A stretch of 50,636 nucleotides of DNA from Roseburia sp. Lineage in GTDB: Bacteria > Bacillota > Clostridia > Lachnospirales > Lachnospiraceae. Where the stretch lies: assembly GCA_017549185.1 (NCBI GenBank), contig JAFYVJ010000030.1, positions 1 to 50,636 of the forward strand, in the 5' to 3' direction. The notes below the pieces were generated by a model. The model saw nothing but the letters and a program-made list of their open reading frames with translations. It was not told the origin of the DNA and ran no database searches. A program made the translations under genes and the position numbers. This document shows, piece after piece, positions 1-50,636 of this stretch. Each line of letters begins with the position of its first letter. The first letter of the stretch is position 1.

Positions 1-136
1 AACAGCCCACTCACCTCCCCGTGATTTGTAGTGTACCGAGTTCCCTATTAATAATAATTATAGAAAAATAAATCGCTCAAGCAAACATTTTCATGACGTT
101 TTGTGCCTGAGCGAAGCGAAAGGAATGGATATATTT
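1..136. other. Upstream region of mutS2 with an imperfect hairpin
   Basis: No gene is visible here. Bases 73-115 form an imperfect inverted repeat: CGCTCAAGCAAAC on the left and GTTTTGTGCCTGAGCG on the right. The right arm lies just ahead of the AAAGGA ribosome binding site, so the structure could lower mutS2 translation or be the terminator of the gene before the window. A weak TTGTAG/TAATAA promoter-like pair lies at 26-54. None of this is more than suggestive. Confidence 0.3.
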
Positions 137-2518
137 ATGAATGAAAAAGCATTACACACATTAGAATATACAAAAATACGCACACTTTTATCTGAATACG
201 CGTTCAGTGAAGAGGCCAAAAGAAGATGTCTTGCACTAACACCTTCTACTGACCGTGCTCAGATTGAATTAGAACAACAACAGACCAAAGATGCTTTGGA
301 TCGTTTATTTAAGTGCGGCAAATTATCTTTTTCCGGAGTTCGCAATTTAAACGAATCCTTAAAAAGATTAGATATCGGCAGTTCTTTAAATGCAATCGAA
401 TTATTGACTGTCTGTTCCTTACTCGATGTAGCAAAACGTGCCAAGGCTTTCTCCCGTGCCATCAAAGAAGATGCACCTGACGACACACTTACCGCATATT
501 TTGCACAGATTGAACCTTTAACACCATTAAATGATGAGATTCGAAGATGTATTCTTTCAGAGGATGAAATTGCAGACGACGCAAGTCCGGCTCTCCGGTC
601 TATTCGCCGTTCTATGCACTCTATGACAGATAAAATCCGTGCACAGATGAACCAGATGATTAACAACACGACGACCCGTGCTTACTTGCAGGACACGGTT
701 ATCACTATGCGTGATGGACGCTACTGCCTGCCGGTAAAAGCAGAAGCCAAAAACATGGTTCCGGGTATGGTTCATGACCAATCCGGTAAAGGTTCCACAC
801 TTTTTATTGAGCCAATGGCTGTTGTAAACCTGAACAATGAATACAAAGAACTCTTATTAAAAGAAAAAGAAGAAATCGAAAAAATTCTTGCCACTTTAAG
901 TAATCTCGTTTATGAATCATCTGATCCAATTGCAACAAACTATAAAATATTAATCGAATTAGATTTTATTTTTGCAAAAGCATCCTACGCTCAGACCTAT
1001 AATGGAGTGGCACCGACCTTTAATGACGAAGGACGCATCCATATCAAAAAAGGCCGACATCCTTTATTAGATCAGAAAAAAGTGGTACCAATCGACATCC
1101 GACTCGGAGATGATTTTAATCTTTTAATCGTAACCGGACCGAATACTGGTGGAAAAACTGTCTCTTTAAAAACGGTCGGTCTGCTCACTTTAATGGGGCA
1201 GTCAGGTCTTCATATCCCGGCTTCCGAACGTTCCGAGCTTGGTATTTTTGAAGAAGTATTTGCTGATATCGGAGATGAACAGAGTATTGAACAAAGTTTA
1301 AGTACCTTCTCATCTCACATGACCAATATTGTTCGTATTTTAGAAAAAGTCAATGATCGTTCACTCGTACTATTCGATGAACTTTGTGCCGGAACAGACC
1401 CAACAGAAGGTGCTGCCTTAGCCATTGCTATTTTATCAAAAATGCATTTATATGGTGCCAGAACCATGGCGACTACCCACTATAGCGAGTTGAAGGTATT
1501 TGCGCTTTCCACACCAGGTGTAGAAAATGCCTGCTGTGAATTCAATGTAGAAACTTTAAGTCCGACTTACCGCCTTTTAATCGGTATCCCTGGAAAAAGT
1601 AACGCTTTTGCTATTTCCGAAAAGCTGGGGTTAGACACAAGCCTCATTGAGGACGCAAAAAGCCGTATTTCTGAAAACGATGAAAACTTTGAAGACTTAC
1701 TGGCAGACTTAGAAAAAAGTCGCATAACCATCGAAAAAGAACAATTAGAAATCAACCAATACAAAGCAGAAATCGAATCCTTAAAAGCTAAACTAGAAGC
1801 CAAACACGAACGTTTAGATGCCAGCCGTGAAAAGATTTTACGCGAAGCGAATGAAGAAGCATATAATATTTTAAAAGAAGCAAAAGATGTGGCTGATGCT
1901 ACCATCCGTAACTTCAATAAATACAGTAAGGGCACTGCTCCAATGAGCGAAATGGAAAAAGAGCGTTCTGCCATCCGTGACAAAATGACAGCGAAACAGC
2001 AAAAACTTTCTGACCAGAAGAAAGCTTCTGCACCTGCCGGCAAAGTGCCAAAAAATCTGCGTATTGGCGACCGTGTGAAAGTCCTTACCATGAATCTGGT
2101 GGGAACGGTTCACACTCTTCCAAATGCTAAGGGTGATTTAACTGTGCAAATGGGAATTTTAAGTTCTCAGGTGAATATCCGTGACTTGATTTTAATAGAA
2201 GATGAAACTTCTCCAAACAGTGCGAAATTCCACAAAACCGGTGTCGGTAAGGTAAAACTCAGTAAAGCAGCTACCATTTCACATGAAATTAATCTGATTG
2301 GTAAAACAACAGATGAAGCCATCGCACTTCTCGATAAATACTTGGATGATGCTTATATTTCACATCTTCCTTCCGTTCGTATCGTGCATGGAAAAGGAAC
2401 TGGTGCTTTGCGTAATGCAGTACAAGCTCATTTAAAACGCACCAAATATGTGAAATCCTATCATCAAGGCGAGTTCGGCGAAGGCGATGCCGGTGTAACG
2501 ATTGCTGAGTTTGTTTAA
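137..2518 (+). CDS. mutS2: MutS2 family DNA/RNA-processing ATPase with Smr domain
   Basis: MutS2 is a MutS-related ATPase. In Firmicutes it has been linked to suppression of recombination and to rescue of stalled or collided ribosomes. The 793-residue protein is close to the family length. It has a core and lever region, a Walker A motif GPNTGGKT at about residue 334, Walker B LVLFDE at about 411-418, a charged coiled coil around 510-600, a KOW-like segment at about 640-690 and a C-terminal Smr domain from about 718 with HGKGTGALR near 751. The Smr entry motif reads INLIG rather than the usual LDLRG. I chose ATG 137 because the usual N-terminus MNEKALHTLEY begins there, 12 nt after AAAGGA. 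In-frame TTG 101 and ATG 125 are possible but have poor ribosome binding sites. Confidence 0.95.
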   Translation: MNEKALHTLEYTKIRTLLSEYAFSEEAKRRCLALTPSTDRAQIELEQQQTKDALDRLFKCGKLSFSGVRNLNESLKRLDIGSSLNAIELLTVCSLLDVAKRAKAFSRAIKEDAPDDTLTAYFAQIEPLTPLNDEIRRCILSEDEIADDASPALRSIRRSMHSMTDKIRAQMNQMINNTTTRAYLQDTVITMRDGRYCLPVKAEAKNMVPGMVHDQSGKGSTLFIEPMAVVNLNNEYKELLLKEKEEIEKILATLSNLVYESSDPIATNYKILIELDFIFAKASYAQTYNGVAPTFNDEGRIHIKKGRHPLLDQKKVVPIDIRLGDDFNLLIVTGPNTGGKTVSLKTVGLLTLMGQSGLHIPASERSELGIFEEVFADIGDEQSIEQSLSTFSSHMTNIVRILEKVNDRSLVLFDELCAGTDPTEGAALAIAILSKMHLYGARTMATTHYSELKVFALSTPGVENACCEFNVETLSPTYRLLIGIPGKSNAFAISEKLGLDTSLIEDAKSRISENDENFEDLLADLEKSRITIEKEQLEINQYKAEIESLKAKLEAKHERLDASREKILREANEEAYNILKEAKDVADATIRNFNKYSKGTAPMSEMEKERSAIRDKMTAKQQKLSDQKKASAPAGKVPKNLRIGDRVKVLTMNLVGTVHTLPNAKGDLTVQMGILSSQVNIRDLILIEDETSPNSAKFHKTGVGKVKLSKAATISHEINLIGKTTDEAIALLDKYLDDAYISHLPSVRIVHGKGTGALRNAVQAHLKRTKYVKSYHQGEFGEGDAGVTIAEFV

Positions 2519-2657
2519 TTCTTCAGAGCCAAGGCAATTTGCATAAAAAGCAGATGTTCAGCTTGCTGAAACAAATGCTTTTTTTAAAATTTCTTTGGCG
2601 AGAAAGCCACAGCGAGGAAATTCATAGAATTTTCGAGCTTGATTCTGAAGAATTAAA
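2514..2657 (+). terminator. Nested inverted repeats between mutS2 and the response regulator
   Basis: A 14-base perfect inverted pair (TTTAATTCTTCAGA at 2514-2527 and its complement at 2644-2657) brackets the whole spacer and starts inside the mutS2 stop region. Inside it, AAAAAGCA (2545-2552) pairs with TGCTTTTTTT at about 2576-2585, a terminator-like hairpin. The 3' half also holds a REP-like palindrome at 2597-2640. The inner hairpin is the likely mutS2 terminator; the role of the outer arms is unknown. Confidence 0.5.
2597..2640 (-). repeat. REP-like palindrome, copy 1
   Basis: Read on the minus strand this spacer gives GCTCGAAAA, a short loop, TTTCCTCGCTGTGGC and then TTTCTCGCC. This matches the architecture of the tandem units at 33050-33244 (GCTCGAAAA, loop, TTTTCTCGCTGCGGGC, TTTCGCCC) and of the hairpin at 17253-17298. 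The match is by eye. Confidence 0.5.
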
Positions 2658-2693
2658 CTAATAATATTTTATATAAAAAGGAGGACAGCCCAT

Positions 2694-3395
2694 ATGGCTA
2701 CAAAATCCAGAATCCTTATTGTAGATGATGATAATAATATTGCGGAATTAATCTCTCTTTATCTTATAAAAGAATGTTTCGACACCAAAATTGTAAACGA
2801 CGGCGAAGAAGCTTTACAAGCTTTTGAAACCTATCATCCTAATCTAATTTTGCTAGATCTAATGCTTCCGGGTATTGATGGTTATCAGGTTTGCCGCGAG
2901 GTTCGTGCCAAATCCAACATACCGATTATTATGTTATCCGCAAAAGGCGAGATTTTTGACAAGGTATTAGGCTTAGAATTAGGTGCTGATGATTATATGA
3001 TAAAACCTTTTGACTCCAAAGAATTGGTAGCTCGTGTCAAAGCCGTTTTAAGACGCTATCAGCCAATCAAGACAGAAGAACCTTCCTCAGATATCAAATG
3101 TGTTTCCTATACAGATTTGGTTATTAATCTGTCGAATTATTCAGTTGTTTATCGTGGTGATCAGGTAGATATGCCTCCAAAAGAATTGGAACTCTTATAT
3201 TTCCTTGCGGCTTCTCCAAATCAGGTATTTACTCGTGAGCAGTTACTAGACCACATCTGGGGATATGAATACATCGGTGATACCCGTACCGTTGACGTAC
3301 ACGTAAAACGTCTGCGTGAAAAGATTAAAGACCACGCAAACTGGAGCCTCTCTACCGTATGGGGCATTGGATATAAATTCGAGGTAAGGACATGA
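2694..3395 (+). CDS. OmpR/PhoB-family response regulator
   Basis: This is a two-component DNA-binding response regulator, 233 residues, typical for the family. The receiver domain (about 1-120) has the acidic cluster DDD at 11-13, the phosphoacceptor Asp55 in LILLDLMLPG and the switch Lys in DYMIKPF. The C-terminal winged helix (about 138-232) has the ending YKFEVRT. A strong AAGGAGGA ribosome binding site precedes ATG 2694. The stop overlaps the start of the histidine kinase by four bases (ATGA), so the two are translationally coupled. The regulon cannot be read from the sequence. Confidence 0.95.
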   Translation: MATKSRILIVDDDNNIAELISLYLIKECFDTKIVNDGEEALQAFETYHPNLILLDLMLPGIDGYQVCREVRAKSNIPIIMLSAKGEIFDKVLGLELGADDYMIKPFDSKELVARVKAVLRRYQPIKTEEPSSDIKCVSYTDLVINLSNYSVVYRGDQVDMPPKELELLYFLAASPNQVFTREQLLDHIWGYEYIGDTRTVDVHVKRLREKIKDHANWSLSTVWGIGYKFEVRT

Positions 3396-4798
3396 AACGT
3401 ACCCTTTATTTAAAACTGGTGGGAGGATATCTTATTTTTATTCTGCTTAGTTTTTTAGCGGTAACATTTTTCACCTATGAAACTACCTATAAGCATTTAG
3501 AACAACAGGAAGCTTCCAATCTTTATAGAGAAGCTTCTGCTATTTCCAACTCTTATGGAGTTAATTATTATTCACATTCCTTAACCCGGAATGAGTTCCA
3601 GCTTCAACTTTCTACGCTAAGCAACTACTCAGAAGCGGTTATCTGGATTATGGATACTAAAGGAAATGTTAACCTTGATTCCTCCAATACCTCTATAGCC
3701 GGAAAACATATCGAAAATTTTGATATTTTTGATTTTGGAAATAAATATTATCAAATCGGTAATTTTTATAATTCCTTTTCAGAAGACACCTTGACTGTAT
3801 ATAAAACTATTACGGTAAATTACAAAGTACGAGGTTATATATTAATTCATAAACCAATTGCAGACATTATAAATACTGCCAATATCCTTACTGCCATCAG
3901 TTATCAGACCCTTGGACTAATTGCTTTGGCCGGTTTTTTGGTATTTGGATTTTTTACTTTTATTATATATCTGCCAGTTCGTAAACTAACCAAAACTGCA
4001 TCTGCCTATGCACAGGGAGATTTCAGCGTTACAGCAGATGTTCATTCTAATGATGAACTGGGATATCTTGCTGCCTCCATTAACTATATGGCAACAGAAC
4101 TGCATACATTAGAAGATGATCAGCGCAAGTTTATTTCTAACGTCTCTCACGACTTCCGTTCTCCATTGACCTCCATCAAAGGTTATGTCGAAGCCATGTT
4201 AGATGGAACCATCCCGTTGGAGATGCAGGAAAAATACTTAAATATTATTCTTTTTGAAACAGAACGACTGAATAAATTAACGAAAAGCCTCTTAGAGCTG
4301 AACCAATTCGGTTCACGAGGTATTATGCTTGATGCCACTAATTTTGACATCAACCAGACGATTAAGACCACCGTACAGACGTTTGAAGGAGTCTGTGTGG
4401 AAAAGCATTTGTTCTTTGATCTGACTTTAACAGGCGAAAAATTAATGGTTCATGCTGATTACGGTAAAATCCAACAGATTCTTTATAACCTGATTGATAA
4501 CGCTATCAAATTCAGTCATAATAATGCTACAATTTATATTGAAACTACTACAAAAAATGAGAAAGTATTTGTCTCCATAAAAGACACCGGTATCGGTATT
4601 CCAAAGGACAGCATGAACAAGATTTGGGAACGTTTCTACAAATCAGATTTATCACGCGGTAAAGATAAAAAAGGAACTGGTCTCGGACTTGCTATTGTAA
4701 AAGACATTATTAATGCACATAATGAAAATATTAACTGTATCAGTACCGAAGGTGTAGGAACAGAATTTATTTTTACGTTGCCACTTGTGGAAGATTGA
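3392..4798 (+). CDS. Membrane sensor histidine kinase, partner of the upstream regulator
   Basis: This is the sensor kinase of the pair, 468 residues. One transmembrane helix at about 8-28 is followed by an extracytoplasmic sensor of about 140 residues and a second helix at about 169-193. A HAMP linker follows (about 190-245), then the H box with SHDFRSP (phosphoacceptor His about 253), and the N, G1 (DTGIGI) and G2 (GTGLGL) boxes of the ATP-binding domain. It overlaps the regulator by four bases. The sensor domain is short and PDC/CACHE-like in size, but the ligand is unknown. No dedicated target gene is obvious; the membrane protein at 4938 has its own promoter and may be one. Confidence 0.94.
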   Translation: MKRTLYLKLVGGYLIFILLSFLAVTFFTYETTYKHLEQQEASNLYREASAISNSYGVNYYSHSLTRNEFQLQLSTLSNYSEAVIWIMDTKGNVNLDSSNTSIAGKHIENFDIFDFGNKYYQIGNFYNSFSEDTLTVYKTITVNYKVRGYILIHKPIADIINTANILTAISYQTLGLIALAGFLVFGFFTFIIYLPVRKLTKTASAYAQGDFSVTADVHSNDELGYLAASINYMATELHTLEDDQRKFISNVSHDFRSPLTSIKGYVEAMLDGTIPLEMQEKYLNIILFETERLNKLTKSLLELNQFGSRGIMLDATNFDINQTIKTTVQTFEGVCVEKHLFFDLTLTGEKLMVHADYGKIQQILYNLIDNAIKFSHNNATIYIETTTKNEKVFVSIKDTGIGIPKDSMNKIWERFYKSDLSRGKDKKGTGLGLAIVKDIINAHNENINCISTEGVGTEFIFTLPLVED

Positions 4799-4811
4799 TG
4801 TATAATATATG

Positions 4812-4846
4812 GGATTGCTGTAAAATAAACTGTTTTGCAGCAGTCC
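4812..4846 (+). terminator. Terminator-like hairpin after the two-component genes
   Basis: GGATTGCTG (4812-4820) pairs with CAGCAGTCC (4838-4846), with further A/T pairing inward, followed by TTATTT. It probably ends the two-component transcript before the next promoter. Confidence 0.6.
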
Positions 4847-4867
4847 TTATTTAGTATTTTCATACTA

Positions 4868-4896
4868 TTGATAACGAGAAATATTTAACATATAAT
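4868..4896 (+). promoter_or_regulatory. SigmaA-type promoter for the membrane protein gene
   Basis: TTGATA (4868-4873), a 17-base spacer and TATAAT (4891-4896), 41 bases before the start codon of the gene at 4938. Only one base of the -35 differs from consensus. Confidence 0.75.
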
Positions 4897-4937
4897 TAAC
4901 GCGGTATAAAATTACGTAAAGAAAAAAGGAATTAACA

Positions 4938-6014
4938 ATGAACACTTTAAAAATGAAGAGTTTTAAATCCGTAATACTCTATGTACTCTTGCTTTGGGTC
5001 ATTGCAGTTATTTTTGGTGTGGCTGCATTCCCGGGTTTAGTGAACTCCACTAGGGAACCTATTGCATGGGAGGAAGTGGATTTCTCAGGAGAGATTGAAG
5101 GACTGTATGTCACAGGCACTGTTTACGGAATCTATGACTACTACTGTGAAGAAACAGAAGACAACTCTATTATATCCAGAGAGTATCTCACAGATGCAGA
5201 CGATAATTACTATATCGCCCTTCGTGCCGAAGGTGAAGATATGACTGCTGCTAATACTCTTATGGATGCTACCTATGCTTATTTTATGGGCGAAGATGAT
5301 GGTTCCTTACTTGCTGATAATCAGTATGAGATAACCGGTGTCATAAAAAAACTGTCAGGTGACAGCCTACAGTTTTATCATGAGTACGTTGAATGGGATA
5401 GTTTGGATGCTGAATCACAGTCAAACTTCTTGCCATATTATATCGACATCAATAAAATCGGAAACTATGACGCCCAAGGTACCACTATCATGACTGTTGC
5501 AAGTGGCGTTATGTTTTTCATCGGTGTTGCATTAATTATTTTTACATTTACAGGTGTTTTCCAAAAACCAGTGAAAAAATACATTAAAAACAATTCTAAT
5601 CCAGAACTTGCTGCTGAAAAAGTTAACAATTTTATTCAAACTGTACCGGAAGTTAATGGTCTTCGTTACAACCATGAATTTATCTGCGGCAGCAACAAAT
5701 ACCTAATAACCTTTGGTGAAACTCCAAAGATTGCTTGGATTTACAAACAAGTAGTAAATCATAAACGTTACTTTATTACTGTCAGCAAGTCATACACTGT
5801 TGTTACAGGCTTTATTGATGGTACGAAACAGACGTCTTTTGTTAAAAACGAAGCAAGTGCAGATGCACATATCGAGCAGTTACAGCAGCTTTGTCCACAT
5901 GCTGTGATTGGCTATACAGACGAATTAGACAGAATGTTTCGGAAAGATTTGAATCAGTTTTTAAACATTTCTTACAACGCACCTGACTCAGAAAAACATA
6001 CAACTGATTATTAA
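4938..6014 (+). CDS. Unassigned two-helix membrane protein
   Basis: I do not recognise this 358-residue protein. A signal-anchor helix lies at about 11-33 (VILYVLLLWVIAVIFGVAAF). An acidic extracytoplasmic region rich in Tyr, Asp and Glu runs from about 34 to 183, with a second helix at about 184-205 (MTVASGVMFFIGVALIIFTF). A basic cytoplasmic domain of about 150 residues follows. The order membrane anchor, outside domain, membrane helix, cytoplasmic domain suggests sensing or a structural envelope role, but no catalytic motif is visible. It lies downstream of a two-component system yet has its own promoter and a strong terminator, so it is a single-gene unit. An AAAAAAGGA ribosome binding site supports the start. 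Confidence 0.8.
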   Translation: MNTLKMKSFKSVILYVLLLWVIAVIFGVAAFPGLVNSTREPIAWEEVDFSGEIEGLYVTGTVYGIYDYYCEETEDNSIISREYLTDADDNYYIALRAEGEDMTAANTLMDATYAYFMGEDDGSLLADNQYEITGVIKKLSGDSLQFYHEYVEWDSLDAESQSNFLPYYIDINKIGNYDAQGTTIMTVASGVMFFIGVALIIFTFTGVFQKPVKKYIKNNSNPELAAEKVNNFIQTVPEVNGLRYNHEFICGSNKYLITFGETPKIAWIYKQVVNHKRYFITVSKSYTVVTGFIDGTKQTSFVKNEASADAHIEQLQQLCPHAVIGYTDELDRMFRKDLNQFLNISYNAPDSEKHTTDY

Positions 6015-6020
6015 AAAATG

Positions 6021-6068
6021 AGAGCCTTGTAGTGTGTATCAATTGCTTGTTATACACTACAAGGCTCT
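6021..6068. terminator. Strong bidirectional terminator
   Basis: A perfect 15-base stem, AGAGCCTTGTAGTGT (6021-6035) with its complement at 6054-6068, lies between the convergent membrane-protein gene and ridA. A-rich and T-rich flanks allow it to act on both strands. Confidence 0.85.
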
Positions 6069-6141
6069 TAAATATTTCTGTAAATCTATTCTTACAATTT
6101 TCGCAATAAGTTTCTAAGCTACAGACTAAGGCTTTCTTAAA

Positions 6142-6516
6142 TTATTTCACTGCGATTACTTCTACTTCACAAAGAACACCCTTTGGAAGTGCTTTAACAG
6201 CCACACAGGAACGTGCAGGCTTTCCGGTAAAGTATTTTGCATATACTTCGTTAAATGCTGTAAAATCACCCATATCCGCAAGGAAACATGTTGTCTTGAT
6301 TACATTTTCAAAGTTAAGACCATTCGCCTCTAAGATACCTCCTACGTTCTTACAAGACTGCTCTGCCTGCTCTGTAATGGTTGTTCCAACTACCTCACCA
6401 GTTTCTGGTGAAAGTGGAATCTGTCCTGATGCAAATAAGAATCCATTTGCTGAAACTGCTTGTGAATATGGTCCGATTGCTGCTGGTGCATTTTTGGTAT
6501 TTGTTACTTCAAACAT
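6142..6516 (-). CDS. ridA: RidA family enamine/imine deaminase
   Basis: RidA (YjgF/YER057c) hydrolyses reactive enamine and imine intermediates, such as 2-aminoacrylate released by PLP enzymes, to keto acids and ammonia. The 124-residue protein has the family signature IGPYSQAV near the N-terminus and the C-terminal PARSCVAV, whose Arg matches the catalytic Arg105 of E. coli RidA, so it is predicted to be an active deaminase. I placed the start at ATG 6516 because GGAGGA lies seven bases before it; the longer reading frame would add five residues that overlap that site. A single-gene unit by spacing; TATAAT on this strand at 6578-6583 is a likely -10. Confidence 0.95.
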   Translation of the reverse strand: MFEVTNTKNAPAAIGPYSQAVSANGFLFASGQIPLSPETGEVVGTTITEQAEQSCKNVGGILEANGLNFENVIKTTCFLADMGDFTAFNEVYAKYFTGKPARSCVAVKALPKGVLCEVEVIAVK

Positions 6517-6559
6517 TGTTCTGTCCTCCAATTATCTAAACTTTCATACGTATACTCAT

Positions 6560-6583
6560 TGAAATCTTCTTATTTCAATTATA
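6560..6583 (-). promoter_or_regulatory. Likely ridA -10 box and 5' leader hairpin
   Basis: On the minus strand TATAAT (6578-6583) is followed by a perfect 7-base hairpin, TTGAAAT with ATTTCAA (6560-6579), in the ridA leader. The -35 is weak. Confidence 0.4.
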
Positions 6584-6723
6584 CACTCTCCTGTATGAAA
6601 TTCATTTTTTAATACTATTATAAACTTTTTTTACAAAATATCAATGCGTGACCTAAAAATCAACTCTTGCATACTTTCTCACATAGCCAATCAACAAATG
6701 ATTAGCTACTGTGGGAATCCATT

Positions 6724-7656
6724 CTAATTAACTACTTCCACATCTAACCCAAACTCAGATGGCAAGAAACGTGGGCAAACATTATCTGAAGTTGTAATTA
6801 CGGATGCTGCCAGATAAGACCCAATCTCTACCGCCTCCGGAAGTGTTTTGCCGTAAGTCAGTCCCGCTACAACACCGGAACAAAAAGCATCGCCTGCACC
6901 GGTAGTATCAATCACTTGCACTTTTCTTGCCGGTACATGACCTTTATTACCGTAAATATCAGCATATACTGCCCCTTCACTGCCCATTGTTACTATCATA
7001 GCCGGAATATGTGCACGTACAACCTTTTCCGCAATAATCGCTTCTAATTCTTCGGTATTTTTATCTGTGTAATCATCTGCAAAAAGAATTCCTGCCTCCA
7101 ACTGATTACAAATAAAACAGTCAAAACGTTGTATAAAATCTCGTCGCTGTGCCGCAATACTCATATTAGAAACAATGGAATATATTTTCTTATTGTATTT
7201 TTCCGCAAATTGAAATGCTTTTTTCACAATTTCCTTGTCCAAATCTACTTCTAATACGATAGAATCGGCATTTGCGAAAATCTCATCTCCTTTTTCCTCT
7301 AACAATGCCAAAAGCGGCATCATATTAGGTCTCTGCGAAATAGAACCAGCTAAATCACCGTTAGTATCAAATACTGCAAGCCAGGTTCCCATACCATTTG
7401 GAAGTGATAGAATATAATCACAATTTACTTTATGACGTTTCAATTTATTCACTACATCCTGTCCCATTGGCGTATCATCTACAATACTAATAAAGGTCGG
7501 ACGCAATTCTACATTTGCAATATCCTCTGCCACATTACGACTTACACCCCCATGTATATATTCAATATGTCCTGCATTCCTACCATTCGGAATATACGCA
7601 TCCTCTGGAAAACCTTTTATATCTACAAATACTGCTCCAATAACAACAATCCCCAT
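6724..7656 (-). CDS. PfkB-family carbohydrate kinase
   Basis: This is a ribokinase/PfkB-fold kinase that phosphorylates a sugar or nucleoside with ATP. The 310-residue protein has the N-terminal substrate lobe with GGVSRNVAEDIAN and the signature DTTGAGDAFCSGVV near residue 255, which contains the anion hole and catalytic Asp. The fold matches sugar and pseudouridine kinases equally well, and the substrate cannot be assigned from motifs. GGAG sits just before ATG 7656. It lies 60 bases beyond rplQ on the same strand, but an intrinsic terminator separates them, so it is expressed only by readthrough or from an unseen promoter. A weak imperfect hairpin at 6681-6714 may end it. Confidence 0.9.
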   Translation of the reverse strand: MGIVVIGAVFVDIKGFPEDAYIPNGRNAGHIEYIHGGVSRNVAEDIANVELRPTFISIVDDTPMGQDVVNKLKRHKVNCDYILSLPNGMGTWLAVFDTNGDLAGSISQRPNMMPLLALLEEKGDEIFANADSIVLEVDLDKEIVKKAFQFAEKYNKKIYSIVSNMSIAAQRRDFIQRFDCFICNQLEAGILFADDYTDKNTEELEAIIAEKVVRAHIPAMIVTMGSEGAVYADIYGNKGHVPARKVQVIDTTGAGDAFCSGVVAGLTYGKTLPEAVEIGSYLAASVITTSDNVCPRFLPSEFGLDVEVVN

Positions 7657-7674
7657 ATTGCTCTCCTAGTCAAA

Positions 7675-7702
7675 AAACCCAGCCGCATTTGCGACTGGGT
7701 TT
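7675..7702 (-). terminator. Terminator of the ribosomal supercluster
   Basis: On the minus strand AAACCCAGTCGC pairs with GCGGCTGGGTTT (one G-U pair) around the loop AAAT and runs into a T tract. It sits just after rplQ and ends the alpha operon. Confidence 0.88.
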
Positions 7703-7716
7703 CAGTTATCGTAATA

Positions 7717-8244
7717 TTACACTAACTCAAGTAATACTTCTAAAGCACCGTCACCTTTACGTGTACCGATTTTAACGATTCTTGTGTAACCACCGTTACG
7801 GCTTACATATTTAGGTGCGATTTCATCGAATAATTTAGCAACTAAATCAACTTCTTTAGCGTTTCTCTTTTTACCATCAGCAACATCTGTTACAGTGTAA
7901 AGAACCTCTAACATTTTTCTACGAGCATGTAAACGAGAAGGCATATCTTTTTTGATTGTCTTTTCTACTTCATCGTAAACAGTAACTTTCTTACCATCTA
8001 CAACTTCTTTTACTCTCTTGCCATCAGCATCTTTACGAGCAACTTTAGCTTTTACAGTAACTTCTTCGAAGTTATCTTTTTCTTTTACTGCTAATGCAAT
8101 AAGTCCTTCAGCAATTTTCTTTACTTCTTTAGCTTTTGCTTCTGTTGTAACGATTTTGCCGTTGTGTAATAATGCTGTTACCTGACCTCTTAATAAAGCC
8201 TTTCTCTGATCTGATGTTCTGCTTAATTTACGATATTTTGCCAT
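7717..8244 (-). CDS. rplQ: 50S ribosomal protein L17, elongated form
   Basis: L17 binds 23S rRNA near the peptide exit tunnel on the back of the large subunit. The start MAKYRKL follows GGAGG. The protein is 175 residues, about 50 longer than the roughly 120 of B. subtilis and E. coli. The extra length is a charged stretch around residues 65-110 (rich in DGK, VDGKK and KKDMP) inserted in the middle, with the normal C-terminal end VLLELV. It is the last gene of the alpha operon, after rpoA, separated by a 209-base spacer with hairpins. Confidence 0.95.
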
Positions 8245-8404
8245 TTTTCTTTTCCTCCATTCTGTGGTACATCCGGATATGCCCTTGGTCTTACTTTCCG
8301 AATGCTATTGCTTGTGGCTGACATACTCCATACCTTTTGGATTTACTGTTTCTGCCTAATATATAGAAAGCATTTAGATGCTTCTACAAACTTTTTAAAG
8401 AAAC

Positions 8405-8452
8405 CCATTTGAACATTAATAGTTCAAATGGTATCGTCAGACTTCGTCTGAC
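8405..8452 (-). promoter_or_regulatory. Two perfect hairpins between rpoA and rplQ
   Basis: CCATTTGAAC (8405-8414) pairs with GTTCAAATGG (8422-8431), and GTCAGAC (8436-8442) with GTCTGAC (8446-8452). They follow the rpoA stop directly on the transcript. No long U tract follows, so RNA processing or mRNA protection is more likely than termination. The rest of the 209-base spacer shows only a small AGCAT/ATGCT hairpin. Confidence 0.55.
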
Positions 8453-8453
8453 T

Positions 8454-9413
8454 CTATTCTTCACTCTGATTTAACTGAAGTCCTAACTCTTTTAATTTTG
8501 CTAAAACTTCTTCTAAAGACTTACGTCCAAGATTACGAACTTTCATCATGTCGTCTGGTGTTCTGTTTGTCAACTCTTCAACAGTGTTAATTCCTGCTCT
8601 CTTTAAGCAATTATAAGAACGTACAGATAATTCAAGTTCGTCGATGTTCATTTCAAGAACTTTCTCTTTTGCATTGTCTTCTTTTTCAATCATGATATCA
8701 GCCTGCTGTGCAGCTTCTGACAAGTCAATAAAGAGGCTCAAATGCTCGCTTAATACTTTTGCAGCTAAGCTTACAGCTTCGTCTGGTTCAAGTGTTCCAT
8801 TTGTATAAACATCTAATGTAAGTTTATCATAATCTGTAACCTGACCTACACGTGTGTTTTCAACAGCGAGGTTGACACGTTCAACTGGTGTATAGATAGA
8901 ATCTACAGCAATAACACCGATTGGAATATCTTCTGTTTTATTCTTATCTGAGCTTACATAACCTCTACCTTTTGTGATAGTAAGTTCCATGTATAATTTG
9001 CTGTCAGCACCACCATTAAGGTTTGCGATTACTAAATCCGGATTCAAAATCTGAATATCAGAATCTGCCTGAATATCACCAGCTGTAACAACGCCTTCGC
9101 CTTCAAACTCAATATACGCAATCTTTGGCTCATCTGAAGAGCTTGTATTGCGAATAGCAAGTTCTTTGATATTCATAATAATTTCAGTTACATCTTCCTT
9201 AACACCTGGAATTGAACTGAATTCATGTAAAACGCCATCGATTTTTACCTGACTTACTGCAACACCAGGTAAAGAAGAAAGCATAATTCTTCTCAAAGAA
9301 TTTCCAAGTGTTGTACCATAGCCACGTTCTAATGGTTCTACAACAAAACGGCCATACTTCTTGTCTTCTGAAATTTCAGCGATCTCAATTTTTGGTTTTT
9401 GAAAATCGAACAC
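8454..9413 (-). CDS. rpoA: RNA polymerase alpha subunit
   Basis: Alpha dimerises to nucleate assembly of RNA polymerase, and its C-terminal domain contacts UP elements and activators. The 319-residue protein has the N-terminal assembly domain (about 1-228, with [13 protein letters not shown] and LSSLPG), a linker and the C-terminal domain (about 245-310, with [11 protein letters not shown] and [10 protein letters not shown]). The start is GTG 9413, seven bases after GGAGGG. It follows rpsD and precedes rplQ, the standard alpha-operon order. Confidence 0.98.
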
Positions 9414-9483
9414 TACAAATTCCCTCCTTTATAATAACGTATTGCCGGCGAACAAACACGGTTCCCCGGCGTATTACGCTTTA

Positions 9484-10077
9484 TTATTTAGAATATAACT
9501 CGACGATGAGCATTTCATCAACTGGAACGTCAATCTGCTCTCTAGAAGGTAATTCTTTTACAGTACCCTGTAATTTTTCAGCATCAACTTCTAACCAGTC
9601 TGGAACTAATCTTCCACCAGTTACTTCGATGATGTCTTTCATTCTCTGAAGACCTTTGCTCTTCTCTCTGATTTCGATAACATCGCCAGCTTTCACTAAG
9701 TATGAAGGGATGTTAACCTGCTTGCCATTTACTAATACAAACTTATGGTCAACGATCTGTCTAGCTTCTCTTCTTGTTCTAGCAAATCCAAGACGGAATA
9801 CTACGTTATCTAATCTTGACTCTAACATAGTCATTAAGTTAGGACCTGTTAAGCCTTTCATTCTATCAGCCTTTTCGTAGTAATTACGGAAAGGTTTTTC
9901 TAATACACCATAGATGAATTTTGCTTTCTGTTTTTCGCGTAACTGAAGACCATATTCAGAAATCTTCTTGTTAGCTCTTTTTAATTCTCTATTGGATTTT
10001 TTATCATATCCTAAGTAACTTGGCTCTAAACCAAGTGATCTACATCTTTTAAGAACAGGAACTTTATTTACTGCCAT
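9484..10077 (-). CDS. rpsD: 30S ribosomal protein S4
   Basis: S4 nucleates 30S assembly on the 5' domain of 16S rRNA. The 197-residue protein has the N-terminal segment with [14 protein letters not shown] and the S4 RNA-binding fold at about 88-150, including [14 protein letters not shown] and [11 protein letters not shown]. It lacks the zinc-binding Cys pairs of some bacterial S4 proteins. In several bacteria S4 also represses its own mRNA, so the folded leader upstream of rpsM is a candidate target. AGGAGGA precedes ATG 10077. The next gene, rpoA, is 70 bases on, across a GC-rich inverted repeat (9446-9475). Confidence 0.98.
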
Positions 10078-10093
10078 CTTAGTCTCCTCCTAA

Positions 10094-10486
10094 TTAAACT
10101 CTTCTACGTTTTGGTGGACGACATCCGTTGTGTGGTACAGGAGTAACGTCTTTGATGCTTGTAACATCAAGACCACATGCTGAAAGCGCACGGATTGCTG
10201 CTTCTCTACCTGAACCTGGTCCTTTTACGAACACGTCTACTGTCTTTAAACCGTGAATTAAAGCTGCTTTTGTAGCTGTCTCAGCTGCCATCTGTGCAGC
10301 ATATGGAGTAGATTTTCTTGAACCTCTAAATCCAAGACCACCAGCACTTGCCCATGATAAAGCATTACCTTCAGCATCTGTAATTGTTACGATTGTGTTG
10401 TTGAAAGATGCCTGAATGTGTGCCTGTCCGCGTTCAACGTTTTTCTTTACACGCTTCTTTGTCACTTTCTTTGTAACTTTAGCCAT
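10094..10486 (-). CDS. rpsK: 30S ribosomal protein S11
   Basis: S11 forms part of the 30S platform near the mRNA exit site. The 130-residue protein has the conserved [10 protein letters not shown] and [19 protein letters not shown] segments and the ending [13 protein letters not shown], which is intact. It is 16 bases from rpsD and 136 bases from rpsM; the latter spacer shows no gene and no strong hairpin. The ribosome binding site (AGGTTAG) is weaker than for most genes of the cluster. Confidence 0.98.
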
Positions 10487-10622
10487 ATCTAAACTAACCT
10501 ACTTTCTCTAAAAATCAATATATTCATGACTACTACATAGTCATTCTGCAAATCCTCAAAATCATCCTGCGAATTAAGAATTTGCTCACACTTGTTTCCT
10601 TTTCTCTGTCTTAACGTACTAC

Positions 10623-10991
10623 TTATTTCTTCTTATTAGCAACTGTACGTTTTGGACCCTTACGTGTTCTAGCATTTGTCTTTGTCTTCTGACCACGTAC
10701 TGGAAGTCCTTTTCTATGACGGATTCCACGATAGCATCCGATTTCCTGAAGTCTCTTAATGTTCATGGCGATTTCTCTTCTTAAATCACCTTCTACAGTC
10801 TGAGTCTCATCGATTACTTCGCTGATTCTCTTAACTTCGTCGTCTGTTAAATCTCTACAACGAGTGTTTGGGTCTACTTTTGCTTCAGCAAGGATACGGT
10901 TAGAGCTTGTTCTACCAATTCCGTAGATATAAGTTAAACCGATCTCAACACGTTTTTCTCTTGGTAAATCTACACCTGCGATACGAGCCAT
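10623..10991 (-). CDS. rpsM: 30S ribosomal protein S13
   Basis: S13 sits in the 30S head and contacts the P-site tRNA and the L5 bridge. The true start is ATG 10991 ([13 protein letters not shown]), ten bases after GGAGG, giving 122 residues. The reading frame stays open upstream, but those extra codons lie in the leader. The C-terminal tail rich in Lys and Arg ends [12 protein letters not shown]. It begins after an unusually long 425-base spacer from rpmJ. Confidence 0.97.
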
Positions 10992-11416
10992 GTGTCTGTT
11001 AACCTCCATTAATTTCATTCGATGCATTAATCTTTTGCATCTGCCATTTTTCTGATTCAATATGCCCCTGGGGCCTTTTTCAAGCCGCTTTGCATACAAC
11101 GACTTTATCAAGGAAAAAATAAGTAAAACAGCTCCGGTGCCCCGGCCTGAAATGTGTGTCTTCCGCATTTTTCCGATTTTGGATTTTTCGCCTGGTGCTC
11201 TCGGTATGTAAACACCACGCCCAGCTATCCCTTGCTGTTTATTATGATAACAGTACGAACAACTCCAATATCATTGGCACAATGTCCTACTGCAGCCGCA
11301 CATAATCACTTAACAGCCAAGGCTGTCTTCAATTCATAACAATAGAACTCTTTCTATTGTACTCACTACAGGAACACACAATCCCCATAGTCACTTACAA
11401 ACAATACGGATTCTAA
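10992..11416 (-). promoter_or_regulatory. 425-base folded spacer between rpmJ and rpsM
   Basis: No gene is convincing here. In transcript order the spacer holds hairpins ACAATAGAA/TTCTATTGT (about 11340-11362), ACAGCC/GGCTGT (about 11314-11327) and GATGCA/TGCATC (about 11017-11037), the last directly before the rpsM ribosome binding site. Spacers between ribosomal genes elsewhere in the cluster are mostly under 70 bases. S4 or another r-protein autoregulation is a plausible role, since alpha-operon leaders are S4 targets in enterobacteria, but no known motif was recognised. Confidence 0.4.
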
Positions 11417-11530
11417 TTAACCCTGTCTCTGTTTGTGCTTAGGATTCTCACAGATAATTCTGATGCTTCCTTTTCTTTTAATGACTTTGCATTTTTCGCA
11501 AATAGGTTTAACTGATGATCTTACCTTCAC
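11417..11530 (-). CDS. rpmJ: 50S ribosomal protein L36, zinc-ribbon type
   Basis: This 37-residue protein is the usual L36 length. It starts [14 protein letters not shown] and carries the zinc-binding set CxxC...C...H (CEKC, then ICENPKH), ending KQRQG. The start is GTG 11530, seven bases after AGGAGG on the minus strand. It is the first gene of the transcript from the promoter at 11617-11646 and sits between infA and rpsM as in other Firmicutes. Confidence 0.96.
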
Positions 11531-11585
11531 AGCAAATCCTCCTTTCCTATCAAGGCCTCTTTTTGTATTTATTTTTCTACACACA

Positions 11586-11646
11586 AAAAGGGACTATCCA
11601 AAAGTGTCCGAATAGCATTTTAGCATAGAAATACAAAAGAAGTCAA
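11586..11646 (-). promoter_or_regulatory. Internal promoter for rpmJ-rpsM-rpsK-rpsD-rpoA-rplQ
   Basis: On the minus strand TTGACT (11641-11646), an 18-base spacer and TAAAAT (11617-11622) form a good sigmaA promoter with an extended -10 (TG one base before the hexamer). A GGAC/GTCC hairpin follows at about 11586-11606. It lets the alpha-operon genes be expressed apart from the S10-spc transcript. Confidence 0.78.
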
Positions 11647-11680
11647 TATCTTTTTTAAATGTTTTTAAATTTTTTATTAC

Positions 11681-11899
11681 TTATTTATCTCTCCAGATAA
11701 TTCTACCTTTTGTCAAATCATATGGTGACATTTCAATAGTAACTTTATCGCCTGGCAAAATACGAATGAAGTTCATACGTAACTTTCCGCTAATTGTTGC
11801 TAAAATCTGGTGTCCGTTTTCTAATTCAACTTTAAAAAATGCGTTTGGTAATTTCTCTACTACTACACCTTCAACTTCGATAACATCTGCTTTTGACAT
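11681..11899 (-). CDS. infA: Translation initiation factor IF-1
   Basis: IF-1 occupies the 30S A site during initiation and helps IF-2 and IF-3. The 72-residue OB-fold protein has the typical [18 protein letters not shown] and GRIIWR segments. Its ATG directly abuts the stop codon of the upstream KOW gene (TAAATG), and its AGGAG ribosome binding site lies inside that gene, so translation is coupled. Confidence 0.98.
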
Positions 11900-12166
11900 T
11901 TAGTTCTCCTCCCGATTATGACTTACTAACTTTTCATAGTTTTGTATTGCTTTTTTTATTGTAAGATTATTCTGTTCCTTTGCAAGAATCTTTTCAATTT
12001 CCGCCGGTAGTTTTTTAATAATCTGTACGTGCTTTTCGTTTTTCTTCTTTGGCTTCTCTAAGGAACGATTTGTTCCATTTACTAAAAACAAGCAATCCGC
12101 TTCTTTACGAAGTACCAAATAATATTGGTTTTTGTCATGACCTGACAATGATTTTGCAAATTCCAT
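11900..12166 (-). CDS. KOW-domain putative RNA-binding protein
   Basis: This small basic protein (88 residues) is found between map and infA in many Clostridia and is annotated there as a KOW/L14e-like RNA-binding protein. The N-terminus MEFAKSLSGHDKNQYYLVLR carries the KOW-type beta strands, and the C-terminal half is Lys/Glu-rich and probably helical. I chose ATG 12166 because AAGGAAG precedes it; the longer frame would add seven residues with no good site. It is directly joined to infA. Function is unproven; ribosome association is likely from context. Confidence 0.85.
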   Translation of the reverse strand: MEFAKSLSGHDKNQYYLVLRKEADCLFLVNGTNRSLEKPKKKNEKHVQIIKKLPAEIEKILAKEQNNLTIKKAIQNYEKLVSHNREEN

Positions 12167-12229
12167 TTTACACTTCCTTTTCATCAACCTGCATGCTCTG
12201 ACTTACAAACCATTATTTTACGAGTTCTC

Positions 12230-13012
12230 TTACTCCCAGATACCAGATTCAATCTCTGCATCTGTCAGTGTAAGAATTTCCGGTTTTCCTTCTGTAATGA
12301 CAATCGTATTTTCATAGTGTGCGGAAAGACTCATATCTGCCGCAACTACTGTCCAATCATCATCTAACCAAAGAACATCTGCCGTTCCCATGTTAATCAT
12401 TGGTTCAATTGCCAACGTCATACCCGGGCGAAGTTTGATGCCTCTGCGGAACTGTCTGAAATTCGGAATCTCTGGATCTTCATGTAACTGAGTTCCGATT
12501 CCATGACCACATAAATCTTCCACAACTCCATATCCAAAGCTTTCTGCATAATCACCGATTGCATTAGAAATCTCATGAAGATGATGTCCGGCAACCGCAT
12601 ATTTCATACCTTCAAAAAAACTCTGGCGTGTTCTCTCTATCAAAAGTTTTACTGCTTCCGGAACCTCTCCTACTGCATGGGTTCTTGCTGCATCAGAATG
12701 ATATCCTTTATGAATCACACCAATATCAAGGCTCACCACATCACCCTCTTGAATGATACGTTTTGAGGTAGGAATTCCATGGACAACTTCTTCATTAATT
12801 GACACACATACAGAAGCTGGATAGCCATGATAATTTTTAAAAGAAGGAATACATCCGAAACTGCGAATCATTTCTTCACAGATTCGATCTACCTCTAATG
12901 TCGTCATGCCCACTCTTAATTCCTTTTCCAGTCCTGTATGTACTTTTGCTAAAATCTTTCCAGCTTCGCGCATTAATTCTAATTCACGCGGCGATTTGAT
13001 TGTTACAGCCAT
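12230..13012 (-). CDS. map: Type I methionine aminopeptidase
   Basis: MetAP removes the initiator Met from nascent proteins. All five metal ligands are visible: Asp in SLDIG, Asp in HSDAAR, His in CGHGIG, Glu in AIEPM and Glu in YENTIVI. The 260-residue length fits a type I enzyme without an N-terminal zinc finger. Start ATG 13012 follows GGAG and lies three bases after the adk stop, so the two are probably coupled. The position after adk is standard for Firmicutes. Confidence 0.97.
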   Translation of the reverse strand: MAVTIKSPRELELMREAGKILAKVHTGLEKELRVGMTTLEVDRICEEMIRSFGCIPSFKNYHGYPASVCVSINEEVVHGIPTSKRIIQEGDVVSLDIGVIHKGYHSDAARTHAVGEVPEAVKLLIERTRQSFFEGMKYAVAGHHLHEISNAIGDYAESFGYGVVEDLCGHGIGTQLHEDPEIPNFRQFRRGIKLRPGMTLAIEPMINMGTADVLWLDDDWTVVAADMSLSAHYENTIVITEGKPEILTLTDAEIESGIWE

Positions 13013-13015
13013 ATT

Positions 13016-13660
13016 TTATTTCTCCAAAATTTCGATGATATCAGCAAATACCTTTTCCATCTTCTGTGTACCATCTACACTCTTTAAAATTCCCTGTTCT
13101 TTATAGTATTCAATAAGTGGCTGTGTCTGTTCATGATAAACATTAAGTCTCTTTTGAACTGTTTCTGGCTTATCATCATCTCTTAATACCACTTCATTAC
13201 CGCATCTGTCACAAATTCCTTCTACTTTAGTAGGAATAGAAACAATATGGTATGTAGCACCGCAATTTAAACATGCACGTCTGCCACCCATACGGTTTAC
13301 AATGTTTTCATCTGGAACATCTACATCTACTGCAAAGTCCATTTTCTGATTTATTTTATCAAGTGCTGCTGTAAGGGCTTCTGCCTGTGGAATTGTTCTT
13401 GGGAAACCATCCAATACAAAGCCGTTTGTGCAGTCATCCTGTTGAATTCTATCCATAACTAAATCACATGTTAATTCATCTGGAACTAATAATCCCTGAT
13501 CCATATACTGTTTTGCTTTATTTCCTAATTCTGTTCCGTTTTTAATATTTGCACGGAAAATATCACCGGTTGAAATATGTGGAATACTATATTTATCTGC
13601 AATCTGTTTTGCCTGTGTTCCTTTTCCTGCTCCAGGAGCTCCTAACATAATAATCTTCAT
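13016..13660 (-). CDS. adk: Adenylate kinase, zinc-binding lid type
   Basis: Adenylate kinase interconverts ATP plus AMP and 2 ADP. The 214-residue protein has the P loop [11 protein letters not shown], the GFPRT motif and a long lid with two Cys pairs (CLNC and CDRC), the structural zinc site of Gram-positive enzymes. Three ATG codons follow each other; the third (13660) is best placed, eight bases after GGAG. It sits downstream of secY across an intrinsic-terminator-like hairpin. Confidence 0.97.
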
Positions 13661-13690
13661 CATCATTTCTCCTTTTTTCTAATATTTAAA

Positions 13691-13719
13691 AAAGCGCCAA
13701 GCAATACACACTTGGCGCT
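13691..13719 (-). terminator. Intercistronic terminator-like hairpin between secY and adk
   Basis: On the minus strand a perfect 9-base stem AGCGCCAAG with CTTGGCGCT (13693-13701 and 13711-13719) is followed directly by a T tract. It is a canonical intrinsic terminator inside an operon. No promoter is seen in the 30 bases that remain before adk, so it probably acts as a partial attenuator. Confidence 0.75.
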
Positions 13720-13726
13720 ATTTGTT

Positions 13727-15055
13727 TTAATCATTCAAAAAACCTTTATAGTAACGAACTAACATCTGTGACTCGATCTGCTTTAATGTTTCAATTATTA
13801 CACCTACAACGATGATAATGGATGTTCCCGCGAAAGAAACATTTGCACTAAATACACCATTGAAGAAGATTGGAGCTACAGCAATAATCGTTAATCCAAT
13901 AGCACCTATAAAGACAATATAATTTAATATCTTATTCAAATAATCGCTTGTTGGTTTACCAGGTCTGATACCAGGAATAAAACCACCTGCTTTTTTCATG
14001 TTATTTGCAATCTCATTTGGATTGAATGTGATTGAAGTATAGAAGTAAGCAAAAGCAATAAGAAGTACGATGTATACGATTAAACCAATGCTATAAATAG
14101 GCTGGTCTGGATCACACCAATACTGCTGATTCATACCTTTCAAAATCTGACTTCCAATACCAGTTCCATTTCCTTTTCCAAGGAGACCTGCAATAATAAC
14201 TGGTGTCTGTAATAATGACTGTGCGAAGATTACAGGAATAACACCTGCTGTATTTACCTTTAAAGGAATATGTGTAGACTGTCCACCAACCTGTTTTCTT
14301 CCCTGAATTTTCTTTGAATACTGAACCGGAATCTTTCTAACACCATCCTGAAGCAATACTACAAAGAATACCATTCCAACAATAATTACAAGTATAATTA
14401 CCGCTGCAAGAATACCAACCTGAATTGATTTTCCAGCTATAAACTGATCGTATAATGTCGCAATATCACTTGGCATACGAGAAATAATGTTAATAGCAAG
14501 GATGATTGAAACACCATTACCTACACCCTTCTCTGTAATACGTTCGCCAATCCACATCATTGCTGTAGAACCAGCAGTTAATGCGATTACGATTGTGATA
14601 TAAGTCAAAATCTGGTTAAAACCTTCTTCTGCTACTAAGTATCCGCCTCTGCTAAATCCAATTGTCATCGCAGTAGACTCAACTAATGCTAATACTACTG
14701 TTACATATCTAGTAATATTATTAATCTTTTTACGACCATCTTCACCATCTTTCTGCATTTCTTCCAATGCTGGAATTGCAATTGTAAGAAGCTGCATGAT
14801 AATAGATGAAGTAATGTATGGTGAAACATTCAATGCAAAAATTGACATATTGTAGAATGAACCACCTGTAATTGCATCAAAGAATCCCATGCCGTTTGCT
14901 GTCTGTGCCGCAAACCAAGCTGAAAATACTTCTGTATTAACACCAGGAATAGGAAGCTGACTTCCTATTCTGATGATAATTAACATAAAAAATGTATAGA
15001 CAATGCGACTACGAATATCTTTAATTTTAAACGCATTACGAAGTGTCTGTAACAT
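13727..15055 (-). CDS. secY: Protein translocase subunit SecY
   Basis: SecY is the channel of the Sec translocon. The 442-residue protein shows about ten hydrophobic helices, the plug region after the first helix, the motif GGSFYNMSIFALNVSPYI and the cytoplasmic loop with PVQYSKK. Its ATG overlaps the rplO stop by one base (TAATG), so translation is coupled. SecE and SecG are not in the window. Confidence 0.98.
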   Translation of the reverse strand: MLQTLRNAFKIKDIRSRIVYTFFMLIIIRIGSQLPIPGVNTEVFSAWFAAQTANGMGFFDAITGGSFYNMSIFALNVSPYITSSIIMQLLTIAIPALEEMQKDGEDGRKKINNITRYVTVVLALVESTAMTIGFSRGGYLVAEEGFNQILTYITIVIALTAGSTAMMWIGERITEKGVGNGVSIILAINIISRMPSDIATLYDQFIAGKSIQVGILAAVIILVIIVGMVFFVVLLQDGVRKIPVQYSKKIQGRKQVGGQSTHIPLKVNTAGVIPVIFAQSLLQTPVIIAGLLGKGNGTGIGSQILKGMNQQYWCDPDQPIYSIGLIVYIVLLIAFAYFYTSITFNPNEIANNMKKAGGFIPGIRPGKPTSDYLNKILNYIVFIGAIGLTIIAVAPIFFNGVFSANVSFAGTSIIIVVGVIIETLKQIESQMLVRYYKGFLND

Positions 15056-15495
15056 TAGATCACCTCTGCTTTTCCACCAAGAGCTTCAATTTTTTCTTTT
15101 GCACTTGCACTAAATGCATCAACCTGAACTGTAAGCTTCTTAGTAAGTTCTCCATTTCCAAGAATCTTAACACCGTCTCTTGGGTTTTTAACGATACCAG
15201 CTTCGATTAATGTTTCAACTGTAACAACAGCATCGTTCTCAAAACGCTCTAATGCAGAAAGATTGATTCCGATGATTGTCTTAGAGTTTCTACATTTGAA
15301 ACCTCTCTTTGGTAAACGTCTATATAATGGCATCTGGCCACCTTCGAAACCTGGTCTTGGTGCTCCTGAACGAGCTTTCTGACCCTTGTGTCCCTTACCA
15401 GCGGTTTTGCCATTTCCTGAACCGTGTCCACGTCCTCTTCTGAAATTATCACTGTGCACTGAACCAGCAGCTGCATGTAAGTTAGATAAATCCAT
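15055..15495 (-). CDS. rplO: 50S ribosomal protein L15
   Basis: L15 is a late-assembling 50S protein that contacts several 23S domains. The glycine- and basic-rich N-terminal extension ([20 protein letters not shown]) and the globular C-terminal half are both present. ATG 15495 is seven bases after AGGAGG; the ATG just before it is four bases away and less likely. Length 146 residues is usual. Confidence 0.97.
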
Positions 15496-15519
15496 CATGG
15501 CACCTCCTATCTTTAATTA

Positions 15520-15702
15520 TTAGATTTCTTCTACTTTAACGTATGGTGCTACTTTACGAACAGCGCCCATTGTAGCTGCGTTGTTTGGTAATTCTACAGA
15601 TTTACCAACTTTTGTTAAGCCAAGAGCTTCAACTGTCTTTTTGTTCTTTGGAACTGCACCGATTGTTGATTTAATTAATGTTACTTTTACTCTATCTGCC
15701 AT
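15520..15702 (-). CDS. rpmD: 50S ribosomal protein L30
   Basis: L30 is a small ferredoxin-fold protein on the 50S subunit. The 60-residue sequence has the expected KVTLIKSTIG start and TVEALGL core. It lies 13 bases after rpsE and 24 before rplO, with GGAGG before its start. Confidence 0.97.
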   Translation of the reverse strand: MADRVKVTLIKSTIGAVPKNKKTVEALGLTKVGKSVELPNNAATMGAVRKVAPYVKVEEI

Positions 15703-15715
15703 CTTAAATTCCTCC

Positions 15716-16225
15716 TTAACCTAAGATCTCTTCTACGGATTTACCGCGGAGCTTAGCTACTTCTTCTGGGGACTTTAACTGGCTTAAAGCATCAATTGTT
15801 GCAAGTACAACGTTCTGTTTATTGTTAGAACCTAAAGATTTTGTACGGATATTCTTAATACCTGCTAATTCGCAAACATTACGAGCTGGACCACCAGCGA
15901 TGATACCAGTACCTTCTGGAGATTTCTTTAATAATACAGATGCACCTGTGTGTTTACCCATAACATCATGTGTGATACTGTGAACTTCATCAAGTTTAAC
16001 TGTGATGAGTTTCTTCATAGCATCTTCTTTTCCTTTGCGGATAGCTTCAGGAATTTCAGTTGCTTTACCTAAACCAGCACCAACATGACCATTGCCGTCA
16101 CCGACAACAACTAAAGCTGTAAAACGCATGTTACGTCCGCCTTTAACAACTTTTGTTACACGTTTGATTGATACTACTTTTTCATTTAACTCTAACTGAC
16201 TAGCATCAATAATTTCACGTCTCAT
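15716..16225 (-). CDS. rpsE: 30S ribosomal protein S5
   Basis: S5 lines the mRNA entry channel and contributes to decoding fidelity. The 169-residue protein has the dsRBD-like N-terminal half with [14 protein letters not shown], whose loop is the usual site of spectinomycin-resistance changes and reads as wild type, and a C-terminal domain with [19 protein letters not shown] precedes ATG 16225. Confidence 0.98.
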
Positions 16226-16243
16226 GTTTTCGTTTCCTCCTAA

Positions 16244-16612
16244 TTAAAAATCTAATCCAGCTTCTCTTGCTGCTTCGGCTAAAGCTTTCACTTTTCCCTG
16301 ATATATGAAACCGCCTCTATCAAAGACAACTGTTGTAATACCTTTATCTAATGCTTTCTTAGCAATTACAGTACCAAGATGTGCTGCTGCTTCGACGTTA
16401 TTAGTCTTTTCAAGTTCTGCCTTTACTTCTTTATCAAGAGTAGAAGCTGCTACAAGTGTATTTCCAACTGTGTCGTCAATAATTTGAGCGTACATATGAT
16501 TATTGCTTCTGAACACAGCTAAGCGTGGTCTCTGTGCAGTACCTGCAAGATGATGACGCATTCTTCTATGTTTGTTTTCACGAACTAAAGTTCTTGATTT
16601 CTTACTAACCAT
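16244..16612 (-). CDS. rplR: 50S ribosomal protein L18
   Basis: L18 binds 5S rRNA together with L5 and L25 and anchors it in the central protuberance. The 122-residue protein has a basic N-terminus ([18 protein letters not shown]), the [20 protein letters not shown] strand and the C-terminal [20 protein letters not shown]. It lies between rplF and rpsE with short spacers. Confidence 0.98.
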
Positions 16613-16630
16613 TTTTCGTCACTCCTTTAA

Positions 16631-17170
16631 TTATTTCTTACCAGTCTTACCAACTTTACGTCTAATAACTTCATCAGCGTATTTAATACCTTTACCCTTG
16701 TATGGTTCAGGTCTTCTCTTATCTCTGATTTCAGCTGCGTACTGGCCAACTTTTTCTTTATCAATACCTGTTACAGTAATCTTGTTACCTTCAACTTTTG
16801 ACTCGATTCCTTCTGGATCTGTCATTTCAACTGGATGAGAGTAACCTAAGTTAAGTGTTAAAACTTTACCAGCTTTAGAAGCTTTGTAACCTACACCGTT
16901 TACTTCAAGTTCTTTCTTATATCCATCTGTTACACCAACAACCATGTTGTTAAGAAGTGTTCTTGTTAAACCATGTAATGATTTCATTCTCTTTAAATCA
17001 TTTGGTCTTGTAACAACGATTTCTGCACCTTCTAATTTGATTTCCATTTCTGGTGCAAGAGATCTCTCAAGAGTTCCCTTAGGACCTTTTACAGTCACAT
17101 GATTATTTTCTGCAATATCCACTGTTACGCCAGCTGGAACTGCGATTGGCATTCTTCCTATACGTGACAT
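16631..17170 (-). CDS. rplF: 50S ribosomal protein L6
   Basis: L6 sits at the base of the L7/L12 stalk near the factor-binding site. The 179-residue protein contains the two repeated L6 folds and ends in the conserved [11 protein letters not shown] followed by [15 protein letters not shown] precedes ATG 17170. A 216-base spacer with a REP-like hairpin separates it from rpsH, unusually long for this operon. Confidence 0.98.
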
Positions 17171-17252
17171 GCCCGTACCTCCTATTTTTCATGCGGCTTA
17201 CGCCGTGTTTTAAAAAGTTACTTGAATTTATTATTGCAAACGTTCATAGCTA

Positions 17253-17298
17253 CGCCCCTCGAAAACACGTTGTGTTTCCTCGGCATGGCGTATCCGCC
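17253..17298 (+). repeat. REP-like palindrome, copy 2, in the rpsH-rplF spacer
   Basis: The spacer 17171-17386 holds no gene. Its middle reads CGCCCCTCGAAAACAC, a short loop, GTGTTTCCTCGGC and then ATGGCG and TCCGCC. Core elements CTCGAAAA and TTTCCTCG and the trailing GGC...CCGCC match copies at 2597-2640 and 33050-33244. Confidence 0.45.
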
Positions 17299-17386
17299 AA
17301 ATATTTTTACTTTCAAACGCACTTATGAACACTAGTGCTCAACATGCATTCTCAGCAAATCTGCTTGGCTCTGAACGAATTACATC

Positions 17387-17791
17387 TTACCAAACGAAAG
17401 CTAATACTTCGCCACCAACCTGAAGCTTTCTAGCCTGTTTGTCAGTGATGATACCCTGGTTTGTTGAAAGAATAGCAATACCTAAACCACCAAGTACACT
17501 TGGAAGTTCGTCTTTACCAGCGTAAACGCGGAGACCTGGTTTAGAAATTCTTTTAATACCAGAAATGATTTTCTCATTTTTATCTGCACCGTATTTTAAT
17601 GTGATGCGGATTGTTTTGAAATTACCATCTTCGATAATATCATATTTTGCAATATAACCTTCATCTAAAAGAATACCAGCGATAGCAATTTTCATTTTAG
17701 ATGCTGGAACATCAACTGTATCATGTTTAGCAGTATTTGCATTACGGATTCTTGTAAGCATATCTGCAATTGGATCACTAGTCATTGTCAT
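17387..17791 (-). CDS. rpsH: 30S ribosomal protein S8
   Basis: S8 binds the central domain of 16S rRNA and in enterobacteria represses the spc operon. The 134-residue protein has the expected [14 protein letters not shown] start and the ending GGEVLAFVW. Two close Met codons exist; the first (17791) is nearer the GGAGG site. It follows rpsN by 75 bases. Confidence 0.98.
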
Positions 17792-17866
17792 GATGTATAT
17801 TTCCTCCTTATAAAAATTCCATTAGAGCCCTAAGCAAACAGACTTTTTAAGTCTGTGCAAGCTTTC

Positions 17867-18052
17867 TTACCAGCTTGCTTTTTTAACGCCTGGGATCTGA
17901 CCTTTGTATGCTAATTCACGGAAACATACTCTACAGATTCCGTATTTTCTTAAAACAGAATGTGGACGACCACATACGCGGCAACGTGTATATTCTCTAG
18001 TAGAGAATTTCTGTTTACGCTGCTGTTTGATTTTCATACTTGTCTTAGCCAT
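17867..18052 (-). CDS. rpsN: 30S ribosomal protein S14, zinc type
   Basis: S14 completes the 30S head. This 61-residue form has two CxxC pairs (CRVC before [11 protein letters not shown] and CRVC after it) that bind zinc, and it ends VKKASW. It is the Gram-positive ribosomal default; the zinc-independent paralogue is not in the window. Confidence 0.98.
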
Positions 18053-18067
18053 TAAAATTCCCTCCTA

Positions 18068-18607
18068 TTATTTGGCAAATGGCATATTGAACAATGTCAA
18101 TAATTCACGAGCTTCTTCATCAGTTTTAGCTGTTGTAACGAAGATGATATCCATACCTCTTACTTTATCAACTTTATCGTATTCGATTTCTGGGAAGATA
18201 ATCTGCTCTTTAATACCAAGTGCATAGTTACCACGACCATCAAATGCGTTAGGATTAACACCTCTGAAGTCACGTACACGAGGTAATGCTAAGTTTACTA
18301 AACGATCAAGGAACTCATACATTTTCTCGCCACGTAATGTTGTTTTACAACCGATTGCCATACCTTCTCTGATTTTGAAGTTAGCAACAGAGTTTTTAGC
18401 TTTTGTAGCAACAACTTTCTGACCTGTAATTGTTTCCATGTCTTTCATTGCAGCTTCTAATAATTTTGCGTTTTCTTTCGCTTCACCAACGCCCATGTTT
18501 ACAACGATTTTCTCGAGCTTTGGTACTTCCATAATATTTTTATATCCAAATTTTTTGATCATTGCATCAACGATCTCATTCTGGTACTGTTCTTTAAGTC
18601 TGCTCAA
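18068..18607 (-). CDS. rplE: 50S ribosomal protein L5
   Basis: L5 binds 5S rRNA and touches the P-site tRNA and S13. The best start is TTG 18607, eight bases after AGGAGG, giving [13 protein letters not shown] and 179 residues, the usual length. An upstream in-frame TTG at 18628 would place the ribosome binding site inside the gene. Conserved segments NMGVGEA and [18 protein letters not shown] are present. Confidence 0.97.
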
Positions 18608-18630
18608 CTGTTTGGCCTCCTCTCTCAAAA

Positions 18631-18942
18631 TTAATCGATAACTTCACCAGTAGCTTTTGCTACACGAACTTTCTTATCTCCATCCATCTTGAAACCTACA
18701 CGAGTAGCTTTTCCTTTGTGAAGATACATAACGTTTGAAAGATCGATTGGTCCTTCCTGATGAATGATGCCGCCCTGCTGATTAGCCATGCTTGGTTTAG
18801 CATGTTTTGTAATCATATTTACGCCTTCAACAAGAACTGTGTTATCTTTCTTATTAACGGAAATTACTTTTCCTTCTTTGTCTTTGTCTTTACCAGCGAT
18901 AACTTTAACCATATCGCCTTTTTTAATCTTCATTGTTGCCAT
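18631..18942 (-). CDS. rplX: 50S ribosomal protein L24
   Basis: L24 is an assembly initiator of the 50S subunit and lies beside the exit tunnel. The 103-residue protein has the KOW motif in [16 protein letters not shown] and the conserved [10 protein letters not shown] loop, here [16 protein letters not shown] precedes ATG 18942 by ten bases. Confidence 0.98.
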
Positions 18943-18956
18943 ATCTTCCTGACCTC

Positions 18957-19325
18957 CTATAATACTTCTGGAGCTAATGAAACAATTTTCATAAACTGTT
19001 TCTCACGAAGCTCTCTAGCTACTGGTCCAAAGATACGAGTTCCTCTTGGAGTTTTGTCATCTTTTATAATAACAGCTGCGTTCTCATCAAATTTGATATA
19101 AGAACCGTCTTTACGACGAGCGCCCTTTACAGAACGTACAACTACAGCTTTTACAACGTCACCTTTTTTAACAACACCGCCTGGTGTTGCATCTTTGACC
19201 GTAGCAACAATAATGTCACCAATATTTGCATATCTTCTAGTAGATCCACCCATAACACGGATAACTAATAATTCCTTTGCACCTGTGTTATCAGCTACTT
19301 TAAGTCTACTTTCCTGCTGTACCAT
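18957..19325 (-). CDS. rplN: 50S ribosomal protein L14
   Basis: L14 forms an intersubunit bridge and binds silencing factor RsfS in many bacteria. The 122-residue protein has the signature [18 protein letters not shown] and the ending [11 protein letters not shown]. Length and order (rpsQ, rplN, rplX) are standard. Confidence 0.98.
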
Positions 19326-19343
19326 GCTTGTAGCCTCCTTTAA

Positions 19344-19598
19344 TTATTTTGCTCTTTCCATGATTTCTACAAGTCTCCATCTCTTATCTTTAGATAATGG
19401 TCTTGTTTCCATAACTCTTACTTTATCACCGATATTACATTCGTTGTTTTCGTCATGAGCTTTTAATTTATATGTCTTTTTAACGATTTTGTTGTAAAGT
19501 GGATGTCTAACGTTGTCCTGGATTGCAACAACGATTGTCTTATCCATTTTATCGCTTACTACGATACCAACACGTGTTTTTCTAAGATTTCTTTCCAC
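19344..19598 (-). CDS. rpsQ: 30S ribosomal protein S17
   Basis: S17 is an OB-fold primary binding protein of the 16S 5' domain. The 84-residue protein has [19 protein letters not shown] and the conserved [18 protein letters not shown] end. AGGAG precedes ATG 19598. Confidence 0.98.
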
Positions 19599-19622
19599 GA
19601 TAAGTTCTCCTTTCTAGAGGTT

Positions 19623-19832
19623 CTATTCTGCAACTTTTTCTTTTTCTGTGATGATAGTCTGAATTCTTGCGATATTCTTTCTAACTTCTTTGATTCTGCC
19701 AGTATTATCTAACTGGTTTGTTGCGTTCTGGAATCTCAAATTGAAAAGTTCTTTTTTAGCGTCTACTAACTGTGCATTTAAATCTGCTACAGATTTTGAT
19801 TTTAATTCTTCTAAATATTTACTAGTTTTCAT
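19623..19832 (-). CDS. rpmC: 50S ribosomal protein L29
   Basis: L29 surrounds the exit tunnel and helps dock SRP and trigger factor. The coiled two-helix protein is 69 residues from ATG 19832 ([10 protein letters not shown]), with AAGGCGG before it. The gene overlaps the 3' end of rplP by 11 bases, so translation is coupled. Confidence 0.97.
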
Positions 19833-20259
19833 TTGATACACCGCCTTCTAAATCTTGACGTGAAACGATTTTACATTTACAAGGTAATTTATGTGTAGCA
19901 AGACGTAAAGCTTCTCTTGCAACTTCTTCATTTACACCTGAAATTTCGAACATTACACGACCTGGTTTAACAACAGCTACCCAGTATTCTAATGTACCTT
20001 TACCGGAACCCATACGAGTTTCAGCTGGCTTTGAAGTTACTGGTTTGTCTGGGAAAATCTTAATCCATACTTTACCACCACGTTTGATATGACGTGTCAT
20101 AGCAATACGGGCTGCTTCAATCTGGTTAGATCTGATCCAACATGGTTCCATTGCTACGATACCGAACTCACCATGTGAAATTGTGTTTCCACGCATTGCT
20201 TTACCTGCCATGGAACCACGGAACTGTTTTCTATGTTTTACTCTCTTTGGCATTAACAT
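19822..20259 (-). CDS. rplP: 50S ribosomal protein L16
   Basis: L16 organises the A-site region of the large subunit. The 145-residue protein has the start [15 protein letters not shown] and the segment [18 protein letters not shown]. Its stop is two bases into the next gene unit on both sides: it overlaps rpmC downstream and follows the rpsC stop by two bases. Confidence 0.98.
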
Positions 20260-20261
20260 AA

Positions 20262-20918
20262 TTACTGAGCTCCTCCTTCCTTATTAGCCTTTGTAGGAAG
20301 TACCTCGCCTTTGTAGATCCAAACTTTTACGCCAACTTTGCCGTATGTTGTATCTGCTTCTGCGAAACCATAATCAATATCTGCTCTTAATGTCTGAAGT
20401 GGAATAGTACCTTCTGAGTAGAACTCTGTACGAGCCATATCTGCACCACCAAGACGACCAGAAACAGATGTCTTAATTCCCTTAGCACCAGCTTTCATTG
20501 TTCTGCTCATGCATGATTTCATTGCTCTACGGAAAGAAACACGATTCTCTAACTGTAAAGCGATGTTTTCAGCTACTAACTGAGCATCACGGTCTGGTCT
20601 CTTAACTTCTTTAATATCAACAACTAATTTCTTTGTTGTAAGCTTCTGAACTTCTGCTTTAATCTTTTCGATTTCAGCACCGCCTTTACCGATTACTACG
20701 CCTGGTTTAGCTGTGTAAATCATAACTTTAACGCGGTCAGATGCTCTTTCGATTTCGATTTTAGCAATTCCTGCTGCATATAATTTTTTCTTAAGATAAG
20801 TTCTGATGTTGTAGTCTTCTACTAAGTAGTCTGCAAAATCTTTTTCTGCATACCATTTAGAATCCCAATCCTTAATAACACCGACTCTTAAGCCATGAGG
20901 ATTAACTTTCTGTCCCAT
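20262..20918 (-). CDS. rpsC: 30S ribosomal protein S3
   Basis: S3 lines the mRNA entry tunnel and has helicase activity with S4 and S5. The 218-residue protein has the start [13 protein letters not shown], a KH domain at about 40-110 with VIGKGGAEI, and the C-terminal domain ending near [12 protein letters not shown]. Confidence 0.98.
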
Positions 20919-20931
20919 ACTTTACCTCCGA

Positions 20932-21318
20932 TTATTTCTCATCAAGCACGATTGTGATGTGGCTCATTCTCTTCTCGATTCTGTAAGCTCTACCCTGTGC
21001 TCTTGGTTGAATTCTCTTCATTGTTGGTCCTTTGTTTGCGTAACATTCTGCTACGTAAAGGTTTTCTCTCTTCATACCATTGTTGTTTTCAGCATTTGCG
21101 ATTGCTGACTCTAATAACTTCTTCACTAAGCTAGAAGCATATCTTGGGTTGTATGTTACGATAGCAAGTGCTGTCTCGATATCTTTACCGCGGATTGCGT
21201 CTAACACGAAGCAAGCTTTCTGAACAGACACTCTAGCATAAGATAACTTTGCTGAAGGTCTTGTATCTTTAACTTCATTTCTTTCTCTTTTAATCTGACT
21301 TCTATGTCCCTTTGCCAT
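20932..21318 (-). CDS. rplV: 50S ribosomal protein L22
   Basis: L22 extends a beta hairpin into the exit tunnel, where macrolide-resistance changes occur. The 128-residue protein shows the core ARVSVQKACFVLDAIRGK and the hairpin with KRIQPRAQGRAYRIEKRMSH, with no obvious insertion or deletion at the tip. AAAGGAGG precedes ATG 21318. Confidence 0.98.
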   Translation of the reverse strand: MAKGHRSQIKRERNEVKDTRPSAKLSYARVSVQKACFVLDAIRGKDIETALAIVTYNPRYASSLVKKLLESAIANAENNNGMKRENLYVAECYANKGPTMKRIQPRAQGRAYRIEKRMSHITIVLDEK

Positions 21319-21346
21319 GGATGAAACCTCCTTTCACAAATTGTTA

Positions 21347-21628
21347 TTATCTAACGCCTGATTTCTTTTCGTCTTTTCCATGTCCTCTGTAAGTTCTTGT
21401 TGCAACGAACTCACCAAGTTTATGTCCAACCATATCTTCTGTTACATATACAGGTACATGTTTTCTTCCGTCATGAACAGCGATTGTGTGTCCAACAAAC
21501 TGAGGGAAGATTGTAGAACGACGTGACCATGTTTTGATAACAGATTTCTCACCAGCTGCATTCATAGCGTCTACTTTGTTAAGTAAGTGCTGGTCAGCGA
21601 ATGGTCCTTTTTTTAATGAACGAGCCAT
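21347..21628 (-). CDS. rpsS: 30S ribosomal protein S19
   Basis: S19 pairs with S13 in the 30S head. The 93-residue protein has SLKKGPFAD at its start and the conserved [20 protein letters not shown] core. It follows rplB after a 115-base spacer with a strong hairpin. Confidence 0.98.
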
Positions 21629-21698
21629 AATTTACCTCCTGTTTTGTACACCTTCAACGGAACCGTGTGTTTCCGCCAGGTTTGAAACTATATTTTCC

Positions 21699-21720
21699 GG
21701 AAGAGGTGTTACCCTCTTCC
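21699..21720 (-). promoter_or_regulatory. Perfect hairpin in the rplB-rpsS spacer
   Basis: GGAAGAGG (21699-21706) pairs with CCTCTTCC (21713-21720). A second smaller CGGAA/TTCCG pair lies at about 21658-21676. There is no U tract, so RNA processing or translational spacing is more likely than termination. Confidence 0.5.
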
Positions 21721-21743
21721 GCAGATTGTTTACATTTTAGAAC

Positions 21744-22589
21744 TTATTTAATAGCTCTACCGTCTCTTCTTCTTACGATTAACTTGTTAGAAGCTTTTTT
21801 CTTCTTACGAGTCTTAAGACCAAGAGCTGGTTTACCCCATGGTGTAGATGGGCCAGAACGTCCGATTGGTGCACGTCCTTCACCACCACCGTGTGGATGG
21901 TCGTTAGGGTTCATTACAGAACCACGAACTGTTGGGCGGATACCCATATGACGTTTACGTCCAGCTTTACCGATGTTTACAAGGTTGTGATCAGCATTAC
22001 CGATTACACCGATTGTTGCACGGCAGTTAAGTGGAACCATACGCATTTCGCCTGAAGGAAGTCGAAGTGTTGCATACTTGCCTTCTTTAGCCATTAACTG
22101 AGCACTCATACCAGCTGAACGAACTAACTGTCCGCCTTTACCTGGATATAATTCGATGTTGTGGATTAATGTACCAACTGGAATTTTTTCCAATGGTAAG
22201 CAGTTACCAACACGAACTTCTGCATCTGCACCGCTCATTACTGTCATTCCATCTGTTAAGCCCTGTGGAGCTAAGATGTATGCTTTCTGTCCATCTGCGT
22301 AGCAGATTAAAGCGATGTTTGCTGTTCTGTTTGGATCGTATTCAATACCGATTACTTTTGCTGGAATACCATCTTTGCTATTTCTCTTGAAATCGATAAT
22401 TCTGTATTTTCTTCTGTTACCACCACCGTGGTGTCTAACAGTGATTTTACCCTGATTGTTACGACCAGCGTTCTTCTTTAAAGAAGTTGTTAATGATTTC
22501 TCTGGTGTTGCTTTTGTAATTTCAGAGAAGTCAGAACCAGTCATATTTCTTCTGGAAGGTGTATATGGGTTATATGTCTTAATTCCCAT
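21744..22589 (-). CDS. rplB: 50S ribosomal protein L2
   Basis: L2 is needed for subunit association and peptidyl transferase activity. The 281-residue protein has [22 protein letters not shown] in the N-terminal domain and the conserved C-terminal [17 protein letters not shown] containing the functional His. AGGAG precedes ATG 22589. Confidence 0.98.
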
Positions 22590-22651
22590 TGTATTTCTCC
22601 TTTCGATGTTTATTATCGCACTTTACTGTGCATATCAAGTCTAAGCTAATC

Positions 22652-22951
22652 TTACAAGCCTGCGAAGATTTCGATCTCTTTGCTGTCAGCTGTTAATGTT
22701 ACGATAGCTTTTTTTGTCTTAGCAGTTTTACCAACCACGAGACCACGTCTCTTGTTTTTGCCATCCATATTCATTGTGTTTACGCTGGCAACTTTTGTTC
22801 CTTCGAACATTTTTTCAACTGCTTCTTTAATCATAACTTTGTTTGCTTCTGGATGAACTAAGAAAGTATATTTCTTTTCAGCCATAGCACCCATGCTCTT
22901 TTCTGTGATTACTGGTTTGAGGATTACGTCGTAATATTTAATGTTTGCCAT
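22652..22951 (-). CDS. rplW: 50S ribosomal protein L23
   Basis: L23 is the main docking site for trigger factor and SRP at the tunnel exit. The 99-residue protein has [12 protein letters not shown] and [20 protein letters not shown]. Its ATG overlaps the rplD stop by one base (TAATG). It ends with the short exit-side tail typical of bacteria. Confidence 0.98.
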
Positions 22952-23571
22952 TATGCATACACCTCCTCGATTGTCTTAACGGCATCTTTTGTTACAACAA
23001 CTGTGTCATATTTTAAGATGTCAAATACGTTAATTTCGTTTGTCTGAGCAGTCTTAACTGTTGGGATGTTCTTAGCAGAAGCGATAACGTTTTCATTCAT
23101 CTCGTTTAATACTACTAATGCTTTCTCAACTTTTAAGTTGTTCATGATTTCAACGAATTTCTTTGTCTTGATTTCATCAAGGTTTAATGCGTCAACAACA
23201 ACAAATTTGTTCTCGTTTACTCTTGATGTTAATGCAGATTTAAGAGCTGCTCTCTTTTCTTTCTTGTTAAGTTTGAAAGAGTAATCTCTTGGAACTGGAG
23301 CGAATACTACGCCACCATGTGTCCACTGTGGAGCTCTTGTAGAACCCTGTCTAGCGTGACCTGTTCCTTTCTGTCTGTATGGTTTTTTACCACCACCGCT
23401 TACTTCGGAACGTGTTTTTGCTTTCTGTGTTCCCTGGCGGTTATTTGCAAGCTGCTGAAGTACAGCCATGTGTACTAAATGTTCATTTACTTCTACTCCG
23501 AAGATAGCGTCATTTAATTCGATGCTTTCTACTTCATTACCTGCCATATTATAAACAGCTACTTTAGCCAT
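22951..23571 (-). CDS. rplD: 50S ribosomal protein L4
   Basis: L4 lines the exit tunnel and in E. coli represses the S10 operon through its leader. The 206-residue protein has the extended loop with [19 protein letters not shown], which reaches the tunnel constriction and reads as wild type, and the globular domain with [13 protein letters not shown]. It could act on the leader at 24766-25017, but this is untested. Confidence 0.98.
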
Positions 23572-23599
23572 CGTTAAGTCCTCCTTTCCTAATTAAGCA

Positions 23600-24283
23600 C
23601 TATTTACCTGCTTTTACTGTTTCTTTAATTGTTACTAAACATTTCTTAGCTCCTGGTACTGCACCTTTCACTAAGAGCAAGTTGTTCTCAGCGTCAACTC
23701 TTACAATCTCAAGATTCTGAGTTGTAACTTTTACGCTACCCATGTGACCAGGCATTCCTTTTCCCTTGAATACACGGCTTGGTGATGAACACGCACCGTT
23801 TGAACCCTGATGACGATGGAATTTAGAACCGTGAGCCATAGGACCTCTATGCTGTCCTAATCTCTTAATAGCGCCCTGGAATCCTTTACCTTTAGAGATT
23901 GCTGTAGCATCGATCTTGTCGCCTTCTGCGAAGATATCAGCTTTGATCACATCTCCTAAGTTGTACTCATTTGCGTTTTCGAACTTGAACTCTCTAACAA
24001 ATCTCTTACCTGTTACACCAGCTTTTGCAAAGTGTCCCATCTCAGCTTTGTTAACGCCATGTCTGTTTCTGATTTCTTTCTTTCCTGCTGCATCTTTGTT
24101 AACAACTTTTTCTTTCTTGTCAACAAATGCAACCTGTACTGCACTGTATCCATCGTTCTCAACAGTTTTAACCTGTGTTACTGAACATGGACCTGCTTCT
24201 AATACAGTTACTGGCACTAATACGCCATCTGCATTGAAGATCTGTGTCATTCCGACTTTTGTTGCTAAAATCGCTTTCTTCAT
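23600..24283 (-). CDS. rplC: 50S ribosomal protein L3
   Basis: L3 initiates 50S assembly and extends a loop to the peptidyl transferase centre. The 227-residue protein has [16 protein letters not shown], the methylated-Gln loop region [17 protein letters not shown] and the ending KAGK. A 164-base spacer without a gene separates it from rpsJ; it holds only short stems such as CCA/TGG around TTATA. Confidence 0.97.
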
Positions 24284-24447
24284 TTTTTACCTCCTGTTTT
24301 CTCTACAGCGGAACGCTTCATACCCATTCTTTGGGGCAGCGGACCCGTTCATCCTAGAAAGTCCATATAAGTGGAACAGAGGGATCTCTATTGCTTCTAT
24401 ATAAAACCCTTCAGGATATTAACTAATTAATGTTTTGTGATGAAGAC

Positions 24448-24765
24448 TTATTTGTTCTTCATTTTGATATCGATGTAAACACCAGCTGGCATCTCTAAAC
24501 GAGATAAAGCATCAACAGTTTTCTGTGTTGGTGTAACGATATCGATGAGTCTCTTATGAGTTCTCTGCTCGAACTGTTCTCTAGAATCTTTGTATTTGTG
24601 AACCGCTCTTAAAATTGTAACAACTTCCTTCTTTGTTGGAAGAGGTACTGGTCCACTCACCTGTGATCCGTTTTTCTTAACAGTCTCAATGATCTTCTTA
24701 GCTGAAGCATCAACTAATTCATGATCATAAGCTTTCAATGTGATTCTCATTACTTGACTTGCCAT
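24448..24765 (-). CDS. rpsJ: 30S ribosomal protein S10
   Basis: S10 (NusE) is a 30S head protein and a partner of NusB in antitermination. The 105-residue protein has [14 protein letters not shown], the loop [11 protein letters not shown] and the ending [11 protein letters not shown]. It is the first gene of the supercluster, with AAGGAGGCGG before ATG 24765. Confidence 0.98.
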
Positions 24766-25017
24766 AAAAAAAGCCGCCTCCTTTTCGCACTTAATTATCA
24801 GTACGACAAGTGGTGACTGTACACATTCCCGTGCGTATCATCCACTTTCAATTCCGCAAAATCTTCCCGTTGATGTTGCACGTTGTTTCTACCTTACTGT
24901 AGACGTTATTCGTGATACAGTGACTTGTCGCCAGTTTCCTAACTTGACATTCGCTCCACGGAAAACCTGCAATTTCTTGCAGCAACCTCTCGCTTCTACG
25001 CTATCAATGTCACAGCA
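24766..25017 (-). promoter_or_regulatory. About 250-nt structured leader of the S10 operon
   Basis: The transcript from the promoter at 25024-25052 runs about 250 nt before rpsJ. It holds CGACAAGT with ACTTGTCG (24923-24930 and 24804-24811), extended inward by CTGTA/TACAG. It also holds TGACATT with AATGTCA (about 25006-25012 and 24945-24951) and a perfect CTGCAA/TTGCAG stem closed by a GAAA tetraloop (24967-24982). Such a leader suggests r-protein feedback control. I do not recognise it as a known family, and no terminator is seen inside it. Confidence 0.6.
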
Positions 25018-25023
25018 AGAACT

Positions 25024-25052
25024 ATTATACACGACATATATAAATATTGCAA
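25024..25052 (-). promoter_or_regulatory. SigmaA promoter of the S10-spc supercluster
   Basis: On the minus strand TTGCAA (25047-25052), exactly 17 bases and a perfect TATAAT (25024-25029). AT-rich bases upstream may act as an UP element. The predicted start is near 25017. Confidence 0.88.
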
Positions 25053-25197
25053 GTACTTTTTTACAATTCTTTCAAAGTTTTTTTGTGAATTTATCATAGT
25101 TCTAAAAATTGTGTTTCTACCTATATTTATATAGATACCAAATATAGACATTTACTTCACAAAAGATTTTAAAATTTTACCCACTTTGTATATTTCA

Positions 25198-25254
25198 TGG
25201 TATAATGTTCTAAACCTAATGAGAAGAACCAATGCGAACTCAAGTATTCTTCTC
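25198..25254 (+). promoter_or_regulatory. Extended -10 promoter and leader hairpin of trkA
   Basis: TGG directly followed by TATAAT (25198-25206) is an extended -10; the -35 is weak. The leader holds a perfect 8-base hairpin, GAGAAGAA (25221-25228) with TTCTTCTC (25247-25254), ending 33 bases before the start. The rest of the intergenic region (25053-25197) is AT-rich and shows nothing else. Confidence 0.65.
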
Positions 25255-25286
25255 AACAAAACATACCTTATAAATAGGAGATTTCT

Positions 25287-26645
25287 ATGGACATTATCAT
25301 TGTAGGTTGTGGCAAGGTAGGCTACACCCTAGCAGAATTATTAAGCAGTGAAGACCATAACTTAGTTGCCATCGACGAAAAACCAGAACGAGTGTCTCGT
25401 ATTACCGATTCGCTTGACGCTATGGGCATCGTAGGAAATGGCATTGATCATAAGACTTTATTAGATGCAGGTATTGAAACCGCAGACCTCCTTATCGCAA
25501 TGACTGGTGACGACGAGAAAAATCTGCTCTGCTGCGTTATCGCAAAAAAAAGCGGCCGATGTCAGACTATTGCCCGTGTTCGTAACCCGATCTATAATGC
25601 TGAAAGTGAGTTTTTAAAAAAAGAACTTGGCATCTCCGTGATTATCAATCCGGATCAGACTGCTGCACTTGAGATAGCAAAAGTATTTCAGTTTCCTTCG
25701 GCTCTCCGTGTAGATACTTTCGCAAAGGGCCGCATGGAATTATTACATTTTAAAATAGGAAAAGACTCGCCATTACTCGGCATGAAATTATACAACATGA
25801 ATCAGACTTTAAAAACAAATGTTTTGGCATGTACCTGTATGCGTGGCGATGATGTTATTATTCCAAATGGTAATTTTGAATTTAAAGAAAACGATATCAT
25901 CACCATCGCTTCCACTAGAAAAAATGCCATCGACTTTTTCCGCAAAATTGGCAATGTAAAACATCGTGTATCCAGTGCCATTTTAGCCGGCGGAGGTATG
26001 ATTTCTTATTATTTAGCCAAAAGTTTAATTGCTTCCGGTATCAATGTCACTATCATTGATATTGACCCTGTTCGTTGCGACCATCTAAGCGAAGATCTAC
26101 CGGATGCTACTATTATTTGTGGCGATGCTACAGACCAAAGCCTCCTCTCAGAAGAAGGTTTAGAACATGTTCATGGCTTTGCTGCATTAACAGGTCTTGA
26201 CGAAGAAAACATTTTGCTTTCTCTTTATGCAAATGAAGTTTCCAACGCCAGAACCATTACTAAGATTAATCGTTTAAACTTTACTTCCATTATTAACAAT
26301 TTGAATTTGGGAAGTATTGTATATCCACGTATTATTACTGCCGATTATATTTTAAAGCATGTTCGCTCAACAAGCTTTTCACTCAACAGTAATGTTGAAA
26401 AAATATACAAGCTGGCAAATGGTCGTGTAGAAGCATTAGAATTTATTATCAAAGAAGATTCCGCTGTAGCCGGTATTCCATTATTAAAATTAAATCTCAG
26501 ACCAAACACTTTGGTCTGCTGTATTTATCGTAACCATAAGGTTATCATCCCAACCGGTCAGGATATGATTCTTGCAGGGGATTCTGTTTTAGTAGTTATC
26601 TCCGGTTACCGTATCTCCGATATCCGAGAGATTTTGGAGGGTTAG
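25287..26645 (+). CDS. trkA: Trk potassium uptake regulator TrkA
   Basis: TrkA is the cytoplasmic RCK gating subunit of the TrkH K+ channel. The 452-residue protein has two RCK_N/RCK_C repeats. The first Rossmann motif is GCGKVGYTLAELL at about 7 with the acidic DEKPERV following, and the second is GGGMISYYLAKSL at about 234 with IDIDPVRC. TAGGAG precedes ATG 25287. It is separated from trkH by three bases, so the two form one unit. Confidence 0.96.
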   Translation: MDIIIVGCGKVGYTLAELLSSEDHNLVAIDEKPERVSRITDSLDAMGIVGNGIDHKTLLDAGIETADLLIAMTGDDEKNLLCCVIAKKSGRCQTIARVRNPIYNAESEFLKKELGISVIINPDQTAALEIAKVFQFPSALRVDTFAKGRMELLHFKIGKDSPLLGMKLYNMNQTLKTNVLACTCMRGDDVIIPNGNFEFKENDIITIASTRKNAIDFFRKIGNVKHRVSSAILAGGGMISYYLAKSLIASGINVTIIDIDPVRCDHLSEDLPDATIICGDATDQSLLSEEGLEHVHGFAALTGLDEENILLSLYANEVSNARTITKINRLNFTSIINNLNLGSIVYPRIITADYILKHVRSTSFSLNSNVEKIYKLANGRVEALEFIIKEDSAVAGIPLLKLNLRPNTLVCCIYRNHKVIIPTGQDMILAGDSVLVVISGYRISDIREILEG

Positions 26646-26648
26646 CAA

Positions 26649-28088
26649 ATGAATTATTCCATTATCCTATACATCTTAGGGTGCGTTTTAAAATTTGAAA
26701 GTGGTTTTTTGCTACTCCCTGCATTTGTAGGCTTTTTATATGGTGAAACAGAAGCTTTTTCTTTTATCTTTACAGCAGCGATTTGTTTCATCCTTGGCTA
26801 TTTTCTCTCCAGAAAAAAACCTGCATCTAAAAACCTATTTATTAAGGAAGGCTTTGTAACCGTAGCTTCAAGTTGGGTGCTAATCAGTCTTTTGGGTGCA
26901 ATCCCATTTGTACTTACCGGTGACATCCCTAATTATGTAGATGCACTTTTTGAAACAATTTCCGGTTTCACCACTACCGGTTCAAGTATATTAAGCGATG
27001 TAGAAGCACTGTCGAAAACAGGTCTTTTCTGGCGAAGTTTTACACACTGGGTAGGCGGTATGGGTGTACTAGTCTTTATTATGGCAATCCTGCCTTTAAT
27101 GGGCGGTTCTACGATGAATCTGATGAAAGCCGAAAGTACCGGTCCTGCCATCAGCAAATTAGTACCTCATGTAAAAGACACTGCCAAAATTTTATACGGC
27201 TTGTACATCGGCCTAACCATTACCGAAATTTTTATTTTACGAGCATTTCATATGCCCTTTTTCGACGCCCTCACTATTACCTTTGGTACGGTGGGGACCG
27301 GTGGTTTTGGCGTATTAAATAGCAGTTTAGGGAGCTATTCTCCACTCATTCAGTACACCGTCACTTGCTTTTTAATATTGAGTGGTATTAACTATACAGC
27401 ATATTTTTATATGTTATCGTTTCGTTTTAAAGAAGCATTCCGCATCGAGGAAGTACGTTGGTATTTATTTATCATCGCACTTTCTACCGGTGTTATTACC
27501 TTTAATATTCGTAGTATGTATCCGACCTGGGAAGAATCTTTCCGACATGCTTCCCATCAGGTTGCTACCATTATTACCACCGCTGGTTTTTCCACCACAA
27601 ACTTCGATTTGTGGCCAGAACTCTCCAAATGCATTCTTGTCATTTTAATGTTCATCGGTGCCTGCTCCGGAAGTACTGCTGGTGGCATGAAAATCTCGCG
27701 TGTGGTTATGTTAGCTAAAACCGTTAAAAAAGAACTTTCTCTGATTATACATCCAAGAGAAGTCCGCAAAATTCGTATAGATGGTCACGTAGTAGAACAC
27801 CAGACATTGCGTAATACAAATGTTTTTTTCGTAGTATATTTCATAATTCTACTTTCATCCACTTTACTACTAAGTATTGACAACTATGACTTTACTACAA
27901 ACTTTACAGCAACAGTAGCTACACTTAACAACATCGGTCCGGGTCTTGCCATGGTAGGTCCTGCACAGAACTTTTCAATTTATTCAACGTTCTCTAAATT
28001 TATTCTAATGTTCAATATGCTGGCTGGACGTTTAGAATTATTCCCATTGGTAATTATGATGTTACCTTCAACTTGGAAACGCAAGTAA
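26649..28088 (+). CDS. trkH: TrkH-family potassium channel/transporter
   Basis: TrkH is the membrane K+ translocating subunit. The 479-residue protein has the four repeated pore segments, seen as FTTTGSSI, FGTVGTGGFGV, TTAGFSTTNF and NNIGPGLAMVG, each containing a selectivity-filter glycine. A basic loop with REVRKIRIDG follows. GGAGG lies in the 3' end of trkA. No c-di-AMP binding site is evident beyond the TrkA RCK_C domains. Confidence 0.95.
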   Translation: MNYSIILYILGCVLKFESGFLLLPAFVGFLYGETEAFSFIFTAAICFILGYFLSRKKPASKNLFIKEGFVTVASSWVLISLLGAIPFVLTGDIPNYVDALFETISGFTTTGSSILSDVEALSKTGLFWRSFTHWVGGMGVLVFIMAILPLMGGSTMNLMKAESTGPAISKLVPHVKDTAKILYGLYIGLTITEIFILRAFHMPFFDALTITFGTVGTGGFGVLNSSLGSYSPLIQYTVTCFLILSGINYTAYFYMLSFRFKEAFRIEEVRWYLFIIALSTGVITFNIRSMYPTWEESFRHASHQVATIITTAGFSTTNFDLWPELSKCILVILMFIGACSGSTAGGMKISRVVMLAKTVKKELSLIIHPREVRKIRIDGHVVEHQTLRNTNVFFVVYFIILLSSTLLLSIDNYDFTTNFTATVATLNNIGPGLAMVGPAQNFSIYSTFSKFILMFNMLAGRLELFPLVIMMLPSTWKRK

Positions 28089-28094
28089 GATATC

Positions 28095-28124
28095 TTGACT
28101 TTATAAATAATATACGTTTATACT
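28095..28124 (+). promoter_or_regulatory. Promoter for the methyltransferase gene
   Basis: TTGACT (28095-28100), 18 bases and TATACT (28119-28124), 30 bases before ATG 28155. Both boxes match five of six. Confidence 0.7.
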
Positions 28125-28154
28125 GATAGCAACATAAGAAAGGAATATCTATTT

Positions 28155-29012
28155 ATGTGGATTGCAAACAATTGGAAAGATTATGAAGTAATTGACTGCT
28201 CAAAAGGCGAGAAATTAGAACGCTGGGGCAAATATATTTTAGTACGTCCAGACCCTCAGGTTATCTGGGACACTCCAAAAAACGAAAAAGGTTGGAAAAA
28301 AATGAATGGACACTATCACCGCAGTGCTAAAGGTGGCGGTGAATGGGAATTCTTTGATTTGCCGGAACAGTGGCAGATTCATTATGGAAGCCTGACCTTT
28401 AACTTAAAACCATTCAGTTTCAAACATACCGGTCTTTTCCCGGAACAAGCAGCAAACTGGGACTGGTTCTCTGAAAAAATCAGAACTGCCGGCAGACCTG
28501 TCAAAGTCTTAAACCTCTTTGCTTACACAGGTGGAGCCACCTTAGCCGCTGCCGCCGCTGGTGCAAGTGTAACTCATGTAGATGCATCAAAAGGCATGGT
28601 TGCCTGGGCAAAAGAAAATGCCGTATCTTCCGGTTTGAAAGATGCTCCTATCCGCTGGATTGTGGACGATTGTGTAAAATTCGTAGAACGTGAAATCCGT
28701 CGCGGCAATCATTATGACGCAATTATCATGGATCCTCCATCCTATGGACGCGGACCTAAGGGTGAGATTTGGAAAATCGAAGATGCGATTTATCCGCTAG
28801 TTCAACTTTGTGAACAATTATTGACAGATGAACCATTATTTTTCCTTATTAACTCTTACACTACCGGTCTACAGCCAGCTGTATTAAGCTACATGATGAG
28901 TACTGTTTTAAGAAAATATCACGGCACTGTAAAAGCAGATGAAATAGGCTTGCCAGTATCATCTAATGGCTTAGTTCTGCCATGTGGAGCTAGTGGACGC
29001 TTTGAACTATAA
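28155..29012 (+). CDS. SAM-dependent methyltransferase, COG1092/Methyltrans_SAM type
   Basis: This is a class I Rossmann-fold methyltransferase of 285 residues. The SAM motif I is VLNLFAYTGGATLAAAAAGA at about 117, motif II is HVDASKGMVAWAKEN, and the catalytic/post-motif is MDPPSYGRGPKGE near 195. This pattern matches RlmI/RlmK-like rRNA cytosine or guanine methyltransferases, but the N-terminal PUA domain of RlmI is absent, so the substrate is not certain. It has its own promoter and is followed by a 34-bp perfect inverted repeat. Confidence 0.88.
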   Translation: MWIANNWKDYEVIDCSKGEKLERWGKYILVRPDPQVIWDTPKNEKGWKKMNGHYHRSAKGGGEWEFFDLPEQWQIHYGSLTFNLKPFSFKHTGLFPEQAANWDWFSEKIRTAGRPVKVLNLFAYTGGATLAAAAAGASVTHVDASKGMVAWAKENAVSSGLKDAPIRWIVDDCVKFVEREIRRGNHYDAIIMDPPSYGRGPKGEIWKIEDAIYPLVQLCEQLLTDEPLFFLINSYTTGLQPAVLSYMMSTVLRKYHGTVKADEIGLPVSSNGLVLPCGASGRFEL

Positions 29013-29045
29013 GTTGTTCCTTGATTTTATTTATAAGGTTATATT

Positions 29046-29127
29046 AAAGAGAATACACTTACGAGATAGAAGTTTCTTTATGCTAAGTACGCAAAAGAAA
29101 CTTCTATCTCGTAAGTGTATTCTCTTT
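29046..29127. terminator. Perfect 34-bp inverted repeat between convergent genes
   Basis: Left arm 29046-29079 (beginning AAAGAGAATACACTTACGAG) is exactly complementary to right arm 29094-29127 around a 14-base loop that itself can pair TGC with GCA. It lies between convergent genes. It may act as a bidirectional terminator, but the stem is far longer than usual, so a small palindromic mobile element is also possible. The rest of 29013-29234 holds no gene. Confidence 0.75.
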
Positions 29128-29234
29128 ATATATACGCTATGTTTATTTTAAGTTTACCTAAGTCCGTATTCTCCTAAAAATGAAACAGACAATTTTTGTT
29201 ATTATTCAAATGCATATCCACAACCACATGTTTA

Positions 29235-30266
29235 TTATCCCAAGTAATCTTCTGCTGCCTGTAATGTCTTTACCATACATTCAACAGCTTCTACCGGATA
29301 TTTGCCTGCTGCCGTCTCACCTGTTAAAATTACAGATGCCGCACCTTCGCTTACTGCACGATAAATATCAGATACTTCTGCTCTTGTTGGCACAGCTGCA
29401 CGTTCCATAGTCGCAAGCATCTGTGTCGCAATCATAAATGGTTTATTGGCTGCATTACATACTTTTGCAATCTTCGCCTGTACCACCGGCAATTCATATA
29501 ATCCAATGGAGTTACCCAAATCTCCTCTTGCAATTACAATTTCATCACAGAACGGAAGAAGTTCTTCTATCTTCTGTACACCAAGCTCATTCTCAATCTT
29601 AGCATATACTCGCATATCTTTTGCACCGGCAGCTTCTAATGCCCCACTCAAATTGCATAAATCTTCTTTTCCGCGTACAAATGGAAGCATAACTCCTGTA
29701 ATGCCATATTCTTTTGCACGACGAATATTATCAATATCACTATCTGTAAGTGTAGGCGTCTCTATCACTACACCAGGAATTGCAATACTCTTTTCGCTAT
29801 AAAGTGTTCCTTCTCGTCTTACTACACACTCTGCAGCTCTCGTGCTTTTTTCTTCCACTTCCAGCATAATCTTTCCATCATCTATTAAAAGAATTGTACC
29901 CTCTTCTAAATGCTCAAATATTGGGGTCGGAATCGGAAGTTCTGTTGGATCAAATAAGTTTGTCTTACCTTCAGCCATAATCGTAAGCTTATCACCTAAT
30001 TTCAACTTACGCTCCGTAGGCAACTCTCCCAATCTCATTTCCGGGCCAATTAAATCAATTAGCATCTCTAATTCCGGTTGTTCTGTATTATCTTTTTTTA
30101 CCTGCATATAAGCCGCTTTAATATTCTCAATCCAATCCGTCACTTCTACCAGATTCACATGAGACAGATTAATCCTTATTCCTGTCATTCCCTTTTCAAA
30201 TAACTGAACTAAAACTTCTGTATCACAGCAAGCCGGTCCCACTGTACCATATACTTTTGTACGCAT
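29235..30266 (-). CDS. Pyruvate-kinase-like protein lacking the C-terminal domain
   Basis: The protein keeps the barrel and lid domains of pyruvate kinase (343 residues against 470-590 normally) but has no C-terminal regulatory domain. Catalytic positions are present: Arg31, Asn33 and Ser35 in RINLSH, Asp71 in DLIGPEMR, Lys223 and Glu225 in AKIEN, Asp249 in ARGDLG and Thr281 in ATQML. Unusual changes are IDLIGPE where pyruvate kinases have DTKGPE, and GNS in place of GVE after ARGDLG. It lies three bases after corA and probably shares its transcript. It may be a non-allosteric kinase or a paralogue with a changed substrate. The stop is natural, with no remnant of the lost domain downstream. 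Confidence 0.88.
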   Translation of the reverse strand: MRTKVYGTVGPACCDTEVLVQLFEKGMTGIRINLSHVNLVEVTDWIENIKAAYMQVKKDNTEQPELEMLIDLIGPEMRLGELPTERKLKLGDKLTIMAEGKTNLFDPTELPIPTPIFEHLEEGTILLIDDGKIMLEVEEKSTRAAECVVRREGTLYSEKSIAIPGVVIETPTLTDSDIDNIRRAKEYGITGVMLPFVRGKEDLCNLSGALEAAGAKDMRVYAKIENELGVQKIEELLPFCDEIVIARGDLGNSIGLYELPVVQAKIAKVCNAANKPFMIATQMLATMERAAVPTRAEVSDIYRAVSEGAASVILTGETAAGKYPVEAVECMVKTLQAAEDYLG

Positions 30267-30269
30267 AAT

Positions 30270-31211
30270 TTAAAATACCTTCTTCCTTCTTAGTAACAAT
30301 ATCACTATAACACATATCAGCAGTGTCACACTGCAAATCGCCAAAAACCCAAATGGAGAATCCGCCAACGGAACCCCTGCTGAATTTACATTCATTCCAT
30401 ATAAACCGGATATAACAGTCGGAATCGCCATAATAACAGTAATAACCGTAAGTGACTTCATAACATTATTCAAACGGCTATCAATAATGGAAGAGAGCAA
30501 CTCTCTGGTACCATTAATGATATCGCGGTAAATAACGGTCATCTCAATCGCCTGTTTATTCTCCACAATAACATCATCTAGTAGTTCTTTATCCTCCGGA
30601 TACTGTTCTAAACGTTTATATCTAGTCAATCGATCCAGCACTACACCATTGGCACGAAGAGAAGTCGCAAAGTATACCAATGTCGATTCCAATTCATGTA
30701 AAGCAATGATATCTACATCTTCCGGATCGTCACTAATGTGTTCTTCTATCTCTGTTCGTTTTTTATCAATTGTGCGAAGATTCGACTGATAATTACCAGT
30801 TGCATAAAACAAAATCTGATATACGAAACGTAACCTTTTTTTAGTACTGAATTCTTTTACTCTCCGGCTAATAAAGCTCTGCAAAATCGGAGTATCTTCT
30901 GTACAGATAGTAAGGATTACATCTGGAGTTAAAATAATACCTAACGGAATGGTCGTATATACGTGTTTCTTATGTCGTACCTCTGTCGCCGGGATATCCA
31001 CTAAAATCAATGTATACCCGTCCTGCAATTCAATACGCGAACTTTCTTCCGGATCGAGTGCCGCTTGCACATCTTCAATATCTACCATCAACTGCTCTGA
31101 AATATACTCACATTCTTCCTGCGTCGGATTAATCATCCGCACCCAGCATCCATCACATAATTTTTCTTCTTCGTGAATAATTTGGTCATCCGTCTTAAAG
31201 TACTTTAACAT
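30270..31211 (-). CDS. corA: CorA-family magnesium/divalent cation transporter
   Basis: CorA proteins form pentameric Mg2+ channels. The 313-residue protein has a large acidic cytoplasmic domain, then two C-terminal helices (about 254-274 and 288-308) with the signature YGMN between them. It ends LLLRRKKVF. A TATAAT on the minus strand lies upstream, about 30 bases before ATG 31211. It is followed directly by the pyruvate-kinase-like gene; the pairing with a Mg2+/K+-dependent enzyme is suggestive but unproven. Confidence 0.94.
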   Translation of the reverse strand: MLKYFKTDDQIIHEEEKLCDGCWVRMINPTQEECEYISEQLMVDIEDVQAALDPEESSRIELQDGYTLILVDIPATEVRHKKHVYTTIPLGIILTPDVILTICTEDTPILQSFISRRVKEFSTKKRLRFVYQILFYATGNYQSNLRTIDKKRTEIEEHISDDPEDVDIIALHELESTLVYFATSLRANGVVLDRLTRYKRLEQYPEDKELLDDVIVENKQAIEMTVIYRDIINGTRELLSSIIDSRLNNVMKSLTVITVIMAIPTVISGLYGMNVNSAGVPLADSPFGFLAICSVTLLICVIVILLLRRKKVF

Positions 31212-31313
31212 CCGACTTCCTCCTCATTCTTATTATAGAAGCATTTGCTATCTTATGAGAAAAAATACACTCTCATCTATTCCAACTCATTCGTCTATTC
31301 TAACTCATAAAGT

Positions 31314-31349
31314 AGCAAAGCTTTCGTCCCCGAAAGCTCTGCTCTTTTT
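31314..31349. terminator. Terminator hairpin between corA and the EamA gene
   Basis: AGCAAAGCTTTCG (31314-31326) pairs with CGAAAGCTCTGCT (31331-31343) with one mismatch and is followed by CTTTTTT on the plus strand. On the minus strand it lies after the EamA stop and may end that gene. Confidence 0.65.
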
Positions 31350-31399
31350 TATCATATCATATCTATTTTTTCCACTCAATGATTTTTTCTATTTTTTAT

Positions 31400-32269
31400 T
31401 TACAGTTGAACCAAAATAATTGCTCCAAACATCATCACACAGCCAATCAATTCCCTTCCTGATAATGCCTGTCCTAAAATTGCCCATCCTGCAATAACAG
31501 ATATCACTGACTCCATACTCATAAGCAAAGATGCCACCGTCGGATTCATCCCCCTTTGCCCTACAATCTGCAAGGTATACGCCACTCCACTAGACAATGC
31601 TCCAGCATACAAAATCGGAAGCCATGCACTCAATACAGCATCTACGCTTGGTGCTTCAAAAGCAACCATTCCTACCATTGCGAGCACACCACATACCGCA
31701 AATTGAATACAGGATAACTTTACCCCGTCAATTCGTGGTGCATAATAATCCACAACTAAAATATGAAAAGAAAACGTCACTGCACAGAAAAATGTCAGCA
31801 CATCACCTTTTTGAAGGGAAATATTTCCCGGCGTCATACACAAAAAATATAGACCGCACACGGCAAGTATTACCCCCATCCAAATTTTAATTCCAGCTTT
31901 CTTTTTCAAAAAAATGCTTACAATCGGCACCAAAACAATATACATCGCCGTAATAAAGCCCGACTTACCAACAGTAGTATATTGGATTCCAATCTGTTGT
32001 AAAATACTCGCTATAAATAACAAACACCCACAGCACACACCACCAATTATACTCTTCTTCCTATCCACCTGCACTTCTTTCAGCCCTTTTTTTCTATCCC
32101 ACAACCAAATATATGGTAGCAATACTACCATTCCTATTACCGAACGTGACGCAAGAAAAGTGAATGGTCCCACGTACTCCGCTCCTACACTCTGTGCCAC
32201 AAATGCTACACCCCAAATAGTTGCTGCTAAAAGCAAGAGTGCTGACTGTCTTAATACAAATTTATTCAT
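31400..32269 (-). CDS. EamA/DMT-family transporter
   Basis: This is a drug/metabolite superfamily permease with about ten hydrophobic helices in two EamA repeats (about 10-140 and 155-285). The family moves amino acids, nucleotide sugars or drugs; the substrate cannot be read. I chose ATG 32269 (MNKFVLRQ) because GGAAGAG lies nine bases before it; the in-frame ATG 32290 has no usable spacing. Single-gene unit by context. Confidence 0.88.
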   Translation of the reverse strand: MNKFVLRQSALLLLAATIWGVAFVAQSVGAEYVGPFTFLASRSVIGMVVLLPYIWLWDRKKGLKEVQVDRKKSIIGGVCCGCLLFIASILQQIGIQYTTVGKSGFITAMYIVLVPIVSIFLKKKAGIKIWMGVILAVCGLYFLCMTPGNISLQKGDVLTFFCAVTFSFHILVVDYYAPRIDGVKLSCIQFAVCGVLAMVGMVAFEAPSVDAVLSAWLPILYAGALSSGVAYTLQIVGQRGMNPTVASLLMSMESVISVIAGWAILGQALSGRELIGCVMMFGAIILVQL

Positions 32270-32312
32270 AAATCTAATCTCTTCCACCATCCTCTACTAA
32301 GTTACATTCACT

Positions 32313-33029
32313 CTAAACCACTGGTACACCTGCCAACCCTATCACATAAGTAATTGCATATAACAGCAACAAATGTGCCGGGTAAAATACATAAAATATC
32401 CACTTCACATTCAAACCTCTTTTTCCATTGTAAAATGCAATTGGAATAAACGCAAATAACGCGGTTATATTATCGATAAATAATATACACCCCATAAAAA
32501 TCTGATAAAAACGATTTTTTCTCAGTATATAGAAGAATAAGATTACCAGCACTCCGAGCATACCATAATCCGTTCTAAGCAATTCTGCCACACCTGCTCC
32601 TACTCCACCTGTTAAAATCTGAAGTACCAGTTTTAAATTCGGATGCAACACTTGCATCTCCTCTACTTTTTGATACATTATAATTGTAATCAAACCTATT
32701 GCCAGCGTAAAAAATACATTCTGATACTGCACTTCCAATACCTTGGCAGAAAATGCCAAATCAAAAGGTATCTCTGAAATCACTGCAAACATACACAAAC
32801 GTAATGCATATTTTTTTACATTCCTCGTATGACAAAAACCTTCTATTAACAAAAAGCAAAAAATCGGAAATGCCAATCGTCCTATCTTCCTAAAAACAAG
32901 ATATAAATCATACAATTCAGCATTTCCCGATATAATCATCCTGGCAAAAACTGCTGCACCAATATGGTCGATAAGCATCGTTACCATCGCAATTATTTTT
33001 AAAGTACTTCCCGACAAACCTTTGTTCAT
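32313..33029 (-). CDS. TraX-family membrane protein
   Basis: The protein resembles TraX, which acetylates F pilin in F plasmids; homologues are common in Firmicute chromosomes with no conjugation genes nearby. The 238-residue protein has about eight hydrophobic helices and the family pattern KIIAMVTMLIDHIGAA near the start and RKIGRLAFPIFCFLLIEGF. The role here is unknown; acylation of a surface polymer is a reasonable guess. A three-unit palindromic array lies just upstream. Confidence 0.85.
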   Translation of the reverse strand: MNKGLSGSTLKIIAMVTMLIDHIGAAVFARMIISGNAELYDLYLVFRKIGRLAFPIFCFLLIEGFCHTRNVKKYALRLCMFAVISEIPFDLAFSAKVLEVQYQNVFFTLAIGLITIIMYQKVEEMQVLHPNLKLVLQILTGGVGAGVAELLRTDYGMLGVLVILFFYILRKNRFYQIFMGCILFIDNITALFAFIPIAFYNGKRGLNVKWIFYVFYPAHLLLLYAITYVIGLAGVPVV

Positions 33030-33049
33030 ATAAATTTCCTTCCATATAA

Positions 33050-33244
33050 GAGACGTGCCCGCTCGAAAACCTCTCGCTTTTCTCGCTGCGGGCTTTCGCC
33101 CTATTAAAACTTCTTTATAGGAGACGTGCCCGCTCGAAAAACTTCGTTTTTCTCACTGCGGGCTTTCGCCCTATTAAAACTTCTTTATAGGAGACGTGCC
33201 CGCTCGAAAAACTTCGTTTTTCTCGCTGCGGGCTTTCGCCCTAT
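33050..33244. repeat. Three tandem 70-bp REP-like units
   Basis: Units start at 33050, 33121 and 33191, a 70-71 base period. Each has GAGACGTGCCCGC, then CTCGAAAA, a short loop, TTTTTCTCGC, TGCGGGC and TTTCGCCC, followed by CTATTAAAACTTCTTTATAG in the first two. GCCCGC pairs with GCGGGC around an inner GAAAAAC/GTTTTTC stem, so each unit is a nested hairpin. Units 2 and 3 differ at one base in the core; unit 1 has a diverged loop. GGCACGTCTC at 33303-33312 is the inverted form of the unit start. The 33030-33326 spacer holds no gene. Confidence 0.85.
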
Positions 33245-33254
33245 CAGCCCTCAT

Positions 33255-33292
33255 AAACAAAAAGAAGCCTGCAAGCAGGCTCTTTTTTGTTT
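33255..33292. terminator. Terminator of pyrF
   Basis: AAACAAAAAGAAGCCTGC (33255-33272) pairs with GCAGGCTCTTTTTTGTTT (33275-33292) with one mismatch. It follows pyrF on the minus strand with a T-rich tail on both sides. Confidence 0.82.
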
Positions 33293-33326
33293 ATTTCGTT
33301 CTGGCACGTCTCAATGCTAAATCACA

Positions 33327-34025
33327 TTATCCTAAGAATTCGCTCACACATCTTCTATAAGCTGCTACAGGATCTTCTGCTTGTGTAATAGGTCTACCTA
33401 CTACGATGTAGTCTGAACCCCATTCTCTTGCTTTTGCAGGAGTAGCTACACGCTTCTGATCACCCACATCACCATCTGCAAAACGTACACCCGGAGTAAT
33501 TGTAAAGAAGTTCTCTCCACATACTTCGTGTACTTTTCCTGCCTCAAGTGGTGAACATACAACACCATCTAGTCCAGCTTCCATTGTGTTCTTTGCATAG
33601 TGCATTACAGTCTCATCGATTGGTTTTTCAATCCAAAGTTCCTGCTGCATAACTTCTTCGCTTGTTGATGTAAGCTGTGTTACAGCAATTAACAATGGTC
33701 TAGTTCCATCTTCTCTTGTCAAACCTTCGATAGCCGCAGACATCATTCCTTTTGTACCTGCTGCATGTACGTTACACATATCTACATCTAAGTTAGATAA
33801 TACTTTCATAGATTTTTTTACTGTATTTGGAATATCATGTAATTTTAAATCCAAGAAAATCTTATGACCTCTCTTCTTAATTTCACGAACGATTTCCGGA
33901 CCTTCTGCATAAAAAAGCTCCATACCAATTTTCAAAAATGGTTTCTCATCCTGAAACTTATCCAAAAAGTTCATTACTTCATCTTTGCTATTAAAATCAC
34001 ATGCAATAATTACGTCTTTTGCCAT
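33327..34025 (-). CDS. pyrF: Orotidine 5'-phosphate decarboxylase
   Basis: PyrF makes UMP from OMP in the last step of pyrimidine synthesis. The 232-residue TIM barrel has the catalytic [10 protein letters not shown] (the DxKxxD tetrad) and the phosphate-binding VVGRPIT near the C-terminus. Start ATG 34025 ([11 protein letters not shown]) follows GGGATGG; the frame is open four codons further. Other pyr genes are not adjacent. Promoter at 34064-34091. Confidence 0.95.
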
Positions 34026-34063
34026 CTTAACGACCATCCCTTCGTATTTTTCTTATTGTACAA

Positions 34064-34091
34064 ATTATAACACGATACCAGTATTTTGCAA
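34064..34091 (-). promoter_or_regulatory. pyrF promoter
   Basis: On the minus strand TTGCAA (34086-34091), 16 bases and TATAAT (34064-34069), about 40 bases before the pyrF start. Confidence 0.75.
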
Positions 34092-34227
34092 TGACATTTC
34101 ATAGTTTTTCATACAACCGGCAGTTGATTTTACTAAAATTCGCATCTATTGTAGTTTTTCACTTTCACTGTTATCATAACCATATCAGCCGGCGAAAAAT
34201 AACAAACAACATTGGAGATAAATATAT

Positions 34228-35253
34228 ATGAACATTGGAAATCAAATCAAAACATTCAGATTAGAGAAAAAAGTAAAACAGGAAGAACTCGCAGAATACC
34301 TTGGAATATCAGCACAGGCAGTATCCAAGTGGGAAACGGGTGCCAGCACACCCGACATCACCTTATTACCTGGTATCGCAACTTATTTTGGTGTGTCTAT
34401 TGATGAACTTTTCACATTGCCGGAAGAAGCACAGTATGAGCGCATTGAAAACATGTTTTTTCATGAACGTCGCATTCAACCGGAGACTTTTGAACAATCC
34501 ATACGTTTCTTAAAAGATCAAATTACAAAAGAGCCAAATAACGCCAGAGCCTACGAAGACCTTGCATACCTTTTCAACCACAGAGCTGCAAGTGACCATA
34601 ATGATGCTTCCGAATATGCCAAACGAGTATTAGAACTCAACCCAGACAGCAAAGGAGGCTGGGTCGCCTTTCTTGAAGCCAATAACGGAATATGCGGTGA
34701 CGAATGGTACGACAATCATTTTACTGTCATTCAATATTTCAAAGCATTTTTAGAGAAAAATCCAAAGAACTATCGCGGCTTATATGCCATTATCGAGAAC
34801 CTGTTAGCAGATGGACGTTACGATGAGGCAATACCATATATCAAAGAAATCGACAAAGTCCGCAATAATCATCAGGCACTGATGTATTCCGGTGACGTGG
34901 CATTTGGACATGGTGATATTGAACAAGCAAAAACGTTATGGAATAAAGCAACCGAAACGCATCCTAACGAATGGCAGGCTTACTGTAACCGTGCAGACCG
35001 TCTCAAAAAACTTGGTCTTATTGAAGAGGCCATCACTGACTACGAAAAGTGTGTCGAAATGCAGTCTGCACCACACATCATAGATGGCTTATATTCATTG
35101 GCACAGGTGCATGAAATGCTCGGGAATTATAATGCAGCTATAAAAGCTAACGAACGTATCATCAAATACCTTGCATCAGATTTTAGCGTGACGGACGGTG
35201 AAGAAGTAGATTCTCGCAAACGTGAAATTGAAAGACTCAAAAAGTTTCTTTAA
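34228..35253 (+). CDS. XRE-family regulator with TPR repeats
   Basis: An HTH_3 domain at about 4-60 (KQEELAEYLGISAQAVSKWE) is followed by about 270 residues of helical TPR-like repeats such as YEDLAYLFNHRAA and AKTLWNKATETHPNEWQAYC. This layout resembles RNPP/Rgg-type peptide-sensing regulators and other XRE-TPR proteins. No small peptide gene is seen beside it, so the signal is unknown. GGAGA precedes ATG 34228. It ends in its own terminator. Confidence 0.9.
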   Translation: MNIGNQIKTFRLEKKVKQEELAEYLGISAQAVSKWETGASTPDITLLPGIATYFGVSIDELFTLPEEAQYERIENMFFHERRIQPETFEQSIRFLKDQITKEPNNARAYEDLAYLFNHRAASDHNDASEYAKRVLELNPDSKGGWVAFLEANNGICGDEWYDNHFTVIQYFKAFLEKNPKNYRGLYAIIENLLADGRYDEAIPYIKEIDKVRNNHQALMYSGDVAFGHGDIEQAKTLWNKATETHPNEWQAYCNRADRLKKLGLIEEAITDYEKCVEMQSAPHIIDGLYSLAQVHEMLGNYNAAIKANERIIKYLASDFSVTDGEEVDSRKREIERLKKFL

Positions 35254-35257
35254 AAAA

Positions 35258-35290
35258 GAAAAACCACTTGGAAATTCCAAGTGGTTTTTC
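35258..35290 (+). terminator. Terminator between the XRE-TPR gene and tRNA-Pro
   Basis: A perfect 14-base stem, GAAAAACCACTTGG (35258-35271) with its complement (35277-35290), with A and T tracts at the two ends; it serves the regulator gene and the convergent tRNA. Confidence 0.88.
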
Positions 35291-35292
35291 AG

Positions 35293-35366
35293 TCGGCGTG
35301 ACAGGATTCGAACCTGCGACCTCTGCGTCCCGAACGCAGCGCTCTACCAAGCTGAGCCACACGCCG
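35293..35366 (-). tRNA. tRNA-Pro(CGG)
   Basis: A 74-base cloverleaf fits on the minus strand. The acceptor CGGCGTG pairs with CACGCCG plus discriminator A; the D stem is GCTC/GAGC; the anticodon stem is CTGCG/CGCAG with loop TTCGGGA (anticodon CGG); and the T arm has loop TTCGAAT. CCA is not encoded. It decodes CCG. Confidence 0.96.
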
Positions 35367-35454
35367 TAAGCTATAATTATTTTGCAAATCGTACTTGTAT
35401 ATGGTAACATAATTAACAGATACTGTCTAGTTCTTTTTTAGAAAGGGCACAAAA

Positions 35455-36222
35455 ATGAATTTTTCAACTATATACAAAGAAACATCCAGCAAGAAACCAA
35501 CCGCATTAATCACAGGTGCATCCCGTGGAATCGGTCAGGCAATTGCCATCGCTTTTGCACAGGCAGGTTATCAATTAGTTATCACCTGTTCTAAATCAGA
35601 GGCAGAATTATTATTACTAGAAAAACTTCTCATAGATCACTATGACGCATCCGTTCTCACCAGCGTAGGAGACATCGGCAATTATAGTTATGTAAACCAA
35701 TTATTCCAGACTATCGAAGAACGCTTCGGCGGTATAGACATTCTCGTAAACAATGCTGGTATATCTTATGTTGGCTTACTAACGGATATGTCTATTGATG
35801 ATTGGAATCATATCGTAAACACGAACTTAACCTCCGTATTCTCCACTTGTAAACATGCAGTACCCTACATGGTAAAAAAGCAAGCCGGTAAAATCATTAA
35901 CATTTCTTCTGTATGGGGTAATGTAGGTGCTTCCTGTGAAGTAGCCTATTCAGCTTGCAAAGGTGGAATGAACAGCTTTACAAAAGCCTTAGCAAAAGAA
36001 CTTGCGCCAAGTAACATACAGGTGAATGCGATTGCTTGTGGTTGCATTGATACACAGATGAATGCCTGCTTTTCCGCAGAAGATCGTGCTGCATTAGCAG
36101 AAGAGATTCCAGCCGGGAGATTTGGTACACCACAGGAAGTTGCTGATCTGGTTCTGGCACTGACATCTGGACACAATTACTTAACTGGACAAATTATCAC
36201 ATTAGATGGTGGTTGGACCTAA
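35455..36222 (+). CDS. Short-chain dehydrogenase/reductase (FabG-like)
   Basis: This is an NAD(P)H-dependent classical SDR of 255 residues. It has TGASRGIG at about 21-28, NNAG at about 98, the catalytic Ser in NISSVWG and the YxxxK pair in YSACK, and ends with the standard LTGQIITLDGGWT. It is close to 3-oxoacyl-ACP reductase (FabG), but it lies outside a fatty-acid cluster and carries about 15 extra N-terminal residues, so the substrate is uncertain. Its stop codon lies in the loop of its own terminator. Confidence 0.9.
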   Translation: MNFSTIYKETSSKKPTALITGASRGIGQAIAIAFAQAGYQLVITCSKSEAELLLLEKLLIDHYDASVLTSVGDIGNYSYVNQLFQTIEERFGGIDILVNNAGISYVGLLTDMSIDDWNHIVNTNLTSVFSTCKHAVPYMVKKQAGKIINISSVWGNVGASCEVAYSACKGGMNSFTKALAKELAPSNIQVNAIACGCIDTQMNACFSAEDRAALAEEIPAGRFGTPQEVADLVLALTSGHNYLTGQIITLDGGWT

Positions 36223-36240
36223 GGTCTAACCACCTTTTTT
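36208..36240 (+). terminator. Terminator overlapping the SDR stop codon
   Basis: GGTGGTTGGACC (36208-36219) pairs with GGTCTAACCACC (36223-36234) around a loop made of the TAA stop, followed by six T. The last four codons of the SDR form the left arm. Confidence 0.85.
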
Positions 36241-36341
36241 CTGAGTTTCTAAGAAGCCTCTGTGCGATTCGCGTCATTTTCCAATATTGCCCCTCCTTTG
36301 TTCTACAATATTCTTACTAAAACACACAAAGGAGTTTAAAT

Positions 36342-36698
36342 ATGAATATTGGTACACGTCTCGAGATTTTACTGGACGAAAAAAACATGTCCCGGAGCGA
36401 ATTTGCCCGGCTTTTACACATTAACTACAGCACACTTACCGGTTATATGAATAATCGCCGTCTCCCAGACTGTGAAACACTTCTAAACATGTCAATTCTC
36501 TTAAATACCAGCACAGATTATCTAACTGGTCGCACCACCATACGTCACCACAAAGATCTTTACTATACCGAAACAGAAGGTATTCTCGTCAGCAATTTCC
36601 GGAATCTTTCTCCAGACATGCAACAAATCCTTGTTAAAATCTCCGCCTGTCTATGTAATAAAACACCCAAAGAATATTCATTATGGAGAGCTGACTAA
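36342..36698 (+). CDS. Small XRE-family transcriptional regulator
   Basis: A 118-residue protein with an N-terminal HTH_3 domain (about 5-60, with SRSEFARLLHINYSTLTGYMN) and a short C-terminal tail with LSPDMQQILVKI, which resembles dimerisation segments of similar repressors. AAGGAG precedes ATG 36342. The target is unknown; it is followed by a strong terminator facing glgX. Confidence 0.88.
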   Translation: MNIGTRLEILLDEKNMSRSEFARLLHINYSTLTGYMNNRRLPDCETLLNMSILLNTSTDYLTGRTTIRHHKDLYYTETEGILVSNFRNLSPDMQQILVKISACLCNKTPKEYSLWRAD

Positions 36699-36701
36699 AA
36701 A

Positions 36702-36731
36702 AATTCCCCGGAGTCATCACTCCGGGGAATT
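36702..36731. terminator. Bidirectional terminator between XRE and glgX
   Basis: AATTCCCCGGAGT (36702-36714) is perfectly complementary to ACTCCGGGGAATT (36719-36731), between two convergent genes. Confidence 0.88.
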
Positions 36732-36735
36732 CCAC

Positions 36736-38853
36736 TTATCTTACTGTTTCTGCTTCTAAAATTACAACCGTTCTCGGTGGAACTTTTACTGTTTTCTTGT
36801 AATAAAATTCTGTCTCAGCCTCAAAATCCTTGCCATCAAAATACTCACAATTCGTATTAACTACAACTTTCCACTGCAAACCTGCCGGAAGCTCAGGCAG
36901 CTGCATAATGAGTGGTTCCCAGTACGCATTCATGCAATAGAAAATAATATCATCACGAACATCATCTTCATCACGTCCTGCATACATGATACCTATCAAT
37001 TTACTATTATAATCTGTACCACCATTCCACGGGAAACCATTGTGAATACTAATCTCTGGTAATTTACAAAGTGCTCCCTTCGTTGTCTTACGCAAAATTG
37101 CATGTTTTTTCCGGAATGCAATCATAAAACGGAAGAATTGATAAATCTCTTGATATCGTTCCAAACGACTCCAATCCAGCCACGAAGTAATATTATCCTG
37201 ACAGTATGCATTATTATTACCAAACTGTGTATTACAGAACTCATCTCCTGCCAAAAACATTGCTGCACCACGGCTACACATCAAGGTCGCACATGCATTC
37301 TTCACCATACGTCGACGAAGCGAATCTACTTCTACAAGGTCTGTCTCGCCCTCCACGCCACAGTTCCAGCTATGACCATTATTATCTCCATCTGTATTAT
37401 TCCAGCCATTTTTCTCATTATGCTTCGTATTATAAGAATACAAATCATAAAGAGTAAAACCATCATGGCAGGTAATAAAATTCACAGATGCATTCTCTCT
37501 GCTTGGTCCATACAAATCTTTCGAACCGGTAATTCGTGTAATCGCAGCACCTGCCATACCGCCGTCACCTTTTAAGAAACTACGCATATCATCACGGTAC
37601 TTACCATTCCACTCTGCCCAACGGCTCCAAGAAGGAAAACTTCCTACCTGATATAAGCCACCTGCATCCCATGCTTCTGCGATTAGCTTTACTTTTCCTA
37701 AAATCTGATCACATGCCAACTGTCGCAAAATTGGCGGATTCTCCATTGGAACGCCGTGTTCATCACGACTTAAAATCGACGCTAAATCAAAACGGAATCC
37801 ATCTACACGGTACTCTGTTACCCAATAACGTAAACATTCTACGATAAACTGAGACACCACCGGGTGATTACAGTTCATAACATTACCACAACCACTGAAG
37901 TTATAATAATATCCTTCTGGTGTCAGCATATAATAAATATTATTATCAATTCCTTTGAACGAGAACGTCGGACCATCTTCATTACCTTCTGCTGTATGGT
38001 TAAATACAACGTCTAAGATAACTTCAATTCCATTCTCCTTCAAATCATAAATTAAGCTCTTTAACTCATCACCTTCATGATTGTGCTCTACAACTGATGA
38101 ATATCCTGTATTCGGTGCAAAGAAACAAACTGTATTGTATCCCCAATAATTATAAAGGCGTTCTCCATCCACTACTCTTGTGCCTTCCATCTCGTCAAAC
38201 TCGAATATTGGCATCAACTCTACTGCATTGATTCCCAAATCCTTCAGATATGGGATCTTTTCCCGGAGCCCTTGAAAAGTGCCCGGATGCTCTGTTCCCG
38301 ACGATCTATCTTTCGTAAATCCTCTTACATGAGCTTCATAAATAATTAAATCTTCGAAAGGTGTTTCTAACTGTCTTAACTTTCCCCAGTCGAAGTTATT
38401 CTCCACTACTCTTGCATGATATACAAAATCTTTTGCACCTCCTGGTGCACGTTGACCCCACTCCCTCTGTCCTGTTACAGCTCTGGCATATGGGTCTAAA
38501 ATAATGTTGTCCTTATTAAAACGAAGTCCTTTTTCTTCGTCATAAGGACCATCAAATTGGTATGCATATTCAAAATCTTCCATACGAAGATCATATACAA
38601 AAATAGAAAATGTATTACCAATGTGATAGGAATCCGGATACGGAATCCTCGCATACGGTTCCTTCTGATACGGTTTGAACAACAACAGCGTACACTTTTT
38701 CGCACCATGAGAAGAAATCGTAAAACTAACTCCAAACAACGTCTGGGTAGCACCATTCCTGTTATAATAACCTGGTCGTACGCGGAACCCTGCAATCGTA
38801 TCTAGCGGTTGTAATCTCTGTCCTCGAATCGGCTTTCGGTCAAATCCTTGCAT
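36736..38853 (-). CDS. glgX: Glycogen debranching enzyme/isoamylase (GH13)
   Basis: The enzyme hydrolyses alpha-1,6 branches in glycogen or limit dextrins. The roughly 705-residue protein has an N-terminal CBM48-like domain, then the GH13 barrel with VVFNHTAEGN (region I), DGFRFDLASI (nucleophile Asp), AEAWDAGG (acid/base Glu) and CHDGFTLYDL (transition-state Asp). A beta-sandwich end follows. The start is uncertain: ATG 38853 (MQGFDRKP) is four bases after GAGGGG; ATG 38865 and GTG 38880 are in frame upstream. No other glg genes are adjacent. Confidence 0.92.
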   Translation of the reverse strand: MQGFDRKPIRGQRLQPLDTIAGFRVRPGYYNRNGATQTLFGVSFTISSHGAKKCTLLLFKPYQKEPYARIPYPDSYHIGNTFSIFVYDLRMEDFEYAYQFDGPYDEEKGLRFNKDNIILDPYARAVTGQREWGQRAPGGAKDFVYHARVVENNFDWGKLRQLETPFEDLIIYEAHVRGFTKDRSSGTEHPGTFQGLREKIPYLKDLGINAVELMPIFEFDEMEGTRVVDGERLYNYWGYNTVCFFAPNTGYSSVVEHNHEGDELKSLIYDLKENGIEVILDVVFNHTAEGNEDGPTFSFKGIDNNIYYMLTPEGYYYNFSGCGNVMNCNHPVVSQFIVECLRYWVTEYRVDGFRFDLASILSRDEHGVPMENPPILRQLACDQILGKVKLIAEAWDAGGLYQVGSFPSWSRWAEWNGKYRDDMRSFLKGDGGMAGAAITRITGSKDLYGPSRENASVNFITCHDGFTLYDLYSYNTKHNEKNGWNNTDGDNNGHSWNCGVEGETDLVEVDSLRRRMVKNACATLMCSRGAAMFLAGDEFCNTQFGNNNAYCQDNITSWLDWSRLERYQEIYQFFRFMIAFRKKHAILRKTTKGALCKLPEISIHNGFPWNGGTDYNSKLIGIMYAGRDEDDVRDDIIFYCMNAYWEPLIMQLPELPAGLQWKVVVNTNCEYFDGKDFEAETEFYYKKTVKVPPRTVVILEAETVR

Positions 38854-38913
38854 GTTACCCCTCATTCTCGCATCTTTCACATGCGTTTTTTCTTATATGT
38901 AAACAATAATATT

Positions 38914-38942
38914 ATTATATGCAATTTTCTCTTTTTTTTCAA
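38914..38942 (-). promoter_or_regulatory. Promoter of the glycogen debranching gene
   Basis: On the minus strand TTGAAA (38937-38942), exactly 17 bases and TATAAT (38914-38919), about 60 bases before the start. Confidence 0.78.
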
Positions 38943-38988
38943 TCTAATTACTACATGTATACACAGGAATTATCTAAAACATAGAAAA

Positions 38989-39016
38989 AGGGTCGTGTAT
39001 ACACAAAACCCTAATT
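38989..39016 (-). terminator. Terminator of the MATE gene
   Basis: On the minus strand AGGGT and ACCCT enclose a GTGTATACAC palindrome and are followed by TTTTCT. Confidence 0.7.
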
Positions 39017-39031
39017 TTTCATGCCATTTTC

Positions 39032-40408
39032 TCAATACATATTTTTCTTCCATTTACCACGAAGATAAATAATTGTAGTAATCAACGCACCAAGTAACCA
39101 GGAGGAAACCAGCGAAATCTGAACACAAAACTGGTTACCATTTGGCATCTCGGCACTTCTAGTTAAAAATGCAATAATGTAAGCAACCGGAACACGAACT
39201 GCAACAGTTGTAAATAACGAAATCCACATTGGTGTCATCGTATCCCCTGCGCCTCGCATAACGCCTGACAAGCTCATAGTTACTGCAACAGCAATATAGC
39301 CAGGTGCAATAATACCCATAATAGTTCTACTCAATTCTACAAGCGATGTAGTCTCTGTAAAAATTCCCATTAACTGCTTACCCAAAGCAAGTATCAACAA
39401 TGTCAGTACAGTAGAAGTTGCTACAGCAAGTATCGTACCTTGTTTTGCCCCCTGTGTAACACGGTCGTTTTTTCTCGCTCCCACATTCTGTCCGGTATAG
39501 GTCGTCATCGCAGTACCAAAGGACATATTTGGAAGCATTGCAAAACCGTCCACACGCATTACAATAACATTCGCCGCAATAAACGCTTCACCAAAGCTAT
39601 TGGTAAGTGACTGTACAATAATCATCGCCATCGACATGATCGCCTGTGTCAAACCGGATGGAAGCCCTAACGAAATTACCTTATTCGCATACATTTTATT
39701 TAATTTCAAATAAGTCCACTTCAAATCGAATAAATCTGTCATTTTTGCCAAACGCCAAAAACAAAATACTGCTGAAATTGCCTGTGCAATAATGGTCGCC
39801 CATGCTACACCGGCTACACCCATATTAAAATTTGCCACAAAAACAATATCCAATATAATATTAATCACCGTTGCTACCAATAAGTAGACTAATGCAGAAA
39901 ACGCATCTCCCAGACCTCGCAATACACCGCACAAAATATTGTAATACGCACTACCAACAGAGCCAAGAAACGAAATCAACAAATAATCGGTACACCAATC
40001 GATAATGCTTACCGGTGTTCCTAGTAACTCTAGCAATGGTCTTGTAATAAACACAGATACCACCATAATAACCAAAACTGCAATCGCAGTTAATGTAATA
40101 CAGTTACCAATTGTCTGAGACAGTTCCTCTCTCTGCTTTGCACCAAAATACTGGGCAACCATGATACTTGCACCCATACTAATACCTACAAAAAGAACTA
40201 GCAAAAGGTTCAAAACAGGCGCAGCACTACCTACCGCTGCTAATGCATTATCACCTACATATTTGCCTACTACTACACTGTCAACTGCACTATATAACTG
40301 CTGTGCAATATTACCAATTAGCATAGGCAATGTAAAAATAACTATTCTTTTCCACGGCGTTCCTGTTGTCATATCTGTCGCCGAAAATAACGCTTTTATT
40401 TTTTCCAT
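39032..40408 (-). CDS. MATE-family efflux transporter
   Basis: This is a multidrug and toxin extrusion exporter of 458 residues with about 12 hydrophobic helices in two homologous halves. The start TPWKRIVIFTLPMLIGNIAQQLY and the motif GAGDTMTPMW are typical of the DinF/NorM branch in Clostridia. The substrate is unknown. Its own promoter is at 40449-40476 and its own terminator follows. Confidence 0.92.
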   Translation of the reverse strand: MEKIKALFSATDMTTGTPWKRIVIFTLPMLIGNIAQQLYSAVDSVVVGKYVGDNALAAVGSAAPVLNLLLVLFVGISMGASIMVAQYFGAKQREELSQTIGNCITLTAIAVLVIMVVSVFITRPLLELLGTPVSIIDWCTDYLLISFLGSVGSAYYNILCGVLRGLGDAFSALVYLLVATVINIILDIVFVANFNMGVAGVAWATIIAQAISAVFCFWRLAKMTDLFDLKWTYLKLNKMYANKVISLGLPSGLTQAIMSMAMIIVQSLTNSFGEAFIAANVIVMRVDGFAMLPNMSFGTAMTTYTGQNVGARKNDRVTQGAKQGTILAVATSTVLTLLILALGKQLMGIFTETTSLVELSRTIMGIIAPGYIAVAVTMSLSGVMRGAGDTMTPMWISLFTTVAVRVPVAYIIAFLTRSAEMPNGNQFCVQISLVSSWLLGALITTIIYLRGKWKKNMY

Positions 40409-40448
40409 TCCATAACTTCCTCTTCTCTATATTATTTTACCATTTTTT

Positions 40449-40476
40449 ATCATACAGTATAACAGATAAATTACAA
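40449..40476 (-). promoter_or_regulatory. Promoter of the MATE gene
   Basis: On the minus strand TTGTAA (40471-40476), 16 bases and TATGAT (40449-40454). Confidence 0.6.
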
Positions 40477-40586
40477 GAAGAATTTTCCTTTTTAAGCCAT
40501 ACATGCATTGCCTGTTTCACACCTGTAATACTGCATGCACCTCTTCTGTAACTTCACCCTTCCCATTCCTCCAAGTTCCATTGAGA

Positions 40587-41261
40587 CTATATTTTGTTTG
40601 CTCTTAACTTTTCATTTTTTTCTTCTACATTCAAGAATGAAAGAATCATTGTAATAAGTAAATCAATGATGAATGGAAGCCATAAATACATGAAGTGCAT
40701 CATATTGATACAGCTTTCCGGCTGTATAGATGCATCTCCATTTACAAATCCGCTCAAAGTAAGCATCCAGCCCGAAATCGCAGTACCAATACCACTACCA
40801 ATTTTTACACCTAATGACGTATAGGAGTACATAGAACCTTCAATTTTCTTTCCTTTTGTAAGGTATGTATATTCAGCACATATCGCGATAACTGCATTCA
40901 ACAATGTGTAAGCAATAAAGAACCACGCATACTGTGCAACCTGTCCGATATCTGTCGGAATAGCAAAAATTGCAAATAAGGTTACAGCACATCCAAAGAA
41001 ACCATAAAACATCCATGGTCTCGCTTTACCCATTTTGCTCTTTGTTCTATCAATTATTGCCCCAAAGAACACATCTGTTACAGCATCGAGTAATTTTGAA
41101 ATAGCAATCAAAGTACCTACAATACCTGCATCTAAACCAATTGAATTCGTTAAATAAATCATTACGAAGAATGTTAAAAATGCATATACTACATTCCCCG
41201 CGATGTCGCCTGATCCGTAACCAACTATGTTATACCACTTCAAATACTTTTTCTCTGTCGT
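40587..41261 (-). pseudogene. Internally deleted GPH-family sugar:cation symporter
   Basis: Full GPH (MelB-like) symporters have 450-480 residues and 12 helices. Here helices 1-4 (with SKLLDAVTDVFFGAIIDRT and KMGKARPWM) run directly into the last quarter of the family, beginning ICAEYTYLTKGKKIEGSMYS, near residue 118 (about 40890). About 230 codons are missing without loss of frame. The usual start also looks lost: after AAGGAG the fifth base onward reads ACG ACA GAG AAA where ATG would be expected, leaving TTG 41243 as the first usable codon. A promoter at 41313-41340 is intact. It is probably non-functional. Spacer 40409-40586 shows no other gene. Confidence 0.8.
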
Positions 41262-41312
41262 TTTTTCTCCTTCTCTTGACTGAATTTTACTACCGTTCTT
41301 TTTGCTACATTC

Positions 41313-41340
41313 ATTATATTAAATTTTTATCCTTTGTCTA
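41313..41340 (-). promoter_or_regulatory. Promoter of the broken symporter gene
   Basis: On the minus strand TAGACA (41335-41340), 16 bases and a perfect TATAAT (41313-41318). Confidence 0.65.
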
Positions 41341-41421
41341 CTCTAATGATTGTTTCAAATCATAAAGGTCATGTCCTGAAATGACAATAAATAGTCCTTT
41401 TTCAACTGTAAACACAGCCAT
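41338..41421 (-). CDS. 27-codon ORF starting MAVFTVEK, possible mobile-element gene remnant
   Basis: ATG 41421 opens 27 codons (MAVFTVEK followed by GLFIVISGHDLYD) with GGGAGG twelve bases upstream. From memory, MAVFTVEK-like N-termini occur in helix-turn-helix replication proteins of clostridial integrative elements, whose next residues differ from those here. The fragment may be the first eight codons of such a gene joined to native DNA near 41397. The start and ribosome binding site are sealed in the hairpin at 41411-41496. It could equally be a non-coding coincidence. Confidence 0.3.
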   Translation of the reverse strand: MAVFTVEKGLFIVISGHDLYDLKQSLE

Positions 41422-41496
41422 CTCTGGAACCGACCTCCCAATCGTTAGATTTTAGGTCTAACTTTTTTTGGAGGCGGCTCAAGAGATGGCTGTGTT
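41411..41496 (-). promoter_or_regulatory. Long hairpin hiding a ribosome binding site and start codon
   Basis: AACACAGCCATCTCT (41411-41425) is perfectly complementary to 41482-41496. Inside, the complement of GGGAGG (41434-41439) faces GGAGGC (41470-41475), and GTTAGA/TCTAAC (41444-41462) closes the tip, flanked by seven T. On the minus-strand transcript the left-coded GGGAGG and the ATG at 41421 would be paired, so a read-through transcript from 41524 upstream could not translate the small ORF. It may also terminate the DUF5714-ArsC transcript. Confidence 0.6.
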
Positions 41497-41523
41497 CGTT
41501 TTATCCCATAGAATCATAAGAGA

Positions 41524-42465
41524 TTATTCTAACTCTCTTTTTAATCTCAATATGTTGCTTTCGATTTCGGCAATAATCAATCTAAAATCTTTATCTTCTT
41601 TTCCAGTTGGATCTTCTAACCCCCAATTATCATCAAATGCCCTGCCAATAAATGGGCAACCTACATTACAACCCATAGAAATTGCCACATCTGGATTCGG
41701 AATATCTGTAATCAATTTTGAATACTGTGTCTGTTCCATATCAATTCCATATAACTCTTTCATAATTCGGACTGCATCTTGATTGATTTGTGGTTTTGTT
41801 TCTGTTCCTGCCGAAAAAGACTCAAAAACATCAGATGCTAAGTACTTCCCGAGTGCCTCTGCGATCTGACTTCGACAAGAATTATGCACACAGATAAATG
41901 CTACTTTTTTCTTTGTTTTCTTATAAAATGGACATTTTTCTGTGATACATTGCTCATTCTTATCACTAAATCTACATTCAATTCTACTACTCTCTAATTT
42001 CACATTGTAATTTTCATTTATATGCTCGATTGCTTTTTGAAAACTCAAAAATGCATCTCTTTTACAGCATCTTGGTCCACCCACTTGTGATAAACTACCT
42101 AATGCTTTGGATGTAAACTCCATATGCTTTCCCCATGAATCATCTGTACTTAAAGGGCCTGTCCCATCAATAATCGATAGTGCTGCTCCCATAGAACTTA
42201 CAGCTCCACATACACCCCACATACCACATGTTGCACCTGGCATTTGCAATCCTCTTTTCATGAGTTCATTCAAACTATTCTGCAAATCCATTTTACCACC
42301 TGCATTATAAAAAGCAGTCAAAACGGCAGCTCCATCCAATATATGGTGTTCTGGTCCATGCATTCTAATAAAATCCATTTGAGCTATATTACAAAAAATC
42401 TGTATTGGATTTTTACTTTTTTCCCGTAAACACGCTTCAATAATTTTCTTTGCTCTTTCTTCCAT
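41524..42465 (-). CDS. DUF5714-arsenate reductase fusion protein, copy 1
   Basis: The N-terminal part (about 1-180) matches the uncharacterised DUF5714 domain, with HGPEHH at 36-41, ATCGMWGVCG (Cys80, Cys86), GGPRCCKR (Cys133, Cys134) and a Cys cluster at 164, 173 and 178. The C-terminal part (about 187-313) is a thioredoxin-type ArsC/low-molecular-weight phosphatase. Its P loop is Cys192-VHNSC-Arg198, with redox Cys266 and Cys270 in MGCNVGC and the DPTGK motif. It would reduce arsenate to arsenite, with DUF5714 probably binding metal through its cysteines. It is two bases from its ArsR gene. About 85% identical by eye to copy 2. Confidence 0.88.
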   Translation of the reverse strand: MEERAKKIIEACLREKSKNPIQIFCNIAQMDFIRMHGPEHHILDGAAVLTAFYNAGGKMDLQNSLNELMKRGLQMPGATCGMWGVCGAVSSMGAALSIIDGTGPLSTDDSWGKHMEFTSKALGSLSQVGGPRCCKRDAFLSFQKAIEHINENYNVKLESSRIECRFSDKNEQCITEKCPFYKKTKKKVAFICVHNSCRSQIAEALGKYLASDVFESFSAGTETKPQINQDAVRIMKELYGIDMEQTQYSKLITDIPNPDVAISMGCNVGCPFIGRAFDDNWGLEDPTGKEDKDFRLIIAEIESNILRLKRELE

Positions 42466-42467
42466 GA

Positions 42468-42743
42468 TTATACTACCTTTCCAACAAAACTTATGAAATT
42501 ATTAAACTCCTTCCATACTTCTGCATTTATAGAATAATAATGCCATTTTCCTTCTTTTCTATCATTTATAAGACCACAATCACACAAAATATTCATATGA
42601 TGTGATAAAGTTGGTTGTGTAATATCAAAAGCCTCCAATAACTTACAACCACATTTTTCTCCACTAGATAACATTTGAACAATCTTCAAACGATTACTAT
42701 CTCCAAGTGCTTTACATATAGCTACAATATCTATCGTAATCAT
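42468..42743 (-). CDS. arsR: ArsR-family metalloid-sensing repressor, copy 1
   Basis: A 91-residue winged-helix repressor. Cys31 and Cys33 in EKCGCKLL sit in the alpha-3 position used by As(III)/Sb(III) sensors; extra cysteines are at 54 and 56 (ILCDCGL). The DNA-binding helix is TQPTLSHHM. ATG 42743 is nine bases after GAGG; GTG 42749 is too close. It forms an operon with the DUF5714-ArsC gene and probably binds the TATCTATGT repeats at its own promoter. Confidence 0.93.
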   Translation of the reverse strand: MITIDIVAICKALGDSNRLKIVQMLSSGEKCGCKLLEAFDITQPTLSHHMNILCDCGLINDRKEGKWHYYSINAEVWKEFNNFISFVGKVV

Positions 42744-42767
42744 TTTCACTTACCTCACATCGACACA

Positions 42768-42813
42768 TATCTATGTATAAAATATATATATCTTAAATAT
42801 AGATACTTGTCAA
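42768..42813 (-). promoter_or_regulatory. ArsR promoter and candidate operator, copy 1
   Basis: On the minus strand TTGACA (42808-42813), 17 bases and TATATA (42785-42790). TATCTATGT (42768-42776, plus strand) and an inverted ATATAGATA (42797-42805) flank the -10. The same pair occurs in the promoter of copy 2. Confidence 0.65.
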
Positions 42814-43167
42814 TGTATGTATATCTGCTTCTAAATATCCTAGAACCCCATACTGTTCTGCAAAGTAATTCGCACTTCTACATCTTACATTTATTTCAAT
42901 CTTTTCGATTTCAGGGTATATAATTTGACGGAAGTTTGCATTAAAGAGGTACAGTTCTACAAGTTGCTCAAACGTAACCTTGTCCACATAGTCCCCGTTC
43001 TTAGGCTTTAGGTTTAAACTATATGCTTTAATTAACCTAAAATACGATATGTCATTTAGTATTCTTTTCGCATACTCCTCATCTTCGACAATCAATCCTA
43101 TACTCTTAAGATTTTCTACTTGTTCATCAATTGTCATAGGAGGCTGATGCTGCTTAAGTTCTCCCAT
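42793..43167 (-). pseudogene. Truncated Abi_2/AbiF-family abortive-infection gene
   Basis: The 124-residue frame matches the N-terminal third of Abi_2 (AbiD/AbiF) proteins: PPMTIDEQVENLKSIGL, ILNDISYFRLIKAYSL, and KVTFEQLVELYLFNANFR leading to KIEINVRCRSANYF. Full proteins have about 300 residues with HEPN RNase-type motifs. After GYLEAD the frame runs straight into the promoter of arsR copy 1 and stops, so about 180 residues are gone. The ribosome binding site AAGGAG and an upstream structured RNA survive. It is presumably inactive. Confidence 0.8.
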
Positions 43168-43184
43168 ACAATATTCTCCTTAAA

Positions 43185-43238
43185 ACAAAAAGACCCAACA
43201 TGGTCCGCATCGTTGAGAGGCGTGTTGGGTTCTATTGA
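43185..43238 (-). ncRNA. Structured RNA upstream of the Abi gene (AbiF-RNA-like)
   Basis: Transcription from TATAAT (43244-43249) would begin near 43237. The RNA folds as ACCCAACA with TGTTGGGT (43193-43200 and 43223-43230) around a GC-rich loop containing CGCCTCTCAACGATGCGG and ends in TCTTTTT, so it can also terminate. From memory, Abi_2/AbiF genes carry a conserved small RNA in this position. The match is by position and shape only; no covariance search was possible. Confidence 0.6.
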
Positions 43239-43243
43239 CTTCT

Positions 43244-43271
43244 ATTATATTCATTCCCATAAAAAATACAA
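43244..43271 (-). promoter_or_regulatory. Promoter of the AbiF-type RNA
   Basis: On the minus strand TTGTAT (43266-43271), 16 bases and a perfect TATAAT (43244-43249). Confidence 0.65.
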
Positions 43272-43490
43272 CAACTTGAGGTCATTTTTTAGACCTTATA
43301 AGTAAACTTTTCACTTTATGGGCAATAATTTTCATTTTCTTGCCATTTCATGACCTCAAAACATATAGATTCATAATTGTACTTCCCAAAAACTCTTGTC
43401 CATAGATTTTGGTGCTATTTTTACATGTGTTTTTTGTAGTGCCCAAAAGTGTACTTTTTGAAACCACCTCCTAAAAAATCGGCATAAAAA
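43272..43490. other. Gene-free AT-rich spacer upstream of the Abi RNA
   Basis: No coding region is credible. GAGGTCAT (about 43278-43285) occurs inverted as ATGACCTC (about 43349-43356), and AGGTC/GACCT make a short hairpin near 43279-43298. Function unknown. Confidence 0.4.
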
Positions 43491-43528
43491 ATAGCCATTA
43501 CAGAGAATTTAATCTCCATAATGGCTAT
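43491..43528 (-). terminator. Terminator of the GNAT gene
   Basis: ATAGCCATTA (43491-43500) pairs with TAATGGCTAT (43519-43528). On the minus strand it is followed by TTTTTT. Confidence 0.82.
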
Positions 43529-43578
43529 GTGTATTTATTCAATTATTATTTTAAATAAAATCAAAACCCAAAGGCTTG

Positions 43579-43602
43579 ATCTGTTCGACGATATTGGAAT
43601 TT
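43579..43602 (-). repeat. 24-base gene-end repeat, copy A
   Basis: ATCTGTTCGACGATATTGG followed by AATTT lies just after the GNAT stop. It matches 44113-44136 (after the second DUF5714-ArsC stop) at all but about four positions. Confidence 0.6.
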
Positions 43603-43603
43603 G

Positions 43604-44086
43604 TCAATCAGTAAGACGCAAATAATAATAGTCATTTCCTTCCATGACATTTGTTTTCTTAAAGCCATGTCGTAAATAAAAGCGTTCTGCTTGAATATTA
43701 TCCTTATGGCATCCCAAGGCAATAGGACGTTTGCCAAAATCACGATAAACAAGTTGTATCGCCGTTTCCAATATCTCTCCGCCAATTCCACAACCACGAT
43801 ACTTTTTATCAACCACAAAGCCCATCAACCGATAAAATGGCTCTTTTCTCATTTCCGGTGGGTCTGTTTCCCAAGGAATTGCCTCTCCCAAAAGAATGAG
43901 GCCAATCGAATTCTCATTACACTTCACGACAAAGGTATGTCCAATACAATGATGTTCAATTCCATAATCAGTAATGTCCATTATAGTTGAAGCTGTATCT
44001 ACAAAACTCTCTGATATGTCATCTCTATCAATTTTGCACGCATCTGAAAAATTCTGATGTGTCAATTCTTCAAATATCAAATTCAT
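43604..44086 (-). CDS. GNAT-family N-acetyltransferase
   Basis: A single-domain acetyl-CoA-dependent N-acetyltransferase of 160 residues. The acetyl-CoA loop is KKYRGCGIGGEILETAI (R/QxxGxG/A) at about 98-114, followed by the family ending ERFYLRHGFKKT. ATG 44086 follows GAGG; the frame extends four codons upstream. The substrate is unknown. It lies between the Abi RNA region and the second DUF5714-ArsC gene, with similar 24-base sequences at both ends. Confidence 0.9.
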   Translation of the reverse strand: MNLIFEELTHQNFSDACKIDRDDISESFVDTASTIMDITDYGIEHHCIGHTFVVKCNENSIGLILLGEAIPWETDPPEMRKEPFYRLMGFVVDKKYRGCGIGGEILETAIQLVYRDFGKRPIALGCHKDNIQAERFYLRHGFKKTNVMEGNDYYYLRLTD

Positions 44087-44112
44087 AATCAACCTCACAA
44101 ATTCAATTTTTT

Positions 44113-44136
44113 ATCTCTTCGACGAAATTGGAAGTT
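44113..44136 (-). repeat. 24-base gene-end repeat, copy B
   Basis: ATCTCTTCGACGAAATTGG followed by AAGTT lies ten bases after the copy 2 DUF5714-ArsC stop and before the GNAT start. It is the diverged partner of 43579-43602. Confidence 0.6.
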
Positions 44137-44145
44137 TGGAGTGCT

Positions 44146-45087
44146 TTACATCAATTCGTTTCTTAACTGCAAAACCTTACTTTCAATTTCTCTAATCACT
44201 ATTTTAAATTCTTCATCCAATTTTCCAGTAGGATCTTCCAATCCCCAATTATCATCAAATGCTCTACTAATGAAAGGACATCCAACATTACACCCCATTG
44301 AAATTGCCACATCTGGACTTGGAATATCCGAAACTAGTTTTGAATACTGTGTCTGTTCCATGTCAATTCCATATAACTCTTTCATGATACGAACTGCATC
44401 TTGATTGATTTGAGGCTTTGTTTCTGTTCCTGCTGAAAAGGATTCAAAAACATCGGATGCAAAATGCTTTCCTAATGCTTCTGCAATCTGACTGCGGCAA
44501 GAATTATGCACACATATAAATGCTACCTTTTTCTTCGTCTTTTTATAAAATGGACATCTTTCTTTGATACACTGCTCGTTTTTTTCACTAAAACAACATT
44601 CAATTCTGCTACTTTCTAATTCCACATTGTAGTTCTCATTTATATATTCGATTGCTTTTTGAAAACTCAAAAATGCATCTCTTTTACAACATCTCGGTCC
44701 ACCTACTTGCGATAAGCTACATAAAGCTTTCGATGTAAACTCCATGTGTTTTCCCCATGAAGAATCCAAACTCAATGGTCCTGTGCCATCAATAATAGAT
44801 AGTGCTGCTCCTATAGAACTCACAGCACCACAAACACCCCACATACCACAAGTTGCCCCAGGCATTTGTAATCCTCTTTTCATAAGTTCATGCAAACTTG
44901 TCTGTAATTCCATTTTACCACCTGCATTGTAATAAGCAGTAAGCAATGCAGGCCCATCTAACACATGATGCTCTGGTCCATGTATTCTTACAAAATCCAT
45001 ATGTGCTATATTATAAAAAATATCTAGGAGATTTTTACTTTTTTCCTGCAAACAGGCTTCAACTATTTTCTTTGCTCTTTCTTTCAT
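44146..45087 (-). CDS. DUF5714-arsenate reductase fusion protein, copy 2
   Basis: Same 313-residue architecture as copy 1: DUF5714 (about 1-180) joined to a thioredoxin-type ArsC domain. All key residues are kept, including the P loop Cys192-VHNSC-Arg198, Cys266 and Cys270, and the paired Cys of GGPRCCKR. Two cysteines are gained (ALCSL for ALGSL, and ECCFS for ECRFS) and one is lost near residue 25. The ArsC core is nearly identical to copy 1, while the last 25 residues have diverged most. It lies two bases from its own ArsR gene. Confidence 0.88.
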   Translation of the reverse strand: MKERAKKIVEACLQEKSKNLLDIFYNIAHMDFVRIHGPEHHVLDGPALLTAYYNAGGKMELQTSLHELMKRGLQMPGATCGMWGVCGAVSSIGAALSIIDGTGPLSLDSSWGKHMEFTSKALCSLSQVGGPRCCKRDAFLSFQKAIEYINENYNVELESSRIECCFSEKNEQCIKERCPFYKKTKKKVAFICVHNSCRSQIAEALGKHFASDVFESFSAGTETKPQINQDAVRIMKELYGIDMEQTQYSKLVSDIPSPDVAISMGCNVGCPFISRAFDDNWGLEDPTGKLDEEFKIVIREIESKVLQLRNELM

Positions 45088-45089
45088 AA

Positions 45090-45365
45090 TTACTCCACCT
45101 TTCCAACTAAACTTATAAACTCATTGAATTGCTTCCATACATCTATATTTAAAGAATAATGGTGCCATTTTCCTTCTTTCCTGTCATTCACAAGACCACA
45201 TTCACACAAAATCTTCATGTGATGCGATAATGTTGGTTGCGTAATTTCAAAGGCTTCCAATAATTTACAACCGCATTTTTCCCCATCTGACAGCATTTGA
45301 ACAATCTGCAAACGGTTACTATCTCCAAGCGCTTTACATATAACTGCTATATCTATTGTATTCAT
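45090..45365 (-). CDS. arsR: ArsR-family metalloid-sensing repressor, copy 2
   Basis: A 91-residue repressor nearly identical in plan to copy 1, with Cys31 and Cys33 in EKCGCKLL, TQPTLSHHM as recognition helix and CECGLV near residue 54. GAGG precedes ATG 45365 by nine bases. The promoter and operator lie at 45390-45431. Its DNA-binding helix is the same as in copy 1, so the two repressors probably act on both promoters. Confidence 0.93.
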   Translation of the reverse strand: MNTIDIAVICKALGDSNRLQIVQMLSDGEKCGCKLLEAFEITQPTLSHHMKILCECGLVNDRKEGKWHHYSLNIDVWKQFNEFISLVGKVE

Positions 45366-45389
45366 TTCTCTTTACCTCATATTGATGTT

Positions 45390-45431
45390 TATCTATGTAT
45401 AAAACATATCAGACACATAGATAATTGCCAA
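45390..45431 (-). promoter_or_regulatory. ArsR promoter and candidate operator, copy 2
   Basis: On the minus strand TTGGCA (45426-45431), 17 bases and TATGTT (45403-45408). A perfect 9-base inverted repeat, TATCTATGT (45390-45398) with ACATAGATA (45415-45423), spans the promoter, a good ArsR operator candidate. Similarity to the copy 1 promoter ends near 45438, where the IS21 element begins. Confidence 0.7.
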
Positions 45432-45604
45432 TGTGTATTGAATAATCCGGAGTGAAATCCATCACCTGTCCGGCACATGGAAATCACTAATCCGTTTTGT
45501 TGGAAATCGCGATTCCGTTAAAAAGGAAATCGCGTTATCTATAAAAAACTTATAATGAGACTATGCACCATCTGGTGTAAATCCATTATAAGGAGGTCAC
45601 TATT

Positions 45605-47149
45605 ATGACCAAGTACCGAGAAATCATACGCCTCACGGGCATGGGATTCTCTCAACGCGATATCATGGCAAGCTGTGGTGTCGCTCAAAAAACTGTTGTA
45701 AAGGTTCAGAAACGTGCCAAAGAATTAAATCTTTCATGGCCACTTGATGAAACTTTGACAGACATTGAGCTCCAAAAACTCATGTTCTCTAAGGAGAGCA
45801 AGGTATCGCCTAACAAGCGTATGCCTGATTACAATTACATCCACAAGGAACTTCTTCGTAACGGCGTAAGCAAAAAACTCCTGTGGACAGAATACATGGA
45901 AGATTGCCGTGCTAACGGCGATGAGCCACTCATGTATTCCCAGTTCTGCTATTACATTCAGCAAGATGAGCAGAAACGCCGTGCAACTATGCATATCAAG
46001 CGAAAACCGGGTGAACAGGTTGAAGTCGATTGGGCAGGTGATACTACAACAATCATTGACCCGGATACCGGTGAAATCATTAAAGCTTACATATTCGTAG
46101 GTGTAATGACTTACAGCCAGTATGCCTATGTAGAGGCCTTTCTGGATATGAAGCAGAAATCATGGATTAATGCTCATGTCCATATGTATGAATTTTTTGG
46201 CGGGGTTGCCAAGATTCTTGTACCTGATAACTGTAAAACAGCAGTTATTCACAATGGTAGTTGGAAAGACCAGCAGATTAACGAAACTTATCAGGAAATG
46301 GCTGAACACTACAGAACTGCAATAATTCCGGCACGTGTCAGATCTCCAAAAGACAAGCCGAATGCTGAAGGAACGGTAGGAAATATCTCTACTTGGATTA
46401 CGGCAGCACTTCGGGATGAACAGTTCTTCTCCCTTGCCGAGTTAAACCGGGCAATCAGAGACAAACTTGAACTGTTCAACCAAAGGCTCTTTCAGAAGAA
46501 AGAAGGTAGTCGGCTCAGTTTGTTTCTTGGGGAAGAACTTCCATTGCTGGCACCATTACCTGCTACCCGTTTTGAACTGGCAGACTGGAAAACAGCCACC
46601 GTTCAGTTCAATTATCACATATCAGTGGACGGAATGCTATACTCAGTTCCGTTTGAATACATCAAAAAGAAAGTTGATGTAAGGGTAACAGATTACACGA
46701 TTGAGATTTTTTACAACCATAACCGCATTGCTTCCCATCACCGTCTGAAAGGGCGTGCCGGGCAGTACAGCACCATCACAGAGCATATGCCGGAAGACCA
46801 CCAGAAATATCTGGAGTGGAACGGCGACCGTTTCCGTAAATGGGCTGAGCGGATTGGCATAAATACGTACACTGCGGTCAATGCGATACTGACCTCCAAA
46901 GGAGTGGAACAACAGACCTATCGGAGCTGCATGGGGCTTCTGAAGCTTGCTGAGAAGTACTCAGATGCAATGCTGGAAGCTGCCTGTAAAAAGGCATTGT
47001 CCTATACAGCATCTCCAAGTTACAAGAGTATTAAAAACATCCTTGTAACCAGTTCTGAAAAGTTAGCATCAGAAATAACTGATACTGATACCAAGACCAC
47101 ACACAAAGCACGCGGCATCACAAGAGGTGCCGATTACTATCGGAGGTAA
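45605..47149 (+). CDS. istA: IS21-family transposase IstA
   Basis: IstA is the DDE transposase. The 514-residue protein has an N-terminal helix-turn-helix (SQRDIMASCGVAQKTVVKV), the catalytic core with Asp in VDWAGD, Asp in VPDNCK and Glu in KPNAEGTVGN, and a C-terminal beta-rich DNA-contact region. AAGGAGG precedes ATG 45605. The GC content and codon use are visibly higher than in the neighbouring arsR genes. Intact, so the element may still be active. Confidence 0.95.
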   Translation: MTKYREIIRLTGMGFSQRDIMASCGVAQKTVVKVQKRAKELNLSWPLDETLTDIELQKLMFSKESKVSPNKRMPDYNYIHKELLRNGVSKKLLWTEYMEDCRANGDEPLMYSQFCYYIQQDEQKRRATMHIKRKPGEQVEVDWAGDTTTIIDPDTGEIIKAYIFVGVMTYSQYAYVEAFLDMKQKSWINAHVHMYEFFGGVAKILVPDNCKTAVIHNGSWKDQQINETYQEMAEHYRTAIIPARVRSPKDKPNAEGTVGNISTWITAALRDEQFFSLAELNRAIRDKLELFNQRLFQKKEGSRLSLFLGEELPLLAPLPATRFELADWKTATVQFNYHISVDGMLYSVPFEYIKKKVDVRVTDYTIEIFYNHNRIASHHRLKGRAGQYSTITEHMPEDHQKYLEWNGDRFRKWAERIGINTYTAVNAILTSKGVEQQTYRSCMGLLKLAEKYSDAMLEAACKKALSYTASPSYKSIKNILVTSSEKLASEITDTDTKTTHKARGITRGADYYRR

Positions 47150-47155
47150 ATATAT

Positions 47156-47932
47156 ATGACGAATCAGAGTACTATTGATAAATTAATTGAAATGCGTCTG
47201 ACAGCTATGGCAGATGCATTTCGCAACCAGCTTGATGATCCTAAATTTAAGGAAGTTCCTTTTGAAGATAGATTCGGTATGCTGGTGGATATCGAATTCA
47301 GCAGCCGTAAAAACAACCGTCTGAAAAGACTGATTCATAACGCTGGATTCGACCAGCCGGAAGCCAGTATTATGGATATCAACTATACTTCCGGACGCAA
47401 GCTCAACAGGGAGCTGATTAACAGACTTGCCACTTGCGAGTATATAACTGAACACCGGAATCTTTTTATTACCGGTGCAACAGGCTGTGGTAAAACGTAC
47501 ATGGCTTGTGCCTTTGGCATGGAAGCTTGTAAACAGTATTTCAACACCAAATATGTCCGTCTTCCGGATCTGCTCATTGATCTGGAAATAGCAAGGACAG
47601 AAGGTAATTATCGTAAAGTCATGTCTAAATATGCTAATCCATTGGGTCTTGTACTGGATGAATGGCTCCTATTGAAACCTACTGAGTCGGAACAAAAAGA
47701 TATCTTTGAACTGCTCCATAGGAGACGCAAGAAGTCAACCACGATTTTCTGCTCCCAGTATGAGTTCGAGGAATGGTACGATCAGCTTGGTGGTGACGCC
47801 AGTCCTCTAGCAGATGCCATTATCGACCGTATCGCTCATGACAGTTATCGTATCAACATCACAAGTATTGATGCTGAACATGACATATCCATGCGCGAGG
47901 TGTATGGCTTAGACAAAGCATTGCGCGAGTAA
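47156..47932 (+). CDS. istB: IS21-family AAA+ helper ATPase IstB
   Basis: IstB is a DnaC/DnaA-like AAA+ ATPase that directs the transposase to target DNA. The 258-residue protein has Walker A GATGCGKTYMACAF near 108 and Walker B LVLDEW near 161, with a C-terminal region of the usual length. It starts six bases after istA. Confidence 0.95.
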   Translation: MTNQSTIDKLIEMRLTAMADAFRNQLDDPKFKEVPFEDRFGMLVDIEFSSRKNNRLKRLIHNAGFDQPEASIMDINYTSGRKLNRELINRLATCEYITEHRNLFITGATGCGKTYMACAFGMEACKQYFNTKYVRLPDLLIDLEIARTEGNYRKVMSKYANPLGLVLDEWLLLKPTESEQKDIFELLHRRRKKSTTIFCSQYEFEEWYDQLGGDASPLADAIIDRIAHDSYRINITSIDAEHDISMREVYGLDKALRE

Positions 47933-48026
47933 ACTCGCATAAGATGATTTCCACTTCCCGGACATCTGATTTCCAGATTTCCGGAAGTGCGATTTCATCG
48001 CACAAGAATATTCATGTATTTAATTA

Positions 48027-48060
48027 AAAAACACATCCTCTATGCTAAAAGATGTGTTTT
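48027..48060. terminator. Hairpin between the IS21 element and the diguanylate cyclase
   Basis: AAAACACATC (48027-48036) pairs perfectly with GATGTGTTTT (48051-48060) between convergent genes. The remaining stretch to 48262 is AT-rich and shows no gene. Confidence 0.75.
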
Positions 48061-48262
48061 CATATACTATTTAGTACGAAATTCAAGTTTTGTCGAACTC
48101 TTTCTACTTTGAATATATCACCTCATAACATGTTTGAAAACAAAAATATGGGTAGCTTACTACTGCAAACCACCCACTTTTTACATGCCTTATTCATTTT
48201 TGTTATAAATTTTTTCATTAACAATCATTTCATCAATCAGCTCAAATCGAATATAGTATTCA

Positions 48263-50221
48263 CTATATTTTTAAAATATGATAGGTATTTTTTCCTCGCT
48301 CTTTGGCATAATACATAGCTTTATCTGCTTCTTCAATAACATAACCATATTCCACGTCTTCTCTGTTTGTCAAGACAATACCTATACTACATGGTGTCGA
48401 AATCATTTCACCACTCTCTAATAGTGGAAGACCTTCGTTAAGTTTTTCGTAAACATACTGCATAATCTCTTCTACATTCTGCTCTGACACATTCAACATA
48501 CAAAACGAAAACTCATCTCCTCCATTTCTTCCAACAATACCCTTTATGTTATCTCGCAAAATATATGCTACATGTTTGATTACTTCATCGCCCTGCAGAT
48601 GACCATACTTTGTATTATAATCTTTGAAATTATCAATATCTACAAATCCAACTGCAACTGACTGCTTTTTCTCTCCCGCCAACTTAATATTTTCTCGAAT
48701 TGCTTCCTCAATAGCTTTTTTGTTTTTAATCTGTGTCATTGGATCCAAAGTTGCTTTTTCTTCCGCTTTCATCAAATTCAATTGCTGTAGCTTTCTCTCT
48801 TCTGTAATATCTTGGCATAAACATTGAATTATTTTAGCATTTTCATCAAATTCAACCAATGTATTACGAAATTTTAATAAATGAACCGTTCCATCTTTCC
48901 ATATTACATTACATTCTACACTTTCACTATCCCATTGTTTTTTCAGTTTATCGCATTCACCTAAAAAAACTTTCATTGCTTGTTCATTTGTCTCATCCAC
49001 AATCTGATTTACATATCTGTGCAAAAACTCCTCAGTATTATCCACATCGAACAGTTCTAATGTTTTGGGATTAATTTTTATGATTTTCTTTTTGTTCTCT
49101 GCCATATATAAACGGAACAATCCAACAGACATTGTTGTATAGATCTCTTCCGTCAATTCCACTTGCTTCCACATTTTTTTTCGGAAATCAAAGGCATTTT
49201 TTCTAATCAAGTTAATTACAACCCATCCCACAAGAACTAACGGAATCAAAAAAATAATCATTACAAACATAATCGTCTTTGAATTATATTCATTTATGGA
49301 GTCTGCATAAACATATATTTCTTCTAATGTTTCCCCAGTTGCAACAATCCAATTAAAAGGTTCATAATATTGGGCATAAGATAATTTTTCAATTATCTTA
49401 TCATCTGTCTTATTCTTAAAATAATAGGAATGGATAATTTTTCCATCCTTCTTTATTCCTTCTAACTCTGTTAGATATGGATAATTGCCTTTTATATCTG
49501 TCATCGAAGTAGACAAATACTCGCCTTCTGATTCAATCATGTTAGGGTGAATTCTACGAATTGCATAATTTTCTCCACCCGCCATATCTACAACTTCATT
49601 TACCCATACATACTGATTTCCTTCATAATATTCCATATGAACATATTCATAAATTTCATCTTTTACCAACATATCAATTGCTGTTTGCTTTATTAATAAG
49701 ATAACTTCAGCAGCCTCAATATGTACACTCTCACACACTGCAAGTTCTTGAGACAATATCTCTTCTACAGGCATTTCTATCTTAGAAAACTTCAAATCAC
49801 TTGCTTGTATATAAAAAACTTCTCCATTCTCCGCAATATAAATTGCCTCTGCACATAATCCCAAAGCATTTTTTTCAGAAACCTGTAAATACGGAACCAC
49901 CTCCGAAATCTTTGCAATTCCTGCATTTTCTATTCTGTCTGCTAGCTCTTCAATATACACTATTGCTTCTTTGGTCTTGCGCTCTCTTATCGCATCCATG
50001 TGTATAATTATATTGTTTACATTCTCCTGCATCGCCTCTTCAACTTCAAGCATTGCAACAACTTTTAAATATTCACTATTTTCTGAAACTAATCTAATCC
50101 CAAATAAAATAAACACAATTACAAACAATCCAAATATTGCACTTTGCATTTTAATTATTTTTCTTATATACTGCCTTGTGTCCCCATCTAGAATTTTTTT
50201 ATCCAACTTAAAGTAGTTCAC
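48263..50221 (-). CDS. Membrane diguanylate cyclase with extracytoplasmic sensor and PAS-like domain
   Basis: The 652-residue protein has a first helix at about 25-45, an extracytoplasmic CACHE-type sensor of about 270 residues, and a second helix at about 318-341. A PAS-like domain follows (about 370-480, ending QCLCQDITEERK), then a GGDEF domain (about 500-650). The active site is intact (GRNGGDEFSF with VDIDNFKDYN). The usual inhibitory RxxD five residues before GGDEF reads NIKG, so feedback inhibition by c-di-GMP is probably lost. The start is GTG 50221 after a GGGG site. No partner phosphodiesterase is nearby. Confidence 0.93.
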   Translation of the reverse strand: MNYFKLDKKILDGDTRQYIRKIIKMQSAIFGLFVIVFILFGIRLVSENSEYLKVVAMLEVEEAMQENVNNIIIHMDAIRERKTKEAIVYIEELADRIENAGIAKISEVVPYLQVSEKNALGLCAEAIYIAENGEVFYIQASDLKFSKIEMPVEEILSQELAVCESVHIEAAEVILLIKQTAIDMLVKDEIYEYVHMEYYEGNQYVWVNEVVDMAGGENYAIRRIHPNMIESEGEYLSTSMTDIKGNYPYLTELEGIKKDGKIIHSYYFKNKTDDKIIEKLSYAQYYEPFNWIVATGETLEEIYVYADSINEYNSKTIMFVMIIFLIPLVLVGWVVINLIRKNAFDFRKKMWKQVELTEEIYTTMSVGLFRLYMAENKKKIIKINPKTLELFDVDNTEEFLHRYVNQIVDETNEQAMKVFLGECDKLKKQWDSESVECNVIWKDGTVHLLKFRNTLVEFDENAKIIQCLCQDITEERKLQQLNLMKAEEKATLDPMTQIKNKKAIEEAIRENIKLAGEKKQSVAVGFVDIDNFKDYNTKYGHLQGDEVIKHVAYILRDNIKGIVGRNGGDEFSFCMLNVSEQNVEEIMQYVYEKLNEGLPLLESGEMISTPCSIGIVLTNREDVEYGYVIEEADKAMYYAKERGKNTYHILKI

Positions 50222-50270
50222 TTAATTTATCCCCTTCTCCATTTTTCATGATATATAACTTCTCATCTCT

Positions 50271-50298
50271 ATTATACATTATTTCAAAAAATTGGCAA
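50271..50298 (-). promoter_or_regulatory. Promoter of the diguanylate cyclase gene
   Basis: On the minus strand TTGCCA (50293-50298), 16 bases and a perfect TATAAT (50271-50276), about 70 bases from the group II intron end. Confidence 0.78.
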
Positions 50299-50371
50299 AG
50301 AAAAATAAATCCTGCGCTACATATGTGGTGCATTTTGATGTGATCGACTAGTCAATCAAGATTTTGAAACA

Positions 50372-50636
50372 ATCGGGTAGGAGGTAAATAATTATTTTAT
50401 TTACCGTCCTCCCACACCACCTAGCATACCGTTCGGTACTAGGCGGTTCCTTAGTTTTCATAGACTATCAGATAATGGTCAAGTAAGGATGTATGTCCCA
50501 GCTTGGCTATTATTTTATTTGTGATTACTGTTCCCAGTATTTCTGCCATTCTCCAATAACCACATCTACAATTAGCAAGTTTGATGGCTTGCCAATGTTC
50601 CAGTTTCAGTTTTCTCAGGATACGATATCTCGTTCT
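50372..50636 (-). mobile_element. 3' part of a group II intron, running off the window
   Basis: On the minus strand the maturase end is followed by the typical untranslated 3' domains. One hairpin has the CCTAG arms and ACCG/CGGT inner pairs with TACCGAACGG (50420-50443), a candidate for domain V. A second hairpin is GGTAAATAA/TTATTTACC (50383-50405), a candidate for domain VI. CTACCCGAT closes the intron near 50372. Only the distal part is in the window, so the 5' end and the class cannot be given. Confidence 0.8.
50451..50636 (-). CDS. Group II intron reverse transcriptase/maturase, C-terminal fragment (partial)
   Basis: The last 61 codons are visible, beginning RTRYRILRKLKLEHW and including LANCRCGYWRMAEI, which matches the maturase C-terminus of LtrA-type proteins, and ending LIVYEN. 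The start lies beyond the right end. The frame is open to the edge. Confidence 0.82.
   Translation of the reverse strand, partial: RTRYRILRKLKLEHWQAIKLANCRCGYWRMAEILGTVITNKIIAKLGHTSLLDHYLIVYEN

Follow-up and report, generated by a model that had tools for sequence, protein, structure and literature searches.

Paired ArsR and DUF5714–ArsC fusion genes in a Roseburia genome and a possible arsenite-handling role of DUF5714

Two ArsR and DUF5714–ArsC units in the window

The window, a stretch of 50,636 nucleotides from Roseburia sp., contains two units, each consisting of an ArsR gene and a gene in which a DUF5714 domain is fused to an ArsC domain. Both units adopt one orientation with a start-to-start distance of 2622 bases, in line with the first-pass annotation, which had placed two such pairs about 2.6 kb apart. 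In copy 1 of the fusion (41524–42465, minus strand; 313 residues), DUF5714 spans residues 8–181 (41923–42444) and the LMWPc/ArsC domain residues 188–304 (41554–41904). Copy 2 (44146–45087, minus strand; 313 residues) carries DUF5714 at residues 8–181 (44545–45066) and LMWPc/ArsC at residues 188–308 (44164–44526). Both domain assignments, originally made from the letters, hold at the Pfam cut-offs: DUF5714 (PF18978) scores 214 and 207.5 bits in copies 1 and 2 against a gathering threshold of 26.2, covering positions 1–173 of the 173-position profile, and LMWPc scores 48.6 and 47 bits against 23.2. The scanned genes adjoining the units are GNAT, Abi_2, an MFS_2 fragment and IS21.

The regulators ArsR1 (42468–42743, minus strand) and ArsR2 (45090–45365, minus strand), the latter a 91-residue ArsR/SmtB metalloregulator with a CGC motif, score 93.9 and 92.8 bits against the NCBIfam NF033788 cut-off of 55, and ArsR2 additionally matches Pfam HTH_5 (60.4 bits). 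The ArsR1 reading frame as listed (42468–42749, minus strand) begins with GTG at 42749; alignment with other ArsRs suggests that the ATG at 42743 is the more likely start. An operator-promoter precedes each regulator gene. Specifically, a -35-like TTGACA in unit 1 (42753–42816, minus strand) and a -35-like TTGGCA upstream of ArsR2 in unit 2 (45375–45435, minus strand) lie within an interrupted palindrome that is common to both units. With nhmmer, a model trained on 11 other loci and excluding the window detects the two sites at E 1.3e-7 and 2.5e-12, respectively, and every match at E <0.001 in the 1.93 Mb searched is located before an ArsR gene. The same operator-promoter is present at classical ArsR–ArsP–thioredoxin–ArsC loci (L066, L072, L073, L079, L092, L094 and others).

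The two fusion copies are identical at 267 of 313 residues and 83.7% of bases, close to the 85% that had been estimated by eye, and the two ArsRs at 74 of 91 residues. Differences between the fusion copies fall 30, 17 and 107 on the three codon positions, and a dN of 0.084 against a dS of 0.853 (dN/dS about 0.1) indicates purifying selection on both. An assembly artefact behind the two copies is unlikely, given their 16% base divergence. The unit had initially been called duplicated: two similar copies are indeed present, but a recent duplication finds no support in the trees, where copy 1 groups with L024 in the full-length tree (98/94) and copy 2 groups with L024 in the DUF5714 tree (97/84). 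The copies are thus not nearest relatives there, although a sister pair is still compatible with the data (p 0.30). A clean crossover of copies 1 and 2 as the origin of L024 was dropped because the site pattern is mosaic.

In the ArsC half, the P loop C192-VHNSC-R198, of the CX5R type, and the cysteine pair C266/C270 (copy 1 numbering) are intact in both copies, as had been noticed at the outset. The best solved relatives of this half are arsenate reductases; by sequence, that of copy 1 is the ArsC 2cd7 (E 1.3e-15, residues 185–308). Because the fusions score 57.8 and 58.4 bits, below the cut-off of 174.3 of TIGR02691 (thioredoxin-type pI258 ArsC), we call this half an ArsC of the LMWPc fold rather than a pI258 equivalog. 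It is 75–87% identical to the ArsC of 37 ArsC-only loci, with 87% to L066 (ArsR–ArsP–Trx3–ArsC). Since the operator is common with classical ars operons and ArsC identity reaches 87%, sequence comparison points to arsenate as the likely substrate.

The DUF5714 half has 28 invariant columns among 24 sequences, including an HGPEHH motif and seven cysteines (C80, C86, C133–C134, C164, C173 and C178), and also keeps an invariant Asn. A sequence search found no solved relative of this domain. Of 398 genomes sampled from the phylum, 50 have the domain above its cut-off.

Recurrence of the fusion and arsenic genes in its surroundings

The fusion recurs in other genomes, where the first-pass annotation had proposed looking for it: both domains lie in one reading frame in 30 of 80 retrieved loci and in neighbouring genes in 9 more. 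In Lachnospira eligens the two are adjacent overlapping genes, and strain ATCC 27750 carries this split pair on its large plasmid. Record titles trace many of the relatives to ruminant gut metagenomes and some to isolates from the human gut. Phage carriage was rejected: viral contigs yielded no relative, and the 12 matching phage records contain ArsC-like pieces only. Two distant DUF5714 lineages are joined to similar ArsC (42–45% versus 66–88% identity to copy 1), and a single clade of all fused DUF5714 is rejected (p 0.0001), so DUF5714 and ArsC have been joined at least two times. The tree places L053 as a possible third independent fusion (p 0.12). Within the short type, a single clade of the 24 fused rows is rejected as well (p 0.034), so splitting or fusing continued there. 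The ArsC tree, at 128 columns, is too poorly resolved for counting fusions.

ArsR next to the fusion is a minority arrangement. In a tblastn search with the window's ArsR as query, which a regulator of a different type would escape, ArsR adjoins the fusion in 5 of the 25 other fused loci that have 399 or more bases of upstream sequence; one of the five is a partial match. The initial description of a complete module made of a single polypeptide and a repressor therefore fits the pairing seen here and is not general, with 20 of 25 lacking an adjacent ArsR by this search and a C_GCAxxG_C_C gene coming next in some loci.

ArsP, thioredoxin (Thioredoxin_3, Trx3) or ACR3 genes occur in none of 40 DUF5714+ArsC loci, compared with 21 of 37 ArsC-only loci (20 if one weak ACR3 match is dropped). 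Within 2.5 kb on either side and with identical ArsC removed, the counts are 0 of 24 and 8 of 17. The 40 loci thus contain no arsenite or organoarsenical efflux gene of the types searched for, ArsP_1 and ACR3, and ArsM is likewise found in none of them. Because pump and thioredoxin genes are absent together, either could be what DUF5714 replaces. Genome-wide, ArsP_1 is found in 2 of 27 fused genomes, many of which are MAGs, versus 16 of 28 ArsC-only genomes and 6 of the 18 ArsC-only genomes whose locus is without ArsP (p 0.045); 12 of the 28 ArsC-only genomes lack ArsP_1 too.

Two candidate exits for arsenite were considered and rejected. An aquaporin is present in only 3 of the 27 fused genomes. 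In a genome-wide ACR3 (SBF) search of the fused genomes, 16 of 27 give matches at E 0.001, with 12 over the cut-off; the scores go no higher than 41.3 bits and span about half of the profile, compared with 118.7 bits for an ACR3-type gene in L092, and the 4 of 24 places checked are all Mem_trans carriers (79.7–118.8 bits).

DUF5714 also occurs apart from ArsC. Arsenic genes lie near 9 of 40 such loci and 0 of 20 controls, and the p value of 0.023 is generous, as the nine include close relatives (L169 and L173, one genus); the other 31 are without any of the arsenic genes searched for. The neighbours at some DUF5714 loci are ArsM-like, ACR3, ArsP or ArsR genes, and six loci combine DUF5714 apart from ArsC with ArsM-like, radical SAM/SPASM and Trx/TrxR genes. 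The one ArsM-like cluster gene scored (L172) reaches 215.8 bits, under the NCBI cut-off of 263.

Possible roles of DUF5714

We tentatively propose, at somewhat below an even chance, that DUF5714 is an arsenite-binding or -processing domain and that the unit serves as a cassette for arsenate detoxification, induced by arsenic. ArsR would sit on the palindromic promoter and be released once arsenite binds its CGC cysteines. The C-terminal ArsC half would reduce arsenate, with C192 as nucleophile and C266/C270 as redox pair, and the N-terminal DUF5714 half would take or process the arsenite at a site formed by the invariant cysteines and the HGPEHH histidines. The toxic arsenite may thereby be kept on thiolates or a metal-thiolate centre, rather than freed to a neighbouring pump. 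The computed basis comprises the domains, the operator, purifying selection, recurrent joining, the conserved cysteines, the lack of nearby ArsP, ACR3 or Thioredoxin_3 genes and the arsenic genes near some members. The original suggestion that DUF5714 handles the product of the reductase thus gains indirect support, from at least two joinings, arsenic-gene neighbours in some loci, kinship with C_GCAxxG_C_C and seven invariant cysteines.

As the main alternative, DUF5714 could be a dedicated reductant of ArsC, whose cysteines, possibly with Fe-S, re-reduce the C266–C270 disulfide in place of Thioredoxin_3 while arsenite exits by an unrecognised route, a possible but rather doubtful role. Ferredoxin:thioredoxin reductase provides a model for iron-sulfur-based disulfide reduction. 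Trx3 alone is found in 17 of 37 ArsC-only loci and 0 of 40 DUF5714+ArsC loci, the related C_GCAxxG_C_C family bears the Pfam label 'putative redox-active', and a one-to-one electron donor would suit a fusion. However, HGPEHH and the invariant Asn beside the cysteines seem to exceed the needs of a thiol relay. Furthermore, in four ArsM-like clusters (L169, L172, L173, L175) a Trx/TrxR-cluster gene adjoins DUF5714 and already provides a thiol reductant at those loci, and C_GCAxxG_C_C stands alongside Trx3 in four ArsC-only loci (L077; L080, L081, L083), three of them with identical ArsC. An unlikely reading is that DUF5714 is an enzyme converting arsenite onward, perhaps into a thio- or organo-arsenical; arsenate taken up by the fusion would then end as a less toxic compound without efflux. 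This would account for the missing ArsP and ACR3 near the fusion and the absence of ArsP_1 from 25 of 27 fused genomes; the six loci with ArsM-like, radical SAM/SPASM and Trx/TrxR genes point the same way, as does MbdU, which joins DUF5714 to DUF2284; NCBIfam NF041536 describes another fusion of DUF2284, with arsenite methyltransferase. Against this stand the lack of a recognised cofactor-binding motif in DUF5714 on inspection and the 0 of 40 count for ArsM.

It is quite improbable that the substrate of the ArsC half is another oxyanion or protein phosphotyrosine, with ArsR sensing something else. The Pfam name LMWPc and the low TIGR02691 scores would permit this, as would the CX3C redox pair, which differs from the CX6C pair of pI258 ArsC; the 75–87% identity to the ArsC of 37 ArsC-only loci, 21 of them with ArsP, Trx3 or ACR3, argues against it, together with the operator common with classical ars loci and the arsenate reductases as best solved relatives. 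Errors of sequencing or assembly, or decay of the gene pair, are very improbable: the genome assembly is MAG-like, with 78 contigs and 70% completeness, and L052 and L054 carry truncated domains, but the in-frame fusion in 30 of 80 loci and the low dN/dS between the copies argue against both.

A wider proposal, possible but rather doubtful, is that DUF5714 and C_GCAxxG_C_C belong to one so far unrecognised superfamily with which anaerobes handle arsenic. The ArsC fusion would then be a pump-less arsenate detoxification enzyme that keeps or converts arsenite in one polypeptide, and DUF5714 may play its part in the selenoprotein MbdU and in clusters of the ArsM-like/radical SAM type as well. The fusion context gives the DUF5714 family a concrete functional question, arsenite binding or transformation, and the gut origin of the relatives suggests that DUF5714–ArsC may bear on dietary arsenic processing by gut anaerobes.

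Comparison with known systems

The literature searched contains no mention of 'DUF5714', and the passages on arsM in a paper on arsM in Clostridia (PMC9213503) do not mention the family. Profile comparison indicates that DUF5714 and C_GCAxxG_C_C (PF09719) are distant homologues (hhalign 89%, E 2.6e-7, with six controls at or below 0.2%; 43% with shallower alignments). C_GCAxxG_C_C occurs in ars operons too; it is shorter, however, with fewer conserved cysteines and no ArsC fusion among the loci here, and its Pfam model (cut-off 27 bits) has no match in the window fusions at E 0.1. The C_GCAxxG_C_C gene of the window's own genome (L225) is accompanied by neither the operator nor an ars gene within the 3.4 kb seen.

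MbdU, a metal-binding double selenoprotein (NCBIfam NF045648) that appears in a listing within PMC13188914, has a DUF5714 domain (178.6 bits in L104, the sole example over the cut-off) that keeps the seven cysteines by eye. Unlike the fusion, it lacks HGPEHH and ArsC; its N-terminal part is a cysteine-rich stretch containing a CU motif, and DUF2284 forms the C-terminal part. The window fusions score 97.5 and 93.7 bits against the MbdU cut-off of 600 and have no internal TGA, where MbdU calls for two Sec codons. The CC of DUF5714 was rejected as the Sec site of MbdU, since U sits in the N-terminal CU motif and the sequences read show cysteine at every position of the domain's CCC.

Descriptions of ArsC usually come with an exit for its product: arsenite is extruded by specific pumps according to PMC9751042, and a channel such as AqpS is an alternative exit in PMC6205960. 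The classical clostridial ars operon (ArsR–ArsP_1 permease–Thioredoxin_3–ArsC) resembles the present units in ArsR type, operator-promoter and ArsC, whereas its permease and thioredoxin genes are absent from the 40 DUF5714+ArsC loci. The units represent an ArsC cassette under an ordinary ars operator, with a conserved Cys/His domain in place of the pump and thioredoxin genes of sister operons. ArsC fusions are known as AqpS–ArsC of Salinispora tropica and as ArsR–ArsC (Wu et al. 2010, as described in PMC6205960); in these, too, a small ArsC is joined to another arsenic-related protein, yet the partner there is a channel or a repressor, and here it is the cysteine-rich DUF5714.

Arrangement and divergence of the two units

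In the order of transcription, operator-promoter 2 (45435-45375) is followed by ArsR2 (45365-45090), fusion copy 2 (45087-44146) and a GNAT acetyltransferase gene (44098-43604), and operator-promoter 1 (42816-42753) is followed by ArsR1 (42743-42468) and fusion copy 1 (42465-41524), all on the minus strand. In each fusion, DUF5714 (residues 8-181) is connected by a six-residue linker to an LMWPc/ArsC domain starting at residue 188. Both domains score above their Pfam cut-offs in both copies, which bears out the domain assignment of the first-pass annotation, as does the comparison of the copies its by-eye identity of about 85%: 46 of 313 residues and 16% of bases differ, with third codon positions dominating (30/17/107; dN 0.084, dS 0.853). 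A fusion in a MAG named Kiritimatiellae (L024:2-922) is close to both copies in a mosaic pattern, with a copy-2-like DUF5714 and a copy-1-like end, which hints at recombination among such genes.

The surroundings look like a recombined region, as signs of which we note an Abi_2 gene fragment (43167-42793, minus strand; profile positions 1-78 of 184), whose end falls inside the unit 1 operator, and a partial MFS_2 transporter of 218 residues (40587-41243) beyond copy 1. An IS21-type istA/istB pair (45605-47932) on the strand opposite ArsR2 directly adjoins that gene and may have contributed to the acquisition of the units. GNAT genes also lie beside or near DUF5714 in L012, L013 and L069, possibly by chance because GNATs are common. 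The source assembly (2.31 Mb, 78 contigs, 70% complete) contains no DUF5714 beyond the window copies, and the domain is present in 2 of 62 genomes of the genus, namely the window's own and one with a fragment; the unit is therefore an accessory trait, probably gained horizontally.

Recurrence and probable arsenic control of the fusion

The DUF5714-ArsC fusion, which the first-pass annotation proposed to seek in other genomes, is real and recurrent. Among the best 80 loci retained from a genome scan with 157 relatives, the two domains share one reading frame in 30 (including L054, with a truncated ArsC, and some cut by contig ends) and are neighbouring genes in 9 more (L052, with a short DUF5714, L056, L060-L065 and L069). 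In Lachnospira eligens ATCC 27750, ArsR is followed by DUF5714 and, with an overlap of 8 bases, by a low-molecular-weight phosphatase, so that a small indel would suffice to fuse the overlapping pair. Fused DUF5714 falls into two distant lineages, the short type of the window and a long type found in eight loci, with approximately 50-65 additional N-terminal residues by mechanically set ORF starts. Long-type DUF5714 is 42-45% identical to that of copy 1, and long-type ArsC mostly 80-91% (60% in L053). Because a single clade of all fused DUF5714 is also rejected (p 0.0001; constrained tree, 32 of 58 rows), the joining by which similar ArsC enzymes gained DUF5714 happened at least twice. Elsewhere, a 366-residue reading frame with ArsR and ArsC (L078:2922-4022) represents another type of ArsC fusion, and Blautia phage NatCom_24097 (PV036434.1 23443-23814) encodes an ArsC-like protein with 66% identity to the window's ArsC half.

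ArsR1 and ArsR2 both exceed the NF033788 cut-off and carry a CGC motif, at the position of which E. coli ArsR has CVC. Upstream of 14 ArsR genes, taken from loci of the fused, split and classical (ArsR-ArsP-Trx3-ArsC) kinds, stands one common promoter with the interrupted palindrome ACATTGACA..TATCTATGTAT .. ATACATAGATA..TATCAATGTGAGG. An operator model built from 11 of the 14, with the window left out, recovers the window's two sites (E 2.5e-12 and 1.3e-7) in a 1.93-Mb search space comprising all loci L003-L216, training loci included, and the window. All matches with E < 0.001 in this space precede ArsR genes, those of classical loci among them. By its ArsR proteins and operator sequence, the DUF5714-ArsC unit is assigned to the arsenic regulon. 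An adjacent ArsR was found in 5 of the 25 other fused frames (out of 32) for which 399 bases or more of upstream sequence were available, one being a partial match, and in none of the eight long-type frames; thus, most relatives lack ArsR control or are under another. The earlier description of a module complete in one polypeptide plus a repressor accordingly does not hold for the relatives at large.

Additionally, ArsP_1, Thioredoxin_3 and ACR3 are absent from all 40 loci with fused or neighbouring DUF5714 and ArsC, whereas at least one occurs at 21 of 37 loci with ArsC only (p 3e-9; 20 of 37, p 1e-8, minus the L097 ACR3 match of 30% identity). Because locus ends could bias this contrast, a stricter set was chosen, with 2.5 kb present on both sides and identical ArsC copies removed, giving 0 of 24 versus 8 of 17 (p 0.0003). 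Genome-wide, in counts that covered ArsP_1 and, for the fused genomes, SBF and aquaporins, and for which completeness is known solely for the window's own genome, ArsP_1 occurs in 2 of 27 fused genomes (the window's own and those of 26 of 30 fused loci) versus 16 of 28 ArsC-only genomes (28 of 37 loci; p 0.0001); ArsP is part of the locus itself in 10 of the 28, and with the other 18 genomes alone, 6 of which have ArsP_1, the contrast weakens (p 0.045). The SBF profile is matched weakly and in part in fused genomes, and all four places checked out of 24 are Mem_trans carriers, so no ACR3 was counted there; aquaporins occur in 3 of 27.

DUF5714 family and its neighbourhoods

C80, C86, C133, C134, C164, C173, N170 and E39-H40-H41 (copy 1 numbering) are invariant in 58 of 58 DUF5714 sequences, H36 and C178 in all 57 with a letter at the site, and HGPEHH and GPRCCKR in 24 diverse sequences. 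NCBI's metal-binding double selenoprotein MbdU consists of DUF5714 and DUF2284 (L104); the cysteines are retained in its type of DUF5714, where GCENAW or a similar stretch replaces HGPEHH, and the Sec residue is part of a distinct N-terminal CU motif. At the profile level, C_GCAxxG_C_C (PF09719) is a distant relative of DUF5714. The DUF5714 profile PF18978 matches C_GCAxxG_C_C proteins weakly, under its cut-off (L017, L018), and PF09719 matches two MbdU-type domains at 22.6 and 19.5 bits (cut-off 27). Profile comparison of the families gives 89% probability (E 2.6e-7), with none of six unrelated control families exceeding 0.2%; the value falls to 43% with shallow alignments and to 81% and 51% when split by type. 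The search found no solved relative of DUF5714, and chance-level matches only for C_GCAxxG_C_C. Some ars operons also include a C_GCAxxG_C_C gene, which immediately follows DUF5714(-ArsC) in 4 of the 40 loci (L030:2093-2530, L035:6966-7403, L039:6948-7391, L063:6936-7379) and in L055:6579-7025, or lies between ArsR and ArsP in 4 of 37 ArsC-only loci (L077, L080, L081, L083; three with identical ArsC); a shallow literature search on the family name found no tie to arsenic.

Away from ArsC, arsenic genes lie near DUF5714 in 9 of 40 loci (9-14.5 kb each; not wholly independent, L169 and L173 being members of a single genus) versus 0 of 20 control regions from the same set of genomes (p 0.023): ArsM-like genes in 7, and ACR3 with ArsR in 2, one also with ArsP and Trx3. 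The other 31 contain none of the arsenic genes searched, and arsenic therefore cannot be claimed for every DUF5714. Six ArsM-like proteins (L169, L170, L172, L173, L174, L175) share two aligned cysteines with one annotated ArsM, their third lying two columns off; the one scored by NCBIfam (L172) reaches 215.8 bits, under the 263 cut-off. The seventh (L183), a weak match, has a TrsS radical SAM gene as its neighbour. A radical SAM/SPASM gene is present in each of the former six clusters and a Trx/TrxR gene in five, directly beside DUF5714 in four; these clusters may encode an anaerobic pathway for organoarsenicals or natural products. On a Paraclostridium plasmid, DUF5714 adjoins arsM and arsR. 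An island in L189 (2355-11583) combines ACR3, ArsP, Trx3, two ArsR genes and a DUF5714 gene of the MbdU type, in which an in-frame TGA stands at the same position as in L106.

Possible roles of DUF5714

The ArsC half is very probably a clostridial ars-type arsenate reductase, and the unit an arsenic-induced cassette. For DUF5714 we tentatively favour a putative arsenite-binding or arsenite-processing site, on four grounds: the two domains were joined repeatedly, pump genes are absent, ArsM-like neighbourhoods already hold a thiol reductant, and the cysteine/histidine set is conserved. On the same grounds, a role of DUF5714 as a private electron donor appears less likely, and one as a converting enzyme less likely still.

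The term DUF5714 was not found in the literature searched, and a shallow search for ArsC fusions returned no report of this one. Known ArsC fusions have the channel AqpS or ArsR as the partner (PMC6205960). The window units combine the usual ars control with a fusion partner of ArsC for which no description was found.
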